Shown here: one piece after another, positions 1 through 64,000 of the stretch
Numbering within the stretch: position 1 is the stretch's first letter
Layout: every line of letters starts with the position of its first letter
Assembly (NCBI RefSeq): GCF_003201285.1
Contig: NZ_QICS01000005.1
Location: 1-64,000, forward strand
DNA: 64,000 bases
Direction: 5' to 3'
DNA from: Lachnotalea glycerini
GTDB lineage: Bacteria > Bacillota > Clostridia > Lachnospirales > Lachnospiraceae
The notes under the pieces: generated by a model
What the model saw: only the letters and a program-made list of their open reading frames with translations
What the model was told of the DNA's origin: nothing
Database searches by the model: none
Made by a program: the position numbers and the translations under genes

Positions 1-30
1 AAAACATTACTCACTTTTTATGAGAATTAT

Positions 31-74
31 AAAAGGCCGTAATCCAGTAAATACAGTGGATTCCAGCCTTTTTT
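31..74 (-). terminator. Terminator of the kduI-kduD operon
   Basis: Inverted repeat AAAAGGC..AATCCA / TGGATT..GCCTTTT around a 10-nt loop. On the minus strand it lies just past the kduD stop and ends in a short T run. The plus strand also ends in TTTTTT, so it may work in both directions. Confidence 0.8.
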
Positions 75-147
75 AACGTTACAACTGTCAAACATGAGAG
101 TATAATGCACATGTCAAGGATAATATAGTGTCCATATTATAATAAAA

Positions 148-951
148 TTATTTTGGCTGTTTTCCAATATAAGCTAGAATACCACCGTCTACATAAAGCA
201 CATGTCCATTTACAAAGTTTGATGCGTCCGAAGCTAAAAATACTGCCGGTGCTGCCAAATCTTGTGCTTCTCCCCAACGGTTAGCCGGAGTTTTAGCTAA
301 TATAAACTGGTCAAATGGATGTTTAGAGCCATCTGGTTGAATTTCTCTTAAAGGAGCTGTTTGTGGTGTGGCGATATATCCAGGTCCAATACCATTACAC
401 TGAATGTTATACTCGCCATATTCAGAACAAATATTCTTTGTTAACATTTTTAGACCACCCTTAGCTGCTGCATAAGCAGATACTGTTTCACGTCCTAATT
501 CACTCATCATGGAACAGATGTTAATAATTTTTCCATGTCCTTTTTTAATCATAGATGGTATCACTGCTTTAGAAACGATAAATGGTGCATTTAAATCTAC
601 ATCAATTACCTGTCTAAAGTCTGCTGCTGACATTTCACACATTGGAATACGTTTTATAATACCAGCATTATTCACTAAAATATCAATTATACCAACCTCT
701 TTTTCTATTTTAGCTACCATTGCATTAACTTGCTCTTCATTAGTTACGTCACACACATAGCCATGAGCCTTTATTCCGGCTTCTGCATATGCTGCGATAC
801 CTTTATCTACTAATTCCTGTTTGATATCATTAAATACAATAGTTGCGCCTGCATCTGCATATGCACTTGCAATTGCAAAACCGATTCCATATGATGCGCC
901 GGTTACAAGTGCTACTTTTCCTTTTAATGAAAAACTATCTAATACTGCCAT
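148..951 (-). CDS. kduD: 2-dehydro-3-deoxy-D-gluconate 5-dehydrogenase (SDR family, KduD-like)
   Basis: Cytoplasmic classical short-chain dehydrogenase of 267 aa. In pectin-derived uronate breakdown KduD reduces 2,5-diketo-3-deoxygluconate (made by KduI) to 2-keto-3-deoxygluconate with NAD(P)H. The Rossmann motif TGASYGIG is near residue 18, NNAG near 94, the catalytic Ser in ICSMMSE and the YxxxK pair in SAYAAAK near 160. It lies 91 nt downstream of kduI and is followed by a terminator, so the two form one operon. Firmicutes homologues are often named gluconate 5-dehydrogenase; the kduI partner makes the KduD role more likely. I saw no lyase, kdgK or kdgA gene in the window, so the rest of the pathway must be elsewhere. 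Confidence 0.9.
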   Translation of the reverse strand: MAVLDSFSLKGKVALVTGASYGIGFAIASAYADAGATIVFNDIKQELVDKGIAAYAEAGIKAHGYVCDVTNEEQVNAMVAKIEKEVGIIDILVNNAGIIKRIPMCEMSAADFRQVIDVDLNAPFIVSKAVIPSMIKKGHGKIINICSMMSELGRETVSAYAAAKGGLKMLTKNICSEYGEYNIQCNGIGPGYIATPQTAPLREIQPDGSKHPFDQFILAKTPANRWGEAQDLAAPAVFLASDASNFVNGHVLYVDGGILAYIGKQPK

Positions 952-1042
952 TTTAATTCCTCCATTATCAATAAATTCTCTATTTTTAGTTACCTATATG
1001 CGTGTATCAAACGTTTTTATGACTTAGTATGAAAGCTATAGT

Positions 1043-1870
1043 CTATCTGATATCCTTCATAGCAACCGCATCCATATCATCAAAGTCTTGATTTTCTCCT
1101 ACCATTCCCCATATAAAGGTATATGCTCTGGTAGCAGAAGCGGAATGAATGGACCAACTTGGGGAAATTACTGCCTCTTCATTTCTCATAACTATATGTC
1201 TTGTCTCAGTTGGCTCTCCCATGTAATGGAAAACAACTGCATCCTCTGGCAATTCAAAATATAAATAGACTTCCATCCTTCTGTCATGAGTATGACATGG
1301 CATCGTGTTCCAAACGCTTCCAGGCTTTAATGAAGTCATTCCCATAACCAGCTGACAACTTTCTACTTGTCCAGGTAAAATGTATTTTGTAATTACTCTG
1401 TGATTCGCTTCCTCCATACTTCCAAGTTCAACCCTTACACAATCTTCCGGCTTAATCAATACGGTTTTATATGTTGTATGTGCCGGAGCACTATTGAAAT
1501 AGAATTTAGCCGCATCATTTTCATTCATACTTGAAAATGTTATTTCCTTTGCTCCCATGCCAATATACATTCCGTCTTTATAATCTAGTTTATAATCTTT
1601 ACCATCTACAGTAATTGTACCTTTTCCTCCAATATTTATTACTCCCAGCTCACGTCTTTGTAAGAAATATTTTGCTCTGATTTCATCTCCTGCGGTTAAT
1701 ATTAAAGGCTTTATTGGTACTGCTGCTCCTGTAATAATACGGTCTATATGACTATATACCGTCTTAATTTCTCCTGGGACAAATAATTCCTGAATCAGAA
1801 ATTCTTCCCTAAGTCTATCTGTTGTGTAGTGTTTTACATCTTTTGGAGATGATGCTGTTCTAATTTCCAT
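1043..1870 (-). CDS. kduI: 5-dehydro-4-deoxy-D-glucuronate isomerase
   Basis: Cupin-fold, metal-dependent isomerase (275 aa, the usual family length). It converts 4-deoxy-L-threo-5-hexosulose uronate, released from unsaturated galacturonides, into 2,5-diketo-3-deoxygluconate. Diagnostic features are the start MEIRTASSPKDVKHYTTDRL, the run PCHTHDRRMEVYLYF with His/His/Glu zinc ligands near residues 195-205, and WSIHSASATRAYTFIWGM near the C-terminus. It is the first gene of the kduI-kduD operon and is divergent from an AraC regulator. The 195-bp shared intergenic region holds a perfect TTGACT-AA-AGTCAA palindrome in the kduI leader, a candidate operator. Confidence 0.95.
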   Translation of the reverse strand: MEIRTASSPKDVKHYTTDRLREEFLIQELFVPGEIKTVYSHIDRIITGAAVPIKPLILTAGDEIRAKYFLQRRELGVINIGGKGTITVDGKDYKLDYKDGMYIGMGAKEITFSSMNENDAAKFYFNSAPAHTTYKTVLIKPEDCVRVELGSMEEANHRVITKYILPGQVESCQLVMGMTSLKPGSVWNTMPCHTHDRRMEVYLYFELPEDAVVFHYMGEPTETRHIVMRNEEAVISPSWSIHSASATRAYTFIWGMVGENQDFDDMDAVAMKDIR

Positions 1871-1897
1871 GATTCTACTCCCTTTCTTTGAAAATAT

Positions 1898-1911
1898 TTG
1901 ACTAAAGTCAA
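1898..1911. promoter_or_regulatory. Palindrome TTGACTAAAGTCAA, candidate kdu operator
   Basis: A 14-bp perfect inverted repeat lying between the likely kduI -10 element and its ribosome binding site, roughly +16 to +29 of the kduI transcript. The position suits a roadblock repressor or leader element. The regulator that would bind it is not known; the divergent AraC protein is the nearest candidate. Confidence 0.45.
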
Positions 1912-1933
1912 TTTAAATTAATTTGATATCATT

Positions 1934-1942
1934 AGTATAGCA
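1934..1942 (-). promoter_or_regulatory. Possible extended -10 promoter of kduI
   Basis: On the minus strand the sequence reads TGCTATACT, an extended -10 (TGn followed by TATACT). No convincing -35 lies 17 bp upstream, which would fit an activator-dependent promoter. This is a motif match only. Confidence 0.4.
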
Positions 1943-1982
1943 TACAAAATTAGCAAATTCTTTGCACTTATTGGCTAAAAAC

Positions 1983-2011
1983 TTGAAAATATTGAACTGA
2001 TATACTATAAT
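1983..2011 (+). promoter_or_regulatory. Sigma-A-type promoter of the AraC regulator gene
   Basis: TTGAAA and TATAAT separated by 17 bp, about 55 bp upstream of the regulator start codon. This is a near-consensus vegetative promoter. Confidence 0.75.
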
Positions 2012-2065
2012 TAGCTTATATTGATGTTTATTTTAAGTAACTAAACTATAGAAAGGAGCGATTTT

Positions 2066-2926
2066 TTGATCGAATTTACTTCATGCAAAAAGGCTATATC
2101 AGAATGTATACAAACCAAGCGTTTTGCAATTGCTCATCTTTATAATGAAGAAAAACCAATGGCAATGCACATTCACGATTGTTATGAAATATACTATTCT
2201 GTATCTGGTGGTAAGCGATTTCTGATAGACAATAAATATTATGAGATTCATGCTGGTGATATTTTTATTATCAATCAATATGAAAGCCATTATCTAGATC
2301 AGATTGACTCTATGGTTCATGAAAGAATTATCATATCCATTCACCCAGACTATTTGAAACAGTTATCCACACCAGAGACAAACTTAGACTATTGTTTTTC
2401 ACATCGACCAAATGAATTTTCACATAGGGTAGAATTATCCAAAGAACAACAACAGCGATTTATCTATTATATTCATAAAATGGCCAGCTTATCTGGTTTT
2501 GGCAGTGATATCCTAGAACAAACAGCATTCACTGAGCTTATGGTTCTGATTAACAGTCAATTTCAGGCTCAATGTGATTTAGAAGCAGCGGGTGAAAGTT
2601 ATCAGTATAACAGTCAAGTAGCTGATATCCTGAAATACTTGAATAAAAATATACGTAATGACATAACCATTAAGTGCCTGGCTGATCATTTTTATCTAAG
2701 TGAGTCCTATATATGCCGCATTTTTAAAGCTGAAACAGGCACTACGATTAACAAGTATCTAACGGCCAGAAGAATTAGTATCGCCAAATCACTTCTTAAT
2801 GTAGGACTTAGTGTCACGGAAGTATGTGAAAAAAGTGGTTTCCATGATTATAGCAACTTTTTAAAGGCATTTACAAAAGCGGTTGGTATCTCACCAAAAA
2901 AATACTCGCAATATAGTTCCAGCTAA
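2066..2926 (+). CDS. AraC-family transcriptional regulator with N-terminal cupin domain
   Basis: A 286-aa DNA-binding regulator. The N-terminal half (about 20-110) has cupin-like sequence with histidines (MHIHDCYEIYYSVSG) typical of the sugar-sensing AraC_binding fold. The C-terminal ~85 residues hold two helix-turn-helix motifs (IKCLADHFYLSESYICRIFK, then VTEVCEKSGFHDYSNFLKAF) and the family ending GISPKKY. It is divergent from kduI-kduD, so it probably regulates uronate use; the ligand is unknown. The start is TTG, chosen because GGAG lies at the right distance (2054-2057) and no ATG gives a full cupin domain. Confidence 0.85.
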   Translation: MIEFTSCKKAISECIQTKRFAIAHLYNEEKPMAMHIHDCYEIYYSVSGGKRFLIDNKYYEIHAGDIFIINQYESHYLDQIDSMVHERIIISIHPDYLKQLSTPETNLDYCFSHRPNEFSHRVELSKEQQQRFIYYIHKMASLSGFGSDILEQTAFTELMVLINSQFQAQCDLEAAGESYQYNSQVADILKYLNKNIRNDITIKCLADHFYLSESYICRIFKAETGTTINKYLTARRISIAKSLLNVGLSVTEVCEKSGFHDYSNFLKAFTKAVGISPKKYSQYSSS

Positions 2927-2927
2927 A

Positions 2928-2976
2928 AAAAAGACAATATATACGCGCATTGTTCTCGCTTATATATTGTCTTTTT
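2928..2976. terminator. Strong bidirectional terminator
   Basis: A 16-bp perfect inverted repeat (AAAAAGACAATATATA and its complement) around a 17-nt loop, with T runs on both strands. It sits just after the AraC gene on the plus strand and after the 29-codon remnant ORF on the minus strand. Confidence 0.9.
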
Positions 2977-2980
2977 CTTC

Positions 2981-3070
2981 TTACATAGACCAGGAAATAT
3001 TATCGCCACTTATGCTTATTTTATCCGCTTTTTTTAATACATAGTACACATCTATTTTTGTTATCTTCAT
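2981..3070 (-). pseudogene. 29-codon ORF, possible N-terminal remnant of an enolase-superfamily enzyme
   Basis: ATG ORF reading MKITKIDVYYVLKKADKIS.. and ending ..NISWSM, preceded by a good AAAGGAG site. The opening MKITKIDVY resembles the start of mandelate racemase/muconate lactonizing enzymes, which would run to more than 350 residues. Here the frame stops after 29 codons and a terminator follows at once. It may be a gene start left by the deletions that wrecked the neighbouring beta-glucoside genes, or a genuine small protein. The family match rests on one short motif. Confidence 0.3.
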
Positions 3071-3080
3071 CTTAACTCCT

Positions 3081-3557
3081 TTAACTCTTTACCCGCTCTG
3101 TCACTCGATTGATATGAAGAACCAAATATACTATTTCATCTTTTGACAGCTCTTTTCCAAAGGTACTTTGTATATAGTTATTAATTCGTTGACTACATTC
3201 TAGTTCTTTTGAGTATTTTAATTTGATTTGATTATACAAAAAATCATCTTTTGAATCAATAAACCTATCTTCTAATAATCTTTGACTAAAGAACTGGATA
3301 TGCGTAATAAATCGAATATAATTTAGGGAATCCTTATCAAGTATAATTTTAAAATGCAGCTTCACTATGTTAAGTATATCTTTCATTATATTTGCAATCA
3401 TCATTGTTTGATACATATCTTTTTCGTTAGTTTGTGCATTGACAAAATGAAATGCGATATTTCCTGCCTCTTCCTCTGGTAGATTAATTTGAAATTTCTG
3501 ATTTAAGAAATTAACGGCATATTCACCAATTTTAAACTCATTTGCTTGCTTCCTCAA
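3081..3557 (-). pseudogene. BglG/LicT-type antiterminator fragment (PRD domains only)
   Basis: The 158-aa frame matches the end of PRD1 (LPEEEAGNIAFHFVNAQ, with the conserved His) and all of PRD2 (FITHIQFFSQRLLED..., ending YLVLHINRV). BglG/LicT proteins have about 280 residues and begin with a ~55-residue CAT domain that binds the RAT RNA site. That domain and most of PRD1 are missing. The frame opens at a TTG only 12 bp after the GH1 fragment, with an in-frame stop upstream, so the truncation comes from a deletion joint. Even if translated, it could not bind RNA. Confidence 0.85.
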
Positions 3558-3569
3558 TTTATCTTGATA

Positions 3570-4557
<988 letters not shown>

Positions 4558-4588
4558 TTAGGAAATTTTTATCTACCTTTATCTAAAA

Positions 4589-4617
4589 ATTATAACATCA
4601 ATTTCTAATTTTGGCAA
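4589..4617 (-). promoter_or_regulatory. Sigma-A-type promoter of the beta-glucoside remnant
   Basis: On the minus strand, TTGCCA and TATAAT with a 17-bp spacer, about 35 bp upstream of the RAT site. It looks fully intact although every gene downstream is broken. Confidence 0.8.
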
Positions 4618-4630
4618 GTTATTAGTATAT

Positions 4631-4664
4631 AAAAAACCTACTGCACATTAGCTATACAGTAGGT
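4631..4664 (-). terminator. Terminator at the end of the ribosomal superoperon
   Basis: Perfect 8-bp stem ACCTACTG / CAGTAGGT with a 13-nt loop, followed on the minus strand by TTTTTT. It lies 8 bp after the rplQ stop. Confidence 0.9.
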
Positions 4665-4672
4665 ACATTTCA

Positions 4673-5215
4673 TTATATAATCTCTAATAATACTTCCATT
4701 GCAGCGTCACCCTTACGTTGACCAATCTTAACGATTCTGGTATAACCACCTTGAGTCGTACGTGCTGCACATTTAGGAGCAATTTCATCAAATAATTTTG
4801 CAACTAAATCAACTTCTTTTGTATTTTTTTTCTTTCCTGCCACAGCAGCTGGAATCTCTGTTACATTATAAAGAACTTTAAGCATTTGTCTTCTTGCATG
4901 TAAACGAGAAGAGTTATCCTTTTTAATCGTCTTTTCTACTTCATCATAAACAGTAACTTTTTTTCCATCTACAACTTCTTTCACTCTCTTGCCATCAGCA
5001 TCCTTACGAGCTACTTTTGCCTTAACAGATACTTCTTCAAAATTGTCTTTTTCTCTAATTGCTAAAGCAATCATGCTCTCAGCAATTTTACGAATTTCTT
5101 TTGCTTTCGCATCAGTTGTAACAATTTTACCATTATGAATAAGATTAGTAACCTGATTTCTGATTAATGCATTTCTTTGACTTGAAGTTCTTCCAAGTTT
5201 TCTATATTTTGCCAT
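4673..5215 (-). CDS. rplQ: 50S ribosomal protein L17, long form
   Basis: Large-subunit protein near the exit-tunnel side of 23S rRNA. N-terminal (RKLGRTSSQRNALIRNQ, TTDAKAKEIRKIAE) and C-terminal (VAKLFDEIAP, GGYTRIVKIGQRKGDAA) blocks are standard. At 180 aa it is well over the usual 115-130: a lysine- and charge-rich stretch of about 45 residues (roughly 58-100, containing KVARKDADGKRVKEVVDGKK) is inserted after the first helical region. The insertion is in frame and I know such long forms from Lachnospiraceae, so it is probably a lineage trait and not an error. It is the last gene of the superoperon, 110 nt after rpoA. Confidence 0.97.
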   Translation of the reverse strand: MAKYRKLGRTSSQRNALIRNQVTNLIHNGKIVTTDAKAKEIRKIAESMIALAIREKDNFEEVSVKAKVARKDADGKRVKEVVDGKKVTVYDEVEKTIKKDNSSRLHARRQMLKVLYNVTEIPAAVAGKKKNTKEVDLVAKLFDEIAPKCAARTTQGGYTRIVKIGQRKGDAAMEVLLEII

Positions 5216-5325
5216 TTCTATTTACCTCCATTTGTGGAACATTTAGCTACGCTTCTTCGGTCTTACTAACTAAATGCTATTAATCCATAAATTGTAACAT
5301 TACGGTAACAAAACCGCTACCATAT

Positions 5326-6285
5326 TCATTCGTCACTCGGATTTAATTGAAGTCCAAGTTCTTTTAATTTAGCAAGAACCTCTTCTAACGATTTACGTCC
5401 AAGATTACGAACTTTCATCATATCTTCTGATGTCCTGTTTGTTAGCTCTTCAACCGTATTAATTCCAGCTCTCTTTAAACAGTTATAAGAACGTACAGAA
5501 AGCTCCAACTCGTCTATGTTCATCTCAAGTACTTTTTCTTTTTCATTGTCTTCTTTTTCAATCATAACTTCTGCTGTTTTAGCATTTTCTGACAGATCAA
5601 TGAACAGATTTAAGTGCTCGCTTAAAACTTTTGCAGCTAAGCTGACTGCTTCGTCAGGAACAAGTGTCCCATTTGTAAATACATCCAATGTAAGCTTATC
5701 ATAATCAGTAATCTGACCAACACGAGTATTCTCAACAGTCAAATTGACACGCTCAACAGGAGTATAAATTGAATCAATTGCTATAACACCAATTGGTAAA
5801 TCATCATGCTTATTTTTGTCAGCACTGATATATCCCCTACCTTTATTGATAGTAAGTTCCATAAACAATTTGCTGTCCGCTCCTCCATTCAGTGTTGCAA
5901 TAACTAAATCTGGATTCAGAATTTCAATATCTGAATCTGCCTGAATATCAGCAGCTGTTACTACGCCCTCGCCTTCAAACTCAATATAAGCGACTTTAGA
6001 CTCATTCGTATCACTACTATTTCTAATAGCCAAGCTCTTAATGTTCATGATAATTTCAGTTACATCTTCCTTAACACCAGGAATAGAGCTGAATTCATGC
6101 AAAACCCCTTCGATCTTAACTTGTGTTACAGCAGCACCTGGTAATGAAGATAGCATGATTCTTCTTAAAGAGTTACCAAGAGTTGTACCATAACCTCTTT
6201 CAAGTGGCTCAACAACAAATTTTCCATATTTTCTATCTTCTGAGATTTCAGCAATCTCAATTTTTGGTTTTTCAAAATCGAACAC
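5326..6285 (-). CDS. rpoA: DNA-directed RNA polymerase subunit alpha
   Basis: Scaffold subunit of RNA polymerase. The N-terminal domain (about 1-230; [20 protein letters not shown]) dimerises and binds beta and beta-prime. The C-terminal domain (about 245-310; [20 protein letters not shown], then [11 protein letters not shown]) contacts UP elements and activators. I chose the GTG at 6285: AGGAGG lies 9 nt upstream at 6295-6300 and the protein then begins [11 protein letters not shown] as in homologues (319 aa). A longer frame to 6345 adds 20 non-homologous residues. A 262-nt hairpin-bearing spacer separates it from rpsD. Confidence 0.97.
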
Positions 6286-6547
6286 TACAAAGCCCCTCCT
6301 TTTTGGGTTATATAGTATTGAGGGTGAAAAATACTCAAAAAGCATAGGAAACTCGCAAAGCGTGTTTCCTGCGGTTTAACGCGATAGTCACCAAGTACAG
6401 GCAAGCTTTAATTGGCTCTTTACTCGCGTATACAAGATGAATCGGCAAGCCGCTTCACTTGTTATGAATAATCATTAACCTTAAAGTATAAACACTTTAA
6501 GGTTAAGATGTATTTTAACCCTTGTAAATAAATAAAAACAAGATATT
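6286..6547 (-). other. Hairpin-bearing spacer between rpsD and rpoA
   Basis: No ORF is supported. It holds a 13-bp perfect stem with a 6-nt loop (6475-6506, TTAACCTTAAAGT and its complement), not followed by a T run, and a 7-bp stem AGGAAAC / GTTTCCT at 6346-6370. Candidate roles are mRNA processing or control of rpoA expression relative to the ribosomal genes upstream. Confidence 0.55.
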
Positions 6548-7141
6548 TTATTTTGAATATAATTCGACAATAAGCATCTCATCAACCGGAACATCAATTA
6601 CTGTTCTAGTTGGAAGTTCTTTGATTGTACCTTTTAGATTTTCCTGATCAACATCTAACCATTCTGGAACTAATCTTCCTCCAGTTGTCTCCAAGATGTC
6701 TTTGTATCTTTGAGATCCTTTAGATTTTTCTCTAATCTCGATTGTGTCTCCAGCTTTTACTAAGAAAGAAGGTATGTTTACTCTCTTTCCATTTACCAAT
6801 ACATGCTTATGGTCAACAATCTGTCTGGCTTCTTTTCTAGTTCTGGAAAAGCCCATTCTAAAAATCACATTATCTAATCTGCGCTCAAGTAAAATCATCA
6901 GGTTTTCGCCTGTCATTCCACGCATTTTATCAGCTTTTTCATAATAATTATGAAATGGTTTCTCTAATACACCATATATGAATTTTGCTTTTTGTTTTTC
7001 TCTAAGCTGAAGACCATATTCACTCATCTTCCTGTTAGCTCTTCTAAGTTCTCTATTTGATTTTTTATCTATTCCTAAGTACATTGGTTCTAAACCAAGT
7101 GATCTACATCTTTTAAGAACAGGAACTCTATTTACTGCCAT
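6548..7141 (-). CDS. rpsD: 30S ribosomal protein S4
   Basis: Primary 16S rRNA-binding protein that nucleates 30S assembly and, in several bacteria, represses its own mRNA. The S4 RNA-binding domain is visible ([32 protein letters not shown]). The ATG at 7141 was chosen because AGGAGG lies upstream and the protein begins [19 protein letters not shown] as expected, giving 197 aa; the longer frame overlaps rpsK. Only one cysteine is present in the N-terminal region, so it is the zinc-free form. Confidence 0.98.
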
Positions 7142-7157
7142 CTCATTACACCTCCTA

Positions 7158-7553
7158 TTAGACTCTTCTGCGTTTTGGTGGACGACATCCATTATGTGGA
7201 ACTGGTGTTACATCCTTTATACTTGTTACTTCAAGACCGCAAGCCTGAAGTGCACGGATTGCTGCTTCCCTTCCTGATCCTGGTCCCTTAACCATAACGT
7301 CTACTGTCTTAAGGCCATGAACTAATGCTGCCTTTGTAGCTGTTTCAGCTGCCATCTGAGCTGCATATGGAGTAGATTTCTTTGAACCTCTAAATCCCAG
7401 ACCACCAGCACTTGCCCATGATAGAGCGTTTCCTTCAGCATCTGTTAATGTAACAATTGTATTATTAAAAGATGACTGAATATGTGCCTGTCCGCGTTCA
7501 ACGTTTTTCTTTACGCGCTTTTTTGTCACTTTTTTGGTAACTTTTTTAGCCAT
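7158..7553 (-). CDS. rpsK: 30S ribosomal protein S11
   Basis: Platform protein of the small subunit, contacting the 690 loop of 16S rRNA and the Shine-Dalgarno helix. It has 131 aa with a lysine-rich start ([16 protein letters not shown]), [34 protein letters not shown] and the conserved tail [12 protein letters not shown]. It lies 16 nt before rpsD. A 261-nt spacer with two repeat units separates it from rpsM, where alpha-operon genes normally sit close together. Confidence 0.99.
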
Positions 7554-7604
7554 TTAAACTAACCTACTTTCTTTGTTATTTCTTTATTAGATGTAGCTAT
7601 GCAG

Positions 7605-7768
7605 TTTCTAAGTTCAATTCTCGCTATGCTCAATTTTAACAAGAAACCCATAGCAAAGTTCGTACTTACTCTTATTTCGTTAAGTGCTTTAAAGATTGTT
7701 ACACATTTCTAAGTTCAATTTCAACTTTCGTTTTATTTTACTACAAAACGAATAACAAAGTTCAACCT
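7605..7768 (-). repeat. Two degenerate direct repeats, each enclosing a hairpin (rpsM-rpsK spacer)
   Basis: TTTCTAAGTTCAATT occurs perfectly at 7605-7619 and 7706-7720. Each copy is followed by a different hairpin (GCTATG / CATAGC at 7623-7654; TTCGTTTT / AAAACGAA at 7727-7752) and then by CAAAGTTC (7654-7661; 7756-7763). The period is 101-102 bp. Stem sequences differ but pairing is kept. The rest of the spacer shows nothing else I recognise. Confidence 0.65.
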
Positions 7769-7814
7769 AAATTAATACCGCACTTACAGCTTGTATTTTA
7801 TAAGCATTCACTTT

Positions 7815-8183
7815 TTATTTTTTCTTATTTGCAACAGTTCTCTTAGGACCTTTTCTTGTTCTTGCATTGGTCTTAGTCTTCTGACCACGAACCGGAAGTC
7901 CTTTTCTATGACGGATTCCTCTATAGCATCCGATTTCCTGTAATCTCTTAATATTTAAAGCGATTTCTCTTCTCAAATCACCTTCTACTGTTTGACTTTC
8001 TTCAATAACAGCACTAATTCTTTTCACTTCTTCATCTGTTAAATCTCTAACGCGAGTGTCAGGACTAACCTTTGCTTGTTCCAAAATTCTGTTTGAGCTT
8101 ACTCTACCAATTCCGTAAATATAAGTCAAACCAATTTCAACACGTTTTTCTCTTGGTAAATCTACACCAGATATACGAGCCAT
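7815..8183 (-). CDS. rpsM: 30S ribosomal protein S13
   Basis: Head protein of the 30S subunit that contacts P-site tRNA and forms bridges to the 50S. The ATG at 8183 gives 122 aa beginning [20 protein letters not shown], preceded by GGAGG; a longer frame to 8237 has no homology. The helix-two-turn-helix block ([17 protein letters not shown]) and the basic tail ([20 protein letters not shown]) are intact. A 412-nt structured region lies upstream. In E. coli the rpsM leader is where S4 represses the alpha operon. Confidence 0.98.
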
Positions 8184-8595
8184 GTGAATATTCCTCCATT
8201 TTCTTCTGAGCAGCAATAACTTCGCAGCCCACTGCATTGCAGTGTCTGAAATGTGTACGATGCTTTTGCCACTGTATTAATATTGTCCCTAATTGAGATA
8301 CTAAAGCGTATCCAACTGTGATTAGATAGATCGCAGTCTTTCCGATAATAAATTACCGGTATTAAAAGCAATAACCGTGAGTATCTCACATTTTAATTGC
8401 ACATTTGGAATAAACTTCATTCCAAAAATTACAGGCAGGCATGTATGTCTGTAATCTATGATATCAGCACGAACAACTTAGCCTAGTGGTTCATACTGCA
8501 GCCGCACTAAAAAAATAAGTTACTCGAAGTAAATATTACTTCTAGTCATACATGAGTCTTCTCATGTATTTACATAACAAAAACTAAACCCTAAA
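8184..8595 (-). other. 412-nt hairpin-rich region between rpmJ and rpsM
   Basis: No supported ORF. At least six inverted repeats are visible: 8548-8569 (ATACATGAG / CTCATGTAT, loop TCTT), 8526-8542 (GAAGTAA / TTACTTC), 8428-8455 (ATTACAG / CTGTAAT), 8404-8426 (TTTGGAAT / ATTCCAAA), 8294-8302 with 8380-8388 (TGAGATACT / AGTATCTCA), and 8230-8244 (CACTGCA / TGCAGTG). The series is consistent with a structured leader RNA for rpsM-rpsK-rpsD-rpoA-rplQ. No known riboswitch class was recognised. Confidence 0.6.
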
Positions 8596-8709
8596 TTAGC
8601 CTTGTCTTTGTTTGTGTTTAGGATTTTCGCAAATTACTCTAATGCTACCTTTTCTTTTGATAATTTTGCATTTTTCGCAAATAGGTTTTACTGATGATCT
8701 AACCTTCAT
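8596..8709 (-). CDS. rpmJ: 50S ribosomal protein L36
   Basis: Tiny zinc-ribbon protein (37 aa) of the large subunit. It begins [20 protein letters not shown] and has the C+ zinc set Cys11, Cys14, Cys27, His32, so it needs zinc. AGGAGG lies upstream of the ATG at 8709. Order infA-rpmJ-rpsM is the standard Firmicutes arrangement, although the distance to rpsM is far larger than usual. Confidence 0.97.
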
Positions 8710-8833
8710 GGTAAAATCCTCCTTTCCACAGCGAGCCCATAAATACCCCTTAAAAGGCGCACTTACACACGGGCATTTTCAAAAAAGTTCGCTTTGTATT
8801 ATAACACTATATTTTGTAAATAGCAAGTGTTTT

Positions 8834-9052
8834 CTATTTATCTCTCCATATGATTCTACCCTTTGATAAATCATATGGTGAGAGTTCAATTGTAACTTTA
8901 TCTCCCGGTAGAATACGAATAAAGTTCATTCTTAATTTACCGCTTATATGAGCTAAAACCTTATGACCATTTTCAAGCTCAACCTGAAACATTGCATTAG
9001 GTAGCTTTTCAATAACAGTTCCTTCAATTTCGATAACATCTGATTTTGACAT
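8834..9052 (-). CDS. infA: Translation initiation factor IF-1
   Basis: S1-type OB-fold factor of 72 aa that occupies the ribosomal A site during initiation and helps IF-2 and IF-3. Starting at the ATG at 9052, the protein reads [20 protein letters not shown] and ends [14 protein letters not shown], almost invariant in the family. A longer frame to 9085 lacks homology. It sits between a KOW-domain gene and rpmJ. Confidence 0.98.
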
Positions 9053-9132
9053 TGTTTGATTTCTCCTTTCATGGCATCTTTTCACTAAACTAGATCGTAA
9101 CGATACATTATTTTATTGATATGAGAATAACC

Positions 9133-9408
9133 TCATTTACTATTTTTCAAACAAAAAAGCTTAATCACTCTTTTAATGTCTTCATTTTGAATATTGTTGT
9201 TTTCAATTAGCCTGCTTTTTAATTGTTCATCGACATACTTTATAATTTGAATATGTTTTCTGTTTTTCTTTTTAGGCGCATTTAAAGTATGATTTTTACC
9301 ATTTACTAAATATACATATTCTTTGTCTATTCCAATTATTACATATAACATATCTTTATCATGTCCTGCCTTTGATACAGCTAACATACCAATTTCAAAT
9401 CGCTCCAT
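9133..9408 (-). CDS. KOW-domain RNA-binding protein, L14e-like
   Basis: A 91-aa basic protein. The N-terminal half (MERFEIGMLAVSKAGHDKDM, then YVIIGIDKEYVYLVNG) has the KOW pattern of archaeal/eukaryotic L14e and L27e proteins. The C-terminal half is lysine- and asparagine-rich. Clostridia commonly carry such a gene between map and infA, as here (43 nt after map, 80 nt before infA). It probably binds ribosomal or other RNA; its function is not established. Homology beyond the KOW segment is not visible to me. Confidence 0.8.
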   Translation of the reverse strand: MERFEIGMLAVSKAGHDKDMLYVIIGIDKEYVYLVNGKNHTLNAPKKKNRKHIQIIKYVDEQLKSRLIENNNIQNEDIKRVIKLFCLKNSK

Positions 9409-9451
9409 ATGATTACTCCCTGTACTTACCTATTTATGATGCTGTGATTTA

Positions 9452-10207
9452 TTATTCATACATGGTTAATAACTCAGGTTCACCTTTTGTAATAAGTACA
9501 GTATTTTCATAATGAGCTGATAAAGAACCGTCCTCTGACACTACAGTCCAATCATCTTCCAACCATTCCACGTCATAACGCCCCGCATTAATCATAGGTT
9601 CTATTGCAAGTGTCATTCCTGCCTGGAGTTTTAAACCTCTTCTTCTCTGCTTGAAATTTGGTATTTGGGGATCTTCATGTAAATTACAACCAATGCCATG
9701 ACCGACTAAATCTCTAACTACACCATAACCAAAACTTTCAGCATATCTGCCAATCGCTTCTGAAATTTCAAATAGATGATTACCTTCTTTAGCAAATTTA
9801 ATTCCTTCAAAAAAGCTCTGTTTTGTTACTTCAATTAATTTTTTCGCATCAGCACTAATCTCTCCTACTGCGTGAGTACGTGCCGCATCTGAATGAAAGC
9901 CCTTATAAATAACACCGGCATCCAGACTTATAATATCACCCTCCATAAGAATTCTATCCTTAGAAGGAATACCATGTACGACCTCATCATTAATTGAAAC
10001 ACATATGGACGCAGGATACCCATTATAATTGAGGAAAGACGGAATACAATCATAGCTTCTAATAATGTCTTCACCTATTTTGTTGATATCCATCGTAGAT
10101 ATTCCTGGTCTTATCACTTTTTCCAGTTCCTTATGAACATTTGCAAGAATTTTTCCTGCCTCTCTCATAAGCTCAATTTCTCTATCTGACTTAATTGTTA
10201 CAGCCAT
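9452..10207 (-). CDS. map: Methionine aminopeptidase, type I
   Basis: Cytosolic metalloenzyme (251 aa) that removes the initiator methionine from nascent proteins. The five metal ligands are visible: Asp96, Asp107, His170, Glu203 and Glu234; His78 and His177 are the substrate-side histidines. There is no N-terminal zinc-finger extension, as in the short bacterial type Ia. It follows adk by 3 nt and precedes the KOW gene, the standard clostridial order. Confidence 0.98.
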   Translation of the reverse strand: MAVTIKSDREIELMREAGKILANVHKELEKVIRPGISTMDINKIGEDIIRSYDCIPSFLNYNGYPASICVSINDEVVHGIPSKDRILMEGDIISLDAGVIYKGFHSDAARTHAVGEISADAKKLIEVTKQSFFEGIKFAKEGNHLFEISEAIGRYAESFGYGVVRDLVGHGIGCNLHEDPQIPNFKQRRRGLKLQAGMTLAIEPMINAGRYDVEWLEDDWTVVSEDGSLSAHYENTVLITKGEPELLTMYE

Positions 10208-10210
10208 AGT

Positions 10211-10855
10211 CTATGCTCCTAAAATTTCTACAATTGCACGAAATACTTCTGCCATATCTTTTGTACCATCCACATCCACCAGTATTTTTTTAGCAGAATA
10301 ATACTCAATTAGCGGTTGTGTCTGCTCATGATAAACACTAAGTCTTTTATTTACTGTATCTGGCTTATCATCATCTCTAAGTATGAGTTCATTTCCACAT
10401 CTATCACATATACCCTCTACTTTTGTAGGTATGTGTTTGATATGGTATGTAGCTCCACATGAAAGGCATGCTCTTCTTCCTGCCATTCTACTTATAATAT
10501 TTTCATCTGGAACATCAACATCAATCGCATAGTCAATTTTTTCACCCAGCTCTGCCAACGCAGCATCTAAACTTTCAGCCTGAGGAATTGTTCTTGGAAA
10601 GCCATCCAATACATATCCATTTATACAGTCTGGATTCTTAACTCTGTCGATAACCAAGTTTACGGTGAGCTCATCTGGTACTAAAAGTCCCTGATCCATA
10701 TATGTCTTTGCTTTCTTGCCCAATTCGGTTTCATTTTTGATATTAGCTCGAAAAATATCGCCTGTCGATATATGTGGAATCTTGTACTTATCGGCTATTT
10801 GCTTTGCCTGTGTGCCTTTTCCTGCTCCTGGTGCTCCCAGCATAATAATTTTCAC
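10211..10855 (-). CDS. adk: Adenylate kinase, zinc-LID type
   Basis: Catalyses ATP + AMP = 2 ADP. P-loop GAPGAGKGT lies at residues 7-15, followed by the AMP site (STGDIFRANI, DGFPRTIPQ). The LID has four cysteines (CLSCGATYHI, ICDRCGNEL), the zinc-binding form common in Gram-positives. I placed the start at GTG 10855: GGAGG lies 8 nt upstream and the protein then begins at KIIMLGAPG with the usual 214 aa. A TTG five codons upstream (10870) lies in the ribosome binding site itself. A spacer of 178 nt separates it from secY. Confidence 0.97.
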   Translation of the reverse strand: MKIIMLGAPGAGKGTQAKQIADKYKIPHISTGDIFRANIKNETELGKKAKTYMDQGLLVPDELTVNLVIDRVKNPDCINGYVLDGFPRTIPQAESLDAALAELGEKIDYAIDVDVPDENIISRMAGRRACLSCGATYHIKHIPTKVEGICDRCGNELILRDDDKPDTVNKRLSVYHEQTQPLIEYYSAKKILVDVDGTKDMAEVFRAIVEILGA

Positions 10856-10968
10856 TAACATTTCCTCCAATCAATTAAATTATTGCCATTAAATGGATAA
10901 TTTATACTTTAGAAAAAATAGTTTATATGGATATCTTTTAATTATAATTAACACTTTTTAAATATTAT

Positions 10969-11032
10969 AATAGTGCACTACAGCCGAAGCTGCAGAACAC
11001 TATTTATGTTATCTGGTAAGCTTAGCACCAGA
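10969..11032 (-). other. Two hairpins in the secY-adk spacer
   Basis: Right after the secY stop lies TCTGGT / ACCAGA (11012-11032). Next is a longer hairpin (10969-11004) with outer arms AATAGTG / CACTATT and inner CAGC-TTCG-GCTG (UUCG tetraloop on the minus strand). Neither has a real T run, so they may be mRNA stabilisers or weak attenuators rather than terminators. Confidence 0.5.
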
Positions 11033-11033
11033 A

Positions 11034-12353
11034 TTAGTCATTTAAAAATCCCTTGTAATTACGAACAATCATTTGAGATTCTATCTGTTTCAATGTTTCG
11101 AGGATTACACCTACTACGATAATGAGTGATGTTCCACCGAATGATACGGAGGCACCGAATATACCAGAAAACATTATTGGTATAACAGCTACGATAATAA
11201 GTCCTACCGCTCCAATGAATATGACATAATTTAAAATTTTATTTAAGTAATCAGTAGTTGGCTTTCCAGGACGAATACCCGGTATAAAGCCTCCTTGTTT
11301 TTTCATATTATTAGCCACTTCCATTGGATTAAATGTAATGGATGTATAAAAATAAGCAAAAAATATTACTAAAACAATATATACTAAAAGTCCTATGCTA
11401 TAAATAGGTTCTTTTGGATTACACCAATTTGAAGATGTCAATCCTTTCAGAATCTTAGCACCGATTCCAGTGCCTTGATTTTTACCAATTAATGAAGCAA
11501 TTACAACTGGAAATTGCATAAGTGATGATGCAAAAATAATCGGGATAACGCCCGCAGTATTTACCTTTAAAGGAATATGCGTCGATTGTCCACCAACCAT
11601 TTTTCTCCCCTGCATCTTCTTAGCATATTGAACAGGAATTCTTCTTTCTCCACCTTGTAAAAATACTACAAACACAACTGTTGCAACTATAACTGCAATA
11701 ATAATCAGAACAGCCAATGCGCCCTTTGCATAATTAGACGCCGAAGCAACAAATTGTTCATATAGTGAAACAAGATCATCTGGCATACGTGAAATAATGT
11801 TAATTAAAAGTACAATTGAAATACCATTTCCAACACCCTTCTCTGTAATTCTTTCACCAGTCCACATAAGAAATGCGGAACCTGCAGTAAGAGTCACAAT
11901 AACCATAGCTATATTAACAAAATTATACTCCTCCAATAACCCTTGTCTACCAAATCCGATAGCCATTGCTGATGCTTCCATTAAAGCTAATCCAACAGTC
12001 AAATAACGTGTGATTTTTTGTATTTTCTTTCTTCCGTCTTCTCCATCCTTTTGCAATTCCTCTAATTTAGGAATTGCAATAGTCAATAATTGAATAATGA
12101 TGGAAGATGTAATATAAGGTGTGATGTTTAACGCAAATACTGACATTTGCAAAAATGATCCTCCGGTAACGGCATCAAAAAAATTGAATGCGTCACCAGA
12201 TTGATTTGCAAACCAGTTTGCGAAATAAGTCCTGTCTACTCCAGGAATAGGCAATTGCGATCCTATTCTAACTACTACTAACATTAAAAATGTATATATA
12301 ATTCTATTTCTTATATCTTTAATTTTAAATGCGTTTTGGAGTGTTACAAGCAT
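11034..12353 (-). CDS. secY: Preprotein translocase subunit SecY
   Basis: Channel-forming subunit of the Sec translocon in the cytoplasmic membrane (439 aa, about 10 membrane segments). Family blocks are visible: LPIPGVDRTYF near the N-terminus, the plug region after it, ITPYITSSIIIQLL, TEKGVGNGISIVLLINI and, near the C-terminus, KQGGFIPGIRPGKPT. It starts 2 nt after rplO, so translation is probably coupled. It lies in the usual place at the end of the spc cluster. Confidence 0.98.
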   Translation of the reverse strand: MLVTLQNAFKIKDIRNRIIYTFLMLVVVRIGSQLPIPGVDRTYFANWFANQSGDAFNFFDAVTGGSFLQMSVFALNITPYITSSIIIQLLTIAIPKLEELQKDGEDGRKKIQKITRYLTVGLALMEASAMAIGFGRQGLLEEYNFVNIAMVIVTLTAGSAFLMWTGERITEKGVGNGISIVLLINIISRMPDDLVSLYEQFVASASNYAKGALAVLIIIAVIVATVVFVVFLQGGERRIPVQYAKKMQGRKMVGGQSTHIPLKVNTAGVIPIIFASSLMQFPVVIASLIGKNQGTGIGAKILKGLTSSNWCNPKEPIYSIGLLVYIVLVIFFAYFYTSITFNPMEVANNMKKQGGFIPGIRPGKPTTDYLNKILNYVIFIGAVGLIIVAVIPIMFSGIFGASVSFGGTSLIIVVGVILETLKQIESQMIVRNYKGFLND

Positions 12354-12355
12354 TA

Positions 12356-12796
12356 CTAGATCACCTCAGTTTTTCCACCAAGAGCTTCTATTTTTTCTAC
12401 AGCACTTGCACTAAATGCATTAGCCTGAACAGTAAGCTTCTTAGTTAATTCTCCGTTTCCAAGAATCTTAACACCATCTCTAGGATTCTTAACAATTCCT
12501 TGTTCAAGTAAAGTTTCAATTGAAACTACTGTATCATTGTCGAATACTTCAAGAGCACTAATATTAATACCTATGATAATTTTTGTATTACGATTAGTAA
12601 ATCCTCTTTTAGGAATTCTTCTGTATAAAGGCATCTGACCACCTTCAAAACCTGGTCTTGTGCCGCCTGAACGAGCCTTTTGACCCTTGTGTCCCTTACC
12701 AGCTGTCTTACCATTTCCTGAACCGTGTCCACGACCTCTTCTGAAATTATCATTTTGTTTTGAACCGTCTGCTGGTCTTAAATTTGATAAATCCAT
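12356..12796 (-). CDS. rplO: 50S ribosomal protein L15
   Basis: Late-assembling large-subunit protein, 146 aa. The glycine- and basic-rich N-terminal extension that enters 23S rRNA is typical ([32 protein letters not shown]). The globular C-terminal domain ends [14 protein letters not shown]. It lies between rpmD (22 nt upstream) and secY (2 nt downstream). Confidence 0.98.
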
Positions 12797-12818
12797 TCTG
12801 ACACCTCCTTCTCGAATA

Positions 12819-13001
12819 TTATATCTCTTCTACTTTTACTAAATGTCTAACACGTTGTATCATACCTCTTGTCGAACTATTGTCTGGTAACTCAACCGTT
12901 TTGTTAAGTTTTTTAAGACCCAATGCTTCAACAGTAGCTCTTTGCTTAGGAATAGAACCGATTGTAGACTTTACTAAAGTAATTTTTAATTTATCAGCCA
13001 T
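12819..13001 (-). CDS. rpmD: 50S ribosomal protein L30
   Basis: Small (60 aa) ferredoxin-like fold protein of the 50S subunit. The start [20 protein letters not shown] and the block [16 protein letters not shown] are diagnostic. It follows rpsE by 14 nt and precedes rplO. It is short, as in most bacteria. Confidence 0.98.
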
Positions 13002-13015
13002 TTTAAATACCCTCC

Positions 13016-13525
13016 TTAGCCTAGAATCTCTTCAACAGTTTTTCCGCGAAGTTTAGCTACCTCTTCAGGAGTCTTTAATTTGCTTAATCCTTCAATTGTA
13101 GCAAGTACAACATTTTGTTTATTATTGGAACCTAATGATTTTGTACGGATATTTTTAATTCCTGCAAGTTCAAGAACGCTACGCGCCGGACCACCAGCGA
13201 TAACTCCAGTACCATCTGGAGCTCTCTTTAATAATACTTCTGAACTACCGAATTTTCCGATATAATCATGTGAAATACTGTCGTTTTCATCTAACGTTAC
13301 ATTAATAAGTTTTTTTGCTGCGTCTTCTTTTCCTTTACGAATAGCTTCAGGAATTTCAGTGGCTTTACCTAATCCAGCACCTACGTGTCCCTTACCATCA
13401 CCAACTACTACTAGAGCTGTAAATCTGAAGTTACGTCCACCTTTAACAACCTTAGTAACACGTTTGATTGATACTACTTTTTCTTCTAATTCTAATTGAC
13501 TAGCATCAATGATTGCTCGTTTCAT
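13016..13525 (-). CDS. rpsE: 30S ribosomal protein S5
   Basis: Protein at the mRNA entry channel with S4, involved in decoding fidelity and mRNA unwinding (169 aa). The double-stranded-RNA-binding N-terminal domain ([38 protein letters not shown]) and C-terminal domain ([38 protein letters not shown]) are both present. It lies 15 nt after rplR. Confidence 0.99.
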
Positions 13526-13540
13526 GTGTTCTCCTCCTTA

Positions 13541-13909
13541 TTAGAATTTTAATCCAGCTTCTCTAGCTGCATCTGCTAATGCTTTAACTTTTCCGTGATA
13601 TATGAAGCCGCCTCTATCGAAGACAACAGTTGTAATACCTTTATCTAATGCCTTTTTTGCAATAACAGTACCTAAGTATGCTGCTGCATCAACGTTATTA
13701 GTCTTTTCCATTTCAGCTTTCACATCCTTTTGAAGAGTGGATGCTGAAACAAGTGTATTTCCAACTGTATCGTCAATAATTTGAGCATACATATGATTAT
13801 TACTTCTAAACACAGCTAAACGTGGTCTTTCGGTGGTTCCACTGAAACGATTACGCAATTTTCTATGTTTGTTTTCACGAATTATCGTCTTTGATTTTTT
13901 ACTAATCAT
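13541..13909 (-). CDS. rplR: 50S ribosomal protein L18
   Basis: 5S rRNA-binding protein of the central protuberance (122 aa). Blocks [20 protein letters not shown] and [20 protein letters not shown] match the family. I chose the ATG at 13909, with GGAG 9 nt upstream. A GTG two codons earlier (13915) is too close to the ribosome binding site. It follows rplF by 17 nt. Confidence 0.98.
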
Positions 13910-13926
13910 TTTCACACACTCCTTAA

Positions 13927-14466
13927 TTATTTCTTACCAGTCTTACCAACTTTACGTCTAATAACTTCATCAGCATATTTAATACCTTTTCCTTTATAAG
14001 GCTCAGGTCTTCTCTTATCTCTGATTTCAGCTGCGTATTGGCCAACTTTTTCTTTATCGATACCTTTAATTGTAATCTTATTTCCCTCTACAACAGACTC
14101 TAATCCTTCAGGGTCATCCATCTCAACTGGATGAGAATAGCCTAAAGATAAAGTTAATTTTTTACCTGCTTTTGCAGCTTTGTAACCTACACCATTGATT
14201 TCAAGAATTTTAGCATAACCATCTGTTACACCGATAACCATATTAGAGATAAGTGTTCTTGTTAAACCATGTAATGATTTCATCTTCTTTAAATCACTTG
14301 GTCTGGTTACAATTACTTGGTCACCATCTAATTTGATATCCATTTCTACTGGCAGCACTCTTTCAAGTGTTCCCTTTGGACCTTTTACAGTCACTTTATT
14401 ATTTTCTGCTATATCAACAGTTACACCTGCTGGTATGGCGATTGGCATTCTTCCTATACGTGACAT
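13927..14466 (-). CDS. rplF: 50S ribosomal protein L6
   Basis: Two-domain protein near the factor-binding site and sarcin-ricin loop (179 aa). It begins [20 protein letters not shown] and ends with the conserved block [20 protein letters not shown]. It lies 17 nt before rplR but 212 nt after rpsH, an unusually long gap for this pair that contains interleaved inverted repeats. Confidence 0.99.
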
Positions 14467-14542
14467 GCCCGTACCTCCTGTTATTCTAAATTGATTGATT
14501 GATTTGTATTTGATTAAATATTGCTGAACTTACTTTGCTTAC

Positions 14543-14671
14543 GTGAAAGAGTTCTACAGTTCCACTTAGCTAATGCTCTGTCAGCGCCTTTCGGCTTGCC
14601 ACAGCATAAGTTTCGGGAACGACTTTCACACTAATCCCGTTCAGCGTCCAGAGACTTGAGCTGGCTAAGTG
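14543..14671 (-). other. Interleaved inverted repeats in the rpsH-rplF spacer
   Basis: Repeat A pairs GTGAAAG-A-GTTC (14543-14554) with GAAC-GA-CTTTCAC (14617-14629); inside it ATGCTCTG (14573-14580) faces CACAGCAT (14600-14607) with one mismatch. Repeat B pairs CACTTAGC (14563-14570) with GCTAAGTG (14664-14671). B starts inside A and ends outside it, so the two are either alternatives or a pseudoknot. Confidence 0.5.
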
Positions 14672-14678
14672 TTCAATG

Positions 14679-15080
14679 TCACCAAACAAATGCCAAAACT
14701 TCTCCACCTACGTTAAGCTGTCTAGCTTTTTTGTCTGTAACAACACCTTGGTTTGTAGAAATTATTGCTATACCAAGACCTCCAAGTACTTTTGGAAGTT
14801 CTTCTTTGTTTGCATAAACACGAAGACCTGGTTTAGAAATTCTCTTAAGTCCTGTTATTATCTTTTCGTTTTTATCTTTACCGTATTTTAATGCTACACG
14901 GATTGTCTTAAAGTTTCCATCATCTACAATTTCAAACTTCTTGATATATCCTTCATCAAATAAAATTTCAGCAATAGCTGTTTTCATTTTAGAAGCAGGA
15001 ATATCTACTGTATCATGTTTAGCAGTATTTGCATTACGAATTCTTGTAAGCATATCTGCGATTGGATCACTCATAGTCAT
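14679..15080 (-). CDS. rpsH: 30S ribosomal protein S8
   Basis: Central-domain 16S rRNA binder and, in E. coli, the spc-operon translational repressor (133 aa). Blocks [20 protein letters not shown] and the C-terminal [20 protein letters not shown] are diagnostic. The first ATG (15080) is 10 nt from AGGAGG; an ATG two codons later is possible. It lies 24 nt after rpsN. Confidence 0.98.
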
Positions 15081-15104
15081 TTTAAAGTTGCCTCCTTTCG
15101 TTTA

Positions 15105-15290
15105 TTACCAGCTTGCCTTTTTAACGCCTGGTATTTGTCCTTTATATGCTAATTCACGGAAGCAAATTCTACAGATTCCGTATTTTCTTAAATATGCATG
15201 TGGACGTCCACATATTCTGCAACGACTATATTCTCTTGTTGAGAATTTTTGTTTACGTTGCTGTTTCACCTTCATTGAAGTCTTAGCCAT
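15105..15290 (-). CDS. rpsN: 30S ribosomal protein S14, type Z
   Basis: Short zinc-binding S14 (61 aa) of the 30S head. Cys24, Cys27, Cys40 and Cys43 ([20 protein letters not shown]) form the zinc ribbon, unlike the ~100-aa zinc-free S14 that some bacteria use under zinc limitation. It lies between rplE (16 nt) and rpsH (24 nt), the standard position. Confidence 0.98.
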
Positions 15291-15306
15291 GAAGTTTCCC
15301 TCCTAT

Positions 15307-15846
15307 CTATTTTGTAAACGGCATATTGAATAATGTCAATAATTCACGAGCTTCTTCGTCTGTATTAGCTGTAGTAACAAAAATTACATCCATACCTCTA
15401 ACCTTGTCAACCTTGTCATATTCAATTTCAGGGAAAATTAGCTGTTCTTTAATTCCTAATGAATAGTTACCTCTGCCATCAAATGCATTTGGATTAACTC
15501 CTCTAAAGTCACGTACACGAGGTAACGCTAAATTTACAAGACGATCAAGGAATTCGTACATCTTATCGCCTCTTAATGTAACTTTACAACCGATAGGCAT
15601 ACCTTCTCTGATTTTGAAATTAGCTACTGACTTTTTTGCTCTTGTAAGAACTGCTTTCTGTCCAGTAATGATCTCTAAATCTTTTACAGCTGTATCTAAA
15701 AGTTTTGCATTATCTTTAGCTTCGCCAACACCCATATTAATAACAATTTTATCAATCTTAGGTGCCTGCATTACATTTTTATAACCAAATTTTTTAGTCA
15801 TAGCATCTACTATTTCATTTTTGTATTCATCTTTAAGTCTGCTCAA
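15307..15846 (-). CDS. rplE: 50S ribosomal protein L5
   Basis: 5S rRNA-binding protein of the central protuberance that contacts P-site tRNA (179 aa). Blocks [34 protein letters not shown] and [20 protein letters not shown] are conserved. It sits 24 nt after rplX. Confidence 0.99.
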
Positions 15847-15870
15847 CGTCTGCGACCTCCTCTCTTAATA

Positions 15871-16182
15871 TTAGTCGATAACTTCGCCTGTTGACTTTGC
15901 TACACGAGTTTTTTTATCTCCATCCATTTTGAAACCGATTCTTGTAGCTTTTCCTTTATGACTATACATCACATTAGAAATATCAATAGGAGCTTCTTTT
16001 TCTATGATTCCACCAGCCTGATTAGCAGCACTTGGCTTGCTATGTTTCGTAATCTTATTGATTCCTTCAACTAAAGCAGTATGGTTTTTCATATTAACGG
16101 CAATTACCTTGCCCTCTTTATCTTTATCTTTACCAGCGATAACTTTAACTGTATCACCTTTTTTTATTTTTATAGTTGACAT
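15871..16182 (-). CDS. rplX: 50S ribosomal protein L24
   Basis: Assembly-initiating 50S protein with a KOW motif (103 aa). The start IKIKKGDTVKVIAGKDKDKE is the KOW segment; EAPIDISNVMYSHKGKATRI is also conserved. It lies 12 nt after rplN. Confidence 0.98.
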   Translation of the reverse strand: MSTIKIKKGDTVKVIAGKDKDKEGKVIAVNMKNHTALVEGINKITKHSKPSAANQAGGIIEKEAPIDISNVMYSHKGKATRIGFKMDGDKKTRVAKSTGEVID

Positions 16183-16194
16183 CTTGGCACCTCC

Positions 16195-16563
16195 TTATAA
16201 TACTTCGGGAGCTAATGAAACAATCTTCATAAATTGTTTTTCTCTTAACTCTCTCGCTACTGGTCCAAAAATACGGGTTCCTTTTGGGTTTTTATCATCT
16301 TTAATAATTACAGCAGCATTTTCATCGAATTTTATATAAGAACCGTCTTTACGACGAGCACCTTTAACTGAACGTACAACTACGGCTTTTACAACGTCAC
16401 CTTTTTTAACAACACCGCCTGGTGTTGCATCTTTAACAGTAGCAACGATGACATCGCCAATGCTGGCATATCTTCTTGTAGAACCACCTAATACTCTAAT
16501 ACAAAGTAATTCTTTAGCACCAGTATTATCAGCGACTCTAAGTCTACTCTCTTGTTGTATCAT
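16195..16563 (-). CDS. rplN: 50S ribosomal protein L14
   Basis: Intersubunit protein near the GTPase centre and target of the silencing factor RsfS (122 aa). The start [20 protein letters not shown] and the tail [20 protein letters not shown] are near-invariant. It lies 35 nt after rpsQ. Confidence 0.99.
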
Positions 16564-16598
16564 CTAGGTTACCTCCTTCAAATTATATATAGCAAAAA

Positions 16599-16853
16599 TT
16601 ATTTTGCCCTTTCAATAATTTCAACAAGTCTCCATCTCTTATCCTTTGATAATGGCCTTGTTTCCATAACTTTAACTGTATCACCAATGTTGCATGAGTT
16701 GTCCTCGTCATGAACCTTTAATTTTAAAGTTCTCTTAATAATTTTATTATATAACGCATGCATAACATGTTCTTCAACAGCTACAACAATTGTTTTATCC
16801 ATTTTGTTGCTTACAACTTTTCCTGTACGAGTTTTTCTTAAATTTCTTTCCAC
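16599..16853 (-). CDS. rpsQ: 30S ribosomal protein S17
   Basis: OB-fold primary binder of the 16S 5' domain (84 aa). [20 protein letters not shown] and the block [20 protein letters not shown] are typical. It lies 41 nt after rpmC and 35 nt before rplN. Confidence 0.98.
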
Positions 16854-16894
16854 AACAATAATCTCCTTTCGCTAAGATTTATATCAATCAGCAT

Positions 16895-17095
16895 TTATTT
16901 AGACATTTCAGTAATGATAGTCTGAATTCTGGCAATGTTTTTTCTAACTTCTTTAATTCTGCTTGTATTATCTAACTGATTGGTTGCGTTCTGGAATCTT
17001 AAATTGAAAAGTTCCTTTTTAGCAGCTACTAATTCATCATTTAATTCTGCAGCTGATTTTGCTTTTAAATCTTCTACATACTTATTAATTTTCAC
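16895..17095 (-). CDS. rpmC: 50S ribosomal protein L29
   Basis: Small helical-hairpin protein at the exit tunnel that forms part of the SRP and trigger-factor docking site (66 aa). [20 protein letters not shown] is diagnostic. I placed the start at GTG 17095, 8 nt downstream of AAGGCGG, giving the usual KINKYVEDL start. This makes an 11-nt overlap with the end of rplP, consistent with translational coupling. A GTG three codons upstream (17104) is less well spaced. Confidence 0.95.
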
Positions 17096-17522
17096 TGTTA
17101 TCACCGCCTTCTAAGTCTGCGCGAGAAACTACTTTACATCTACATGGTAACTTATGAACTGCAAGACGTAATGCTTCTTTAGCGATTTCTTCCGGTACTC
17201 CTGAAATCTCAAACATTACACGACCTGGCTTAACAACTGCTACCCAGTATTCTAATGAGCCCTTTCCAGAACCCATACGTGTTTCAGCTGGTTTTGTAGT
17301 TACTGGTTTATCCGGGAAAATCTTAATCCAAACTTTACCACCACGCTTGATATAACGAGTCATAGCAATACGTGCTGCTTCAATCTGATTAGATCTAATC
17401 CAACATGGTTCTAAAGCGACAATACCGTATTCACCATTAGTAATTTTATTACCTCTTAGTGCTTTACCTTTCATGCTTCCACGAAATTGTTTACGACGCT
17501 TTACTCTCTTTGGCATTAACAT
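17085..17522 (-). CDS. rplP: 50S ribosomal protein L16
   Basis: 50S protein near the A-site tRNA elbow, needed late in assembly (145 aa). Blocks [40 protein letters not shown] and [20 protein letters not shown] are conserved. Its ATG shares one base with the rpsC stop (TAATG). An ATG two codons later is the conventional family start. Confidence 0.98.
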
Positions 17523-18178
17523 TATTTATCGCTCCCTTCCTTATTTCCTTTAGTTGGAAGTACTTCGCCTTTGTATATCCATACCTTTACGCCTAATTTG
17601 CCGTAAGTTGTATCTGCTTCAGCAAAGCCATAATCAATATCTGCTCTTAGAGTCTGCAAAGGTATTGTTCCCTCACTGTAGAACTCAGTACGCGCCATAT
17701 CTGCTCCGCCAAGACGTCCTGCAACAGATGTCTTAATACCTTTTACCCCAGACTTCATTGTTCTAGTCATAGATGATTTCATTGCTCTTCTAAAGGACAC
17801 ACGGTTCTCTAATTGTAAAGCAATGTTTTCTGCTACTAACTGAGCATCTTTGTCTGGTCTTTTTACTTCTTTGATATCAACTACTAACTTCTTAGAAGTG
17901 AATTTTTGAACTTCTTCTTTAACCTTATCAATTTCAGCGCCACCTTTACCGATTACTACACCCGGTTTAGCTGTATAAATGATAACTTTTACTCTGTCTG
18001 ATGCTCTTTCGATTTCGATCTTAGAAACACCCGAGCTATATAATTTATTCTTAAGGTATTTTCTGATCTTATAGTCTTCTACTAAATAATCTGCAAAATC
18101 AGCTTCAGCATACCATTTTGAGTCCCAGTCTTTGATAACGCCGACTCTTAAGCCATGAGGATTAACTTTCTGTCCCAT
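17522..18178 (-). CDS. rpsC: 30S ribosomal protein S3
   Basis: Head protein at the mRNA entry pore with helicase-related activity (218 aa). The KH domain shows [20 protein letters not shown]; the C-terminal domain shows [20 protein letters not shown] and [19 protein letters not shown]. Its stop overlaps the rplP start by one base. Confidence 0.99.
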
Positions 18179-18189
18179 TATTTCCCTCC

Positions 18190-18579
18190 TTATCTTTCAT
18201 TAAGCACGACAGTGATATGGCTAATTCTCTTTTCGATTCTATAAGCTCTACCCTGTGCTCTTGGTCTAATTCTCTTCATTGTAGGTCCTTTTTCTGCATA
18301 ACACTCTTCAACAAAAAGGTTATCTACATTCATTCCGTTGTTATTCTCAGCATTTGCAATTGCTGACTTTAATAATTTTTCTATAATACTTGAAGCATAT
18401 CTTGGATTGTAAGCTACAATACCAAGGGCTGTCTTAACATCTTTGCCTCTAATGGCATCTAAAACGAAACATGCTTTTTGAACAGATACTCTTGCATAAG
18501 ATAACTTTGCTGATGGTCTAGTATCTTTGTTATTTGCATTTCTTTCTCTTTTGATTTGGGATCTATGTCCTTTTGCCAT
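18190..18579 (-). CDS. rplV: 50S ribosomal protein L22
   Basis: Protein whose beta-hairpin lines the exit-tunnel constriction, a site of macrolide-resistance changes (129 aa). The tip region [20 protein letters not shown] and the C-terminal RISHITVVL are standard. No resistance-type insertion or deletion is apparent. It is 11 nt before rpsC. Confidence 0.98.
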
Positions 18580-18609
18580 GAATGAAACCTCCTTTCAAAC
18601 TACATCTAA

Positions 18610-18891
18610 TTAACGAACGCCTGATTTTTTCTCGTCTTTTCCATGTCCTCTGTAAGTTCTGGTTGCAACAAACTCTCCAAGCTTGTGTCCAACCATATCT
18701 TCAGTAACATATACAGGTACATGCTTTCTGCCGTCATGAACTGCAATTGTATGTCCAACCATTTGTGGGAAGATTGTAGAACGACGAGACCATGTCTTAA
18801 TAACTGATTTGTCGCCTTTTTCGTTCATAGCATCTACTTTTTTAAGTAAGCTTGCATCTGCAAATGGTCCTTTTTTAAGTGAGCGAGCCAT
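18610..18891 (-). CDS. rpsS: 30S ribosomal protein S19
   Basis: Head protein that partners S13 (93 aa). [40 protein letters not shown] and [18 protein letters not shown] are diagnostic. It lies between rplB (36 nt) and rplV (30 nt). Confidence 0.98.
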
Positions 18892-18927
18892 AGGTTCTAA
18901 CCTCCTTATGAATTCTACTTTTGGTTA

Positions 18928-19776
18928 CTATTTTGTATTTAAAGCTTTACCGTCTCTTCTTCTTACGATTAACTTATTGGATTGTTTCTTTTTCTTTCTT
19001 GTCTTTAATCCAAGAGCTGGTTTACCCCAAGGAGTAACTGGACCTGAACGGCCAATACCAGTCTTACCTTCACCACCGCCGTGTGGATGGTCATTAGGGT
19101 TCATAACAGAACCACGAACGGTAGGTCTGATACCCATGTGACGCTTACGTCCTGCTTTACCAATATTGATAAGGCTATGGTCAACATTTCCTACTACACC
19201 GATAGTTGCTCTGCAAATAATCGGTACCATTCTCATTTCGCCTGAAGGTAATCTAAGTGTTGCATACTTTCCTTCTTTTGCCATTAACTGTGCTGCTGTT
19301 CCAGCCGAACGAACAAGCTGTCCACCCTTGCCTGGATACATTTCGATATTATGAATCTGAGTACCTACTGGAATCTCTGATAGCGGCAAACAATTACCAA
19401 TTCTAACTTCCGCCTCTGCTCCGCTTAATACTTTCATTCCGTCAGATAAGCCTTCTGGTGCCAAGATATATGACTTTTCACCATCTGCATAATGGATCAA
19501 TGCAATATTAGCTGTTCTATTTGGATCGTATTCAATACCTGCTACTGTTCCAACGATTCCATCTTTTCTTCTTTTAAAATCTATAATTCTATATTTTCTT
19601 TTTACACCGCCACCGCGATGTCTTACAGTGATTTTACCCTGACTATTACGACCTGCTGTTTTACTCTTTGATTCAAGTAATGATTTTTCTGGTGTTGTTT
19701 TTGTAATTTCAGAAAAATCCGAACCAGTCATATGTCTTCTTGAAGGTGTATATGGGTTATATTTTTTGATACCCAT
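18928..19776 (-). CDS. rplB: 50S ribosomal protein L2
   Basis: Core 50S protein next to the peptidyl-transferase centre and bridge B7b (282 aa). The start [20 protein letters not shown] matches the family, so ATG 19776 is chosen; the frame runs on to 19818 without homology. [20 protein letters not shown] and the C-terminal loop [20 protein letters not shown], with the conserved histidine, are intact. Confidence 0.98.
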
Positions 19777-19850
19777 TCTAGTCACTCCTTTCAATTTACA
19801 ATTATTATTTGTTGTCACGCTTAACTTGCGTATAGTTTCTTAGAAGATTT

Positions 19851-20150
19851 TTATAATCCTTCAAAAATCTCTATATCTGCACTTTCTGCAGTTAATTGAA
19901 CGATTGCTTTCTTTGTCTTAGCAGTCTTGCCGGATGTTTTTCCTCTTCTTTTGGTTTTTCCATCCTGATTCATAGTGTTTACGTTCTTTACTTTTGTTCC
20001 TGCAAACATTTTTTCTACAGCTTCTTTAATTTGAGTCTTATTAGCTTCCGGATGAACTAAGAAAGTATATTTCTTGCTCTCCATTCCCTGCATACTCTTT
20101 TCTGTGATAACCGGTTTGAGGATTACATCATAATACTGAATACTTGCCAT
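19851..20150 (-). CDS. rplW: 50S ribosomal protein L23
   Basis: Exit-tunnel protein that docks trigger factor and SRP (99 aa). [20 protein letters not shown] and the block [16 protein letters not shown] are diagnostic; the loop [20 protein letters not shown] is the tunnel-reaching extension. Its start shares one base with the rplD stop. Confidence 0.98.
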
Positions 20151-20770
20151 TATGCATACACCTCCTCGATAGTAGCAACAGCAGCCTTAGTAAGAATAAC
20201 TGTGTTGTATTTAAGAATATCATATACATTAATTGTATTTGTTAAAGCTGTTTGTATGGAAGGTATGTTCTTAGCTGAAAGAACTACATTCTTATCATTC
20301 TCGTTTAATACAACTAATGCCTTAGATACCTTTAAGTTATCCATTACAGCCTGGAATTTTTTTGTTTTAATTTCATCAATTTTGATTTCATCAACAACAA
20401 TTAATTTATTTTCCTTAACCCTTGAAGTTAAAGCAGATTGAAGAGCAATTCTTCTTTCTTTCTTATTCATTTTAAATGAATAATCTCTTGGTGTTGGTGC
20501 AAATACTACACCACCGCCAGTCCATTGTGGAGATCTTGTTGAACCTTGTCTTGCATGACCAGTTCCTTTCTGTCTCCATGGTTTTCTTCCGCCGCCCGAA
20601 ACTTCTGAACGTGTTTTCGCTTTCTGAGTTCCCTGACGTTTATTTGCAAGTTGGTGAACTACTGCCATGTGTACTAAATGTTCATTTACTTCAACACCAA
20701 ATACAGCATCACTAAGCTCCATAGTTCCAACTTCTTTGCCTTCCATATTGTAAACAGATACGTTTGCCAT
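20150..20770 (-). CDS. rplD: 50S ribosomal protein L4
   Basis: 50S protein whose extended loop reaches the exit tunnel ([39 protein letters not shown]); 206 aa. In E. coli L4 represses the S10 operon by binding its leader. The leader upstream of rpsJ here is long and structured, so a similar circuit is possible but unproved. It overlaps rplW by one base. Confidence 0.98.
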
Positions 20771-20798
20771 CTGTGTTTTCCTCCTTTCTTATCTCACA

Positions 20799-21479
20799 TT
20801 AATTCGTTTTTACTGTCTCTTTAATTGTAACTAAAGATTTTTTAGGTCCAGGTACTGCACCTTTTACTAAAAGTAAATTGTTCTCTGCATCAACTCTTAC
20901 AATTTCAAGATTCTGAATTGTGATTTTCTTAGCTCCCATATGTCCTGGCATTCCTTTTCCTTTGAATACCTTACTCGGGCTTGAACAAGCACCATTAGAA
21001 CCTGCATGACGATGGAATTTAGAACCATGAGCCATAGGTCCTCTTGACTGTCCATGTCTTTTAATAGCACCCTGGAAGCCTTTTCCCTTTGCAATTGCAG
21101 TAGCGTCAACTTTATCTCCTGCTGCGAAAGCATCTGCTTTGATTTCATCTGCAACCTTGTAGTCCTGTGAGTTTTCAAGTCTGAACTCTCTAACGAATCT
21201 CTTACAAGAAACACCAGCTTTATCAAAGTGACCTTTCTCGGCTTTGTTTACACCATGTCTGTTTCTGATTTCTTTTTTGCCAGCCTTGTCAACAACTGTT
21301 ATTTTTTCTTTCTTATCAACGAAACCAACCTGTACTGCACTGTATCCGTCATTTTCAACTGTTTTTACCTGTGTGACAACACATGGACCAGCCTGCAATA
21401 CAGTTACCGGAATTAACACTCCAACTTCATTGAATATTTGAGTCATTCCGACTTTAGTAGCTAAAATCGCTTTTTTCAT
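20799..21479 (-). CDS. rplC: 50S ribosomal protein L3
   Basis: Early 23S rRNA binder whose central extension approaches the peptidyl-transferase centre (226 aa). [40 protein letters not shown] and [20 protein letters not shown] are conserved, including the Gln methylated by PrmB in other bacteria. It lies 112 nt after rpsJ. Confidence 0.98.
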
Positions 21480-21508
21480 TTTTATTACCTCCTGTTTTCT
21501 CTACAGCG

Positions 21509-21526
21509 GATTACCATACGGTAATC
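21509..21526 (-). other. Hairpin in the rpsJ-rplC spacer
   Basis: GATTACC / GGTAATC, 7-bp perfect stem with ATAC loop, just upstream of the rplC ribosome binding site. No T run. It may affect rplC translation or mRNA stability. Confidence 0.4.
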
Positions 21527-21591
21527 ATCCTAGAACAGCCATATAAGTGGAACTTACGTTGCTTCTATATAAACCCTTCAGGATTACTCTC

Positions 21592-21909
21592 TTATTTTTG
21601 TTTCATTTTGATATCAATATATACACCAGCTGGCATTTCTAATCTGGATAATGCATCAACCGTCTTTTGTGTTGGTGTTACGATATCAATAAGTCTCTTA
21701 TGTGTTCTTTGTTCGAACTGTTCTCTGGAATCCTTATACTTGTGAACCGCTCTAAGAATAGTAACTACTTCCTTCTTAGTTGGTAATGGTACGGGTCCAC
21801 TCACCTGAGATCCGTTCTTCTTTACAGTTTCGATAATCTTTTTAGCAGACTGATCGATTAATTGATGATCATAAGCTTTTAATGTGATTCTCATTACTTG
21901 ACTTGCCAT
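21592..21909 (-). CDS. rpsJ: 30S ribosomal protein S10
   Basis: Head protein of the 30S subunit and, as NusE, a transcription antitermination partner of NusB (105 aa). It begins [20 protein letters not shown] at ATG 21909, 11 nt after GGAGG; the frame runs on to 21972 without homology. [20 protein letters not shown] and the loop [15 protein letters not shown] are diagnostic. It is the first gene of the superoperon, with a leader of about 225 nt. Confidence 0.98.
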
Positions 21910-22136
21910 AAAAAAAGTCGCCTCCTTTTCGCACTTAATAATTTCGAAGTACGACAAGCGGTGACTGTACACTCTTCCGTGTGTATCATATGATAACTAC
22001 ACGTTGTTTCCATTTCAAAATGGACAATATAGATTATACAGTGACTTGTCGCCAGTTTCTTAACTTGACATTCGCTCCACGGAAAACCTGCTCGAAAGCA
22101 GCAACCTCACGCTTCTACGCTATCAATGTCACAACA
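21910..22136 (-). promoter_or_regulatory. Structured leader of the S10 superoperon
   Basis: Untranslated leader between the inferred start of transcription and rpsJ. A long-range stem pairs CGACAAG (21952-21958) and ACTGT (21964-21968) with ACAGT (22038-22042) and CTTGTCG (22045-22051). Inside are CCATTT / AAATGG and GTGTA / TACAC hairpins; upstream is CTGCT-TTCG-AGCAG (22088-22101). No known riboswitch was recognised. A ribosomal-protein-binding leader is the natural hypothesis. Confidence 0.6.
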
Positions 22137-22142
22137 TTAGTT

Positions 22143-22171
22143 AGTATACATGAAACCTTTCATATTTGCAA
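22143..22171 (-). promoter_or_regulatory. Sigma-A-type promoter of the ribosomal superoperon
   Basis: Minus-strand TTGCAA (22171-22166) and TATACT (22148-22143) with a 17-bp spacer. The spacer contains the small palindrome ATGAAA-GG-TTTCAT. No other strong promoter was seen in the leader. Confidence 0.8.
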
Positions 22172-22248
22172 GTATTTTTTATTATATTTTGTTTTTTTTT
22201 CAAAACATATTTATATTGACATTTTTCTCACTTCGATGACATTTTTTG

Positions 22249-22277
22249 TTTCAATAATAAACCATTTATGATATAAT
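22249..22277 (+). promoter_or_regulatory. Likely promoter of the plus-strand GT2 gene
   Basis: TTTCAA and a perfect TATAAT with a 17-bp spacer, about 160 bp upstream of the GT2 start. It is back to back with the ribosomal promoter. The leader holds an 8-bp inverted repeat GAAAGGAA / TTCCTTTC (22339-22346, 22369-22376). Confidence 0.6.
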
Positions 22278-22436
22278 GCAAAAAGTATATTGATTGGAAT
22301 AATGAACTTTTACAAGATATACATTTTAGCTATTGAATGAAAGGAAACTCTTTTTTATTACTGCAGCATTCCTTTCCTATAATTAAATAAATTCTTACAA
22401 GTAATTCACCAAATATATTTAACGGAGAAAAATACT

Positions 22437-23480
22437 ATGTCTAAAAAATTCAGCATTATTTTACCTTGTTATAATGTAGAGAGCTATATTGACAAATGTT
22501 TGGATACCTTAATCAGACAAACGATTGGTCTAGAAAATCTTGAGCTTATCTGTATCAACGATGCTTCTACCGACTCTACCCTTTCTTTATTAATGTCTTA
22601 TGAGCAACAATATCCAGATTCTATAATAATTATAAATCTTCCCACAAATCAACGTCAAGGTGGTGCCAGAAATATAGGTCTACAATATGCCTCGGGGGAA
22701 TATATCAGTTTTTTTGATTCTGATGATTGGGCTGATTTGAGATTATATGAAAAAGTCTATGAAAAGGCAAAGCAATATGATTGTGATATCGTGCATTTCG
22801 AATGCTTTGATTTTGTCAAGGATGATACATTCATTCCCAGTTCTATAAGCACTGGTTCTAACAGCCGTCTGATAACCATTGAAAATGAGACGCAGCGAAA
22901 GTTCTTTCTTGAGAATGTAATAAATGAACGTTTCTTAGAATGCAGCTGTCGTAATAAAATCTACAAGAAGAATTTTCTTTTGGATACTAATGTATCATTT
23001 CCAAGTCATTGTGTTTTGGAGGAACCGCTTTTTGTGTACCCTCTCTATTTTTATACTAAGCGGTTTTATGTTCTGGAAGAACGTTTGTATTACTATCGCT
23101 ATAATCCTTTTGGAACAATGCAGCATACGTTAAATCAGACAAACAAATGGCTTGACCATATCAAAGTACATCTATTACTTTTTGAAGAGCTGGAAAAAAG
23201 AGGCTTAATAACTCAATTTCATGATGAAATCGAGTTATACTATCTTTGGAATCTATATATAGAAACAATAGGTTTTATTTTTCGTCATACCAATCATTTT
23301 CCCATGGATTTGTATGAATACATAAGAGAAAGTACTTTAACCTGCTTTCCAAATTTTTCATTCAATACTTACATCAACCGCCCAGAATATGATTTATTAA
23401 AAAAATCCTTGCATTCACTTTATGTAAAGTTAAATCAGGAGCAATTAAATGCTTTGAAGCCCACTTGGATTACTCTATAG
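22437..23480 (+). CDS. Glycosyltransferase family 2
   Basis: A 347-aa GT-A-fold transferase. IILPCYNVESYIDKCLDTLI opens the nucleotide-sugar domain, ND (41-42) is followed by GGARNIGLQYASGEYISFFD, and DSDD (94-97) is the metal/donor site. The C-terminal ~150 residues resemble the tails of surface-polysaccharide GT2 enzymes. No membrane segment is apparent. It is monocistronic, has its own promoter, and is divergent from the ribosomal operon. Donor and acceptor are unknown; a role in the envelope glycan made further along is a guess. Confidence 0.85.
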   Translation: MSKKFSIILPCYNVESYIDKCLDTLIRQTIGLENLELICINDASTDSTLSLLMSYEQQYPDSIIIINLPTNQRQGGARNIGLQYASGEYISFFDSDDWADLRLYEKVYEKAKQYDCDIVHFECFDFVKDDTFIPSSISTGSNSRLITIENETQRKFFLENVINERFLECSCRNKIYKKNFLLDTNVSFPSHCVLEEPLFVYPLYFYTKRFYVLEERLYYYRYNPFGTMQHTLNQTNKWLDHIKVHLLLFEELEKRGLITQFHDEIELYYLWNLYIETIGFIFRHTNHFPMDLYEYIRESTLTCFPNFSFNTYINRPEYDLLKKSLHSLYVKLNQEQLNALKPTWITL

Positions 23481-23572
23481 CACTATCAAATATTTTCATT
23501 ATATGACAGAACATAATATTAAATTTTATAGGAAGTGCTTTTAATCTCATAGGATGTATATCTGAATTTCCT

Positions 23573-23611
23573 GAAAAAAAGGGTATCGATTGATTATTTC
23601 GTACGATACCC
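23573..23611 (-). terminator. Terminator between convergent GT2 and membrane-protein genes
   Basis: GGGTATCG / CGATACCC stem with a 15-nt loop, followed on the minus strand by seven or more T. It ends the minus-strand transcript of the 185-aa protein and may also serve the GT2 gene. Confidence 0.85.
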
Positions 23612-23622
23612 TCACTTGTTAC

Positions 23623-24180
23623 CTATTGATTTGGATTAATAAATCTGTCATCCACTTTATAAATCTTACCTACTGCCTTAAATATATCAACCAAGCCTTC
23701 TCCTCGATCGGTAAGTTTATAACCTCCTCCCTCCTCTTCAATATTACCCGACTCTAATTGTTCCCAAAATCTTCGATCCAGCATTTCATATTTTTCAATA
23801 AAAATTGTTTGAAACACTTCGTTAAGTTCTTCCTCGCTATAGCTTCTGTTCTCTTCTGCCAAATAGGACAAAACGAATACTGATAAGGATCTGTCAAGTG
23901 ATACTACAATAGTTGACAACCAAACCATATTAATGCTCATAAATACAACAAAGGAAAGAATAATATCCTTATAATCAAAGGTTGCCTTTTTCCAGTAGTG
24001 TTTCAATATCAGCTCAGTAATTAACAATATCATTCCTGTAATAATTAATATCACAATTGTTTTGTAAAAATAAACCTTTATAAAATCAAATATACCTATC
24101 TGCAATATCACAATATAGAAAAGCCATGCCAACACAAAGGCAGCTGCATGAAATACAAAAAATTCAAAAATCTTTTTCAT
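23623..24180 (-). CDS. Unrecognised membrane protein with winged-helix-like C-terminus
   Basis: A 185-aa protein I do not recognise. Residues 1-110 hold about three hydrophobic segments (FFVFHAAAFVLAWLFYIVIL, TIVILIITGMILLITELIL, IILSFVVFMSINMVWLSTIV). Residues 115-180 are soluble and acidic, and the part EEEGGGYKLTDRGEGLVDIF resembles the beta-wing and last helix of winged-helix proteins of the transferase-associated or MarR-like sort. It follows the GT-C gene by about 72 nt and ends at a strong terminator, so it is probably co-transcribed with it. A membrane-bound sensor or a glycosylation accessory are possibilities. Confidence 0.7.
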   Translation of the reverse strand: MKKIFEFFVFHAAAFVLAWLFYIVILQIGIFDFIKVYFYKTIVILIITGMILLITELILKHYWKKATFDYKDIILSFVVFMSINMVWLSTIVVSLDRSLSVFVLSYLAEENRSYSEEELNEVFQTIFIEKYEMLDRRFWEQLESGNIEEEGGGYKLTDRGEGLVDIFKAVGKIYKVDDRFINPNQ

Positions 24181-24252
24181 AAGTGTCTCTCTTTCTAAAT
24201 GTTACTGCCTTTTGCATAACATTTTAAATAATATTCTTTATAAAAACGTTTA

Positions 24253-25806
24253 CTATTTATATGCCACAATAAAATTGGAATATTCAACCACCTGATAGCC
24301 ATTATTCTTAAAAAAATCTCCTTGACTACTCTCCCATACATAAACTATATTCTCATCCAAAACAGGAAGCTCTTCTTTCGGTTTAAATACAAACTGTCCA
24401 AATGAAGCCGTCTCAAGCCAGATAGCTGGATAATTTGAATAAACTACTGTGTTAAGATACTCAGGAGTTGGAATCTTAGATGCAAACATTACCTGTGAAT
24501 GATATGCCTTATCTGTAACACAAATTATATCTGGTGTTACTTCCATGGCATATTGAATTGCCTCTGTCAGTCCTGCATTAAATTCCTTAGAAATCTGTTC
24601 CTGATAGCTTGTATAGTAACTATAATTAAAAAAGCCAAAAGCAACTAAATAAACAGCCGTTATTATGTATATTAATTTTCTTCCTATCACTTCACATAAT
24701 TTGTAAATACCAACTCCCGCAAATGCGATGGCGGGTATGTGAAGTATATTCAATTTATTAATATCGCATTTATCTACTATAAGAGAAGCAAGGCTTCCGA
24801 TAATAAATTGAAATACCAGAAATATAAAAGGATGATATATTTTATTTTTTAACCTTTTAACACATATCCACAAAGAATAAAATAATCCCACAAATACAAA
24901 TACTAATCCGAATTTATAATGAATTCCATAACCTGATACTGTGTTCCATATATTTTCATCATCCTGCAAGAACATAACCCTATAGTAGGTATAAAGTTTT
25001 CCCATAAAACCTCCGGATGCCAATTCACCGCTTCTAAAATAAGAAACCTTGGGAATTGATATAAATCCAGTTCTTATTTCCGGAAGTAGATCATAGTTAA
25101 CCATCAAAAACAGCATCAGTGGCAACGCAAACAAAAAAACAATCAAGGCTGCTGCTATACTAGTAATAGAAAAACGAATTTTCTTATATGCAATTGCATA
25201 GATAATTTGAAAAATTAATATAAATGGTAATAGCGTCCACGTAAAAGCATAGCAATATAAGGTTAAACCATAGCATATGGCACAAAGTAATAAATATTTT
25301 TCTTTTTCCAGTCCTAGTATAAAGAAGTACATTCCAAACAGCAAAAATGCTGGTGTTGTTGCAGAATCAAGTCCCCATCTTACCATAACAATATGCCATG
25401 GACTGACAACAAAAAGAAATAATGTTATTAACGCAATTTTGTCATTCGTTACTTTTTTCATCAAAAGGTAAAGTGCCAAAAGCGATAAAATTCCAAGAAA
25501 CGCCTGTGGAAGCCTTATAGTCCACATATTTAATCCGAATATTTTAATAAGTGGTATACTTATCCAGCTATAAAGAGCGCTCATTCCGCTTCCCCATGAT
25601 GTATTATAGACTGGAAAATGATACCCAAAACAGTCCGTACCATACTCTGCCAGTGAGAATGCATCATAAGCGCTAAAGGCTTCATCCTGTGAAACGCCTC
25701 CCGGGTTTGATGATAAGCAGAGTACTCGTGCAAGTCCTCCCATCACCATCAAAATACCTACTATTATACATTGCCGATCATTTACAATCTTCTTGAATTT
25801 TTCCAT
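24253..25806 (-). CDS. GT-C membrane glycosyltransferase (GT39/ArnT-like)
   Basis: Polytopic protein, 517 aa, with about 11-12 hydrophobic segments. GT-C enzymes move sugars from polyprenyl-phosphate donors on the outer face of the membrane. The first extracytoplasmic loop has the expected acidic pair in GGVSQDEAFSAYDAF (Asp41-Glu42), followed by SWGSGMSALYSWISIPLIKI, the region seen in PMT/ArnT-like proteins. A ~100-residue extracellular C-terminal domain follows the last membrane segment. It is paired with the 185-aa membrane protein downstream. Substrate unknown. Confidence 0.75.
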   Translation of the reverse strand: MEKFKKIVNDRQCIIVGILMVMGGLARVLCLSSNPGGVSQDEAFSAYDAFSLAEYGTDCFGYHFPVYNTSWGSGMSALYSWISIPLIKIFGLNMWTIRLPQAFLGILSLLALYLLMKKVTNDKIALITLFLFVVSPWHIVMVRWGLDSATTPAFLLFGMYFFILGLEKEKYLLLCAICYGLTLYCYAFTWTLLPFILIFQIIYAIAYKKIRFSITSIAAALIVFLFALPLMLFLMVNYDLLPEIRTGFISIPKVSYFRSGELASGGFMGKLYTYYRVMFLQDDENIWNTVSGYGIHYKFGLVFVFVGLFYSLWICVKRLKNKIYHPFIFLVFQFIIGSLASLIVDKCDINKLNILHIPAIAFAGVGIYKLCEVIGRKLIYIITAVYLVAFGFFNYSYYTSYQEQISKEFNAGLTEAIQYAMEVTPDIICVTDKAYHSQVMFASKIPTPEYLNTVVYSNYPAIWLETASFGQFVFKPKEELPVLDENIVYVWESSQGDFFKNNGYQVVEYSNFIVAYK

Positions 25807-25874
25807 ACAAATCTCCTCATTATTACTCCTATCAATTTACACGATTAGCAGTAATTATGTCAAGTTGTTAACAC

Positions 25875-25926
25875 AACAAAGAGAAGAAACCTTACTAATT
25901 ATTTCATAAAGCTTCTTCCCTTTGTT
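25875..25926 (-). terminator. Probable terminator after the methyltransferase gene
   Basis: AACAAAG-A-GAAGAA pairs with TTCTTC-C-CTTTGTT (one mismatch). The T run on the minus strand is short, so this is a moderate prediction. It lies 33 bp past the stop of the RlmI-like gene. Confidence 0.5.
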
Positions 25927-25958
25927 CATATAAAAGACACTTCGTTATTATTCAAATA

Positions 25959-26822
25959 CTATAAATCCGACTCCCATCGTCCAGATGCTCCGCATGGAAG
26001 AATCAAGCCTGTTTCTGTTACAGGTAGTCCAACTTCCTGTGATTCTACATGGCCTTTTAGCCCCTTTAGCTGTGTGGCAAGCATGTAGGTAAGTACAGCC
26101 GGCGCAAGACCAGTTGTGTATGAATTAACAAGAAAAAACAGTGGATTATTGGAAAGCAGCCTTGCACAAAGCTTAATCAACGGATATATTGCATCTTCAA
26201 TTTTCCATATTTCCCCCTTTGGTCCTCTGCCATAAGAGGGTGGATCCATGATAATCGCATCATATTGACTGCCACGCCTTATTTCTCTTTCTACAAACTT
26301 AACACAATCATCCACAATCCAACGTATCGAAGCGTTCCCTAACCCAGAGGACACCGCATTTTCTTTCGCCCATGAAACCATACCTTTAGAAGCATCCACA
26401 TGAGTAACCTCTGCTCCTGCCTTTGCCGCCGCTAAAGTGGCGCCTCCTGTATATGCAAATAAGTTTAATACCTTAATTGGTCTTTTTGCACTTTCTATTT
26501 TTTCACCAAACCAATCCCAGTTTGCAGCCTGTTCAGGAAATAAACCAGTATGTTTAAAGTTAAAGGGTTTTAGGTTAAAGGTAAGTCCTTTATATCCAAT
26601 GGTCCACTGCTGCGGCAGATCAAAAAATTCCCATTCTCCCCCGCCCTTAGCGCTTCGATGATAATGTCCATTCATCTTCTTCCAGCCCTTATTCGTCTTC
26701 TCGGTATCCCAAATTACCTGCGGATCCGGACGCACTAAGAGATACTTTCCCCAACGTTCTAATTTTTCACCGCTTGCGGTATCTATTACTTCATAATCTT
26801 TCCATCCATCTGCAATCCACAT
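25959..26822 (-). CDS. Class I SAM-dependent methyltransferase, RlmI/RlmK-like
   Basis: A 287-aa Rossmann methyltransferase. Motif I is VLNLFAYTGGATLAAAKAGA, motif II has VDASKGMVSWAKEN, and the catalytic-type motif DPPSYGRG follows DAIIMDPPS. These match the COG1092 group (23S rRNA methyltransferases RlmI and the RlmK half of RlmL). The N-terminal PUA domain of true RlmI is absent; a shorter N-terminal region (WGKYLLVRPDPQVIW) replaces it. Target rRNA position unknown. It lies 35 nt after ctpA, so may be the last gene of that operon. Confidence 0.8.
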   Translation of the reverse strand: MWIADGWKDYEVIDTASGEKLERWGKYLLVRPDPQVIWDTEKTNKGWKKMNGHYHRSAKGGGEWEFFDLPQQWTIGYKGLTFNLKPFNFKHTGLFPEQAANWDWFGEKIESAKRPIKVLNLFAYTGGATLAAAKAGAEVTHVDASKGMVSWAKENAVSSGLGNASIRWIVDDCVKFVEREIRRGSQYDAIIMDPPSYGRGPKGEIWKIEDAIYPLIKLCARLLSNNPLFFLVNSYTTGLAPAVLTYMLATQLKGLKGHVESQEVGLPVTETGLILPCGASGRWESDL

Positions 26823-26857
26823 ATCTATACCTTTCTATCTTAAGCAAATACTAATGA

Positions 26858-28102
26858 TTACTGCTGTAGCTTTTCACGAATAATTTCAAGAGCCTTTTGA
26901 AGCTGGTTGTCTTCATCATGTGTAATAACAGCCTGGGTCTTAAGTGACTCATCTAACTCAATTTCAACATCCGGCTCAATACCAATTTTATGAATATTAT
27001 ACCCTTTCGGAGTATAGTATTTGGAAATAGTAAGTTTCATTGCTGTACCGTCACCTAACTCAATCAGCCTTTGCACAATACCTTTACCAAAAGTTTTGGT
27101 TCCAACTAAGGTTCCTATTCCATAATCCTTTATAGCCCCTGCAAAAATCTCTGAAGCGCTGGCACTGTTTCCATTAATCAAAACCGCCAAAGGTTTATTA
27201 AACTGATTCTCTTCATCTGATTTATACTCTTCTCTTTCGCCATATTTATCCTCTGTATAAACAATCATGCCCTCCGGAAGAATTTGATCCAGGATACTGT
27301 TTACCACATCCAAATTACCACCTGGATTATCTCTTAAATCAACTACAAGACCATCAATTCCTTGTTTATTCAAATCATCTAGTGCACTTGTAAACTGGGA
27401 CTCGGTGATTGTATCAAATTCGCTGATATAAATATAACCGATATTATTATCAAGTACCTCATAGCTTATAGTTGGTATCTCTATTTGTTTTCGTTCAACT
27501 GTCAACTCAATATTTTCACTTACGCCTTCCCGGACAAGTGTCAGATTGACCGTAGTACCTTCTTCACCCTTAATCATAGCTACTACATTTGAAATCTCCA
27601 TACCAGTAACCTCGGTACCATCTACTTTATATAATATATCACCTGGCAAAATACCTGCTTCAAGCCCCGGACTATTCTCAAATGGCTTCACCATAGTAAT
27701 AATCCCTGTATTTGCATCCTCAGAAACAGTTACACCGATTCCACAATATACCCCATTTGTGCTCTCCATCAGGCTCTTAAATTCATCCTCTGTATAATAA
27801 ACCGAATATGGATCCTCTAGTCCGTCTACCAAGCCTTTATACATCCCTTCCACTAGCTTATCCTCATCTGCGTCCTCTAGATAATATTTATCAATGATTT
27901 GCTTAATGATACTAACTTTTGCTTCTACAGCCTTACTGCTTACTCCACTTGAAGTTGTCTGTGTTTTTGTATTATCGAATATACTCGCAGTATCAATTTC
28001 TCCTGATGTATATTTATTAATAAACAATACAATTGAAATTACAAGAGTTGCTGTTATTACTCCACCTATAAACCCTTTTAAAACTTTTTTATTATCTTCC
28101 AT
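26858..28102 (-). CDS. ctpA: C-terminal processing peptidase, S41 family
   Basis: Membrane-anchored serine protease (414 aa). A single N-terminal membrane segment (about 11-29) is followed by a linker, a PDZ domain (about 115-205; GIGVTVSED, LEAGILPGDILYKVDG) and the S41 core (about 215-400). The catalytic region SASASE (313-318) and the Lys of TFGKGIVQ (340) form the Ser-Lys dyad. Relatives trim or degrade envelope proteins, including cell-wall hydrolases. It is 31 nt after an M23 hydrolase gene that follows ftsEX, which suggests it controls that hydrolase or its partners. Confidence 0.93.
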   Translation of the reverse strand: MEDNKKVLKGFIGGVITATLVISIVLFINKYTSGEIDTASIFDNTKTQTTSSGVSSKAVEAKVSIIKQIIDKYYLEDADEDKLVEGMYKGLVDGLEDPYSVYYTEDEFKSLMESTNGVYCGIGVTVSEDANTGIITMVKPFENSPGLEAGILPGDILYKVDGTEVTGMEISNVVAMIKGEEGTTVNLTLVREGVSENIELTVERKQIEIPTISYEVLDNNIGYIYISEFDTITESQFTSALDDLNKQGIDGLVVDLRDNPGGNLDVVNSILDQILPEGMIVYTEDKYGEREEYKSDEENQFNKPLAVLINGNSASASEIFAGAIKDYGIGTLVGTKTFGKGIVQRLIELGDGTAMKLTISKYYTPKGYNIHKIGIEPDVEIELDESLKTQAVITHDEDNQLQKALEIIREKLQQ

Positions 28103-28133
28103 GGTGACCTTCCTTTGCCTATTATTTTAGTTA

Positions 28134-29402
28134 TTAGCCCACATAGCTGTGTGGATTTACATAACTCCCGTTTAGACGGACTCCAAAATGCAAATGCGGC
28201 CCTGTTGATCTGCCTGTCGAACCGACTGCTGCAATTGTGTCTCCCTTGGATACATTTTGCCCGGTACTTACATATAATTCGGATGCATGCATATAAATTG
28301 TATACAATCCATCTCCATGATCAATCATTACATAATTACCCATAGATGAATTATACCCCGCACCAACTACCGTTCCATTATAAGCTGCCACAATAGTGCT
28401 TCCCGTGGAAGCTGAAATATCAATTCCATTATGAAATTTATATACTTCAAGAATGGGGTGTAAACGATTCCCATACTCACTGCTTATCGTTTTACTAGAC
28501 GGACACGGCCATGTAAATGTACCTCCATCATATGTGGTTGTAATATTTTCGGTGGATTTCTGGTTTGAATCAGCTGTTTGTTCTGCCTCCTGAATCTTTT
28601 TAATTTCAGCTTTTTTGGCCGCTACTGATTTCTCTAATGCATCTATCACTTCATTTTGTGCTTTAATATCTGCTTCGTAGTCATCTTCTAATTCTTTGGC
28701 AGACAGAATTTCACTCTCATATTTGGCTATCTGAGTCGATTTTGTATCAATTAAATCGGATACCTCATTTTCCTTTGCCTGCGTCTGAGCTTGCAGTTCT
28801 TTAAGCTCTGACTGTTCTGTCTCCAAGCTTTCTTTTACTTGGGCAACGCAAAGCTTTGTCTCCTGAAATTTGTCCAGCATATTTTGATCGTATTCGGTTA
28901 TTTGATTGATATATTCAGCAGTATTTAAAAGCTGCGAAAAAGATTTAGAATTTAGAATCAATTCAATATATGCAACATTTCCGTTTTCATACATGAATTT
29001 AATTCTTTTCTTCATTACTTCATATTGATTGGCTGCATCTTCCTCCGCCTTTTCAAGCTCTTTTGCAGTTTCTTCTATTTCAAGTTCTTTCACGTCTATT
29101 TGGCTGCATATTTCCTCAATTTTTTCTGTAATAGAATTTAACTGACTGTCCAGATCTTTCACATAGCTTTCTATATTGCTCTTTTTATCCGCAAGAGAAT
29201 CAATTGCCTTTTGTGTATCTTCTAGACCTGATTTCAGCTCTTCAGACTCCGAGTTTGCATTTTCAAGTTCCTCCTCTAGCTCTTTCTTTTCCTGCTGAGC
29301 CTGCTCAGACGATGTTGTTTTAGAAGCATAAGAAATTAAGCTATGACTAAACGCCAAATTGAAAGAAAGTATAATTAATGCCATTATTATATACTTCTTC
29401 AT
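28134..29402 (-). CDS. Secreted murein hydrolase, coiled coil plus M23 (LytM) domain
   Basis: EnvC/PcsB-like architecture in 422 aa: signal peptide (1-25, ending near SLISYASK), a long charged coiled coil (about 30-265), then a LytM/M23 endopeptidase domain (about 300-420). Zinc motifs are present in FHNGIDISASTGS (HxxxD) and GPHLHFGVRL (HxH). It lies 8 nt after ftsX. In E. coli and Streptococcus, FtsEX activates the coiled-coil protein EnvC or PcsB, so this is the likely effector of the FtsEX complex encoded here. Unlike EnvC, both zinc motifs look intact, so it may cut peptidoglycan itself. Confidence 0.9.
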   Translation of the reverse strand: MKKYIIMALIILSFNLAFSHSLISYASKTTSSEQAQQEKKELEEELENANSESEELKSGLEDTQKAIDSLADKKSNIESYVKDLDSQLNSITEKIEEICSQIDVKELEIEETAKELEKAEEDAANQYEVMKKRIKFMYENGNVAYIELILNSKSFSQLLNTAEYINQITEYDQNMLDKFQETKLCVAQVKESLETEQSELKELQAQTQAKENEVSDLIDTKSTQIAKYESEILSAKELEDDYEADIKAQNEVIDALEKSVAAKKAEIKKIQEAEQTADSNQKSTENITTTYDGGTFTWPCPSSKTISSEYGNRLHPILEVYKFHNGIDISASTGSTIVAAYNGTVVGAGYNSSMGNYVMIDHGDGLYTIYMHASELYVSTGQNVSKGDTIAAVGSTGRSTGPHLHFGVRLNGSYVNPHSYVG

Positions 29403-29410
29403 AACTTCAC

Positions 29411-30319
29411 CTATACCTTTAAATGTTTACGTATAGTTATAAAACTTCCCATGAAACCGATTCCCACTCCTATCAGCAATGCAATCGGTATAAGTGTTGA
29501 AAATACAGTATTGACTGGTAAAAAATTCAATAAATCCTGTAATATTTTAAACTTATCGTTGACAAATTCAATAATATTACGATACATAAAATAAAGTGCA
29601 ACCAATGGAATACAAGAACCAATTAAACCAATCATAATACCTTCTACTATAAATGGGGCTCGAACAAAAAAATCCGTTGCTCCAATCAATTTCATAATAG
29701 AAATTTCTTCTCTTCGGACTGCAATACCGATCGTTACCGTGTTGCTAATCAAAAAAATTGCAACAGCAAATAAAATAACAATAATTGCTAACGATATATA
29801 CCCGATTAAAACATTAAAATTAGCTAATGTATTGGCCACTATTTCTGAACGCTTTACCTCCCGAACTCCATCCAATGATTCTAAATATGTAACTAATGCC
29901 TTTTGTAATGAAACATCATTTAAATAAATCTCGTAACTAGCGGAATTTGCTAACGGGTTATCATCCTGAAAACTTTCTGCTAATTCTTGATTTCCGTTAA
30001 AAGTATCATTAATAAATCGATTCAAAGCTTCCTCCGCCGAAATATATTCGTATTTAGAAACCTCCACACGTTTGCTGATCTCATCGCCAATTGCTGTTAT
30101 TTGTTCCTGAGAAATACCATCATTAAAAAATACAGAAACGGATACACCTGTTTCAGCCTGTTTTACAATATGCTGAAAATTAAAAACCATTGTATAAAAT
30201 AATCCAAATAAAAAAATACATGCTGCCATGGTTGCAATAGAGGCCAAAGAAAACATCTTATTTCTAATAATATTTTTAAAACCCTGTTTTAAACTATATA
30301 CAATTGAACTAACTCTCAT
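29411..30319 (-). CDS. ftsX: Cell division membrane protein FtsX
   Basis: Membrane half of FtsEX (302 aa): one N-terminal membrane segment (about 25-45), a large extracytoplasmic loop (about 50-170) that binds the hydrolase partner, then three more segments, the usual four-TM topology. FKNIIRNKMFSLASIATMAA and the run RREEISIMKLIGATDFFVRA are typical. ATG 30319 is chosen because AAGGTGG lies 8 nt upstream; it overlaps ftsE by 11 nt, as usual. A GTG at 30331 is an alternative. Confidence 0.95.
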   Translation of the reverse strand: MRVSSIVYSLKQGFKNIIRNKMFSLASIATMAACIFLFGLFYTMVFNFQHIVKQAETGVSVSVFFNDGISQEQITAIGDEISKRVEVSKYEYISAEEALNRFINDTFNGNQELAESFQDDNPLANSASYEIYLNDVSLQKALVTYLESLDGVREVKRSEIVANTLANFNVLIGYISLAIIVILFAVAIFLISNTVTIGIAVRREEISIMKLIGATDFFVRAPFIVEGIMIGLIGSCIPLVALYFMYRNIIEFVNDKFKILQDLLNFLPVNTVFSTLIPIALLIGVGIGFMGSFITIRKHLKV

Positions 30320-30995
30320 AAGCGTACCCACCTTCTTTTTCGTCGCTTACAATTACACCTTTATTCATTGTAATAACTCTTTTTTGCATTGCATCCACTA
30401 TCTCTCTGTTGTGTGTTACAACTAAAACGGTAGTGCCTCTTTGATTTGCTTCCTCTAAAAGTTTCATAATATCCCATGAATTTTTAGGATCCAGATTACC
30501 TGTCGGCTCATCAGCTAGCAAAATGGAAGGTTTATTCACTAATGCTCTGGCAAGAGCTACTCTTTGCTGCTCACCGCCTGATAATTCTTTCGGATTTGAT
30601 TTATACTTTTCAGCCAAACCCACCATTGAAAGCATAGCAGGCACTTGCCTTTTTATGTTTTTCGTAGGTACTTGGATGACTCTCTGCGCAAATGCTACAT
30701 TTTCATAAACATTTCTGTCCTTAAGCAATCTAAAATCCTGAAAAACAACTCCTATTTCTCTTCTGAATTTAGGAATTTGCCTTCGTTTCAGTCTAGATAA
30801 GTTTTTACTATTTACTGTAATTTTTCCTGATGTAGGCTCTAATTCCTTTAATAATAATTTTATTAAAGTAGATTTGCCTGAGCCACTGCTGCCAACGATA
30901 AATACAAACTCGCCTTTTTCAATACTAAGACTTACTCCATTTATGGCAGGGGTTCCGGTAGAATAAATCTTACTAACATTTTCCAGTTCTATCAT
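30309..30995 (-). CDS. ftsE: Cell division ATP-binding protein FtsE
   Basis: Cytoplasmic ABC ATPase (228 aa) that drives conformational changes in FtsX to control septal or lateral-wall hydrolysis. Walker A GSSGSGKST (35-43), signature LSGGEQQRVALARAL and Walker B ILLADEPTGNLDP are intact, with a switch histidine in VVTHNREIV. It starts 13 nt after the regulator gene upstream. Confidence 0.96.
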   Translation of the reverse strand: MIELENVSKIYSTGTPAINGVSLSIEKGEFVFIVGSSGSGKSTLIKLLLKELEPTSGKITVNSKNLSRLKRRQIPKFRREIGVVFQDFRLLKDRNVYENVAFAQRVIQVPTKNIKRQVPAMLSMVGLAEKYKSNPKELSGGEQQRVALARALVNKPSILLADEPTGNLDPKNSWDIMKLLEEANQRGTTVLVVTHNREIVDAMQKRVITMNKGVIVSDEKEGGYAYES

Positions 30996-31008
30996 TTTTA
31001 CTCCTTAA

Positions 31009-32094
31009 TCAATAATCCAATGTCTCCATATACTTCATATATTTAACTACCATAAGCGCAATCTTAAAGGTGATTGCATCCTCAAATACTCTCAGATCAA
31101 GGCCTGTACTTTTTTGTAATTTATCAAGCCTGTAAACGAGTGTATTTCGGTGTATATATAACTGTCTTGAAGTTTCTGACACATTTAGACTATTTTCAAA
31201 AAACTTGTAAATTGTTGTTAACGTTTCCTCATCAAAATCATCTGGTGATTTCCCATCAAATATTTCCTTAATAAACATTTTACAAAGTGGTATTGGAAGC
31301 TGGTAAATAAGTCTTCCTATTCCAAGTGTACTATAAGCTATGATGTCTCTTTCACTAAAGAAAATTCTTCCTACATCAAGAGCCATCTTTGCTTCCTTAT
31401 AGGATCTTGACACCTCTTTAATTTCATTTACTATAGTACCGTATGCTATATGAACTTTACAACCATTCGCACTAAACAAATCAAGAATACTTTTGGCTGT
31501 TTTGTTCATTTCCTCATAACCTTCGTTTGTTCCTACTTCTTTTACTACGATTACACTTTTTTCATCAACAGCTGTTATAAAATCCTTGGTTTTTCCCCCA
31601 AAAAGTCCCCTGACAATCTCAAGACCATTTAAATCTTTTTCATTGTTTATCTCAATAATAAAGACGGCTCTTTTGACTTCTGTATCAATATGCAGCTTCT
31701 TTGACCTATTGTAAATGTCTACTAATAGCAGATTGTCTAACAAAAGATTTTTTATAAAATTATCTTTATCAAAACGCTCCTTATAAGCCACTAAAAGATT
31801 TTGTATCTGGAAAGCTGCAATCTTACCAACCATATATACATCTTCGCTCCCACCGTTTGCTAATAGTATATATTCCAATTGATGCTCATCAAATACCTTG
31901 AAAAATTGATATCCTTGCATAACCTGGCTGTCTGCCGGAGAATCTGCAAACGAAAGAACAACATCCTCATAAGCCTCTGCTTCATTGAAGGTTGTTGCCA
32001 ATACATTCCCATCTGTATCCATTATACATAAATCTACTCTTGTAATTCCTTTCAGTCCTTCAATTGTATTTTGAAGTATTTGATTTGATATCAT
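31009..32094 (-). CDS. PucR/CdaR-type transcriptional regulator
   Basis: A 361-aa protein with an N-terminal sensory region (about 1-140; VDLCIMDTDGNVLATTF looks like the sugar-diacid-binding domain), a central GGDEF-like PucR region and a C-terminal helix-turn-helix of the PucR family (about 300-355; NVSETSRQLYIHRNTLVYRL). Not to be confused with the c-di-AMP-cyclase regulator CdaR at 60-61 kb. It lies 13 nt upstream of ftsE, so it may be co-transcribed with the ftsEX-M23 genes. Ligand unknown. Confidence 0.85.
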   Translation of the reverse strand: MISNQILQNTIEGLKGITRVDLCIMDTDGNVLATTFNEAEAYEDVVLSFADSPADSQVMQGYQFFKVFDEHQLEYILLANGGSEDVYMVGKIAAFQIQNLLVAYKERFDKDNFIKNLLLDNLLLVDIYNRSKKLHIDTEVKRAVFIIEINNEKDLNGLEIVRGLFGGKTKDFITAVDEKSVIVVKEVGTNEGYEEMNKTAKSILDLFSANGCKVHIAYGTIVNEIKEVSRSYKEAKMALDVGRIFFSERDIIAYSTLGIGRLIYQLPIPLCKMFIKEIFDGKSPDDFDEETLTTIYKFFENSLNVSETSRQLYIHRNTLVYRLDKLQKSTGLDLRVFEDAITFKIALMVVKYMKYMETLDY

Positions 32095-32210
32095 TACACT
32101 TCTCTCCTTTAACCTTGGTATTTTTTATTAATATACAACTTTCACAACAATAAAATACATTAATTTTATAATTAAAATAGCCTATTCTATATTTTAATGC
32201 AAAAGTGCAA

Positions 32211-32259
32211 AAAAATAAAGAGGAAATACGTGGTTTTTATGCATTTTCTCTTTATTTTT
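32211..32259 (-). terminator. Terminator of the wecG-yitT operon
   Basis: AAAAATAAAGAG pairs with CTCTTTATTTTT; A and T rich arms give T runs on both strands. It sits 58 bp past the yitT stop and about 115 bp upstream of the PucR-type regulator. Confidence 0.85.
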
Positions 32260-32316
32260 ATCAAAAACTAAGAAAATCACACTGTACATAGTTCACAATA
32301 GTGCATAATTCAACAC

Positions 32317-33177
32317 TTACTTGTTAAATTTATACTCCATGAAACCCTCTCCTAATACTTCTCTTACATCGCTCACTATCACAAAAGCATTGGGATCAAT
32401 TTGAGTAACGATTTCCTTAACTTGGACAATTTCTTTTTTAGATACCACACACATGATTACTTTTTTTTCCAAAGAGGAGTACATTCCGGTTGCATGAAGT
32501 CCTGTAGCCCCTCTTTCCATAACAGTCATTATAGCATTTGCTACCTCATCCTGATGATTCGTTATAATATAGGCAAGCTTAGAAAATTTAAGTCCCTCTA
32601 TAATTCCATCTGTAACTTGTGAAACAACAAATATTGATATAATCGCGTATAAAGCCCGATTCAATCCAAAAATATAGGCTCCGGCTAATACTACCAAGGC
32701 ATCTATCAATTGTAAAATCTGTGCAATAGAATAATGCTTTAAATAATGTTGAAGAAACGCTGCCACCATGTCTGTTCCACCGGTCGTTGCCCTTGCCAAA
32801 AACACCATTCCTATTCCGATACCACTAATTACACCACCAAAAATCGCGGCTAATATATAGTCCTCTGTCATAATATTCATAGTAGGCAAAACATAGAGCC
32901 ATATAGACAATGCTGCTGTTGAATAAAGTGTTCTTGCAATAAAACGAAAACCCTTTATTCTTGCTCCAATCAAAAAAACAGGAATATTCAGCATAATATT
33001 AGTCAGCCATAGTGGAATATTACTATATGCTTTTACTATAATAGCAATACCTGTAAACCCTCCGGTAACCATTGATATTGGATCATATATGGAATTGATA
33101 GCAACCGCCATAAAACAAGTTCCTATTGTCATTAGTAAATAATCAATATAAACTGGTCTGTTACTTGATATTTCCAT
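32317..33177 (-). CDS. YitT-family membrane protein
   Basis: A 286-aa protein with about five or six N-terminal membrane segments (DUF161/YitT: GTCFMAVAINSIYDPISMV, GGFTGIAIIV, IPLWLTNIMLNIPVFLIG) and a soluble C-terminal DUF2179 domain (about 215-285; MERGATGLHATGMYSS, EKKVIMCVVSKKEI). The family is common in Firmicutes; its transport substrate is not established. It follows the WecG/TagA-like gene by 3 nt, so the two are translationally linked. Confidence 0.9.
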   Translation of the reverse strand: MEISSNRPVYIDYLLMTIGTCFMAVAINSIYDPISMVTGGFTGIAIIVKAYSNIPLWLTNIMLNIPVFLIGARIKGFRFIARTLYSTAALSIWLYVLPTMNIMTEDYILAAIFGGVISGIGIGMVFLARATTGGTDMVAAFLQHYLKHYSIAQILQLIDALVVLAGAYIFGLNRALYAIISIFVVSQVTDGIIEGLKFSKLAYIITNHQDEVANAIMTVMERGATGLHATGMYSSLEKKVIMCVVSKKEIVQVKEIVTQIDPNAFVIVSDVREVLGEGFMEYKFNK

Positions 33178-33180
33178 TTC

Positions 33181-33858
33181 TTATTCACCGTTTTCGTTCT
33201 CGTATTTTTTAACCTTACTGATAAGAATCTTCTTTTCAATTAGTTTACTTAGCCAGTTATTCTTTAAACTCCAATCTCCAAATTGTAATACATCATTTAA
33301 CCCAATCCATACTTTTGCGCTTATTCTATTTTTATTTTCTATTACAAAATTCTCCTGAAAAGGCGAAGGTAGTATTGATAATATAACATCCGGAGCTACA
33401 CTGTTAATTTCATTTACAATTGAATCCCAATCAGATTCATGCCCCTCAACCGCATATTTACCCGCAATATTTAATCCAATATAACGCTTGGTAATTGCTT
33501 TCATATACCGATCAACCTCTTGCTCTTTCTCCCCCAGCACATAGATTGTTTTCTCTCTCTTAATGATATTTCTAAAAAATTGGACAATAAATTCCCTATC
33601 AGATGCTTCCCATAGCTTTTGCTCGTCTGTCAAACCAGCCGCTTCCAGAATCGCTTTGTCTCCTGCAACAGTTAGATCCATCTTCTCAATATACTCTTTG
33701 AATTCTTCATCGTCCACTGCCCGAAGTAATGTAGGAATTTGTATGATACTAATAGTATTCATACAATCATTATCTAAATATTCATCAATGAGGTATTTAC
33801 TATCTGCAATCAAATAATTGTCAATTTCTATACCTAAAACATTTATTTTGTTCTCCAT
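33181..33858 (-). CDS. Divergent WecG/TagA/CpsF-family protein (GT26)
   Basis: A 225-aa protein with the GT26 layout: INVLGIEIDNY start, a ~100-residue middle with IYVLGEKEQEVDRYMKAITK, then NSVAPDVILSILPSPFQENF and WIGLNDVLQFG. In TagA/WecG the active site has a Thr/Asn segment and ADG or PDG; here that block reads DLTVAGDKAIL (61-71), so the catalytic Asp position is Gly with Asp one place later. It may have altered chemistry or a non-catalytic role. It forms a two-gene operon with yitT and is not near other wall-teichoic-acid genes. Confidence 0.75.
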   Translation of the reverse strand: MENKINVLGIEIDNYLIADSKYLIDEYLDNDCMNTISIIQIPTLLRAVDDEEFKEYIEKMDLTVAGDKAILEAAGLTDEQKLWEASDREFIVQFFRNIIKREKTIYVLGEKEQEVDRYMKAITKRYIGLNIAGKYAVEGHESDWDSIVNEINSVAPDVILSILPSPFQENFVIENKNRISAKVWIGLNDVLQFGDWSLKNNWLSKLIEKKILISKVKKYENENGE

Positions 33859-34011
33859 ACTTTCACCCTATCAATTTAATTAATAGAAACACTTGAAGTG
33901 AACCATATATAACTTCTAATTTCTTTAGTACAAATTTACTATTACAATTCAATCTAGTATAGCAAACTTGGTAATATTTTTCAATTATTAATTTCATTAC
34001 ACCAATAATAA

Positions 34012-34040
34012 TTGATTTATCCGCTTAATTATAGTATATT
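34012..34040 (+). promoter_or_regulatory. Sigma-A-type promoter of the yjfB-like gene
   Basis: TTGATT and TATATT with a 17-bp spacer, about 38 bp before the start codon; AGGAGG follows at the correct spacing. Confidence 0.7.
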
Positions 34041-34077
34041 CAAGTAATAGTAATAAAAATGAATAGGAGGTCATAGA

Positions 34078-34269
34078 ATGGATATTGCTTCTTTATCTAT
34101 GGAATTAAGCCAGAACAAGGTTATGAATCAAGTTTCCACCGCTTTATTAAGCAAATCTCTTGATATGGCAGAAGATTTGACTGCTAATGTCACCGATATG
34201 ATTGATACTATGCCAACTCCCTCTGCATCACCAGAGGGAATCGGAACTATGATTGACATCACACTCTAA
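34078..34269 (+). CDS. YjfB-like small protein (putative motility protein)
   Basis: A 63-aa protein matching the YjfB_motility family pattern: MDIASLSMELSQNKVMNQVS, a helical middle with SKSLDMAEDLTANVTDM, and a Gly-rich C-terminus ending IGTMIDITL (usual family ending N-IDI-V/L). It is predicted cytoplasmic, helical, with no signal peptide. Family members occur in flagellated Firmicutes and Proteobacteria; function unproved. It is monocistronic with a good promoter and AGGAGG. No flagellar genes are in this window. Confidence 0.8.
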   Translation: MDIASLSMELSQNKVMNQVSTALLSKSLDMAEDLTANVTDMIDTMPTPSASPEGIGTMIDITL

Positions 34270-34298
34270 AGGAAAATAATATCATAATCTTTTTAGAA

Positions 34299-34356
34299 AG
34301 AATATACCCTGCAAGTAAGTTCACCGCTTTGTGATTCTCACTTATAGGGTATTTTC
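34299..34356. terminator. Terminator between yjfB-like gene and CPBP protease gene
   Basis: ATACCCT..CAAGT pairs with ACTTA..AGGGTAT (imperfect long stem). TTTTCTT follows on the plus strand. It lies between two convergent genes and probably serves both. Confidence 0.65.
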
Positions 34357-34362
34357 TTAATT

Positions 34363-35376
34363 CTACAGCTCAATTGAAAGTGTATTTTCTATATCCTCTA
34401 CATCTTGCTCTATTTCTACATTTTCATTGTAATTAGCCTGCACCACTTCTGATAAGACCATGTAACTAAGACAAAGCACTATGCTTACTATAAGCGGTAT
34501 GCTGATTGCCTTTCTAAGAATAAATTTATCCTCACCTTTTCGAATCATAAACACCGCTCTTAAGTGGTTCTCTCTTTTGCAATGCTTACCAATCCAAATG
34601 TATACTCCGATGGCCAGTGCCGTCGTTCCAACAGCTATAATGCCATATACTCCTGCTATCATAATTAAATATTTTGGAGTCAACTGACTTTGAAGCTGCT
34701 GACTGCTTTGTTCTAAGCCCCCCCATACCTTATTAGAAAGTGCCATTATAACTACACTATTCCCATTAATAAAGAAATGTGCAATCATCGTCGCATAGAT
34801 ACTGCCGGTTGCTTCAATTAACAGGGCAAAAACTATTCCTAATACAAATGCATATGAAAACTGATTAAAATTCAAATGCATCAATCCAAAAACAATGCCG
34901 CTAATCACTACTCCATATAAAACACTGCTTTTTCGATAAGTATGAAATAAAATTCCTCGAAATACAAATTCTTCACTAATAGCGGGAATAACTGCCATAA
35001 GCAGCAAATTCAGCAAAAAAGAATTACCTGTTAATTCATTTGTAAGGGTCAGTACGTTATTATTGGAAAACAGCATCGATACTGAGTTAATAAATGTAAT
35101 CAAAGGCATAATCAAAAAAGTCAGTAAAATAACCATAAAAATTGTTGCTACATCTATTTTCTTAAACCGAATCAACTTAAACGGATTGGTTTTTGTTATC
35201 AACAGATAGATTCCAACTGGAATCAAGATCAACAGTTGACTAAGTAACAGACTTTGATTTGTAGAATACTCAACGCTAATCTTCCTGATACTTAGCACTG
35301 TAAAAAAAGTAACTGCTCCCAAATGTATCAAAACCATTATAAAAAATAATAAATCTGCTTTTAAAGTATTTCTCAT
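34363..35376 (-). CDS. CPBP-family intramembrane metalloprotease
   Basis: A 337-aa membrane protein (about eight segments) of the CAAX/ABI (Rce1-like) family. Motif 1 EExxxR is Glu135-Glu136-Arg140 (ISEEFVFRGILFHTYR); motif 2 has His167 (GLMHLNFNQF) and motif 3 His200/Asn204 (ATMIAHFFINGNS), so the active site looks complete. Bacterial members are linked to bacteriocin self-immunity, regulated proteolysis and protein processing. A 60-residue cytoplasmic or external tail follows the last segment. No bacteriocin gene is adjacent. Confidence 0.9.
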   Translation of the reverse strand: MRNTLKADLLFFIMVLIHLGAVTFFTVLSIRKISVEYSTNQSLLLSQLLILIPVGIYLLITKTNPFKLIRFKKIDVATIFMVILLTFLIMPLITFINSVSMLFSNNNVLTLTNELTGNSFLLNLLLMAVIPAISEEFVFRGILFHTYRKSSVLYGVVISGIVFGLMHLNFNQFSYAFVLGIVFALLIEATGSIYATMIAHFFINGNSVVIMALSNKVWGGLEQSSQQLQSQLTPKYLIMIAGVYGIIAVGTTALAIGVYIWIGKHCKRENHLRAVFMIRKGEDKFILRKAISIPLIVSIVLCLSYMVLSEVVQANYNENVEIEQDVEDIENTLSIEL

Positions 35377-35499
35377 TTTAAATCTCCAGTTTCTATCTTT
35401 CCGTCATTCACAAAGTGTGAGCTTTGTCTGCCATTTTGCACGCTGTGGGGTTATAAAATAAATTCCCTAAAGTGACATATTTACTCTTAATTTAATAAA

Positions 35500-35524
35500 T
35501 AGGAAGTTCCCATCGAACTTCCTA
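35500..35524 (-). terminator. Terminator-like hairpin after the 77-aa gene
   Basis: TAGGAAGTTC / GAACTTCCTA, perfect 10-bp stem with 5-nt loop, 13 bp past the stop. The following minus-strand run is TTTATTAAATT, so termination strength is uncertain. Confidence 0.6.
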
Positions 35525-35536
35525 CATTCAATCTAA

Positions 35537-35770
35537 TTAGCCATTAATCATAAAAGATACAATTTTATCAATATCTTCTTTCTCATATGCAAGGATTTCA
35601 AGTTCTGAAATTTCACCATCAGAAAAAATATTTGCCATAGAAACATATTGTGAAAGCTTTGATTTCAGATTCAATCTGTCTCCTTCACCCGTTACCATTT
35701 CAACTCTGCCTACGCAGCTATCTACAACTTTAAAAAATTTGTCTACATCTTTAATGTTTTGTACTTTCAT
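35537..35770 (-). CDS. Unrecognised 77-aa protein, possibly HPr-like fold
   Basis: Well-formed small gene with AAGGAG before its ATG. I cannot assign it to a named family with confidence. The pattern (FFKVVDSCVGRVEMVTGEGD, LNLKSKLSQYVSMANIFSDG, then ISELEILAYEKEDIDKIVSF) follows the beta-alpha-beta order of HPr, with KSKLSQ at the place of the HPr KSxL/V helix, but there is no catalytic histidine near residue 15. It stands alone between ridA and the CPBP gene, followed by a hairpin. Confidence 0.6.
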   Translation of the reverse strand: MKVQNIKDVDKFFKVVDSCVGRVEMVTGEGDRLNLKSKLSQYVSMANIFSDGEISELEILAYEKEDIDKIVSFMING

Positions 35771-35879
35771 TAATCTATCTCCTTCCTGCTAAACCAATGC
35801 TTAGTTAGTTATTTTGGGATTATTTCCTATTGTTATTATACATCAAATAAAATTTAATGCAAAGATGTTTTTATTAAGT

Positions 35880-36254
35880 TTATTTTGTTGCAATTGCCTC
35901 TATTTCAAGTAAAACATCTTTTGGCAGTCTTGCAACCTCAACACATGATCTTGCCGGAAAAACTCCTGTAAAATATTTAGAATAGATTTCATTAATTTTA
36001 GAAAAATCATTCATTTCCTTAATAAAAACCGTTGTTTTAATAACCTGCTCCATACTGGTACCTGATGCCTGTAATAAATTGACTAAATTTACAAATACTT
36101 GTGTTGCCTGAGCTTCAACACCGTCTGGTATTTCTCCTGTTTCCGGTACGACTGGAATTACTCCTGATGTGTAAATTACCCCATTTACTTCTATTGCCTG
36201 TGAATAAGGTCCTATTGCTGCTGGTGCTTTGTCTGTACTGATTGCTTTTTTCAT
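35880..36254 (-). CDS. ridA: RidA-family enamine/imine deaminase
   Basis: Cytosolic trimeric enzyme (124 aa) that hydrolyses reactive 2-aminoacrylate and other imines from PLP enzymes. The family start AISTDKAPAAIGPYSQAIEV, YTSGVIPVVP and the active-site Arg in FPARSCVEVARLPKD are present, with the Glu in LLEIEAIA at the C-terminus. ATG 36254 is chosen over a GTG/ATG frame to 36275 because MKKAISTDKAP is the family start and AAGGA lies upstream. Confidence 0.95.
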   Translation of the reverse strand: MKKAISTDKAPAAIGPYSQAIEVNGVIYTSGVIPVVPETGEIPDGVEAQATQVFVNLVNLLQASGTSMEQVIKTTVFIKEMNDFSKINEIYSKYFTGVFPARSCVEVARLPKDVLLEIEAIATK

Positions 36255-36312
36255 ATTTAATTTTTCCTTTCGCATATTATTTATAAATAAATTTATCAGC
36301 TATAATGATAAA

Positions 36313-38094
36313 TTATTGCTTCGGTACATAAATTACATACCATTTATCCTCATACAACTTTGTATATTTGTCGCTTTCGCCAAGTGAAACTGCAATACTA
36401 TATTTATCCATATTCCAAAAACCGCTCTTGTCCTGATTCATATCTCCCAACACGATAACCGGATAATTTTCTTTTTGCATACCCTCACTCAATTGATCCT
36501 TAAAACGATCCATAGTAAGATACTCAAGATCTGGCCAAGAACTGTCAAAGAACGGCTTCATATCGGTAATAACACAACCAATATTAAAACCACCAAGCTG
36601 CAATAGTTCATAATTGTTATAAGGCTTTAACAGTACTTGCAGCCGGTCAATTAACATGGCACGCTCCTTTGAAGTCTTAATTCCTGCAAATTCCTTTGCT
36701 GTGATGCCTTGCACTAAATATTGATTATCGCTTTCATGATATACAAATGTAGTAGCATAATGATAGCCCGCCGCCAAAGGATACATAGTACAAAAACCCA
36801 CCGCTGCCAAACAAAACATAATTACAGTTGGTATGATCCATTTGTTTTTCCATTGAAGCTTTTTTAATTCAGAAAGCGTCTTATATTTCTTTTCTTTATA
36901 TAATAATAACTCATTTGCAAATTTAATCAAGATACAAATAATAAATGCAAGAGGAAGTCCCATATATACCCTGTAATAAGCTGATCCTGTATCAGTTCCA
37001 ATTGTTAAAATTCCCTCAATGATTACAGCCGCCAAACACATATCACTAAATATAATATCCTTTTTGGCATACAATAGTGCTGCCACCGTACCAATCATAA
37101 TCGCTCCAAATGCTACAAAAACATGAACATCTATGTAAACTGTATTTTTACCGATTATAGCTCCTGCCACCGATGTAACGGCAATTCCAAACGTAGCTGC
37201 AACATGAATACCTTTTGCTGAATTTTTAAAAATCAGTTTTTTAAGCAGCACCAACAACATAGCAAATACAATTAAAATGGAACCAAATTTAATCCAGTTG
37301 CCTGCACCTTGCAGCATTCCTCGATAGAACAGAGAAATAATGCGAATCAATCCATGTGATGACTCTCCACCTCCTCCAACCGAGGTCAGCATTAAAATAT
37401 CATCTAAGAATTTGTCAAAGCCTAAAATGGCAATTGCTGCTAACATACTAAAAGCCGTACCAATTACTGCACCAAGCACCATCCAAAGACATTTCAACAC
37501 AGCTTTCTTCAATTTTTGCCCCAAAATAAAATAATGCCAAAAAACAACACACACAAGACTTAGCTGTAATATATTCGGAAGACGAACAAAGGTATTAATC
37601 GCAAATATCATACCGCAGATTACAATTTGCTTATTATTATCTTTTCGTAGTCCATTTATTAAAATCATTAATCCAATGGTCTGAAGCAGCATACTAATAG
37701 CGTTCCAGTTAAGACAATGAACCCAGGTAATTCCAAAATAGCTTCCAACCAAAACAGATATCAGTAATGCAATTCGAGGCATATAGTCCTTTAAAAAAAA
37801 ATAAATAAAAATTGCAGTTGACGTATAACATGCCCAGCTTGCCACATTTAACGCAAGCACCTGATGGCTTGGGACAAGATGATATATAATTCCTCCAACT
37901 ACCTCACCAAAGAGATAAAACAATTCATTAACCTTTACATTTTTATCAAATATATATCTATATTTTGTGAGATAAGAACAAGTATCCTGAACATCAATTC
38001 CTTTGGTTATAAAAGGAAAATACCATAACAACAAAACGATAAAAAGAAGGATGCATATCACATTTTCCACCTTAATTTTTGTATCTTTTTTCAT
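36313..38094 (-). CDS. Large polytopic membrane protein of the glycan locus, unrecognised
   Basis: A 593-aa protein with about 12 hydrophobic segments and a ~150-residue extracytoplasmic C-terminal domain (from about residue 440; YPLAAGYHYATTFVYHESDN and onwards). An early loop has GIDVQDTCSYLTKYRYIF, an acidic position where GT-C enzymes keep a catalytic Asp. It could be a GT-C glycosyltransferase or a polymerase-like protein. Its start overlaps the stop of the acyltransferase gene by 4 nt (ATGA), so translation is coupled. Last gene of the run. Confidence 0.7.
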   Translation of the reverse strand: MKKDTKIKVENVICILLFIVLLLWYFPFITKGIDVQDTCSYLTKYRYIFDKNVKVNELFYLFGEVVGGIIYHLVPSHQVLALNVASWACYTSTAIFIYFFLKDYMPRIALLISVLVGSYFGITWVHCLNWNAISMLLQTIGLMILINGLRKDNNKQIVICGMIFAINTFVRLPNILQLSLVCVVFWHYFILGQKLKKAVLKCLWMVLGAVIGTAFSMLAAIAILGFDKFLDDILMLTSVGGGGESSHGLIRIISLFYRGMLQGAGNWIKFGSILIVFAMLLVLLKKLIFKNSAKGIHVAATFGIAVTSVAGAIIGKNTVYIDVHVFVAFGAIMIGTVAALLYAKKDIIFSDMCLAAVIIEGILTIGTDTGSAYYRVYMGLPLAFIICILIKFANELLLYKEKKYKTLSELKKLQWKNKWIIPTVIMFCLAAVGFCTMYPLAAGYHYATTFVYHESDNQYLVQGITAKEFAGIKTSKERAMLIDRLQVLLKPYNNYELLQLGGFNIGCVITDMKPFFDSSWPDLEYLTMDRFKDQLSEGMQKENYPVIVLGDMNQDKSGFWNMDKYSIAVSLGESDKYTKLYEDKWYVIYVPKQ

Positions 38095-39173
38095 TCATTT
38101 CTCCTCTTTATGCCATAAACAAGCGGTAAATATTTCTGAATAAACCAGTCTATTGGTACTAATATTACTACAGATAACACTATTTTGGCAACCTTTTCTA
38201 TTACTTGCCCTGAAAGATTGAAGCGAAAACAGACATATTCTGTCATCGTAAAAACCAAAACATGCAGTGCCAATATACCAATGGTATGCCTGCCTATGCT
38301 CTTAAGTAAGCACGACAAATGGGTTAAATGCTCCTCTACTGCCTTAGATAACAATAAAATACAGACCACACCAAAGCCACCTGCTGCAAAATTAAGCAAA
38401 ACCGAATTTCCAAAGTCTCGAATTGATAGATTGCCACTACCATTCATAAATGATACCCCAATAAAAATAAGTAAAATACCTAAAATTACTGCTGGCTTAT
38501 GGTACAGACACTCAAGCCCATTCTTTCTTTTTAAAATTCTTCCCAAATGTAAAAAGCCAACATAAATAAAAGCAGTATCTATGCTCCAAGGTAACAAAAT
38601 AGGACAAAAGTATTTAAAAGCAATACCAATCAACATACTAATACCAATATAACTATATTCCCTTTTCTCATTTTGCTTTGCTAAACCAAGAATGAATTTA
38701 TACATCACCAAACTGATAAATAAGCCTGTCAAAAACCAAAGAGGTGCATTCATCGCTGTCATCAAATGAATATTATCATTCGATACCTTAACCAATACAT
38801 CTGATGAATTCGGATATAGCGCATTTCTTGAATAAATTGCTCCTATAAATGGTAATGCAGGATTTGATAAGGTCTGACCAGCAAAAATATTTTTAAACGT
38901 AACCATTCCCACCAGCAATAATTGAAAAAAGGCATATGGAATCAGTAATCGCTTTGCCTTATGTTTAGTAAAAATAAGTAACGTTTCTGATTGCCTCTCT
39001 TTAAAAGTATATCCAGAAAGCACAAAAAATACAGGCATATAAAACATGCCACCAAGATAAGTAACAATTCCTAAATGTAACTCAGCATGATTGATTAATA
39101 CAAAAAGTATACCAATTGCTTTTGCTATATCAATCCAACTAATTCTATTTTTTGCCTGCATTTGTGTATTCAT
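38091..39173 (-). CDS. Membrane acyltransferase, acyltransferase-3 family
   Basis: A 360-aa protein with about ten membrane segments. The start ISWIDIAKAIGILFVLINHA and MPVFFVLSGYTFKER are the family signature, with the conserved His of the first segment in NHAELH. Such enzymes O-acylate exported glycans. It overlaps the downstream 593-aa gene and follows a second acyltransferase by 18 nt. Acceptor unknown; the locus suggests the surface glycan. Confidence 0.88.
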   Translation of the reverse strand: MNTQMQAKNRISWIDIAKAIGILFVLINHAELHLGIVTYLGGMFYMPVFFVLSGYTFKERQSETLLIFTKHKAKRLLIPYAFFQLLLVGMVTFKNIFAGQTLSNPALPFIGAIYSRNALYPNSSDVLVKVSNDNIHLMTAMNAPLWFLTGLFISLVMYKFILGLAKQNEKREYSYIGISMLIGIAFKYFCPILLPWSIDTAFIYVGFLHLGRILKRKNGLECLYHKPAVILGILLIFIGVSFMNGSGNLSIRDFGNSVLLNFAAGGFGVVCILLLSKAVEEHLTHLSCLLKSIGRHTIGILALHVLVFTMTEYVCFRFNLSGQVIEKVAKIVLSVVILVPIDWFIQKYLPLVYGIKRRNE

Positions 39174-39191
39174 TTAATCAATCCTTCATTA

Positions 39192-40343
39192 TTAATGATT
39201 CATTATTTTGTTTAGCACATAGTTAGCTAATCTGTTTCCCAGTGGTTCCACGAATCTGGTTACTATTGTTGCACAAATCAAAACCAAAGGTACTGTCAGT
39301 ACAAAGTCAAGCAGCATAATTAAATTGTAATCTATACTTCCATTCATTCGCACTAAAAACCACGAAGAAAATGTGGCAATAATTGGAAAGTGAACCAGAT
39401 AAATTCCAAAGCTGTATTTACCTAATAACTGTAATACCCTGACATTAAAAACCCGTTGTAAACGTTCACTGTTTAAAAGTACCCAAAATAGCAAAGTTGA
39501 ACCTATCACGTAGAAAATTATAACCATAGGGACTCCAAGATATTGATAAATAGTATGCTCCAAGTTCTCTCCTGCTGCAGGATATGTTGCAAAAAGCATG
39601 CCAACTATCATCGAAAAAAGTAGAATGAATTTATTCTTGCAATATTTCTCTACAAACTTAGAACCATTCTGCATGATATCACATAGAAACATACCAATAA
39701 AAATGCATACATAATCATTGCGTATACATAGTATAATCAGAATTACATATAAAACATCCCTATATTTCCATTTCCCTGTCACATACAAAATTGCATACAC
39801 CATAAGAGATCCCAAAAACTCATATTTTATAATCCACAAAACATTATTGTACATTTTAGCCTGTCCAAAAAAGCAGTCAATCAATGTCTCCTTTAACAAA
39901 GATAAAAGAGTTGGTGTACTTTCATTAAAGGTCATAAACCACTTTGTTGACCCAGAAATCACTGCTGCTGGCCCATTGTGGTAAGCTCCAAGTTTCATAA
40001 GCAAATAGGTAATCACCTCAATAAAAAGAATTGGCACAATCAAACGAAAATACCGCTTAATCGCTCCATTCACCAAATACTTTCTATCTTTGGTCTGAAA
40101 ATATTTAAGACAAATTACATAACCGCATAGTAAAAAGAAAATCCGTACAGCAAGCTTTCCGTTATACAGCACATTAAATGGGGTAGTTGCAATAAAAGCA
40201 TCCAGATTTCCCGGCATGTTAGCCTGCCATATATATGTGCTATATAAAGCATAATAAAATGCATATCCAAAGTGACAGAGAACTACCATGATTGCTGCTG
40301 CTCCTCTTAATCCTTCCAGATATGTTAATCTCTTTTCGCTCAT
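39192..40343 (-). CDS. Membrane acyltransferase, OafA/YrhL-like
   Basis: A 383-aa acyltransferase-3 protein. RLTYLEGLRGAAAIMVVLCH has the RG-motif and histidine; IFFLLCGYVICLKYF follows. About ten membrane segments, no SGNH domain, so it is the membrane-only type. It starts right after the GT-C gene (no gap) and probably works on the same glycan. It differs clearly from the neighbouring acyltransferase, so the two are unlikely to be recent duplicates. Confidence 0.9.
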   Translation of the reverse strand: MSEKRLTYLEGLRGAAAIMVVLCHFGYAFYYALYSTYIWQANMPGNLDAFIATTPFNVLYNGKLAVRIFFLLCGYVICLKYFQTKDRKYLVNGAIKRYFRLIVPILFIEVITYLLMKLGAYHNGPAAVISGSTKWFMTFNESTPTLLSLLKETLIDCFFGQAKMYNNVLWIIKYEFLGSLMVYAILYVTGKWKYRDVLYVILIILCIRNDYVCIFIGMFLCDIMQNGSKFVEKYCKNKFILLFSMIVGMLFATYPAAGENLEHTIYQYLGVPMVIIFYVIGSTLLFWVLLNSERLQRVFNVRVLQLLGKYSFGIYLVHFPIIATFSSWFLVRMNGSIDYNLIMLLDFVLTVPLVLICATIVTRFVEPLGNRLANYVLNKIMNH

Positions 40344-42768
<2,425 letters not shown>

Positions 42769-42769
42769 T

Positions 42770-43171
42770 CTACTTTCCTTTATCCTTTTTCATATGATTC
42801 TGAATTGAATAGTCAGTATCATAGCGTGTTTGCTTTTCCCGGTTTAGTTTCTCATCAATTGCCATCTTTTGCGCAAGAGCATTTAGCTTATCCTCTAGTT
42901 GAGAATGCTCAATTGTTTGCATAAATGCCTTGATCAACAAAATAAAAATAATTACTAAAAATACAAAATTAACAGGCGCCTGCATTCCAATGATATTGGT
43001 CGGAATTGTTACCAGAACAGGAAAAATACTGATTAAAATCAAAAGGAACGACAATATAATCCAAAAAATAGCATATTCAATCTGCAATTTGGAGTATCTA
43101 ATTTTCCTTACAATATATAGCGTCGTCATTAATGAAGCAAGTATCAATATAATTCTAAATGCAAGTGACAT
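42770..43171 (-). CDS. DUF2304 family membrane protein
   Basis: A 133-aa protein with three hydrophobic segments (about 4-22, 32-52, 66-88) and a charged, helical tail (EHSQLEDKLNALAQKMAIDE). The motif IRYSKLQIEYAIFWIILSFL matches DUF2304. Members typically sit beside Dpm1-like GT2 genes, as here (23 nt downstream). A partner or lipid-sugar flipping role is plausible but unproved. Confidence 0.85.
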   Translation of the reverse strand: MSLAFRIILILASLMTTLYIVRKIRYSKLQIEYAIFWIILSFLLILISIFPVLVTIPTNIIGMQAPVNFVFLVIIFILLIKAFMQTIEHSQLEDKLNALAQKMAIDEKLNREKQTRYDTDYSIQNHMKKDKGK

Positions 43172-43194
43172 ATATTTCTCCTTTCATATCAAAT

Positions 43195-43881
43195 CTATTT
43201 TCTCTTACGAAAGCTTTGAATAAACAGTATTGAGATAAGCATTCTTAGCATATAAAGCATGGAACGGCTGAAATTCAGGTAACTTTCCCCTTCCTGGCGT
43301 TCATCCATTTCTACCTGCACCTCTGAAATAGTAGCCCCTTGCTTAATGAGGTAAGAAATGGTATCCGGCTCCGGACCATAATTCATATTCAAAGCAAACT
43401 CTTGAATCATTTCTTTATTAAGCATTCTCATACCCGAAGTTGGATCCTTAATTGCCTTACCTGTTGTAAGCTTCATGGCTAAAGATATCATGTTACTCCC
43501 AAGCATTCTTAGAGAAAGCGGTTTTTTCTTACTAACAAACCGTGAGCCAATCACAATATCATAGCCCTTTTCTATTTCCATTAATATTTTATCGATATAC
43601 TCTGTTTTATGCTGTCCATCAGCATCAAATTGAATCGCATAATCATATCCCTTAATATAAGCGTATTTTAAACCTGTTTGAAAGGCACCAGCAAGACCTA
43701 AATTAACTGGAAGATTAATCAGCTCAAAACCATGCTCCAAGCATACCAAAGCAGTGTTGTCCTTTGAACCGTCATTTACCACAACATAATCATACTGACT
43801 ATAATCCTTCTTTATTTCCTCCACAACACGTACAATATTCATTTCTTCATTATAAGCTGGAATAATAATAAGTTTCTTCAT
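43195..43881 (-). CDS. Dpm1-like glycosyltransferase family 2
   Basis: A 228-aa GT2 related to dolichyl/undecaprenyl-phosphate sugar synthases. IIPAYNEEMNIVRVVEEIKK, VVNDGSKDNTALVC, DADGQHKTEYIDKIL and GSRFVSKK are hallmark motifs; KDPTSGMRMLNKEM is typical of the Dpm1 branch. The C-terminus has a hydrophobic stretch (MLYMLRMLISILFIQSF), probably a membrane contact. ATG 43881 follows GGAG; the frame to 43974 adds unrelated residues. It likely makes the lipid-linked donor for the GT-C genes downstream. Confidence 0.9.
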   Translation of the reverse strand: MKKLIIIPAYNEEMNIVRVVEEIKKDYSQYDYVVVNDGSKDNTALVCLEHGFELINLPVNLGLAGAFQTGLKYAYIKGYDYAIQFDADGQHKTEYIDKILMEIEKGYDIVIGSRFVSKKKPLSLRMLGSNMISLAMKLTTGKAIKDPTSGMRMLNKEMIQEFALNMNYGPEPDTISYLIKQGATISEVQVEMDERQEGESYLNFSRSMLYMLRMLISILFIQSFRKRK

Positions 43882-43980
43882 AAATTCTCCTGTATTGTAT
43901 CTATGATAATCATGCTTCATATGTACTACTTTAATTATCCCGTATATAGTAGCATTTATTTTCCATTTTTGCAATTAAGC

Positions 43981-44724
43981 TTATCTTACAAATTGCAAAA
44001 GTACTTTAAACGTTCGGCAGCAATCTGTAAACCAAGCAAACTTAATTTTATTTTCCTTTAGTGCCATATGCCCTTCCTTTAACGAGTTCAAATAGGCCTT
44101 TAATCCATTTGTACTGGTTCCTCCGTGAGACATTTTAATTAAAATCTCCGGAATATAGGATAGCCTCACCTGCTTATCTTTTAAAATTCGAACCATATAT
44201 TCATAATCCGCGGAAACCTTGTAATACGGCTTATAAACACCAAATTTCTCATACACTTCTTTTTTCAGGTACAATGTTGGATGACCCGGCATCCATCCAA
44301 AACGTATATTTCCCTGTCCCTGTTTCCAGGTTCGAACCACTCTTTCCCCATCCATATACAGCAAATCTGCATGGACTCCATCTGTTTTTTCTTTCTCAAT
44401 GATATGTACCATTTGAGAAATTACTGTTTTTTTTGTAAATTCATCAAAGCAGCAGCCTATGATATCTCCCTCAGATAGTTTGATCCCCTTATTAATAGCG
44501 TCAAAGATTCCCTGATCTTTTTCTGACATCCACTTTATTTTTCCCACGGATTCCTTTTCGGCCAGCTTCAGATATTCAACGGTTCCATCCACGGAACCTC
44601 CATCCACAATAATATGTTCTATATTTTCATAGTCTTGTTGTTTTACTAACGTAATAATTCTCTTTAAATTATCTAGATCATTATAGGTTGTAGTGATAAC
44701 CGATACTTTCGGGTTACTTTTCAT
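43981..44724 (-). CDS. Glycosyltransferase family 2, WcaA-like
   Basis: A 247-aa soluble GT2: VSVITTTYNDLDNLKRIITL, HIIVDGGSVDGTVEYL, the QGIFDAINKGIKLSEGDIIG block and HPTLYLKKEVYEKFG. These motifs occur in colanic-acid and O-antigen enzymes. ATG 44724 has AGGA 8 nt upstream and overlaps the GT4 stop by 11 nt; ATG 44739 is an alternative. The usual acidic DxD is replaced by CCFDEF, so the metal site may differ. Confidence 0.88.
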   Translation of the reverse strand: MKSNPKVSVITTTYNDLDNLKRIITLVKQQDYENIEHIIVDGGSVDGTVEYLKLAEKESVGKIKWMSEKDQGIFDAINKGIKLSEGDIIGCCFDEFTKKTVISQMVHIIEKEKTDGVHADLLYMDGERVVRTWKQGQGNIRFGWMPGHPTLYLKKEVYEKFGVYKPYYKVSADYEYMVRILKDKQVRLSYIPEILIKMSHGGTSTNGLKAYLNSLKEGHMALKENKIKFAWFTDCCRTFKVLLQFVR

Positions 44725-45931
44725 ATCTGTTTTCCTCATAAACTTTCTGATATAAATTCATGTATTCTTCAAATCTATCCTTTTTATCATACTGTTTTGC
44801 TTTCTCCACACATTTTCTATATTTATTTTGATGTGTGCAGATAAATTCAATTGCTTCTCTTAGCAGATTGATATCCCCCTTTGGCACCACCTTGCCACAT
44901 TCCTCATCAACCGATTCTACACTTCCACCTGTTGCAAATGTTACAACGGGTGTATTGCAGGCTAAGGCCTCTAAATTGGTGGTTGGAAAATTGTCTTCAA
45001 GGGTTGCATTTACATAAACATTGGCAAGGGAATAAAGCTGAGCTAGTTCATTTACATTCTGCGTTCTTGTAATTCCTATAATCTTAGAAGAAATTGCTTT
45101 TTTTTGCTTTTCACTTAATCCTACCAGTATAATCTGATATTTTGCTGACAGCCTATCTGCCAATTGTTCAAAATACGTAAGTCCCTTTCTTGGTTCCCAC
45201 ATATTGGCAACACCAAGAACGATATACTGATCCATTTTTGCGTATTGTCTGCTCAGTTCACCCTTTACCGGCTTAAACCGTTCTAAATCTATGCCATTAT
45301 AGATTACTTGAACTGGATAATTCTTTAAAAAAGACTGCTTTACATAATCCCTGAGCCATTTACTCGGTGTTACTATAGTCAGAAGATTTAATCCGTTAAA
45401 TATCTCTTTCTTTCTCTTATAATTATAAACGCAATTATCATGTAATAAACCATATGGGTATGCACTTTTAAACTGTTCGCAGTCATGGCACCCTGTTTTC
45501 CACTTGTCACACCCTACATAATCAAAGTAAGCACAATGCCCGGTAAAGCTCCAGCAATCATGAAGAGTCCAAACCACAGGCTTGTTCATTCTCTTTAAAA
45601 AAGCAAAAAACAATTCAATATTTAGGTAAAATCCGTGAATGTTATGCAAATGAATGATGTCCGGCTGATATTTTTCAATTTCTTTTATTAATTTTTTTGT
45701 GCATTCCACAGAAGCAAAACCATTGGCTCCCGTTATAAACTGATAGAGCACATGGCTGTAAAAATCCATCTTTGTGTTTACCTTGACTGTTTGAATATGC
45801 TTTGGGGCACTTCCTCTGCCATAAGCAATTAAACATTCACTTCCCTTTTCTTCTATCACCTGATACAAGTCAAGAGCAATTCGACCGACACTTCCCGTAT
45901 CGCAGACTGTATTTACCTGAACCACTTTCAC
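44714..45931 (-). CDS. Glycosyltransferase family 4
   Basis: GT-B-fold retaining transferase (405 aa). The N-terminal domain shows VNTVCDTGSVGRIALDLYQV and HLHNIHGFYLN. It contains the cysteine-rich block TGHCAYFDYVGCDKWKTGCH, seen in WcaC/WcaL-like enzymes and possibly metal-binding. The C-terminal domain has VTPSKWL, VANMWEPRKGL and EDNFPTTNLEALACNTPVVT with the conserved E-x7-E-like site. First gene after fkp on the strand (113 nt), start of the tightly packed GT run. Confidence 0.9.
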   Translation of the reverse strand: MKVVQVNTVCDTGSVGRIALDLYQVIEEKGSECLIAYGRGSAPKHIQTVKVNTKMDFYSHVLYQFITGANGFASVECTKKLIKEIEKYQPDIIHLHNIHGFYLNIELFFAFLKRMNKPVVWTLHDCWSFTGHCAYFDYVGCDKWKTGCHDCEQFKSAYPYGLLHDNCVYNYKRKKEIFNGLNLLTIVTPSKWLRDYVKQSFLKNYPVQVIYNGIDLERFKPVKGELSRQYAKMDQYIVLGVANMWEPRKGLTYFEQLADRLSAKYQIILVGLSEKQKKAISSKIIGITRTQNVNELAQLYSLANVYVNATLEDNFPTTNLEALACNTPVVTFATGGSVESVDEECGKVVPKGDINLLREAIEFICTHQNKYRKCVEKAKQYDKKDRFEEYMNLYQKVYEENRYEK

Positions 45932-46043
45932 AATCCGTTATCTCCACTTCTAATTATTTGTAAACAAGACTCGACCACCTGACAAACACATGCTGTAAAA
46001 AATTGCATAGCAACTTACTATTTCCTTTATGAGACGTAATCTT

Positions 46044-49000
46044 TTATACCAACTCACAATCCCAGACATCTACTCCACTGTCTTGAAATACCGTACGGAT
46101 TCTTTGTCTTAAATCCTCTTTCGAGTATCCCTTTTTCAAAATAACCTGCAAAAATCCTCCGCCTCCAGCACCACAAATCATTTTACCTGCAATCATATCC
46201 TGACAGCTTAAAAATATTTGATCAATACAAGTGTTGGTACAACCTGCATCCAGACGCTTGGATAATTCCCAATGTTCATTTAGCAGTTTGGTAAATGCAT
46301 CAATATTTCCTTTTTCCAATTCGAATTTCATCATAACAGCGACTCTTTGAATCTCATATAATACCTCGATGGAGGTTTCATCTGAGCCTATATACTTTCC
46401 AACAACTTCTCTTAACAGATTTCTTGCAAGTCTTCTCTGCCCCGTATAAATTAACGCCATTCTCTCTTGCAATTCTTCAAGTACTTTTTCTTCTAAATGA
46501 ATATGCTCTGCATGAATATCCTGTATTATTCCAGGCTTTGTGGTAATCAGCTTGATTCCGCCTGTAAGACCTCCAACCTGGTCTTGCCAGCCTCCGCCCG
46601 TACTCATAATCTGTTCCATGTAAAGCACTTTTGTATACAGCTCATTCTCCGTTAACTCTGTCCCCAAAAATTCTGCCAGCCCTTTGATACAGGCTCCTGC
46701 AAGAATACTGCTAGTTCCAAGTCCTGACCCTCTTGGTATCCCAATTACCTTAGTTGCTAAATAAAAGCCACCACCAAGTTTAGTTAATATACTATCTAAT
46801 TCTGCTTTATCCTTTCTAGGAATGATTGCACTTGCAATCAATGCCGCCTTTTGTAAAGCAAAGGCATCAAAGGGATCGTTACAGTTTTGCAATTCACAAA
46901 CAGAAGTAAATTCCTGATAGGCTCCAGAATCAGTACTGGCAAGAATAATACAAGGCTTATCTATTTTCCTAATGGTAACCGTAACCGGATTTATCCCATT
47001 TAGTTTAATTGCGCTATTTAAAACAGTTCCGCCATGCTCGGTGCAATAGGGTGGGGTGTCGGACCAACCTCCTCCCCAGTTAATACGTGCAGGCAGCTCT
47101 ATCTGAACAAACTCCTTTTGAATAGAACTATGTTCCTCATCGGTCAGTTTATCTGCCATGGCATCACATATTGTATCACAAATGGCTTGAAAACATTCCG
47201 ATTCTAATTCCTCTTCCTCTTGACCTGTCAGTATTTTAGACAGATAGTAATAGATTCGCATCCTTGTACTTAATTTACTTTTGTTGGCAATCGAAAGTAA
47301 ACTTTCTTTCATATTCGCAGACAGTCCCACCTGACCAAATACCGCGGCTGCTTTCTTGATATCTTGCCTGCTTTCAATCAAATGGATAAATTGCTGAATT
47401 CTGATTTTTTGGTCTAGCTGCCTTTGCCAGATAATATTGCTCATTACATCAGCTTGATTAAAGCTCTCAAACAAACTGTAACGTTCACACGCCAAATACT
47501 CCTTTGAATAGTTTTCACCCTTACAGCCCATCTCATACAACCTTAATGCCCAATCAAGTGCTTCCTCCATTGTGTTACAAACCGGATATAATTTGGCAAA
47601 CCATATATTGTGCTCCATGTCATCCCACAAATCCTCCGGTTTTAACTTTCCACGCTTTAGAAATTCGCTCAGACTAAGTGTCATAAAATCAGCGTTCTCT
47701 TCTAATGTTCCCTTTGGATTGTCATTCGTGGCGTAAATTCTTACCACATATCTCTTATCCATTAACTGCAAGCCATGAAGAGTAATCCCTTCCGGTATTA
47801 TTCTATTTTCTATTGACACATTTGAGATCACACAGTTGCTTTGAACCTTAGAATTCCCCAAAATATAGCTGTCCTCTATATAGCACTTAGGAGATAGTTT
47901 TGAATCTTCACTAAGATATGCGTTATTGCAGGCATAAGAAAGCATTCTCACATCATTTGTTATAACCTTACTATTCCAATCCAGGAATTCGTAATTACTA
48001 ACCTCTTCTACCATAAGCTTTAAAAGTTCTCTGGTCGTTCCAAAATGTATAAATTGAGCCGGTGATACACTTAAAAGTTTCAATTTGTACTGGCTTAACA
48101 CATCCCATATCTGACTTCTGCACTCTATTAATTCCTCGCAAAGACTTCCCTCTGCCTTTTCCTTGTAGTACTGTTCTTTGGTTGCATTAGCTGCCAAAGG
48201 AAACAAAAAGTCACCATAAAAGCTGATTCTTGCTTTATCATTTACAAACTGACTAAATTTATCTGTATTCAGCTCTCCATTTATACTGATCAGTGAAAAA
48301 AGAGATTGTAAAAGATTACTGTCTAGTATAATCGCTCCTGTATCCAGATCTACATTTGCATGAGAATTGACCGCTCCAATCTTAATGAGCTGCTCAACAG
48401 ACTGCTTATGAAGAAATTTTACAACATTTCCCTCGTCGTCACTTAAAAAAACGCCATGATTTTTTCCAGTTTCTACATTTTCCTTAATTGAAATAGCTGC
48501 CGCACCTTCAAACTGAAAATCAATTTGTAAGGAATTAAACAACAATAATACATCTCCTGATAAAACAAGCATTCCATCCTTGATTCTAGAGGGAATACCT
48601 GACATAGAAATGATCAATTCATCAAATAAAGTAGATCGGTTACCGTTTGGAAGTTGTCGTGGTACCGGCGAAAACAGCTTACCACATGCAGAATACTGCG
48701 GTACTCTTTTACTGTCACCTCCCGAATGAATCACAAGAATTCTTTTGTCCTGAAAGCAATCCTTTGTATCGCTAATTTCTTTGATATATTTCATCACATT
48801 GAATGTAGCACCACCTGATCCAACTCTTTTTCCATCCGGGTCGGGTAATACTGCATAATGAGTTGATGACGGCAGCAACCCTTGCTTTAAACGGCTTTCG
48901 ATCTGGATGCGATATGCATCGGCTTGTTCTTCATTGGATGCTGTTAAAATAACATAATCCCATTTTATAAAATACTTCTTCGTCAAAGACTTTTCATAGT

Positions 49001-49061
49001 CTGTCCAAGCATCTTTATAGCTTTGACGTAAAAATAAATTTTTAATCTTCAAAGTGTTCAT
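46044..49061 (-). CDS. fkp: Bifunctional L-fucokinase / GDP-L-fucose pyrophosphorylase
   Basis: A 1005-aa two-domain enzyme of the FKP/FKGP type that salvages free L-fucose: the kinase makes fucose-1-phosphate and the pyrophosphorylase converts it with GTP to GDP-L-fucose. The N-terminal transferase domain (about 65-560) has GSGGATF (81-87) and IHSGGDSKRVPQYSACGK (111-128). A left-handed-helix-like segment lies at about 395-440. The GHMP kinase domain has PARINWGGGWSDTPP (657), PRGSGLGTSS (776-785) and GAGGGGF (964-970). AGGAG lies before the ATG. No GDP-mannose dehydratase or fucose synthase was seen, so GDP-fucose here depends on salvage. A heptose-type GHMP role is less likely given the N-terminal domain. 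Confidence 0.88.
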   Translation of the reverse strand: MNTLKIKNLFLRQSYKDAWTDYEKSLTKKYFIKWDYVILTASNEEQADAYRIQIESRLKQGLLPSSTHYAVLPDPDGKRVGSGGATFNVMKYIKEISDTKDCFQDKRILVIHSGGDSKRVPQYSACGKLFSPVPRQLPNGNRSTLFDELIISMSGIPSRIKDGMLVLSGDVLLLFNSLQIDFQFEGAAAISIKENVETGKNHGVFLSDDEGNVVKFLHKQSVEQLIKIGAVNSHANVDLDTGAIILDSNLLQSLFSLISINGELNTDKFSQFVNDKARISFYGDFLFPLAANATKEQYYKEKAEGSLCEELIECRSQIWDVLSQYKLKLLSVSPAQFIHFGTTRELLKLMVEEVSNYEFLDWNSKVITNDVRMLSYACNNAYLSEDSKLSPKCYIEDSYILGNSKVQSNCVISNVSIENRIIPEGITLHGLQLMDKRYVVRIYATNDNPKGTLEENADFMTLSLSEFLKRGKLKPEDLWDDMEHNIWFAKLYPVCNTMEEALDWALRLYEMGCKGENYSKEYLACERYSLFESFNQADVMSNIIWQRQLDQKIRIQQFIHLIESRQDIKKAAAVFGQVGLSANMKESLLSIANKSKLSTRMRIYYYLSKILTGQEEEELESECFQAICDTICDAMADKLTDEEHSSIQKEFVQIELPARINWGGGWSDTPPYCTEHGGTVLNSAIKLNGINPVTVTIRKIDKPCIILASTDSGAYQEFTSVCELQNCNDPFDAFALQKAALIASAIIPRKDKAELDSILTKLGGGFYLATKVIGIPRGSGLGTSSILAGACIKGLAEFLGTELTENELYTKVLYMEQIMSTGGGWQDQVGGLTGGIKLITTKPGIIQDIHAEHIHLEEKVLEELQERMALIYTGQRRLARNLLREVVGKYIGSDETSIEVLYEIQRVAVMMKFELEKGNIDAFTKLLNEHWELSKRLDAGCTNTCIDQIFLSCQDMIAGKMICGAGGGGFLQVILKKGYSKEDLRQRIRTVFQDSGVDVWDCELV

Positions 49062-49220
49062 TTTTTCTCCTCTTGCATGCTTTTACACACGCTAGGAAGC
49101 GTATCACATGAATTCGCTCCTGCAATATTTATTTATAACAAAGTGCTTCACTAATTTACCACGTTGCTATGATAATGTATTTCAAATAGAATAAAATAAA
49201 AAAATACAGCCCTGCTCAAT

Positions 49221-49250
49221 TTGCATAAATCTATCTTCCTATGATATAAT
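49221..49250 (+). promoter_or_regulatory. Promoter of the fucosyltransferase-like gene
   Basis: TTGCAT and TATAAT with an 18-bp spacer, about 98 bp before the start codon. The leader has TAGATA / TATCTA and CAGGT-AAAT-ACCTG (49305-49318) hairpins; the second is followed by TTTTAATTTATTT and could act as a weak attenuator. Confidence 0.65.
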
Positions 49251-49347
49251 ACACCTAGCCTTAGATAGATACTAAAATATCTATACTGGCTATAGAATAG
49301 GAAGCAGGTAAATACCTGTTTTAATTTATTTGAAAGCAGGACACACT

Positions 49348-50124
49348 ATGATAATAATACAACCTTCTGGCGGTTTGTGCAATAGAATTAGAGTAATAAA
49401 TTCTGCATACGAATTAGCAAAGAAGCGTAACGACAATCTTACTGTCTTATGGCTGAATAACGCTGAGCTTAACTGTCCGTTTGAATCTTTGTTTCAGTCA
49501 GTATCAGAAATCAAAATTATTAACATTTACTCTAATTTAAATCTTCGAAAGCTCTTTTTGCAATTTAGCGCTAATCAGCGTTTCGACAATGCAATGATAG
49601 AAGCTAATAAAAAGAACGGAGTATTAAACGAAAATTTTTATACTTCTCTTAAAAAAAATGTTTTTATATCCACTTGGGAGCACTTCTACCCATCCAGTGA
49701 CTATCATTTCTTTCAGCCAGCCAATGAAATACAGGCCAGAATTGATACCATAACCAAAGACTTAGGAAACAACAGTGTTGGTGTGCATATACGACGAACC
49801 GATCACACCTGGGCCATTGAGAGCAGTAAAACAAACGGTTTTGTAACAGCTATTGAGCAGGAATTAGCGGTAAATCCAGATGCAAAGTTCTTTGTGGCAA
49901 CAGATGATATTACAGAAGAGAATATGCTTCGAGAAAGATTTCCTGCTCAAATTTTTTCCAATCAGAATAAGACTTTATCGCGAAATAGCATTGCAGGAAT
50001 GCACGATGCTTTAATTGATTTAATGTGTCTTGCCAGTACAACCAAAATATTCGGAAGCTATTTCAGCTCCTTTACCGATATCGCTGCTGATATAAATCAT
50101 ATTGAGAAGATAGTAATTAAATAG
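49348..50124 (+). CDS. Fucosyltransferase-superfamily protein (HxRRTD type)
   Basis: A 258-aa protein with SGGLCNRIRVINSAYELAKK near the N-terminus and VGVHIRRTDH (145-153 region), the motif that binds GDP-fucose in NodZ/FUT8/protein-O-fucosyltransferase relatives. A C-terminal SYFSSFTDIAA segment matches the conserved Ser/Phe region of that fold. No signal peptide. ATG 49348 has AGGA upstream; a TTG at 49330 lies in front of it. It is the only plus-strand gene in the glycan locus, divergent from fkp. Linkage specificity cannot be told. Confidence 0.75.
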   Translation: MIIIQPSGGLCNRIRVINSAYELAKKRNDNLTVLWLNNAELNCPFESLFQSVSEIKIINIYSNLNLRKLFLQFSANQRFDNAMIEANKKNGVLNENFYTSLKKNVFISTWEHFYPSSDYHFFQPANEIQARIDTITKDLGNNSVGVHIRRTDHTWAIESSKTNGFVTAIEQELAVNPDAKFFVATDDITEENMLRERFPAQIFSNQNKTLSRNSIAGMHDALIDLMCLASTTKIFGSYFSSFTDIAADINHIEKIVIK

Positions 50125-50140
50125 ATAAAATTTAAACCTT

Positions 50141-50177
50141 ACAGAAGTATTGGAAATACTCATTATGTAATTTCTGT
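50141..50177. terminator. Possible terminator between convergent glycan genes
   Basis: ACAGAA / TTCTGT with an inner AGTATT / AATACT, lying between the fucosyltransferase-like gene and the GT2 gene. TACTTTTATAC follows on the plus strand. Imperfect, so moderate. Confidence 0.45.
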
Positions 50178-50191
50178 ACTTTTATACACAT

Positions 50192-51232
50192 TCATCCTCT
50201 TAGCTTAAAAAATACAAAGGTAATCAAAAAGCAACAGCGATACAGTTTATACCGAATCAGATTAATGTATATTTTTTCTGACATAGAAAGCTTTGGCATA
50301 TCGTAGCTCTCAATCGCTAGTCTTACCTCTGGCTTTTGAAATATCTTTTTTAGGTTCCTGATTACTTGCCTAAAGCCAGACTTATAATTTTTCATAATTT
50401 CTCCTTTAATGCCAAGTATCGTAAGACACAGAAAATCATTGGTAATCTGTGTAGAGAAATCATATACATTTTTTTGTATTGAAATATTAAGAAGCTGATT
50501 CATAGTTTCTGCTATCTTTCCAACATAATCAGGATCGTGTTTTCCCGTCATAGACTTTTGATTAATCCAGTAATGATAGGGAAAATAATTATCGATCATA
50601 CTCACCCGCTTTGCATCGCAAAGCACAGGAAATGTAAGCTGTAAGTCCTCTCCTATTGATACCAAATCGCTGCAATATTTGATATTTTCAAGAATAATCT
50701 GCCTTTTATACAATTTCGTTACTCTGGCAGGCTGTATCGTTCTTCCAAAGAAACTTCCATCACTTAAAAATGTTGGATAAATTTCTTTTACGATATCCGC
50801 TCGCTCATAGACCTTTCCTGACAGTTTAGAACTCTCTGTTTTTGTCTTTGTCAAACCATCCTCAAATTCATAAGTGAGTCCGCATATGGTTAAATCTGAA
50901 TCCGTTTCCTTTGCTTTCTCATAAAGGGTGGTAAACATATCCATATCAATCCAGTCATCACTATCCACAAATCCAACAAATTCTCCCGATGCTTTCAGAA
51001 CTCCGGCTTTCCATGCCGATGTCAGTCCGCCGTTTTCCTTATGAATGACCTGAATGCGAGAATCCGTTTTGGCATACTCATCACATATCTTTCCGGAAGT
51101 ATCAGTTGCTCCATCGTCTACCAGAATAATTTCAATGTCTTTCATTGTTTGATTTTGAATGCTTTGTACACATCGTTCTAAATATTTCTCCACGTTATAC
51201 ACCGGTACAACGATACTTACTTTCGGACTCAT
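50192..51232 (-). CDS. Glycosyltransferase family 2
   Basis: A 346-aa GT2: VSIVVPVYNVEKYLERCVQS, ILVDDGATDTSGKICDEYAK, KENGGLTSAWKAGVLKASGE and the DSDDW metal site (about 94-98). The catalytic-side residues look intact. It has a C-terminal hydrophobic tail (FLITFVFF) that may touch the membrane. It is the last of three successive GT2 genes, 75 nt after the previous stop, so an extracellular-glycan chain role is likely. Donor unknown. Confidence 0.87.
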   Translation of the reverse strand: MSPKVSIVVPVYNVEKYLERCVQSIQNQTMKDIEIILVDDGATDTSGKICDEYAKTDSRIQVIHKENGGLTSAWKAGVLKASGEFVGFVDSDDWIDMDMFTTLYEKAKETDSDLTICGLTYEFEDGLTKTKTESSKLSGKVYERADIVKEIYPTFLSDGSFFGRTIQPARVTKLYKRQIILENIKYCSDLVSIGEDLQLTFPVLCDAKRVSMIDNYFPYHYWINQKSMTGKHDPDYVGKIAETMNQLLNISIQKNVYDFSTQITNDFLCLTILGIKGEIMKNYKSGFRQVIRNLKKIFQKPEVRLAIESYDMPKLSMSEKIYINLIRYKLYRCCFLITFVFFKLRG

Positions 51233-51307
51233 ATAACTCTCCTATCTACCATATTTTCATATACACGTTTAAGAGGATATTCGCGATCCGCTTCGCTACT
51301 TGTTCAA

Positions 51308-52315
51308 TTATTCCTTGTCGTAATGCTCCATTACTTTTTCCTTTAACACTGGAGCCGAGCAGGACTGTAACAACTTTTGATAAATCATAGGACATCTATA
51401 AAATAAAGTATAGCCAATTCTTGTCTTCATCGGGAATGTTCCATATTGTCTGTTTCTTCTTGCTGCATCTCTTACCTTTTCCCTTAACATTTGCTGTTCT
51501 TTTTTCGAATCTGGCAGACCATTCTTGCATTGAAAAAACAAATCAATAATACCGTCAGCATAGGATCTGATTGCAATTGGAAGAATCTCGTTTAACCCCT
51601 TTTCCTCTAAAAAGTTAAGCCGCTGCTCCACTGACCAGGCCCAATCCAGGCGGTTTCGATTGAATTTTTTTCTTGTAATACTCTCGCCCCCCACAAAATA
51701 ACCATACAAAAACCAGTCTACAAACACAGCCTGTTTTGCGGCGTAATACAATCGATGTGTTGTTGCTTCATCCTCATGAATACGCCCATTTGGATATCGT
51801 ACCTGGTCAAATAAGTCTTTCTTATAAATCTTGTTCCAAGCAACTACAAAAAATGCTCCATCTGGAGAATACATTTTCTCAATCATCTGAACTCCAGTAT
51901 ATACATAGCTTTCACCTGCTTTGTGACTTTGCGTTAAATAGTCTCCCTTGACATATTCATATTTACACATGGCAATATCACTGTTCGACTTTTTAATTGC
52001 CTGATAGAGAATTTGAATAAAATCCATTGCTAAAAAATCATCCGAATCCACAAATGCAATATACTCTCCTCTTGCAAGGTCAATCCCTGCATTTCTGGCA
52101 CCCGAAAGACCTTTATTCTTTTGGTGAATGACCTTAATTCGCTCATCTCTTTGGCTATATTCTTCGCATATTTCAGGACAACCATCCGGTGATTCATCAT
52201 CCACCAAGATAATCTCCAAATCGGAATAGCTTTGATTAATAATGGAATCTACGCATCTTCTGATATACTGTTCTACTTTATATACCGGTACAATGACACT
52301 GATGAGTTCATTCAT
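51308..52315 (-). CDS. Glycosyltransferase family 2
   Basis: A 335-aa GT2 with ISVIVPVYKVEQYIRRCVDS, LVDDESPDGCPEICEEYSQR, KNKGLSGARNAGIDLARGEY and the DSDDF site. EDEATTHRLYYAAKQAVFVD is the catalytic-base region typical of CpsJ/WcaA-like enzymes. ATG 52315 has AAGGA 8 nt upstream; the longer frame to 52378 lacks homology. It lies 69 nt after the GT2 gene upstream. Confidence 0.88.
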   Translation of the reverse strand: MNELISVIVPVYKVEQYIRRCVDSIINQSYSDLEIILVDDESPDGCPEICEEYSQRDERIKVIHQKNKGLSGARNAGIDLARGEYIAFVDSDDFLAMDFIQILYQAIKKSNSDIAMCKYEYVKGDYLTQSHKAGESYVYTGVQMIEKMYSPDGAFFVVAWNKIYKKDLFDQVRYPNGRIHEDEATTHRLYYAAKQAVFVDWFLYGYFVGGESITRKKFNRNRLDWAWSVEQRLNFLEEKGLNEILPIAIRSYADGIIDLFFQCKNGLPDSKKEQQMLREKVRDAARRNRQYGTFPMKTRIGYTLFYRCPMIYQKLLQSCSAPVLKEKVMEHYDKE

Positions 52316-52384
52316 CGCTATCATCCTTTCACTTATATCATTTTTATCTTTTACTCTTATGATGCTCTTATAAAACACAAGACT

Positions 52385-53419
52385 TTAGCTCTTAGTCCCC
52401 CGAAGCAGATTCAGACACCACTTTCTAATATAAATAAGCAAGTAAACGATATACTTTCTCTTTCTCTTAAAAAAGAAATTAATCAATCTATAATCAATCT
52501 GTAAACCTTCTATATTCTGATTCGCATTTTGAATGTAGGAATCTTTCATATATTTCTCAATTAAATCAAGCTTTTGATCTCTGGTTATCGTCTTATCATA
52601 AGCCATTCCCTCAATTTCATCCAAAAACTCCAGTAGCAAACGTTTATATATTATATGATTACCCACTTGAATTTTTCGGTTATACTCTTCTTTATCGGCT
52701 TCTTTCAAAAGTAAAGAATAAAATTCTTTCACCGCTTCACAGATTCGTACTGCAATCTGATATTTATCCGCTCTCTTCTTAGAGGATAACGTATCCTGCC
52801 CATTTTTCTGGATGTAGTAATAAAGCGGTTCATCAAGTATCACGATGCTTTCTACTCCTTTCATATATTCCAGATTAAAAAGTAAATCCTCTCCCAAGCT
52901 TAAACTCGCATCAAATCTGTTTTTGATTAATTCTCTCAGAAATAACTTATTCCAAGGCATGTTTAAAAACCCAGCTTCATATAACTTTAAGAATTCTTCT
53001 GAACTTTCTTTCAAAATTATATGGTTTCTTTTTGCTGCTTTTACAATATCACGTTGTAAAAATAAATGGTGATATCCACAGACAGCCATTTGCGCACCTG
53101 TGTTTTCCACATTTCTAAGAAGTGTTTCACACATATCCTCAGAAATGTAATCATCACTGTCAACAAATTGAATGTATTCTCCTTTGGCATGTTGAATACC
53201 TGTATTTCTTGCTCTGGATACACCTTCATTTTCCTTTAATATCACCTTGACACGAGAGTCCTTTTTCTCATACTCTTTTCCTATATCTATGGATGTATCA
53301 GTAGGTCCATCAATAACAAGTAAAATTTCAAGTTCTGAATAGGTCTGATGAATCAGGCTTTCCAAACACCTTTGCAATGTTTTCTCACTATTATATACAG
53401 GCACGATAATACTAATCAT
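52385..53419 (-). CDS. Glycosyltransferase family 2
   Basis: A 344-aa GT2: MISIIVPVYNSEKTLQRCLE, LLVIDGPTDTSIDIGKEYEK, KENEGVSRARNTGIQHAKGE and DSDDY. The C-terminal half (from about 200) is helical and basic, ending near RKRKYIVYLLIYIRKW, which may bind the membrane. ATG 53419 has AGGAG upstream and overlaps the acyltransferase stop by 8 nt; a frame to 53443 lacks homology. Confidence 0.87.
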   Translation of the reverse strand: MISIIVPVYNSEKTLQRCLESLIHQTYSELEILLVIDGPTDTSIDIGKEYEKKDSRVKVILKENEGVSRARNTGIQHAKGEYIQFVDSDDYISEDMCETLLRNVENTGAQMAVCGYHHLFLQRDIVKAAKRNHIILKESSEEFLKLYEAGFLNMPWNKLFLRELIKNRFDASLSLGEDLLFNLEYMKGVESIVILDEPLYYYIQKNGQDTLSSKKRADKYQIAVRICEAVKEFYSLLLKEADKEEYNRKIQVGNHIIYKRLLLEFLDEIEGMAYDKTITRDQKLDLIEKYMKDSYIQNANQNIEGLQIDYRLINFFFKRKRKYIVYLLIYIRKWCLNLLRGTKS

Positions 53420-53972
53420 TTCTCTTCTCCTGACAATACACATTCTTCTTTTTACATATCGTTTCTCTCTTCTGATAATAAAGTGAGTCCTCCAAAACTA
53501 TCCCTTTTACCACGCTGCCTGCGGCAATAACACAGTTATCCCCTATCTGGCTTCCTTTTAGGATAACACAATTTGCACCAATCCATACATCATTTCCAAT
53601 CACTACTTTTTCCTTAATAAAGCTGCTTAGAGACTTTCGATAATCGTGGTCGTGATCTACTATGACTACATTATTTGCTATCTGGCATCCCGAACCAATA
53701 GAAATGCCCGCCAAGCAAGTAATGCTTACATTACTGTTTAGAAAACATTTGTCTCCAATGCTTAAAGTACCCTCTTCTGCTCTTACTGTCACATTTGTTC
53801 GGGTTACCATTTCTTTTCCAATTGATACATTTGCTTTTGGTGAAATACGAAGAACAAATCCTTTATCAAACGCCTGAATCCAAGTAATATTTAATTTTCT
53901 TCCATATCGAATTTTCCAAAATATTATCTTTGGCAAGGTAAACATAGCTCTTTTTGCAAGCTCAAGCTGCAT
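53412..53972 (-). CDS. Left-handed beta-helix O-acetyltransferase (WbbJ/CapG-like)
   Basis: A 186-aa hexapeptide-repeat acyltransferase. Repeats such as ISIGSGCQIANNVVIVDHDH and VVIGNDVWIGANCVILKGSQ, IGDNCVIAAGSVV form the beta-helix, and the DHDHDYR run supplies the active-site histidine. Uses acetyl-CoA. ATG 53972 is preceded by GGAGG; the frame to 53987 is possible. It overlaps the following GT2 gene by 8 nt, so it probably modifies a sugar in this glycan. Confidence 0.9.
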   Translation of the reverse strand: MQLELAKRAMFTLPKIIFWKIRYGRKLNITWIQAFDKGFVLRISPKANVSIGKEMVTRTNVTVRAEEGTLSIGDKCFLNSNVSITCLAGISIGSGCQIANNVVIVDHDHDYRKSLSSFIKEKVVIGNDVWIGANCVILKGSQIGDNCVIAAGSVVKGIVLEDSLYYQKRETICKKKNVYCQEKRND

Positions 53973-54032
53973 TACAAACACCTCCAATGTATTACTTTAT
54001 ACGCTTCAATCATTCCTTGTATTTCATTAGCT

Positions 54033-55556
54033 TTATGCTCTTCCTAATACATTCTTAATTTTATTTCTTATCATTTCACGTTCAACTTTTGTTAATATTA
54101 TAAAATAATTTGCAAACACTGATACGACTCCAGCCGGAATTCCAACCAACAGCAGACTTGCATAACTGTCAATTTCATGAAATTGCTTAGAAATAAATGC
54201 AATGACAAGAATACAGCCAATCGACAAAAAGCCAAGCCCGATATCACTATAAAAACGATACCATTTTACTCCCAATGCTTTTGCTGCATAGAGTGGTGTG
54301 AAAGTAAGATTACGCAGCAAACCAATGATGGTACTGACTCCTGCTACTGCATAGATACCAAGGTTCGTATTTTTAAGAAGAACAAACACAATAATAGTTG
54401 TTAGGACTCCAGATAAAAGCATGACAAAAGCATTTTCTTTTACTTTTTTTGTGATAATAAATACATGGTAAAGAACTTGTATACTCATACTAACATAAAG
54501 AGTTCCTACCGTAAGTATTGTTAATTGATATAGTTCTATGGCATCCTGAGTTGGCTGCCATAGCGGATAAAATTCCATGCTATAAGCGGTAAGAAATGCC
54601 AATGGAATACTTAGCAAAAATATGAGCATTCGATTGCAACTTTTAATTACCTGAATCAGTTCTTCTGTATTTCCTTTTGCATAGGCTATTGTAATTTGAG
54701 GATTAAAGATTCCAATTACATTTCCCATAAAATTTGTAACAGTGGATGGTAATATCTTTGCTATTGTTAAAACTCCAGCTGCATCAGCAGAAATAAAAAT
54801 ATTGGCAATTACTACATCTATCTGTTCTAAAAGCGCTTGTCCAAGTCTTGTCACAGAGTTCCAGAGTCCGAGAGATACCAATTCCCATATCTTTCCCAAA
54901 TCAAAATACTTTTTATCTACTTTAATGCAAGGAAGTAATTGCTTGGTAAACTTACGATTAGCAAAGGCTAAGAAAAGTGTACACACTATTGAAGCAAAAC
55001 CGATATACCATAAGTATGGTCTAAAAAACACATATGCTACTGCTAAGATAATTGCACGTATTATCTCAGTTTGAATGGTTTTAATCGCCAATAAATCCAA
55101 TCGGTCCGTAGCATAGGTAGCAACACTATAAATTGATGTAATAATACTGATGAAAAAATTAATAAAAATAAGAACAAATAATATCTTAACATCGCAAACT
55201 AATTCAGGCCCTATATTAAGAATATTGTCTAAAAATATTACTAAAATCACAGATGGGAGCAGCAATATCGCGCTCACTATAATATTCGCATAAAATACGG
55301 ACGAAAAATATTTATTGGCATCTTTATAATTATCCTGATGAATGTTGATAGTAATAAACCTACTCGCCATTGTATTTAAAGCAGACACCAGTATTTGCGC
55401 ATAGGATACAAAATCGCTTGACATCTTTACATAACTAATTCCTGCTTTTCCTACACGAGCTACTATGTATGGACTTAAAACAAAGTTAATCCCTATTGTT
55501 ACAAAAATGGATATCAATTGTGCTGACATATTTATTATTAATCTTTTTTTATTCAT
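54033..55556 (-). CDS. Polysaccharide flippase, Wzx/MATE-like (MOP superfamily)
   Basis: A 507-aa protein with about 12-14 membrane segments: RLIINMSAQLISIFVTIGIN near the N-terminus, GLWNSVTRLGQALLEQIDVV in the middle and IIRNKIKNVLGRA at the end. Pattern of the Wzx/RfbX branch that flips undecaprenyl-diphosphate oligosaccharides. Its gene lies between DUF2142 and the LbH acetyltransferase. It points to a Wzy-type export route, although a Wzy polymerase was not recognised. Confidence 0.85.
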   Translation of the reverse strand: MNKKRLIINMSAQLISIFVTIGINFVLSPYIVARVGKAGISYVKMSSDFVSYAQILVSALNTMASRFITINIHQDNYKDANKYFSSVFYANIIVSAILLLPSVILVIFLDNILNIGPELVCDVKILFVLIFINFFISIITSIYSVATYATDRLDLLAIKTIQTEIIRAIILAVAYVFFRPYLWYIGFASIVCTLFLAFANRKFTKQLLPCIKVDKKYFDLGKIWELVSLGLWNSVTRLGQALLEQIDVVIANIFISADAAGVLTIAKILPSTVTNFMGNVIGIFNPQITIAYAKGNTEELIQVIKSCNRMLIFLLSIPLAFLTAYSMEFYPLWQPTQDAIELYQLTILTVGTLYVSMSIQVLYHVFIITKKVKENAFVMLLSGVLTTIIVFVLLKNTNLGIYAVAGVSTIIGLLRNLTFTPLYAAKALGVKWYRFYSDIGLGFLSIGCILVIAFISKQFHEIDSYASLLLVGIPAGVVSVFANYFIILTKVEREMIRNKIKNVLGRA

Positions 55557-55614
55557 GTACTACTCCTTGCTAATAATGCGCAGAAGAATTGTTTCACTCC
55601 TCTACGCATTGGTT

Positions 55615-57663
55615 TTAGAAACAAAGTGGCTTTAAGAAATACACATATGTTCCGTAAAGATTGATGAATATAATAATTGAAAAAATGATTTTATGAAACA
55701 TTTCAGTTGAAATATTTACTTTAAATTTATTGTTTTTGAATACAAACATAAGTGGCAGGATAAACGGAATATAGTACCTGCCTTGTACCCCATTAATATA
55801 ATTCTCTCCAACACCTGTGTAGCTGATATATAGACCTGTCCATACAAGACATGCCACACCAAAAGCCATAACTGCTAATAACAGCTTCCATTTTCTTTCT
55901 AATATATGCTTTCTGTCTGCCTCTGTTTGAAACAAAGATATTCCTAATATTAACACACTAGTAAGTGCTGCAAATATCTTTGGAAATCGACCTAAATACG
56001 CATATAACAGCCAGGTAGAAGTACCAAGTAAATAATCAAAAGCTGAATTTTTAAGGCTTCTAAGCAAAATCTTTGTATATATCAGCGGATTCTGGAAAAT
56101 ATATTTTATTTGGCCAACAAAGCTTGTATTAGCAACACGCTTATCACCAAAATATTGGATATTCGTCTGAATTGCATCATAACCGGAGCTTGCTGTAATT
56201 GGCGGCGATTTAATCGTATAGAGAAGCATCAAAACGATAGCAACAATTCCAACTTTAAAGAAAGCCGTCTTAAATTTGTCATCAAACTTTTCTTTTGGTA
56301 AAAAGCATAATAACAGCATCATTACAATATAAATCGTCTTTGACCATGTACCTACAACAAAGCACAGTATCATAGCAAGTGCAATGTACCACTTTATTTT
56401 TTTATCCTTATCAATTATTTCATTGAGCCATAGGATAAAACCTAAAAATACCAATGCTGTAATAAATGCATCATACGCATAAACCGATGCCAAAAACAGC
56501 GGTGTCGGCAAAAGACCGATAGCAGCAATATATATCTTTCCAAACTTAGCAATCCGAATGGCCAATGCCATCATCAATGTATAGAATAATAGATTCCCAA
56601 ACTTACCAAGCATATATGCCCAGGAAAACGGAAGATCGCAAATTCTTGCTAACACAAGCATAATTGACTGCGGCAGATAGGCTCTTACATTATACAAAAC
56701 AAATCTTTGCTGATATTTTAAGTCCGCCTTGCTATAATCATTTCTCTCCTGCAAATAGTCAGCTACAATTCCCTTTTCTTCTATGCTATCATAGTTTGGT
56801 ACTACTAAACCTTTCATTTGAATGGCGGCTTCTGTATACTGAATCATCTGCCCAAAAGAAGCCCTATATGCACTTTCGTAGTGAACCTGCTCGTCCCAGC
56901 TTCTTTCATTCGTTCCGTCAAATAAAATCATAAAGCTGCCAAATAGCAGTGATAATATAATAAAAGCAAATTCAAGACGTTTACTGAATAAACTTTTATT
57001 TAAAATTAAAAATGCAATTGCAAGCATACCACCAATTAAATATAGCATTCTGCAATAATTAATGTGAAACTCGTTGCTAATTGCAACTGTAACATTCTTA
57101 CCTGTAAATTCCTGACTTGTTGACAAGCTGATTATAATTTGGTCTGCCTGTCCATTTACATTGGTAACACTTTCACCTAGTCGGGCATTTAATGAATCGT
57201 AAACACTCTTACCATCCTGAATACCACCTAGCATTCGTGTAATTCCATAGCCCAAATCAGAATCCGTTGGATATGTCACATGAAGCTTCTTGATATAGTA
57301 ATCTGTTCCAATATCGAGAGTTATGGTCGTCTGATAGACTCTTCTGGCCAGTACACCATCCTGTTCTACCAAAGATTCATCTACTTGCTCTACATATTCC
57401 TCGTTATTTAACTCAGCTACAATTTTGTCATTTTGCTTTTGAAGCTCAATCTCGGCTATTTTATCCTCCGTCAGAGGTACTAATTCTTCATCATTTTCAA
57501 TTTTTATCGTGTCATTTTGATGCGATAAATCAAAAGTAATTGAATCATTTGCATGAAAAATAGCACTTTGATTATAGCCAAAGCACTCAATTAAGAAAGC
57601 TATTAATATAATAGCTGTTACAACAATACCATTTCTCTTCCAATTCGTATTCCTTCTATTCAT
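55615..57663 (-). CDS. DUF2142 large membrane protein
   Basis: A 682-aa polytopic protein. It has an N-terminal segment (about 13-30) and a ~160-residue extracytoplasmic domain (about 35-200, including DSLVEQDGVLARRVYQTTIT). Then come about ten segments with NERSWDEQVHYESAYRASFG (near 253) and, near the C-terminus, NYINGVQGRYYIPFILPLMF, the two DUF2142 signatures. These resemble GT-C enzymes (acidic first loop; aromatic patch). It overlaps the small membrane gene upstream by 8 nt. Function unproved. Confidence 0.82.
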   Translation of the reverse strand: MNRRNTNWKRNGIVVTAIILIAFLIECFGYNQSAIFHANDSITFDLSHQNDTIKIENDEELVPLTEDKIAEIELQKQNDKIVAELNNEEYVEQVDESLVEQDGVLARRVYQTTITLDIGTDYYIKKLHVTYPTDSDLGYGITRMLGGIQDGKSVYDSLNARLGESVTNVNGQADQIIISLSTSQEFTGKNVTVAISNEFHINYCRMLYLIGGMLAIAFLILNKSLFSKRLEFAFIILSLLFGSFMILFDGTNERSWDEQVHYESAYRASFGQMIQYTEAAIQMKGLVVPNYDSIEEKGIVADYLQERNDYSKADLKYQQRFVLYNVRAYLPQSIMLVLARICDLPFSWAYMLGKFGNLLFYTLMMALAIRIAKFGKIYIAAIGLLPTPLFLASVYAYDAFITALVFLGFILWLNEIIDKDKKIKWYIALAMILCFVVGTWSKTIYIVMMLLLCFLPKEKFDDKFKTAFFKVGIVAIVLMLLYTIKSPPITASSGYDAIQTNIQYFGDKRVANTSFVGQIKYIFQNPLIYTKILLRSLKNSAFDYLLGTSTWLLYAYLGRFPKIFAALTSVLILGISLFQTEADRKHILERKWKLLLAVMAFGVACLVWTGLYISYTGVGENYINGVQGRYYIPFILPLMFVFKNNKFKVNISTEMFHKIIFSIIIFINLYGTYVYFLKPLCF

Positions 57664-58318
57664 AATGCTTAATCACTTTCTGCTTCTTCTTACTTTCCAA
57701 TGTGAAAAATACACTAACAAAAATTGCCAGCATTACTTTTAAGTCAAAAACAAGCGGATAGGTATGATAAAAATAAATATAGCTAGACTTTAAATTTCCC
57801 TCAATTCTTTTACCGTTCACGCTCGTACTGGCATATTCATCCTTTATTTCTACTTCCTTGTTAGCAATCAAAGCCGGATATGCATTCTCGCTTCCCGTGA
57901 AATAGAATTTTATTGTCAAAACGCCATTGCATTCCGACATATTGGTAAATGGCAAGTATACATATTGGGGATCATCGACATCCTTTAATAATTGCTCTCC
58001 TGTTCCCAATAAAGTTCCATTACTGTCATATACCTCATATATCACCTTACCATCCGTAAACTCAGCACCTTGTTTAGATATCCATACCTGTATTCCATTT
58101 AAAGGCTTTGTACCTGAGTTGCATTGATATTCAACAAAGCTGTTTGGCGGTAATGGAATGGAAAATTCTGAGCCTTCTATTACATTAATATCAGTTGTAT
58201 TGATTACTGTATTAGGAAATACATAGCTGACAGCAAGCCCTAATGCTGCAATCACAATGCCTGATATAACTATTAATTTCCCATAGCTTTCTAATAACCC
58301 AATTATTCTATCTTTCAT
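57656..58318 (-). CDS. Two-segment membrane protein with extracellular domain, unrecognised
   Basis: A 220-aa protein: N-terminal segment (about 12-34), an extracytoplasmic beta-rich region (about 35-190; GSEFSIPLPPNSFVEYQCNS, LLKDVDDPQYVYLPFTNMSE) and a second membrane segment near the C-terminus (LKVMLAIFVSVFFTL) before a basic tail. It resembles the extracellular part at the start of DUF2142 neighbours in topology. Co-translated with the DUF2142 gene (8-nt overlap), so a partner role is inferred. No family match known to me. Confidence 0.65.
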   Translation of the reverse strand: MKDRIIGLLESYGKLIVISGIVIAALGLAVSYVFPNTVINTTDINVIEGSEFSIPLPPNSFVEYQCNSGTKPLNGIQVWISKQGAEFTDGKVIYEVYDSNGTLLGTGEQLLKDVDDPQYVYLPFTNMSECNGVLTIKFYFTGSENAYPALIANKEVEIKDEYASTSVNGKRIEGNLKSSYIYFYHTYPLVFDLKVMLAIFVSVFFTLESKKKQKVIKHYE

Positions 58319-58367
58319 ATTTTTTCCTAATCTCTTAGTTCATTTCAACATTTATTGCATTAAGCCA

Positions 58368-58631
58368 TTATTCTCCTAAGCCACTTTCCACTGCTTCCAC
58401 TAAGGCCTTTAATGCTTCTTCTTCATCTTCACCGTCGCAATTAATTTCTATTTCATCACCACATTTCACACATGCTCCAAGCACGCTTAGAACACTTTTC
58501 GCATTTGCTGTATTCCCCCAATAGCTAAATGTAATAAGTGATTTAAACTGCATCGCTTCCTTGCATAAAATTCCAGCCGGTCTTAAATGTAATCCTGTTG
58601 GATTCTTAATAACCACTTTTTGACTTACCAT
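58368..58631 (-). CDS. ptsH: HPr-family phosphocarrier protein
   Basis: An 87-aa HPr. His15 (PTGLHLRPAG) is the phosphorylation site used by EI and Ser46 (NAKSVLSVL) the site of HPr kinase in Firmicutes, so both catalytic and regulatory residues are present. It is 50-58 nt from glmM. Its length and motifs are those of a standard HPr or of Crh-type proteins, but Crh lacks His15, so HPr is preferred. Confidence 0.85.
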   Translation of the reverse strand: MVSQKVVIKNPTGLHLRPAGILCKEAMQFKSLITFSYWGNTANAKSVLSVLGACVKCGDEIEINCDGEDEEEALKALVEAVESGLGE

Positions 58632-58689
58632 TATGCCTTACCTCCATAATAAGATGTTTTAACACAATTCTCTCTTAGATATCTTATTC

Positions 58690-60039
58690 TTATAACATAG
58701 TTTTAGTTATCAATTCAGCCAATTTATGAGCCTCTTTTTCAATTACTTTTTGATTCTTACCCTCAATCATAACTCGAACCAATGGCTCGGTTCCAGAAGG
58801 TCTTATTAATACTCTTCCCTCACCAGCAAACATTTTCTCAATTTCTTGTATTTCTTCTGCAATTTCAGCATATTCCATATACTTATCTTTTTTATGATTC
58901 GGAACTTTTGCATTAACTAGAGCTTGAGGCATTACTTCCATTATTTGAGCAAGCTCAGACAACGGTTTCTTCGTTTTCACAACTACCTCTAATAAATGCA
59001 AGGCACTAATTAATCCATCTCCCGTTGTATTTTCATCCAGAAATATTATATGGCCTGATTGTTCGCCACCAAGATTTGCCCCAATTTCTATCATTCTCTC
59101 TAAAACGTAGCGATCTCCCACTTTAGTCTGTTCAATCCGAAGACCATTCTTCGTTCCCATAAGCATAAATCCAAGATTGCTCATAACAGTAGCAACAATG
59201 GTATCTTTTTTCAGTCTTCTATTTTCTTTCAAATAATATCCACATATTGCCATCAACTCGTCGCCATCCACTAATTTACCGTTTTCATCCACTGCTAGCA
59301 AACGATCCGCATCTCCATCAAATGCAAGACCTAGCGCCGCCTTTTCATAGACAACTCTTGCCATTAATTCCTCCATATGCGTAGAACCACAATTTGAATT
59401 AATGTTAGTTCCATCCGGGTTGGTATGTATCGCTACTACGTCAGCTCCCAATTCAGTTAGAGTCCTTATCGCAGTATAATAGGCAGCACCCTCTGCGCAG
59501 TCAGCTACAATTCGAACACCTGTCAAATCCACATCAACTACTGACTTTACAAATTTCACATAATCTTCTTTTGCATCCGTTTTATACTCTATTTTTCCAA
59601 TTTCTGCACCAATTGGCATATTAACGTTATTCATATTATTATGAATCAACTCTTCAATTTCATCTTCTAAGGCATCAGATAGTTTATAGCCTTCTGCATT
59701 AAAAAATTTAATTCCATTGAATTCCATTGGATTATGTGATGCCGATATAACAACTCCTGCGTCCACTTTGTATTTTCTTGTTAGATAAGCAACAGCAGGT
59801 GTCGGAAGTACACCAAGATAAATTGCATTTGCTCCAACCGAACAAATACCTGCCATCAAAGCATTTGCAAGCATACCACCTGAAATTCTGGTATCACAAC
59901 CTACTATAATAGTTGGCTTATGTGCATTTTCTTTCGTTAGTACATAGGCTCCTGCCTGTCCAAGCTTCATAGCAAGCTCTATCGTGAGCTCACTATTTGC
60001 AATACCCCTTACTCCATCAGTTCCGAATAATCTACCCAT
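58690..60039 (-). CDS. glmM: Phosphoglucosamine mutase
   Basis: A 449-aa enzyme interconverting glucosamine-6-phosphate and glucosamine-1-phosphate, needed for peptidoglycan and teichoic acid precursors. Ser101 in [17 protein letters not shown] is phosphorylated; DGDADR binds metal ([14 protein letters not shown]), and [12 protein letters not shown] is the phosphate loop. ATG 60039 has GGAG close upstream and begins [12 protein letters not shown] as in the family. cdaA, cdaR and glmM are standard neighbours in Firmicutes. Confidence 0.97.
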
Positions 60040-60062
60040 TTTATCTCCATCCATTTCTTCCT

Positions 60063-61334
60063 CTAAGATTTTGCTCCACTGGCATTTGTTGCACTTTTTG
60101 TTACAACAATATTTACTGTTACCTCTCCAACCACTGATGCTTCAATTCCGTCTGTTAATGAAACGGCAACAGTAACTACTTTTGTACCTGTTTCTTTAAG
60201 TCCTGATAAATCCAAGCTGGCTGTAATATTGCCTGCCGTAATATCATTTAAAACCTCCGCTAAACCTTTTATCGTTACTACTATATTGTCATTATTTGCA
60301 TAATTAACGCTATACTTCGACGGAATGTTTTGCAGCGCAATGCTACTTTTTGCCACTTCAATACTCTTCGTCTCTAATTTCTCCATGATTGCAGTAACTA
60401 AAACTGAAGCCTCACTGGAATCTACCAATCGAACTGCACTAGGCAGATAACCTGTTATATCGATAATCTGCTGTACGTTGTCAGTTGCATCGCTGATATC
60501 TATCAGATCATTATTTATATCTAACTCATTAAGATCCGCCAGATCCTCATCCTCACCAGCAACGGTAATCTTATCAGGTGAGCATACTAATCCTACACAT
60601 TGATAATCATCTCCCGGTGTCCCCTTTGTCAAAAAATTAAGTTCAATTTCTTTCGTCTTTAACAAATCAACTGTTACTGCTATATCATCACTCTTATATT
60701 CCAGACTAGTAGACTCTATCACATCTCCGTCACTGTCATAAAATTTAGGAGTATAGGATGCATTAATTGTCGTTGTCATATCTTCTACATCTACGGTAAT
60801 TGCAACCTTACTAATCTTATTTACTACAGATGCTGCTCCTGTTACCTTTAATACACTTGGATTACAAGTAATATCACCGACTGCATACCCATCTCCGGGT
60901 GTTCCACTGATTATTGTATTAATTGCAAATTGCTTTGTGGCAGAATCCTCAATACTGATTTTTAACGTTCTTGTTTTTGGTGAAATATCCTGAATTTTAT
61001 CATTGTATTTAGAAGCAGTTACATCGATAGGAACCGAATCTTTAACTATCATTTCTTTCATGTCAGCAATTGCAACAAGGTCGGTAGATTTTAATGCTTC
61101 CAAAGCCGATCTTCTTCCCTTTACACTTACACTTATAGTATCACTATTATCCGTAATATCATATACTTTTCCCTGATCCTTAATAACGGATTCATTTTCA
61201 ACCGTAACATGAACATTATTAAATGTTTTTGTTTCAACAGGATCAACAATATTAACTACAATAAGCCATAAAACGATTGCAAATAGGACCGAAATGATTT
61301 TAAGACCCCAATTATGAGTTAACTTTTTTCTCAT
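60063..61334 (-). CDS. cdaR: Diadenylate cyclase regulator CdaR (YbbR-domain protein)
   Basis: A 423-aa extracytoplasmic protein with one N-terminal membrane segment (about 12-30; [26 protein letters not shown]) and about four YbbR repeats (V...A...INISGxxL-like pattern, for example [28 protein letters not shown]). CdaR binds CdaA and modulates c-di-AMP synthesis. It overlaps cdaA by 23 nt and precedes glmM by 23 nt, the classical operon. Confidence 0.93.
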
Positions 61335-62193
61335 TCTTTACCCTGCCTTTCGTTTTTCTGAATCTGCCTGATTCTGGACTCTTATTTTGTAGTTCATAAA
61401 GCTTACTTCTCAAATAGTCAGAATCCACATTACGAGTTAATTCTCCTCCTGTAGCAACGGAAACCTTGCCAGTCTCCTCCGAAACAATAATAGTCAATGA
61501 GTCTGATACTTCACTGATACCAACCCCGGCTCTATGTCTCGTCCCAAGTTCCTTACTAAGTCCCATATTATCGGACAATGGCAAATAACAGGTTGCTGCT
61601 GCCACACGATTGCCGCGTACTATAATTGCTCCATCATGTAACGGAGTGTTGTGTTCAAATATATTAATCAATAATTGACTTGATATCAATGAATCTACTT
61701 CTATGCCAGTATTTTCATAATCGGTCAGACTAATATCTCTCTCAATTACGATAAGAGCACCCGTTCTTACACTACCCATTTCAAATACTGCTCTAGTTAT
61801 TTCATTTACTGTCTTATCACTAAATCTCTCTTCTCCAAAGCGTTGACTGTCAATCGGAAACAAAGTGGTAAGTATGTTTTTTCTTCCTAACTGCTCAAGC
61901 GCCTTTCTAAGTTCCGGCTGGAATATAATAATAACCGCAATGATTCCAACATTGATTGTTTTACTTGCTATCCAAAGTATTGTATTCATTTCAAAAATAG
62001 ATGCAAATAATATGAATGCAAGTAAAAATAAAATACCTTTAAAAAGCATCCATGCTCTTGTATTTTTAACCCATAGCATAATCTGGTAAATGATAAATGC
62101 TATAATGATAATTTCCACCAAATCTGTAATTTTTATATTTGGAAGGGATAAGCCAAACAAATAACTCGTTAAAAAGTTTTCTATATTACTCAT
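61312..62193 (-). CDS. cdaA: Diadenylate cyclase CdaA
   Basis: Makes c-di-AMP, which controls osmolyte and potassium balance and wall integrity. Three N-terminal membrane segments (about 22-85) precede the DAC domain (about 100-275). DGA (187-189) and RHR (219-221) active-site motifs are present (LHDGAIIVRGNRV, GTRHRAGVGISEVS). 293 aa, the normal length. It is the first of cdaA-cdaR-glmM, with two unknown membrane-protein genes upstream on the same strand. Confidence 0.97.
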   Translation of the reverse strand: MSNIENFLTSYLFGLSLPNIKITDLVEIIIIAFIIYQIMLWVKNTRAWMLFKGILFLLAFILFASIFEMNTILWIASKTINVGIIAVIIIFQPELRKALEQLGRKNILTTLFPIDSQRFGEERFSDKTVNEITRAVFEMGSVRTGALIVIERDISLTDYENTGIEVDSLISSQLLINIFEHNTPLHDGAIIVRGNRVAAATCYLPLSDNMGLSKELGTRHRAGVGISEVSDSLTIIVSEETGKVSVATGGELTRNVDSDYLRSKLYELQNKSPESGRFRKTKGRVKNEKKVNS

Positions 62194-62221
62194 CTCATCA
62201 CACCCTTTCCATGATTGGTCT

Positions 62222-63223
62222 TTACTTCAAATTTTTTAACTCATTTTCTAAATCAATTTCTTCCGTCATTGACAATGGAGTTTTTCTTGTCATTTTTTTC
62301 TGTGGATTAATTCTCTTTACTTTCTTCTCTCTGGTCGTAATGCTTACTTTAGGTATCGCTTTTACGTAGTAATAATATTCGTCATCCTCGAATTGAACAT
62401 GCTCTGCTCTTGTATAATCTAGATTAAAGCTCATAAATTGAACAAAAAAGGCAATTGCAACTGAAATTATCATACCGATTAAGAGTCCTATAATTTGAAA
62501 TGACACATTAAACATGTAGTCGCTGATTAACATAATAAGTAAGTTAGTTAAGGCTCCTAATATAATTGCTATACTCCATGAATGATCCACGGACATTCTT
62601 CTTATTAAATATACTACTAAAATTGTTGCCGAAAATGCCAGAATGCAAACAAACATATCCTTATTATTTATTACATTATCAATTAAATAGGTATAAGTCT
62701 GAAGCATATTACTTGCTTCAGAATTATTGATAACAGATGAATTTAGTTTAACAGAGTACATCAAGTAATATAAAATAATCCCAAAAACTACCGGTACTGT
62801 GGATAGTGGTGTTCCAACCAGTCCGGCTACAATTGGCACTACATATGGAATTTTTAATATAAATGCAATTGGTGTCAATAAAACCAGATAACTTTCCTTT
62901 GGGGAAAACCGATAATACATTAAAAACATAAGCACAATCAAAACCAATGCTACCAAAGCTACAGGCAATGAAACCGCGTAAAAATGCAAAACCATATAAA
63001 GTGCAGCTAAAACTAAAGTTGCATTTAACGGTAAAAAAGTGGATGCAAGTGCAAATATGACCACTAATGCCGGATTTTTAAGCTTAGTCATAAAACCAAT
63101 ATTTGAATTTATTATGGAAAGCGTTAAAAATGCCATAATACATTTTGTAAATGGTCTAATATAAATTTCATATTTTCCATAAAACATTTTCAGCTTCTCT
63201 CTAAATTCTAGTAATATGGTCAT
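62222..63223 (-). CDS. Polytopic membrane protein upstream of cdaA, unrecognised
   Basis: A 333-aa protein with about eight to nine hydrophobic segments (MAFLTLSIINSNIGFMTKLK, LVVIFALASTFLPLNATLVL, LLTPIAFILKIPYVVPIV and others) and a basic, soluble C-terminal tail (about 275-333). No clear catalytic motif. It overlaps the upstream 151-aa gene by 23 nt and ends 28 nt before cdaA, so the three are probably one operon. A permease or a membrane factor in c-di-AMP physiology is possible; I do not recognise the family. Confidence 0.65.
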   Translation of the reverse strand: MTILLEFREKLKMFYGKYEIYIRPFTKCIMAFLTLSIINSNIGFMTKLKNPALVVIFALASTFLPLNATLVLAALYMVLHFYAVSLPVALVALVLIVLMFLMYYRFSPKESYLVLLTPIAFILKIPYVVPIVAGLVGTPLSTVPVVFGIILYYLMYSVKLNSSVINNSEASNMLQTYTYLIDNVINNKDMFVCILAFSATILVVYLIRRMSVDHSWSIAIILGALTNLLIMLISDYMFNVSFQIIGLLIGMIISVAIAFFVQFMSFNLDYTRAEHVQFEDDEYYYYVKAIPKVSITTREKKVKRINPQKKMTRKTPLSMTEEIDLENELKNLK

Positions 63224-63656
63224 TATCTGTTCTACCTCCTAAGCTTTTTCTGCTGCTATTCTTATTGTCATCTTTTTCATAGAGCTTACTAAGCCTTTTA
63301 AGCTGTCCGTAGTACCTTTTAACTCCATGCCTTGCATGGCTATATTTAATCATATACACAAAATATGCTAAAATCATATAGACTAGCATAAAAATTGCAT
63401 AATATTTAAAAAAAGACTTTCCTAATAAAATTAAATTTATTTTGTGAATATTCTCCATAAAATATTCGGCTTTATATACTCCCCACATTCCCACAAACAA
63501 GCAAAATGCTATCGTAATACTTACAGCTGTTTTTAGCATGTGGTATGTAATATAATCAATACGATAATACTTGGAAATTGGTATTTCTTTCTTTCCCTGT
63601 TTCATCTCATAAGCCGCCATTTTAGTCATTAATTTAATTCTATCCTCATTTAACAT
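63201..63656 (-). CDS. Small membrane protein upstream of cdaA operon, unrecognised
   Basis: A 151-aa protein: cytoplasmic N-terminus (about 1-35, MAAYEMKQGKKEIPISKYYR), two hydrophobic segments (about 38-55 and 82-102; AYFVYMIKYSHARHGV) and a charged C-terminus ending RTDNDHITRI. ATG 63656 has AGAGGTG upstream. It is the first gene of the operon that continues with the 333-aa membrane protein and cdaA. Function unknown. Confidence 0.7.
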   Translation of the reverse strand: MLNEDRIKLMTKMAAYEMKQGKKEIPISKYYRIDYITYHMLKTAVSITIAFCLFVGMWGVYKAEYFMENIHKINLILLGKSFFKYYAIFMLVYMILAYFVYMIKYSHARHGVKRYYGQLKRLSKLYEKDDNKNSSRKSLGGRTDNDHITRI

Positions 63657-63695
63657 ATGTCACCTCTTATAACGTTTCTTATAAGCATCAGCTTG

Positions 63696-63724
63696 ATTAT
63701 ATCATATCTAACACTTTATGGAAA
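63696..63724 (-). promoter_or_regulatory. Probable promoter of the cdaA operon
   Basis: Minus-strand TTTCCA (63724-63719) and TATAAT (63701-63696), 17-bp spacer, about 40 bp before the first start codon. Confidence 0.6.
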
Positions 63725-63862
63725 GTTTTTTATTCCATGTACAAATCTCCTTGTAGAACAAAACTACTTGTCATAGAACCCTATGTTCCCACTTTCCAGA
63801 TACATAATTGTCCTTTATATAAATTGCACCAATACATATCCTAAAAATATAAATAGACAAAT

Positions 63863-63893
63863 GTCCCCACAATTATAAAATAATTGCAGGGAC
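63863..63893 (-). terminator. Terminator-like hairpin after the edge CDS
   Basis: GTCCC..CAATTAT / ATAATTG..GGGAC-like stem 4-35 bp past the stop of the partial CDS. The minus-strand tail ATTTGTCTATTTATATTTTT gives scattered Ts. Confidence 0.55.
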
Positions 63894-63897
63894 GATT

Positions 63898-64000
63898 TTA
63901 TAGCTTATCTAAAAAGCGCATTCTTTCTTTTTCACGAGTTGGTTTCTTATCTTTAGCCAATATTGCTGTTGGCTTTTTGATTGCCTCATTCATATTATTT
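63898..64000 (-). CDS. C-terminal end of a gene cut by the window edge
   Basis: Open frame through the window end, stopping at 63898-63900. It reads MNEAIKKPTAILAKDKKPTR then EKERMRFLDKL before the stop. The basic, lysine-rich tail is not enough to assign a family. Its start lies outside the window. Confidence 0.45.
   Translation of the reverse strand, partial: NNMNEAIKKPTAILAKDKKPTREKERMRFLDKL

Follow-up and report, generated by a model that had tools for sequence, protein, structure and literature searches.

The window, by which we mean the whole stretch of 64,000 nucleotides of contig C5 that was analyzed, carries a gene for FKP, a bifunctional L-fucokinase/GDP-fucose pyrophosphorylase, arranged divergently with a gene for a putative fucosyltransferase. 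Both sit inside what looks, from the sequence, like a surface-sugar gene cluster, whose features are as follows.

39192..43171, minus strand: genes for a 133-aa protein, for two proteins of 403 and 406 aa that are related to each other and apparently membrane-bound, and for an acyltransferase-3
43195..43974, minus strand: GT2 glycosyltransferase (Pfam)
43981..45931, minus strand: GT4 and GT2 glycosyltransferases, downstream of FKP (Pfam)
46044..49061, minus strand: FKP, 1005 aa (PF07959 and GHMP kinase, NF009948, 28/30 residues)
46134..47108, minus strand: L-fucokinase (GHMP) domain of FKP, residues about 652-976 (kinase-only matches and residue table)
47571..48761, minus strand: GDP-fucose pyrophosphorylase domain of FKP (PF07959, 1.5e-97)
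49062..49347, no strand: spacer separating the divergent FKP and fucosyltransferase genes (sequence)
49348..50124, plus strand: predicted NodZ/FUT8/POFUT-like GDP-fucosyltransferase, 258 aa (AF2 fold, structure comparison, weak profile matches)
50192..53443, minus strand: three GT2 glycosyltransferase genes (PF00535)
53412..55556, minus strand: hexapeptide acetyltransferase and Wzx-like polysaccharide flippase (PF00132, PF01943)
55615..57663, minus strand: DUF2142 membrane protein (PF09913)

The Pfam matches confirm the dense run of glycosyltransferase genes around FKP that the initial annotation had described. Counterparts of the GT4 and GT2 genes (clusters c4 and c3) directly follow FKP, barring intervening ORFs, in nine of the ten other loci with the pair (L051-L054, L056-L059, and L061), and were not seen in L055.

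FKP and its divergent partner gene

The 1005-aa protein contains, in a single chain, a pyrophosphorylase domain (PF07959, 324.5 bits, residues 101-497) followed by a GHMP kinase (GHMP_kinases_N, residues 774-835). The nearest solved structures are those of Bacteroides fragilis FKP (5yys/9iit, 1.8e-77), likewise a two-domain enzyme encoded among glycan genes. At 28 of the 30 ligand and catalytic positions listed for that enzyme in PMC11982464, the residues are identical in the window FKP and two Bacteroidota FKPs; the window protein departs from the B. fragilis enzyme at the other two (R79K and Q186H) and is 26-28% identical to the two Bacteroidota proteins over 88% of its length. The kinase domain carries Arg-659, Trp-666, Asp-668, Thr-669, Glu-816, Gln-826, and Asp-827. 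The NCBIfam FKP model NF009948 (PRK13412) matches residues 27-989 with 506.2 bits, below the cut-off of 721 that its equivalog naming rule requires. On sequence features, then, the protein is an FKP by architecture and residues and not by the NF009948 rule, and the full-length FKP-type enzyme noted initially is borne out. A heptose kinase reading was rejected, as the top kinase-only NCBIfam model, HddA (D-glycero-D-manno-heptose-7-phosphate kinase), reached 97.7 bits where its cut-off is 600.

FKP, initially described as best known from Bacteroides and plants, is neither confined to these groups nor odd in Gram-positives. A full FKP is found in 18 of 392 genomes of the same order, and the titles of the best 80 of 489 loci from an FKP search of genome contigs refer to Clostridia, to a genus or family within them, or simply to a "bacterium"; the PF07959 profile matches 5/14 control genomes and exceeds its cut-off in one. 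Among these best 80 of 489 loci, gmd and fcl lie near FKP in 11, and a FucU-like gene adjoins FKP in seven, the profile concerned, RbsD_FucU, matching 5/14 control genomes (all over cut-off) and being unable alone to separate FucU from ribose pyranase; the one such neighbor that was scanned matched it at 5e-44. A plasmid search returned a pair of Bacteroidota FKPs plus ten weaker matches to the kinase part only, and a search of viral contigs one kinase-end fragment. In a quick tree, with 19 of 75 inner branches open and four rows of unusual composition, the window FKP lies far from two Bacteroidota rows set as outgroup; four of the 80 loci (L073, L109, L126, and L129) yielded no whole FKP ORF in ORF calling and were left out. 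Alignment A1 has 10 rows and omits the minus-strand loci. Because these two rows are the only Bacteroidota sequences and form the outgroup, the tree can neither date nor direct a transfer. The presence of FKP in many clostridial loci leaves a rare transfer into the lineage, for which an FKP phylogeny had been suggested, without support.

The standout feature is the divergent FKP/fucosyltransferase pair, not FKP in a Gram-positive. It is present in 11/11 members of the FKP clade with a sequenced 5' flank (among the best 80 of 489 loci), two further members that begin at a contig edge standing outside this count. The spacers in the 11 loci are about 80-290 bp, some overshooting by about 12 bases, as FKP starts in the compared loci were taken from the match. 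Protein distances of FKP and transferase are correlated (r = 0.97, with 0/5000 permutations as high), which can also be explained by shared descent alone. A 17-nt inverted repeat pair (88%) at 49180-49196 and 49319-49335 was considered as a Bacteroides-like invertible promoter; this reading has no support, as comparison by eye indicated that the two arms are not both conserved in the sister locus L051.

Predicted fold and donor motifs of the 258-aa protein

The likely start of the 258-aa protein is the ATG at 49348, preceded by GAAAGCAGG, rather than the start given earlier at 49330, which is a TTG 18 bases upstream. Its AF2 model (pLDDT 90.3) has a variant GT-B fold that is nearer to GT23/37/65/68 than to other GT-B enzymes. 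Structure comparison (VIA) resulted in Z values of 19.7 for NodZ and 17.7 for FUT8 (GT23), and of 14.8-17.9 for POFUT1/2 and plant FUT1, which share the superfamily fold and belong to GT65/GT68 and GT37, respectively (PMC7014118). Among the structural matches listed, the best 43 entries are all GDP-fucosyltransferases (Z 19.7-14.7), and the next family follows at Z 10.9. Sequence identities are 19-20% to NodZ, 14-16% to FUT8, and 13-16% to POFUT1/2 and plant FUT1. The protein gives weak profile matches to O-FucT/FUT8/NodZ and falls below every Pfam cut-off (17.7-17.9 bits for NodZ, against 28.3), that of GT23 included; the FUT8 family is absent among the Pfam matches listed for it. The HxRRTD motif, His-147-Ile-Arg-149-Arg-150-Thr-Asp-152, aligns with HVRRTD of FUT8 and is invariant in 11/11 aligned members, the window included, and a second donor motif, ATDD, also aligns with FUT8. 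The fucosyltransferase-like HxRRTD gene noted beside FKP is real, and the predicted fold of its product is that of the NodZ/FUT8/POFUT fucosyltransferases, a fold that by itself shows no function.

The window protein is much shorter than FUT8, and Lys-369 and the catalytic base Glu-373 of that enzyme (residue roles as described in passages of PMC8433944) have no equivalents in it. In an alignment that crosses a loop of low confidence in the model, these positions are occupied by His-153 and Ile-157 in the window and L051, and by Asn and Met in the nine others of the 11 rows, so the acceptor and the base must differ from those of FUT8. Host-type α-1,6 core fucosylation by this protein is unsupported, because the FUT8 base is missing.

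GDP-fucose supply and the FKP-less congener

The gmd profile matches 14/14 control genomes, over cut-off in six, and therefore only matches over cut-off were counted. Two such gmd genes are present in the genome, each adjoined by an fcl-like gene, and the profile found no gmd within the window's stretch of contig C5. The initial statement that de novo GDP-fucose genes are absent is accordingly correct for the window and incorrect for the genome. It had also been held that the salvage reading would fall if gmd/fcl were present elsewhere and the second gene did not use GDP-fucose; the first half of this is what the genome contains. Salvage would, on this gene content, supplement de novo GDP-fucose, because of the two gmd-fcl pairs.

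The genome also encodes a fucose isomerase, fucI (1009 bits, cut-off 850), in one locus with sugar-ABC genes, whose importer proteins stay below cut-off in the NCBIfam sugar models listed, and with a gene that matches L-fucose mutarotase at 128 bits (cut-off 141). This locus and two GH29 fucosidases make L-fucose uptake plausible. The uptake genes are present in all three congeners, the FKP-less G001 included, and may hence serve catabolism only.

G001 has the same cluster, including the fucosyltransferase, and gmd-fcl, with FKP alone absent, and is a natural knock-out for FKP. The three congeners are nearly equidistant (76.5, 74.9, and 76.4%; 26 proteins), and it is therefore from the retention of the pair in other genera that we infer a loss in G001 rather than a gain. 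Another genome, G347, encodes a relative of the transferase with 33% identity, separated by 5.6 kb from gmd-fcl and a manC-like gene; this genome is not among the 215/392 genomes with any PF07959 match.

A candidate route from free fucose to the cell surface

The reading that we consider likely, from gene content and the predicted model, is that FKP salvage feeds the 258-aa transferase acting on a surface glycan, atop the de novo supply. Free fucose would enter via the sugar ABC importer beside fucI, for which fucose is the presumed cargo, and FucU would supply the right anomer. As first proposed, this fucose might stem from the host or a plant diet; the named sister species originates from galacturonate-fed enrichment cultures (PMC7000372). 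FKP would phosphorylate the imported L-fucose to fucose 1-phosphate and couple this to GMP, giving GDP-L-fucose that tops up the pool from the two gmd-fcl pairs. The 258-aa GT-B enzyme would then move fucose onto a glycan built by the surrounding GT2/GT4 genes, probably a surface glycan, and the flippase would export the product. Because salvage would only top up the de novo pool, fucosylation would be independent of free fucose and may rise with it. The cell can thus probably place scavenged fucose on its coat, in the manner of Bacteroides, and can also make activated fucose itself. Of the Bacteroides-style salvage fucosylation proposed initially, FKP, a fucosyltransferase-like partner, a cluster of the glycan type, and apparent genomic equipment for L-fucose import are supported; dependence on salvage is not, in view of the two gmd-fcl pairs and of G001, which keeps the fucosyltransferase without FKP.

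FKP might instead be mainly a recycler of fucose that fucosidases free from glycans of the cell itself or of debris, with bulk GDP-fucose made de novo. The two gmd-fcl pairs, the two GH29 enzymes, and the retention of the fucosyltransferase in G001 agree with this, but the importer/mutarotase/isomerase locus points to outside fucose, and keeping the pair in 11 loci would be needless for mere recycling; recycling as the main role appears unlikely, although it overlaps with the salvage favored here. It is more improbable that the 258-aa protein is another GT-B enzyme and FKP serves a different transferase. Its failure to reach any Pfam cut-off and the missing FUT8 base would fit, yet the structural ranking led by NodZ and the aligned donor motifs argue for a fucosyltransferase, as does a GDP-fucose source, which adjoins the gene in 11 FKP loci and lies near the relative in G347.

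The natural substrate of FKP could also be a different sugar that shares the ring of fucose, such as D-arabinose or L-galactose, in which case the transferase would receive GDP-D-arabinose or GDP-L-galactose. FKPs are described as loose at C5 (PMC11982464), and TxFKP as turning over D-arabinose faster than L-fucose (PMC12732313). The FucU-like neighbors and gmd-fcl in 7 and 11 of the best 80 of 489 loci speak for fucose, however, as does G001, which without FKP keeps the transferase and gmd-fcl, by family makers of GDP-fucose and not of GDP-arabinose, and this substrate switch is very improbable.

Salvage fucosylation of bacterial surfaces is known chiefly from Bacteroides, and the FKP and surface fucosylation of B. 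fragilis were reportedly described by Coyne in 2005, a paper cited in PMC8068183. The present case differs from that of B. fragilis in its fixed divergent FKP/fucosyltransferase pair, which occurs in a Gram-positive and includes a transferase of NodZ-like predicted fold. Lachnospiraceae are a major, mostly gut-dwelling family, and if the salvage reading is true in them, surface fucose would be an environmental read-out. In Bacteroides, salvage fucosylation is said to secure colonization of the mouse gut (excerpt of PMC8068183). Another Gram-positive gut bacterium, Clostridium porci, has a fucosyltransferase active with GDP-fucose, which belongs to a different family from the 258-aa protein, GT10, and for which the available portion of PMC7738495 does not mention FKP. 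Among the open-access literature matches listed, there was no report of a Gram-positive FKP or of the 258-aa transferase subfamily. The clostridial FKP branch appears uncharacterized, because the main text of a 2025 study of FKP evolution contains no words beginning with Firmicutes, Bacillota, Lachnospir, Clostridi, Gram-positive, or Terrabacteria, although members of the branch may be present without a name in its trees (PMC12732313).

More tentatively, and on balance somewhat doubtfully, the broad clostridial FKP branch and the short fucosyltransferase subfamily may form an inherited divergent module by which Gram-positive anaerobes tune coat fucosylation to free fucose atop the de novo supply; loss of FKP alone, as in G001, would then uncouple coat and environment. 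The salvage question can be tested directly on three species of one genus, of which one is missing FKP and nothing else of this cluster.

Domains, residues and setting of the FKP

46044–49061, minus strand: FKP, a bifunctional L-fucokinase/GDP-fucose pyrophosphorylase, 1005 aa
49348 (ATG), plus strand, divergent from FKP: fucosyltransferase-like partner, 258 aa

The 1005-aa protein carries a fucose pyrophosphorylase domain (324.5 bits, residues 101–497) and a GHMP kinase domain in one chain, and the NCBI bifunctional FKP model covers residues 27–989 with 506.2 bits, below its cut-off of 721. Its nearest solved relatives are the structures of the Bacteroides fragilis enzyme (BfFKP; 5yys and 9iit). 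At 30 BfFKP positions named in PMC11982464, compared in the window protein and in two Bacteroidota FKPs from plasmid records, 28 residues are identical in all three, which bears out the full-length FKP proposed in the initial annotation. The residues kept include the fucose-contacting R592, W599, D601, T602, Q761 and D762 and, in the pyrophosphorylase, D31, R80, K89, D136, H168, K187 and H272 (BfFKP numbering); the two changes are R79 to K and Q186 to H.

Genes matching cdaA, ybbR and glmM lie upstream of the surrounding cluster, which comprises GT2, GT4 and acyltransferase genes, a hexapeptide acetyltransferase, a flippase-like protein and DUF2142. Disregarding two shorter plus-strand frames that overlap genes, the fucosyltransferase is the only ORF of at least 110 aa between 24253 and 63656 that does not lie on the minus strand.

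Predicted fold of the partner

As called, the partner ORF begins at a TTG at 49330; the ATG at 49348 is preceded by GAAAGCAGG, and the matching codon is the listed ORF start in five of 10 relatives. Pfam analysis of the window protein alone returned a single family, NodZ, at 17.7–17.9 bits versus a cut-off of 28.3. Across 11 aligned members, the window's included, O-FucT was matched by nine, FUT8 by four and NodZ by three at E ≤ 0.01, and a profile of these members matched FUT8 (1.3e-4) and NodZ (1.1e-3) in the PDB. The AF2 model built from the 11 sequences has a pLDDT of 90.3 and a pTM of 0.88, with residues 152–159, just after the RR motif, forming the sole run of at least three residues below 50; according to PMC8433944, the loop at the equivalent site of FUT8 is disordered without GDP. 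Foldseek and VIA-align 2 placed NodZ at the top (Z 19.7, rmsd 2.8, 230 aligned residues), followed by plant FUT1 (17.9), FUT8 (17.7), POFUT2 (16.2) and POFUT1 (16.0), with a GT9 protein (Z 10.9) as the best other family among the structural matches listed. Because NodZ, FUT1, FUT8 and the POFUTs outrank GT9, the predicted fold is that of a GDP-fucosyltransferase, and the earlier description of the gene as fucosyltransferase-like holds at the level of the model. The protein was not assigned to GT23, because it misses the Pfam cut-offs and lacks K369 and E373 of FUT8.

GDP-fucose supply and the proposed pathway

The genome containing the window (4.86 Mb, 48 contigs, 97.9% complete) has a single FKP; its other PF07959 match is a weak one of 21 bits. 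The initial annotation saw no de novo GDP-fucose genes in the window and read the pair as placing salvaged fucose on a surface glycan. The genome-wide search found two gmd genes over the cut-off, each adjoined by an fcl-like gene, and the cell being obliged to scavenge fucose is therefore wrong. A manC-like gene lies near the gmd-fcl pair on contig C1, as does a second FUT8-like protein that passes the Pfam cut-off (36.1 versus 27.6 bits). This second GDP-fucose locus (L017:7367–15995) also contains an epimerase-like gene, and its FUT8-like protein has 348 aa.

An ability to scavenge fucose is plausible. Contig C4 holds, within ~11 kb, L-fucose isomerase, response-regulator, histidine-kinase, sugar-ABC and L-fucose mutarotase-like genes, and the genome encodes two GH29 fucosidases; the isomerase, mutarotase and fucosidase families are matched in all three congeners. 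FKP-based surface salvage is known from Bacteroides. Here, imported fucose would be converted by FKP to GDP-fucose, from which the NodZ-like transferase would modify a surface glycan. Candidate genes for each step are present in the genome; we infer the activities of FKP and the transferase, the acceptor and the substrate of the importer. The kinase could also accept D-arabinose, as TxFKP does according to PMC12732313.

Distribution of FKP and its partner

Among 392 genomes of the order, the window's own included, a full FKP occurs in 18 (19 places above 260 bits); 28 exceed the PF07959 cut-off, ten of them at only 34–42 bits. The window fucosyltransferase as a single-sequence query found three genomes and the partner profile nine, six of these at E values of only 1e-4 to 5e-8. 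A genome_contigs scan yielded 489 stretches encoding FKP relatives, and the best 80 were used, with flanks of up to 10 kb that are often shortened by contig ends. The partner family is present at 10 of these best 80 loci and in the window, always divergent and adjoining FKP. In a quick ML tree of 79 rows (76 loci, the window and two Bacteroidota), all 11 pair-carriers fall in one 13-row FKP clade with an SH-aLRT of 99, whose two remaining rows begin at a contig edge, and FKP and transferase distances correlate at 0.97.

FKP lies near both gmd and fcl at 11 of the best 80 loci (L063, L065, L068, L070, L083, L090, L094, L095, L116, L122 and L128), so both GDP-fucose routes share one cluster there; a manC-like cluster member accompanies them in 10 of the 11 and a manA-like one in five (one member each scanned). 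A FucU-like gene flanks FKP at seven of the 80 (one member scanned). In the Eisenbergiella group (L078, L081, L084, L087 and L089), FKP is near aldo-keto reductase and radical SAM/SPASM cluster members (one each scanned).

The congener comparison covered the three genomes of the genus and 27 window ORFs of at least 100 aa between 33000 and 62500, two of which, plus-strand frames overlapping genes, were matched in neither congener, leaving 25. Congener G002 has 24 of the 25, the last falling outside the stretch compared. Congener G001 also has 24, a 133-aa one by tblastn only, and the absent one is FKP. The sole match of a genome-wide PF07959 search in G001 scored 20.6 bits, and tblastn detected no FKP remnant in its 38-kb stretch at E ≤ 1. 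Its fucosyltransferase shares 84% identity with that of the window, with the GT4 gene 98 bases away on a 3.0-Mb contig (L174/L175, G001 C7:1828844–1830936). G001 thus resembles a natural knock-out in which only FKP is missing, and demonstrates that the transferase can occur independently of FKP. A single gmd in G001 exceeds the cut-off and is accompanied by fcl; its nearest counterpart in the window's genome is the C7 gmd (78% versus 64%). Another genome of the order, G347, encodes a transferase relative with 33% identity within 14 kb of sequence that also includes gmd, fcl and a manC-like gene; the 392-genome search gave no PF07959 match for G347. Two acyltransferases and a protein that matches GNT-I weakly are encoded between that relative and gmd-fcl (L160:6271–9433).

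As far as the papers listed in searches of the open-access literature show, the conserved divergent pair, the FKP-less congener and the clostridial FKP branch as a likely surface-glycan enzyme are new.

G002 has an additional 552-aa ORF (L014:4081–5739) between glmM and the 220-aa gene, with no match in the window. At 40344–42768 the window encodes two tandem related, apparently membrane, proteins of 406 and 403 aa, which give cross matches of 46–48% with the G002 pair; the 406-aa protein has no Pfam match at E ≤ 0.01.
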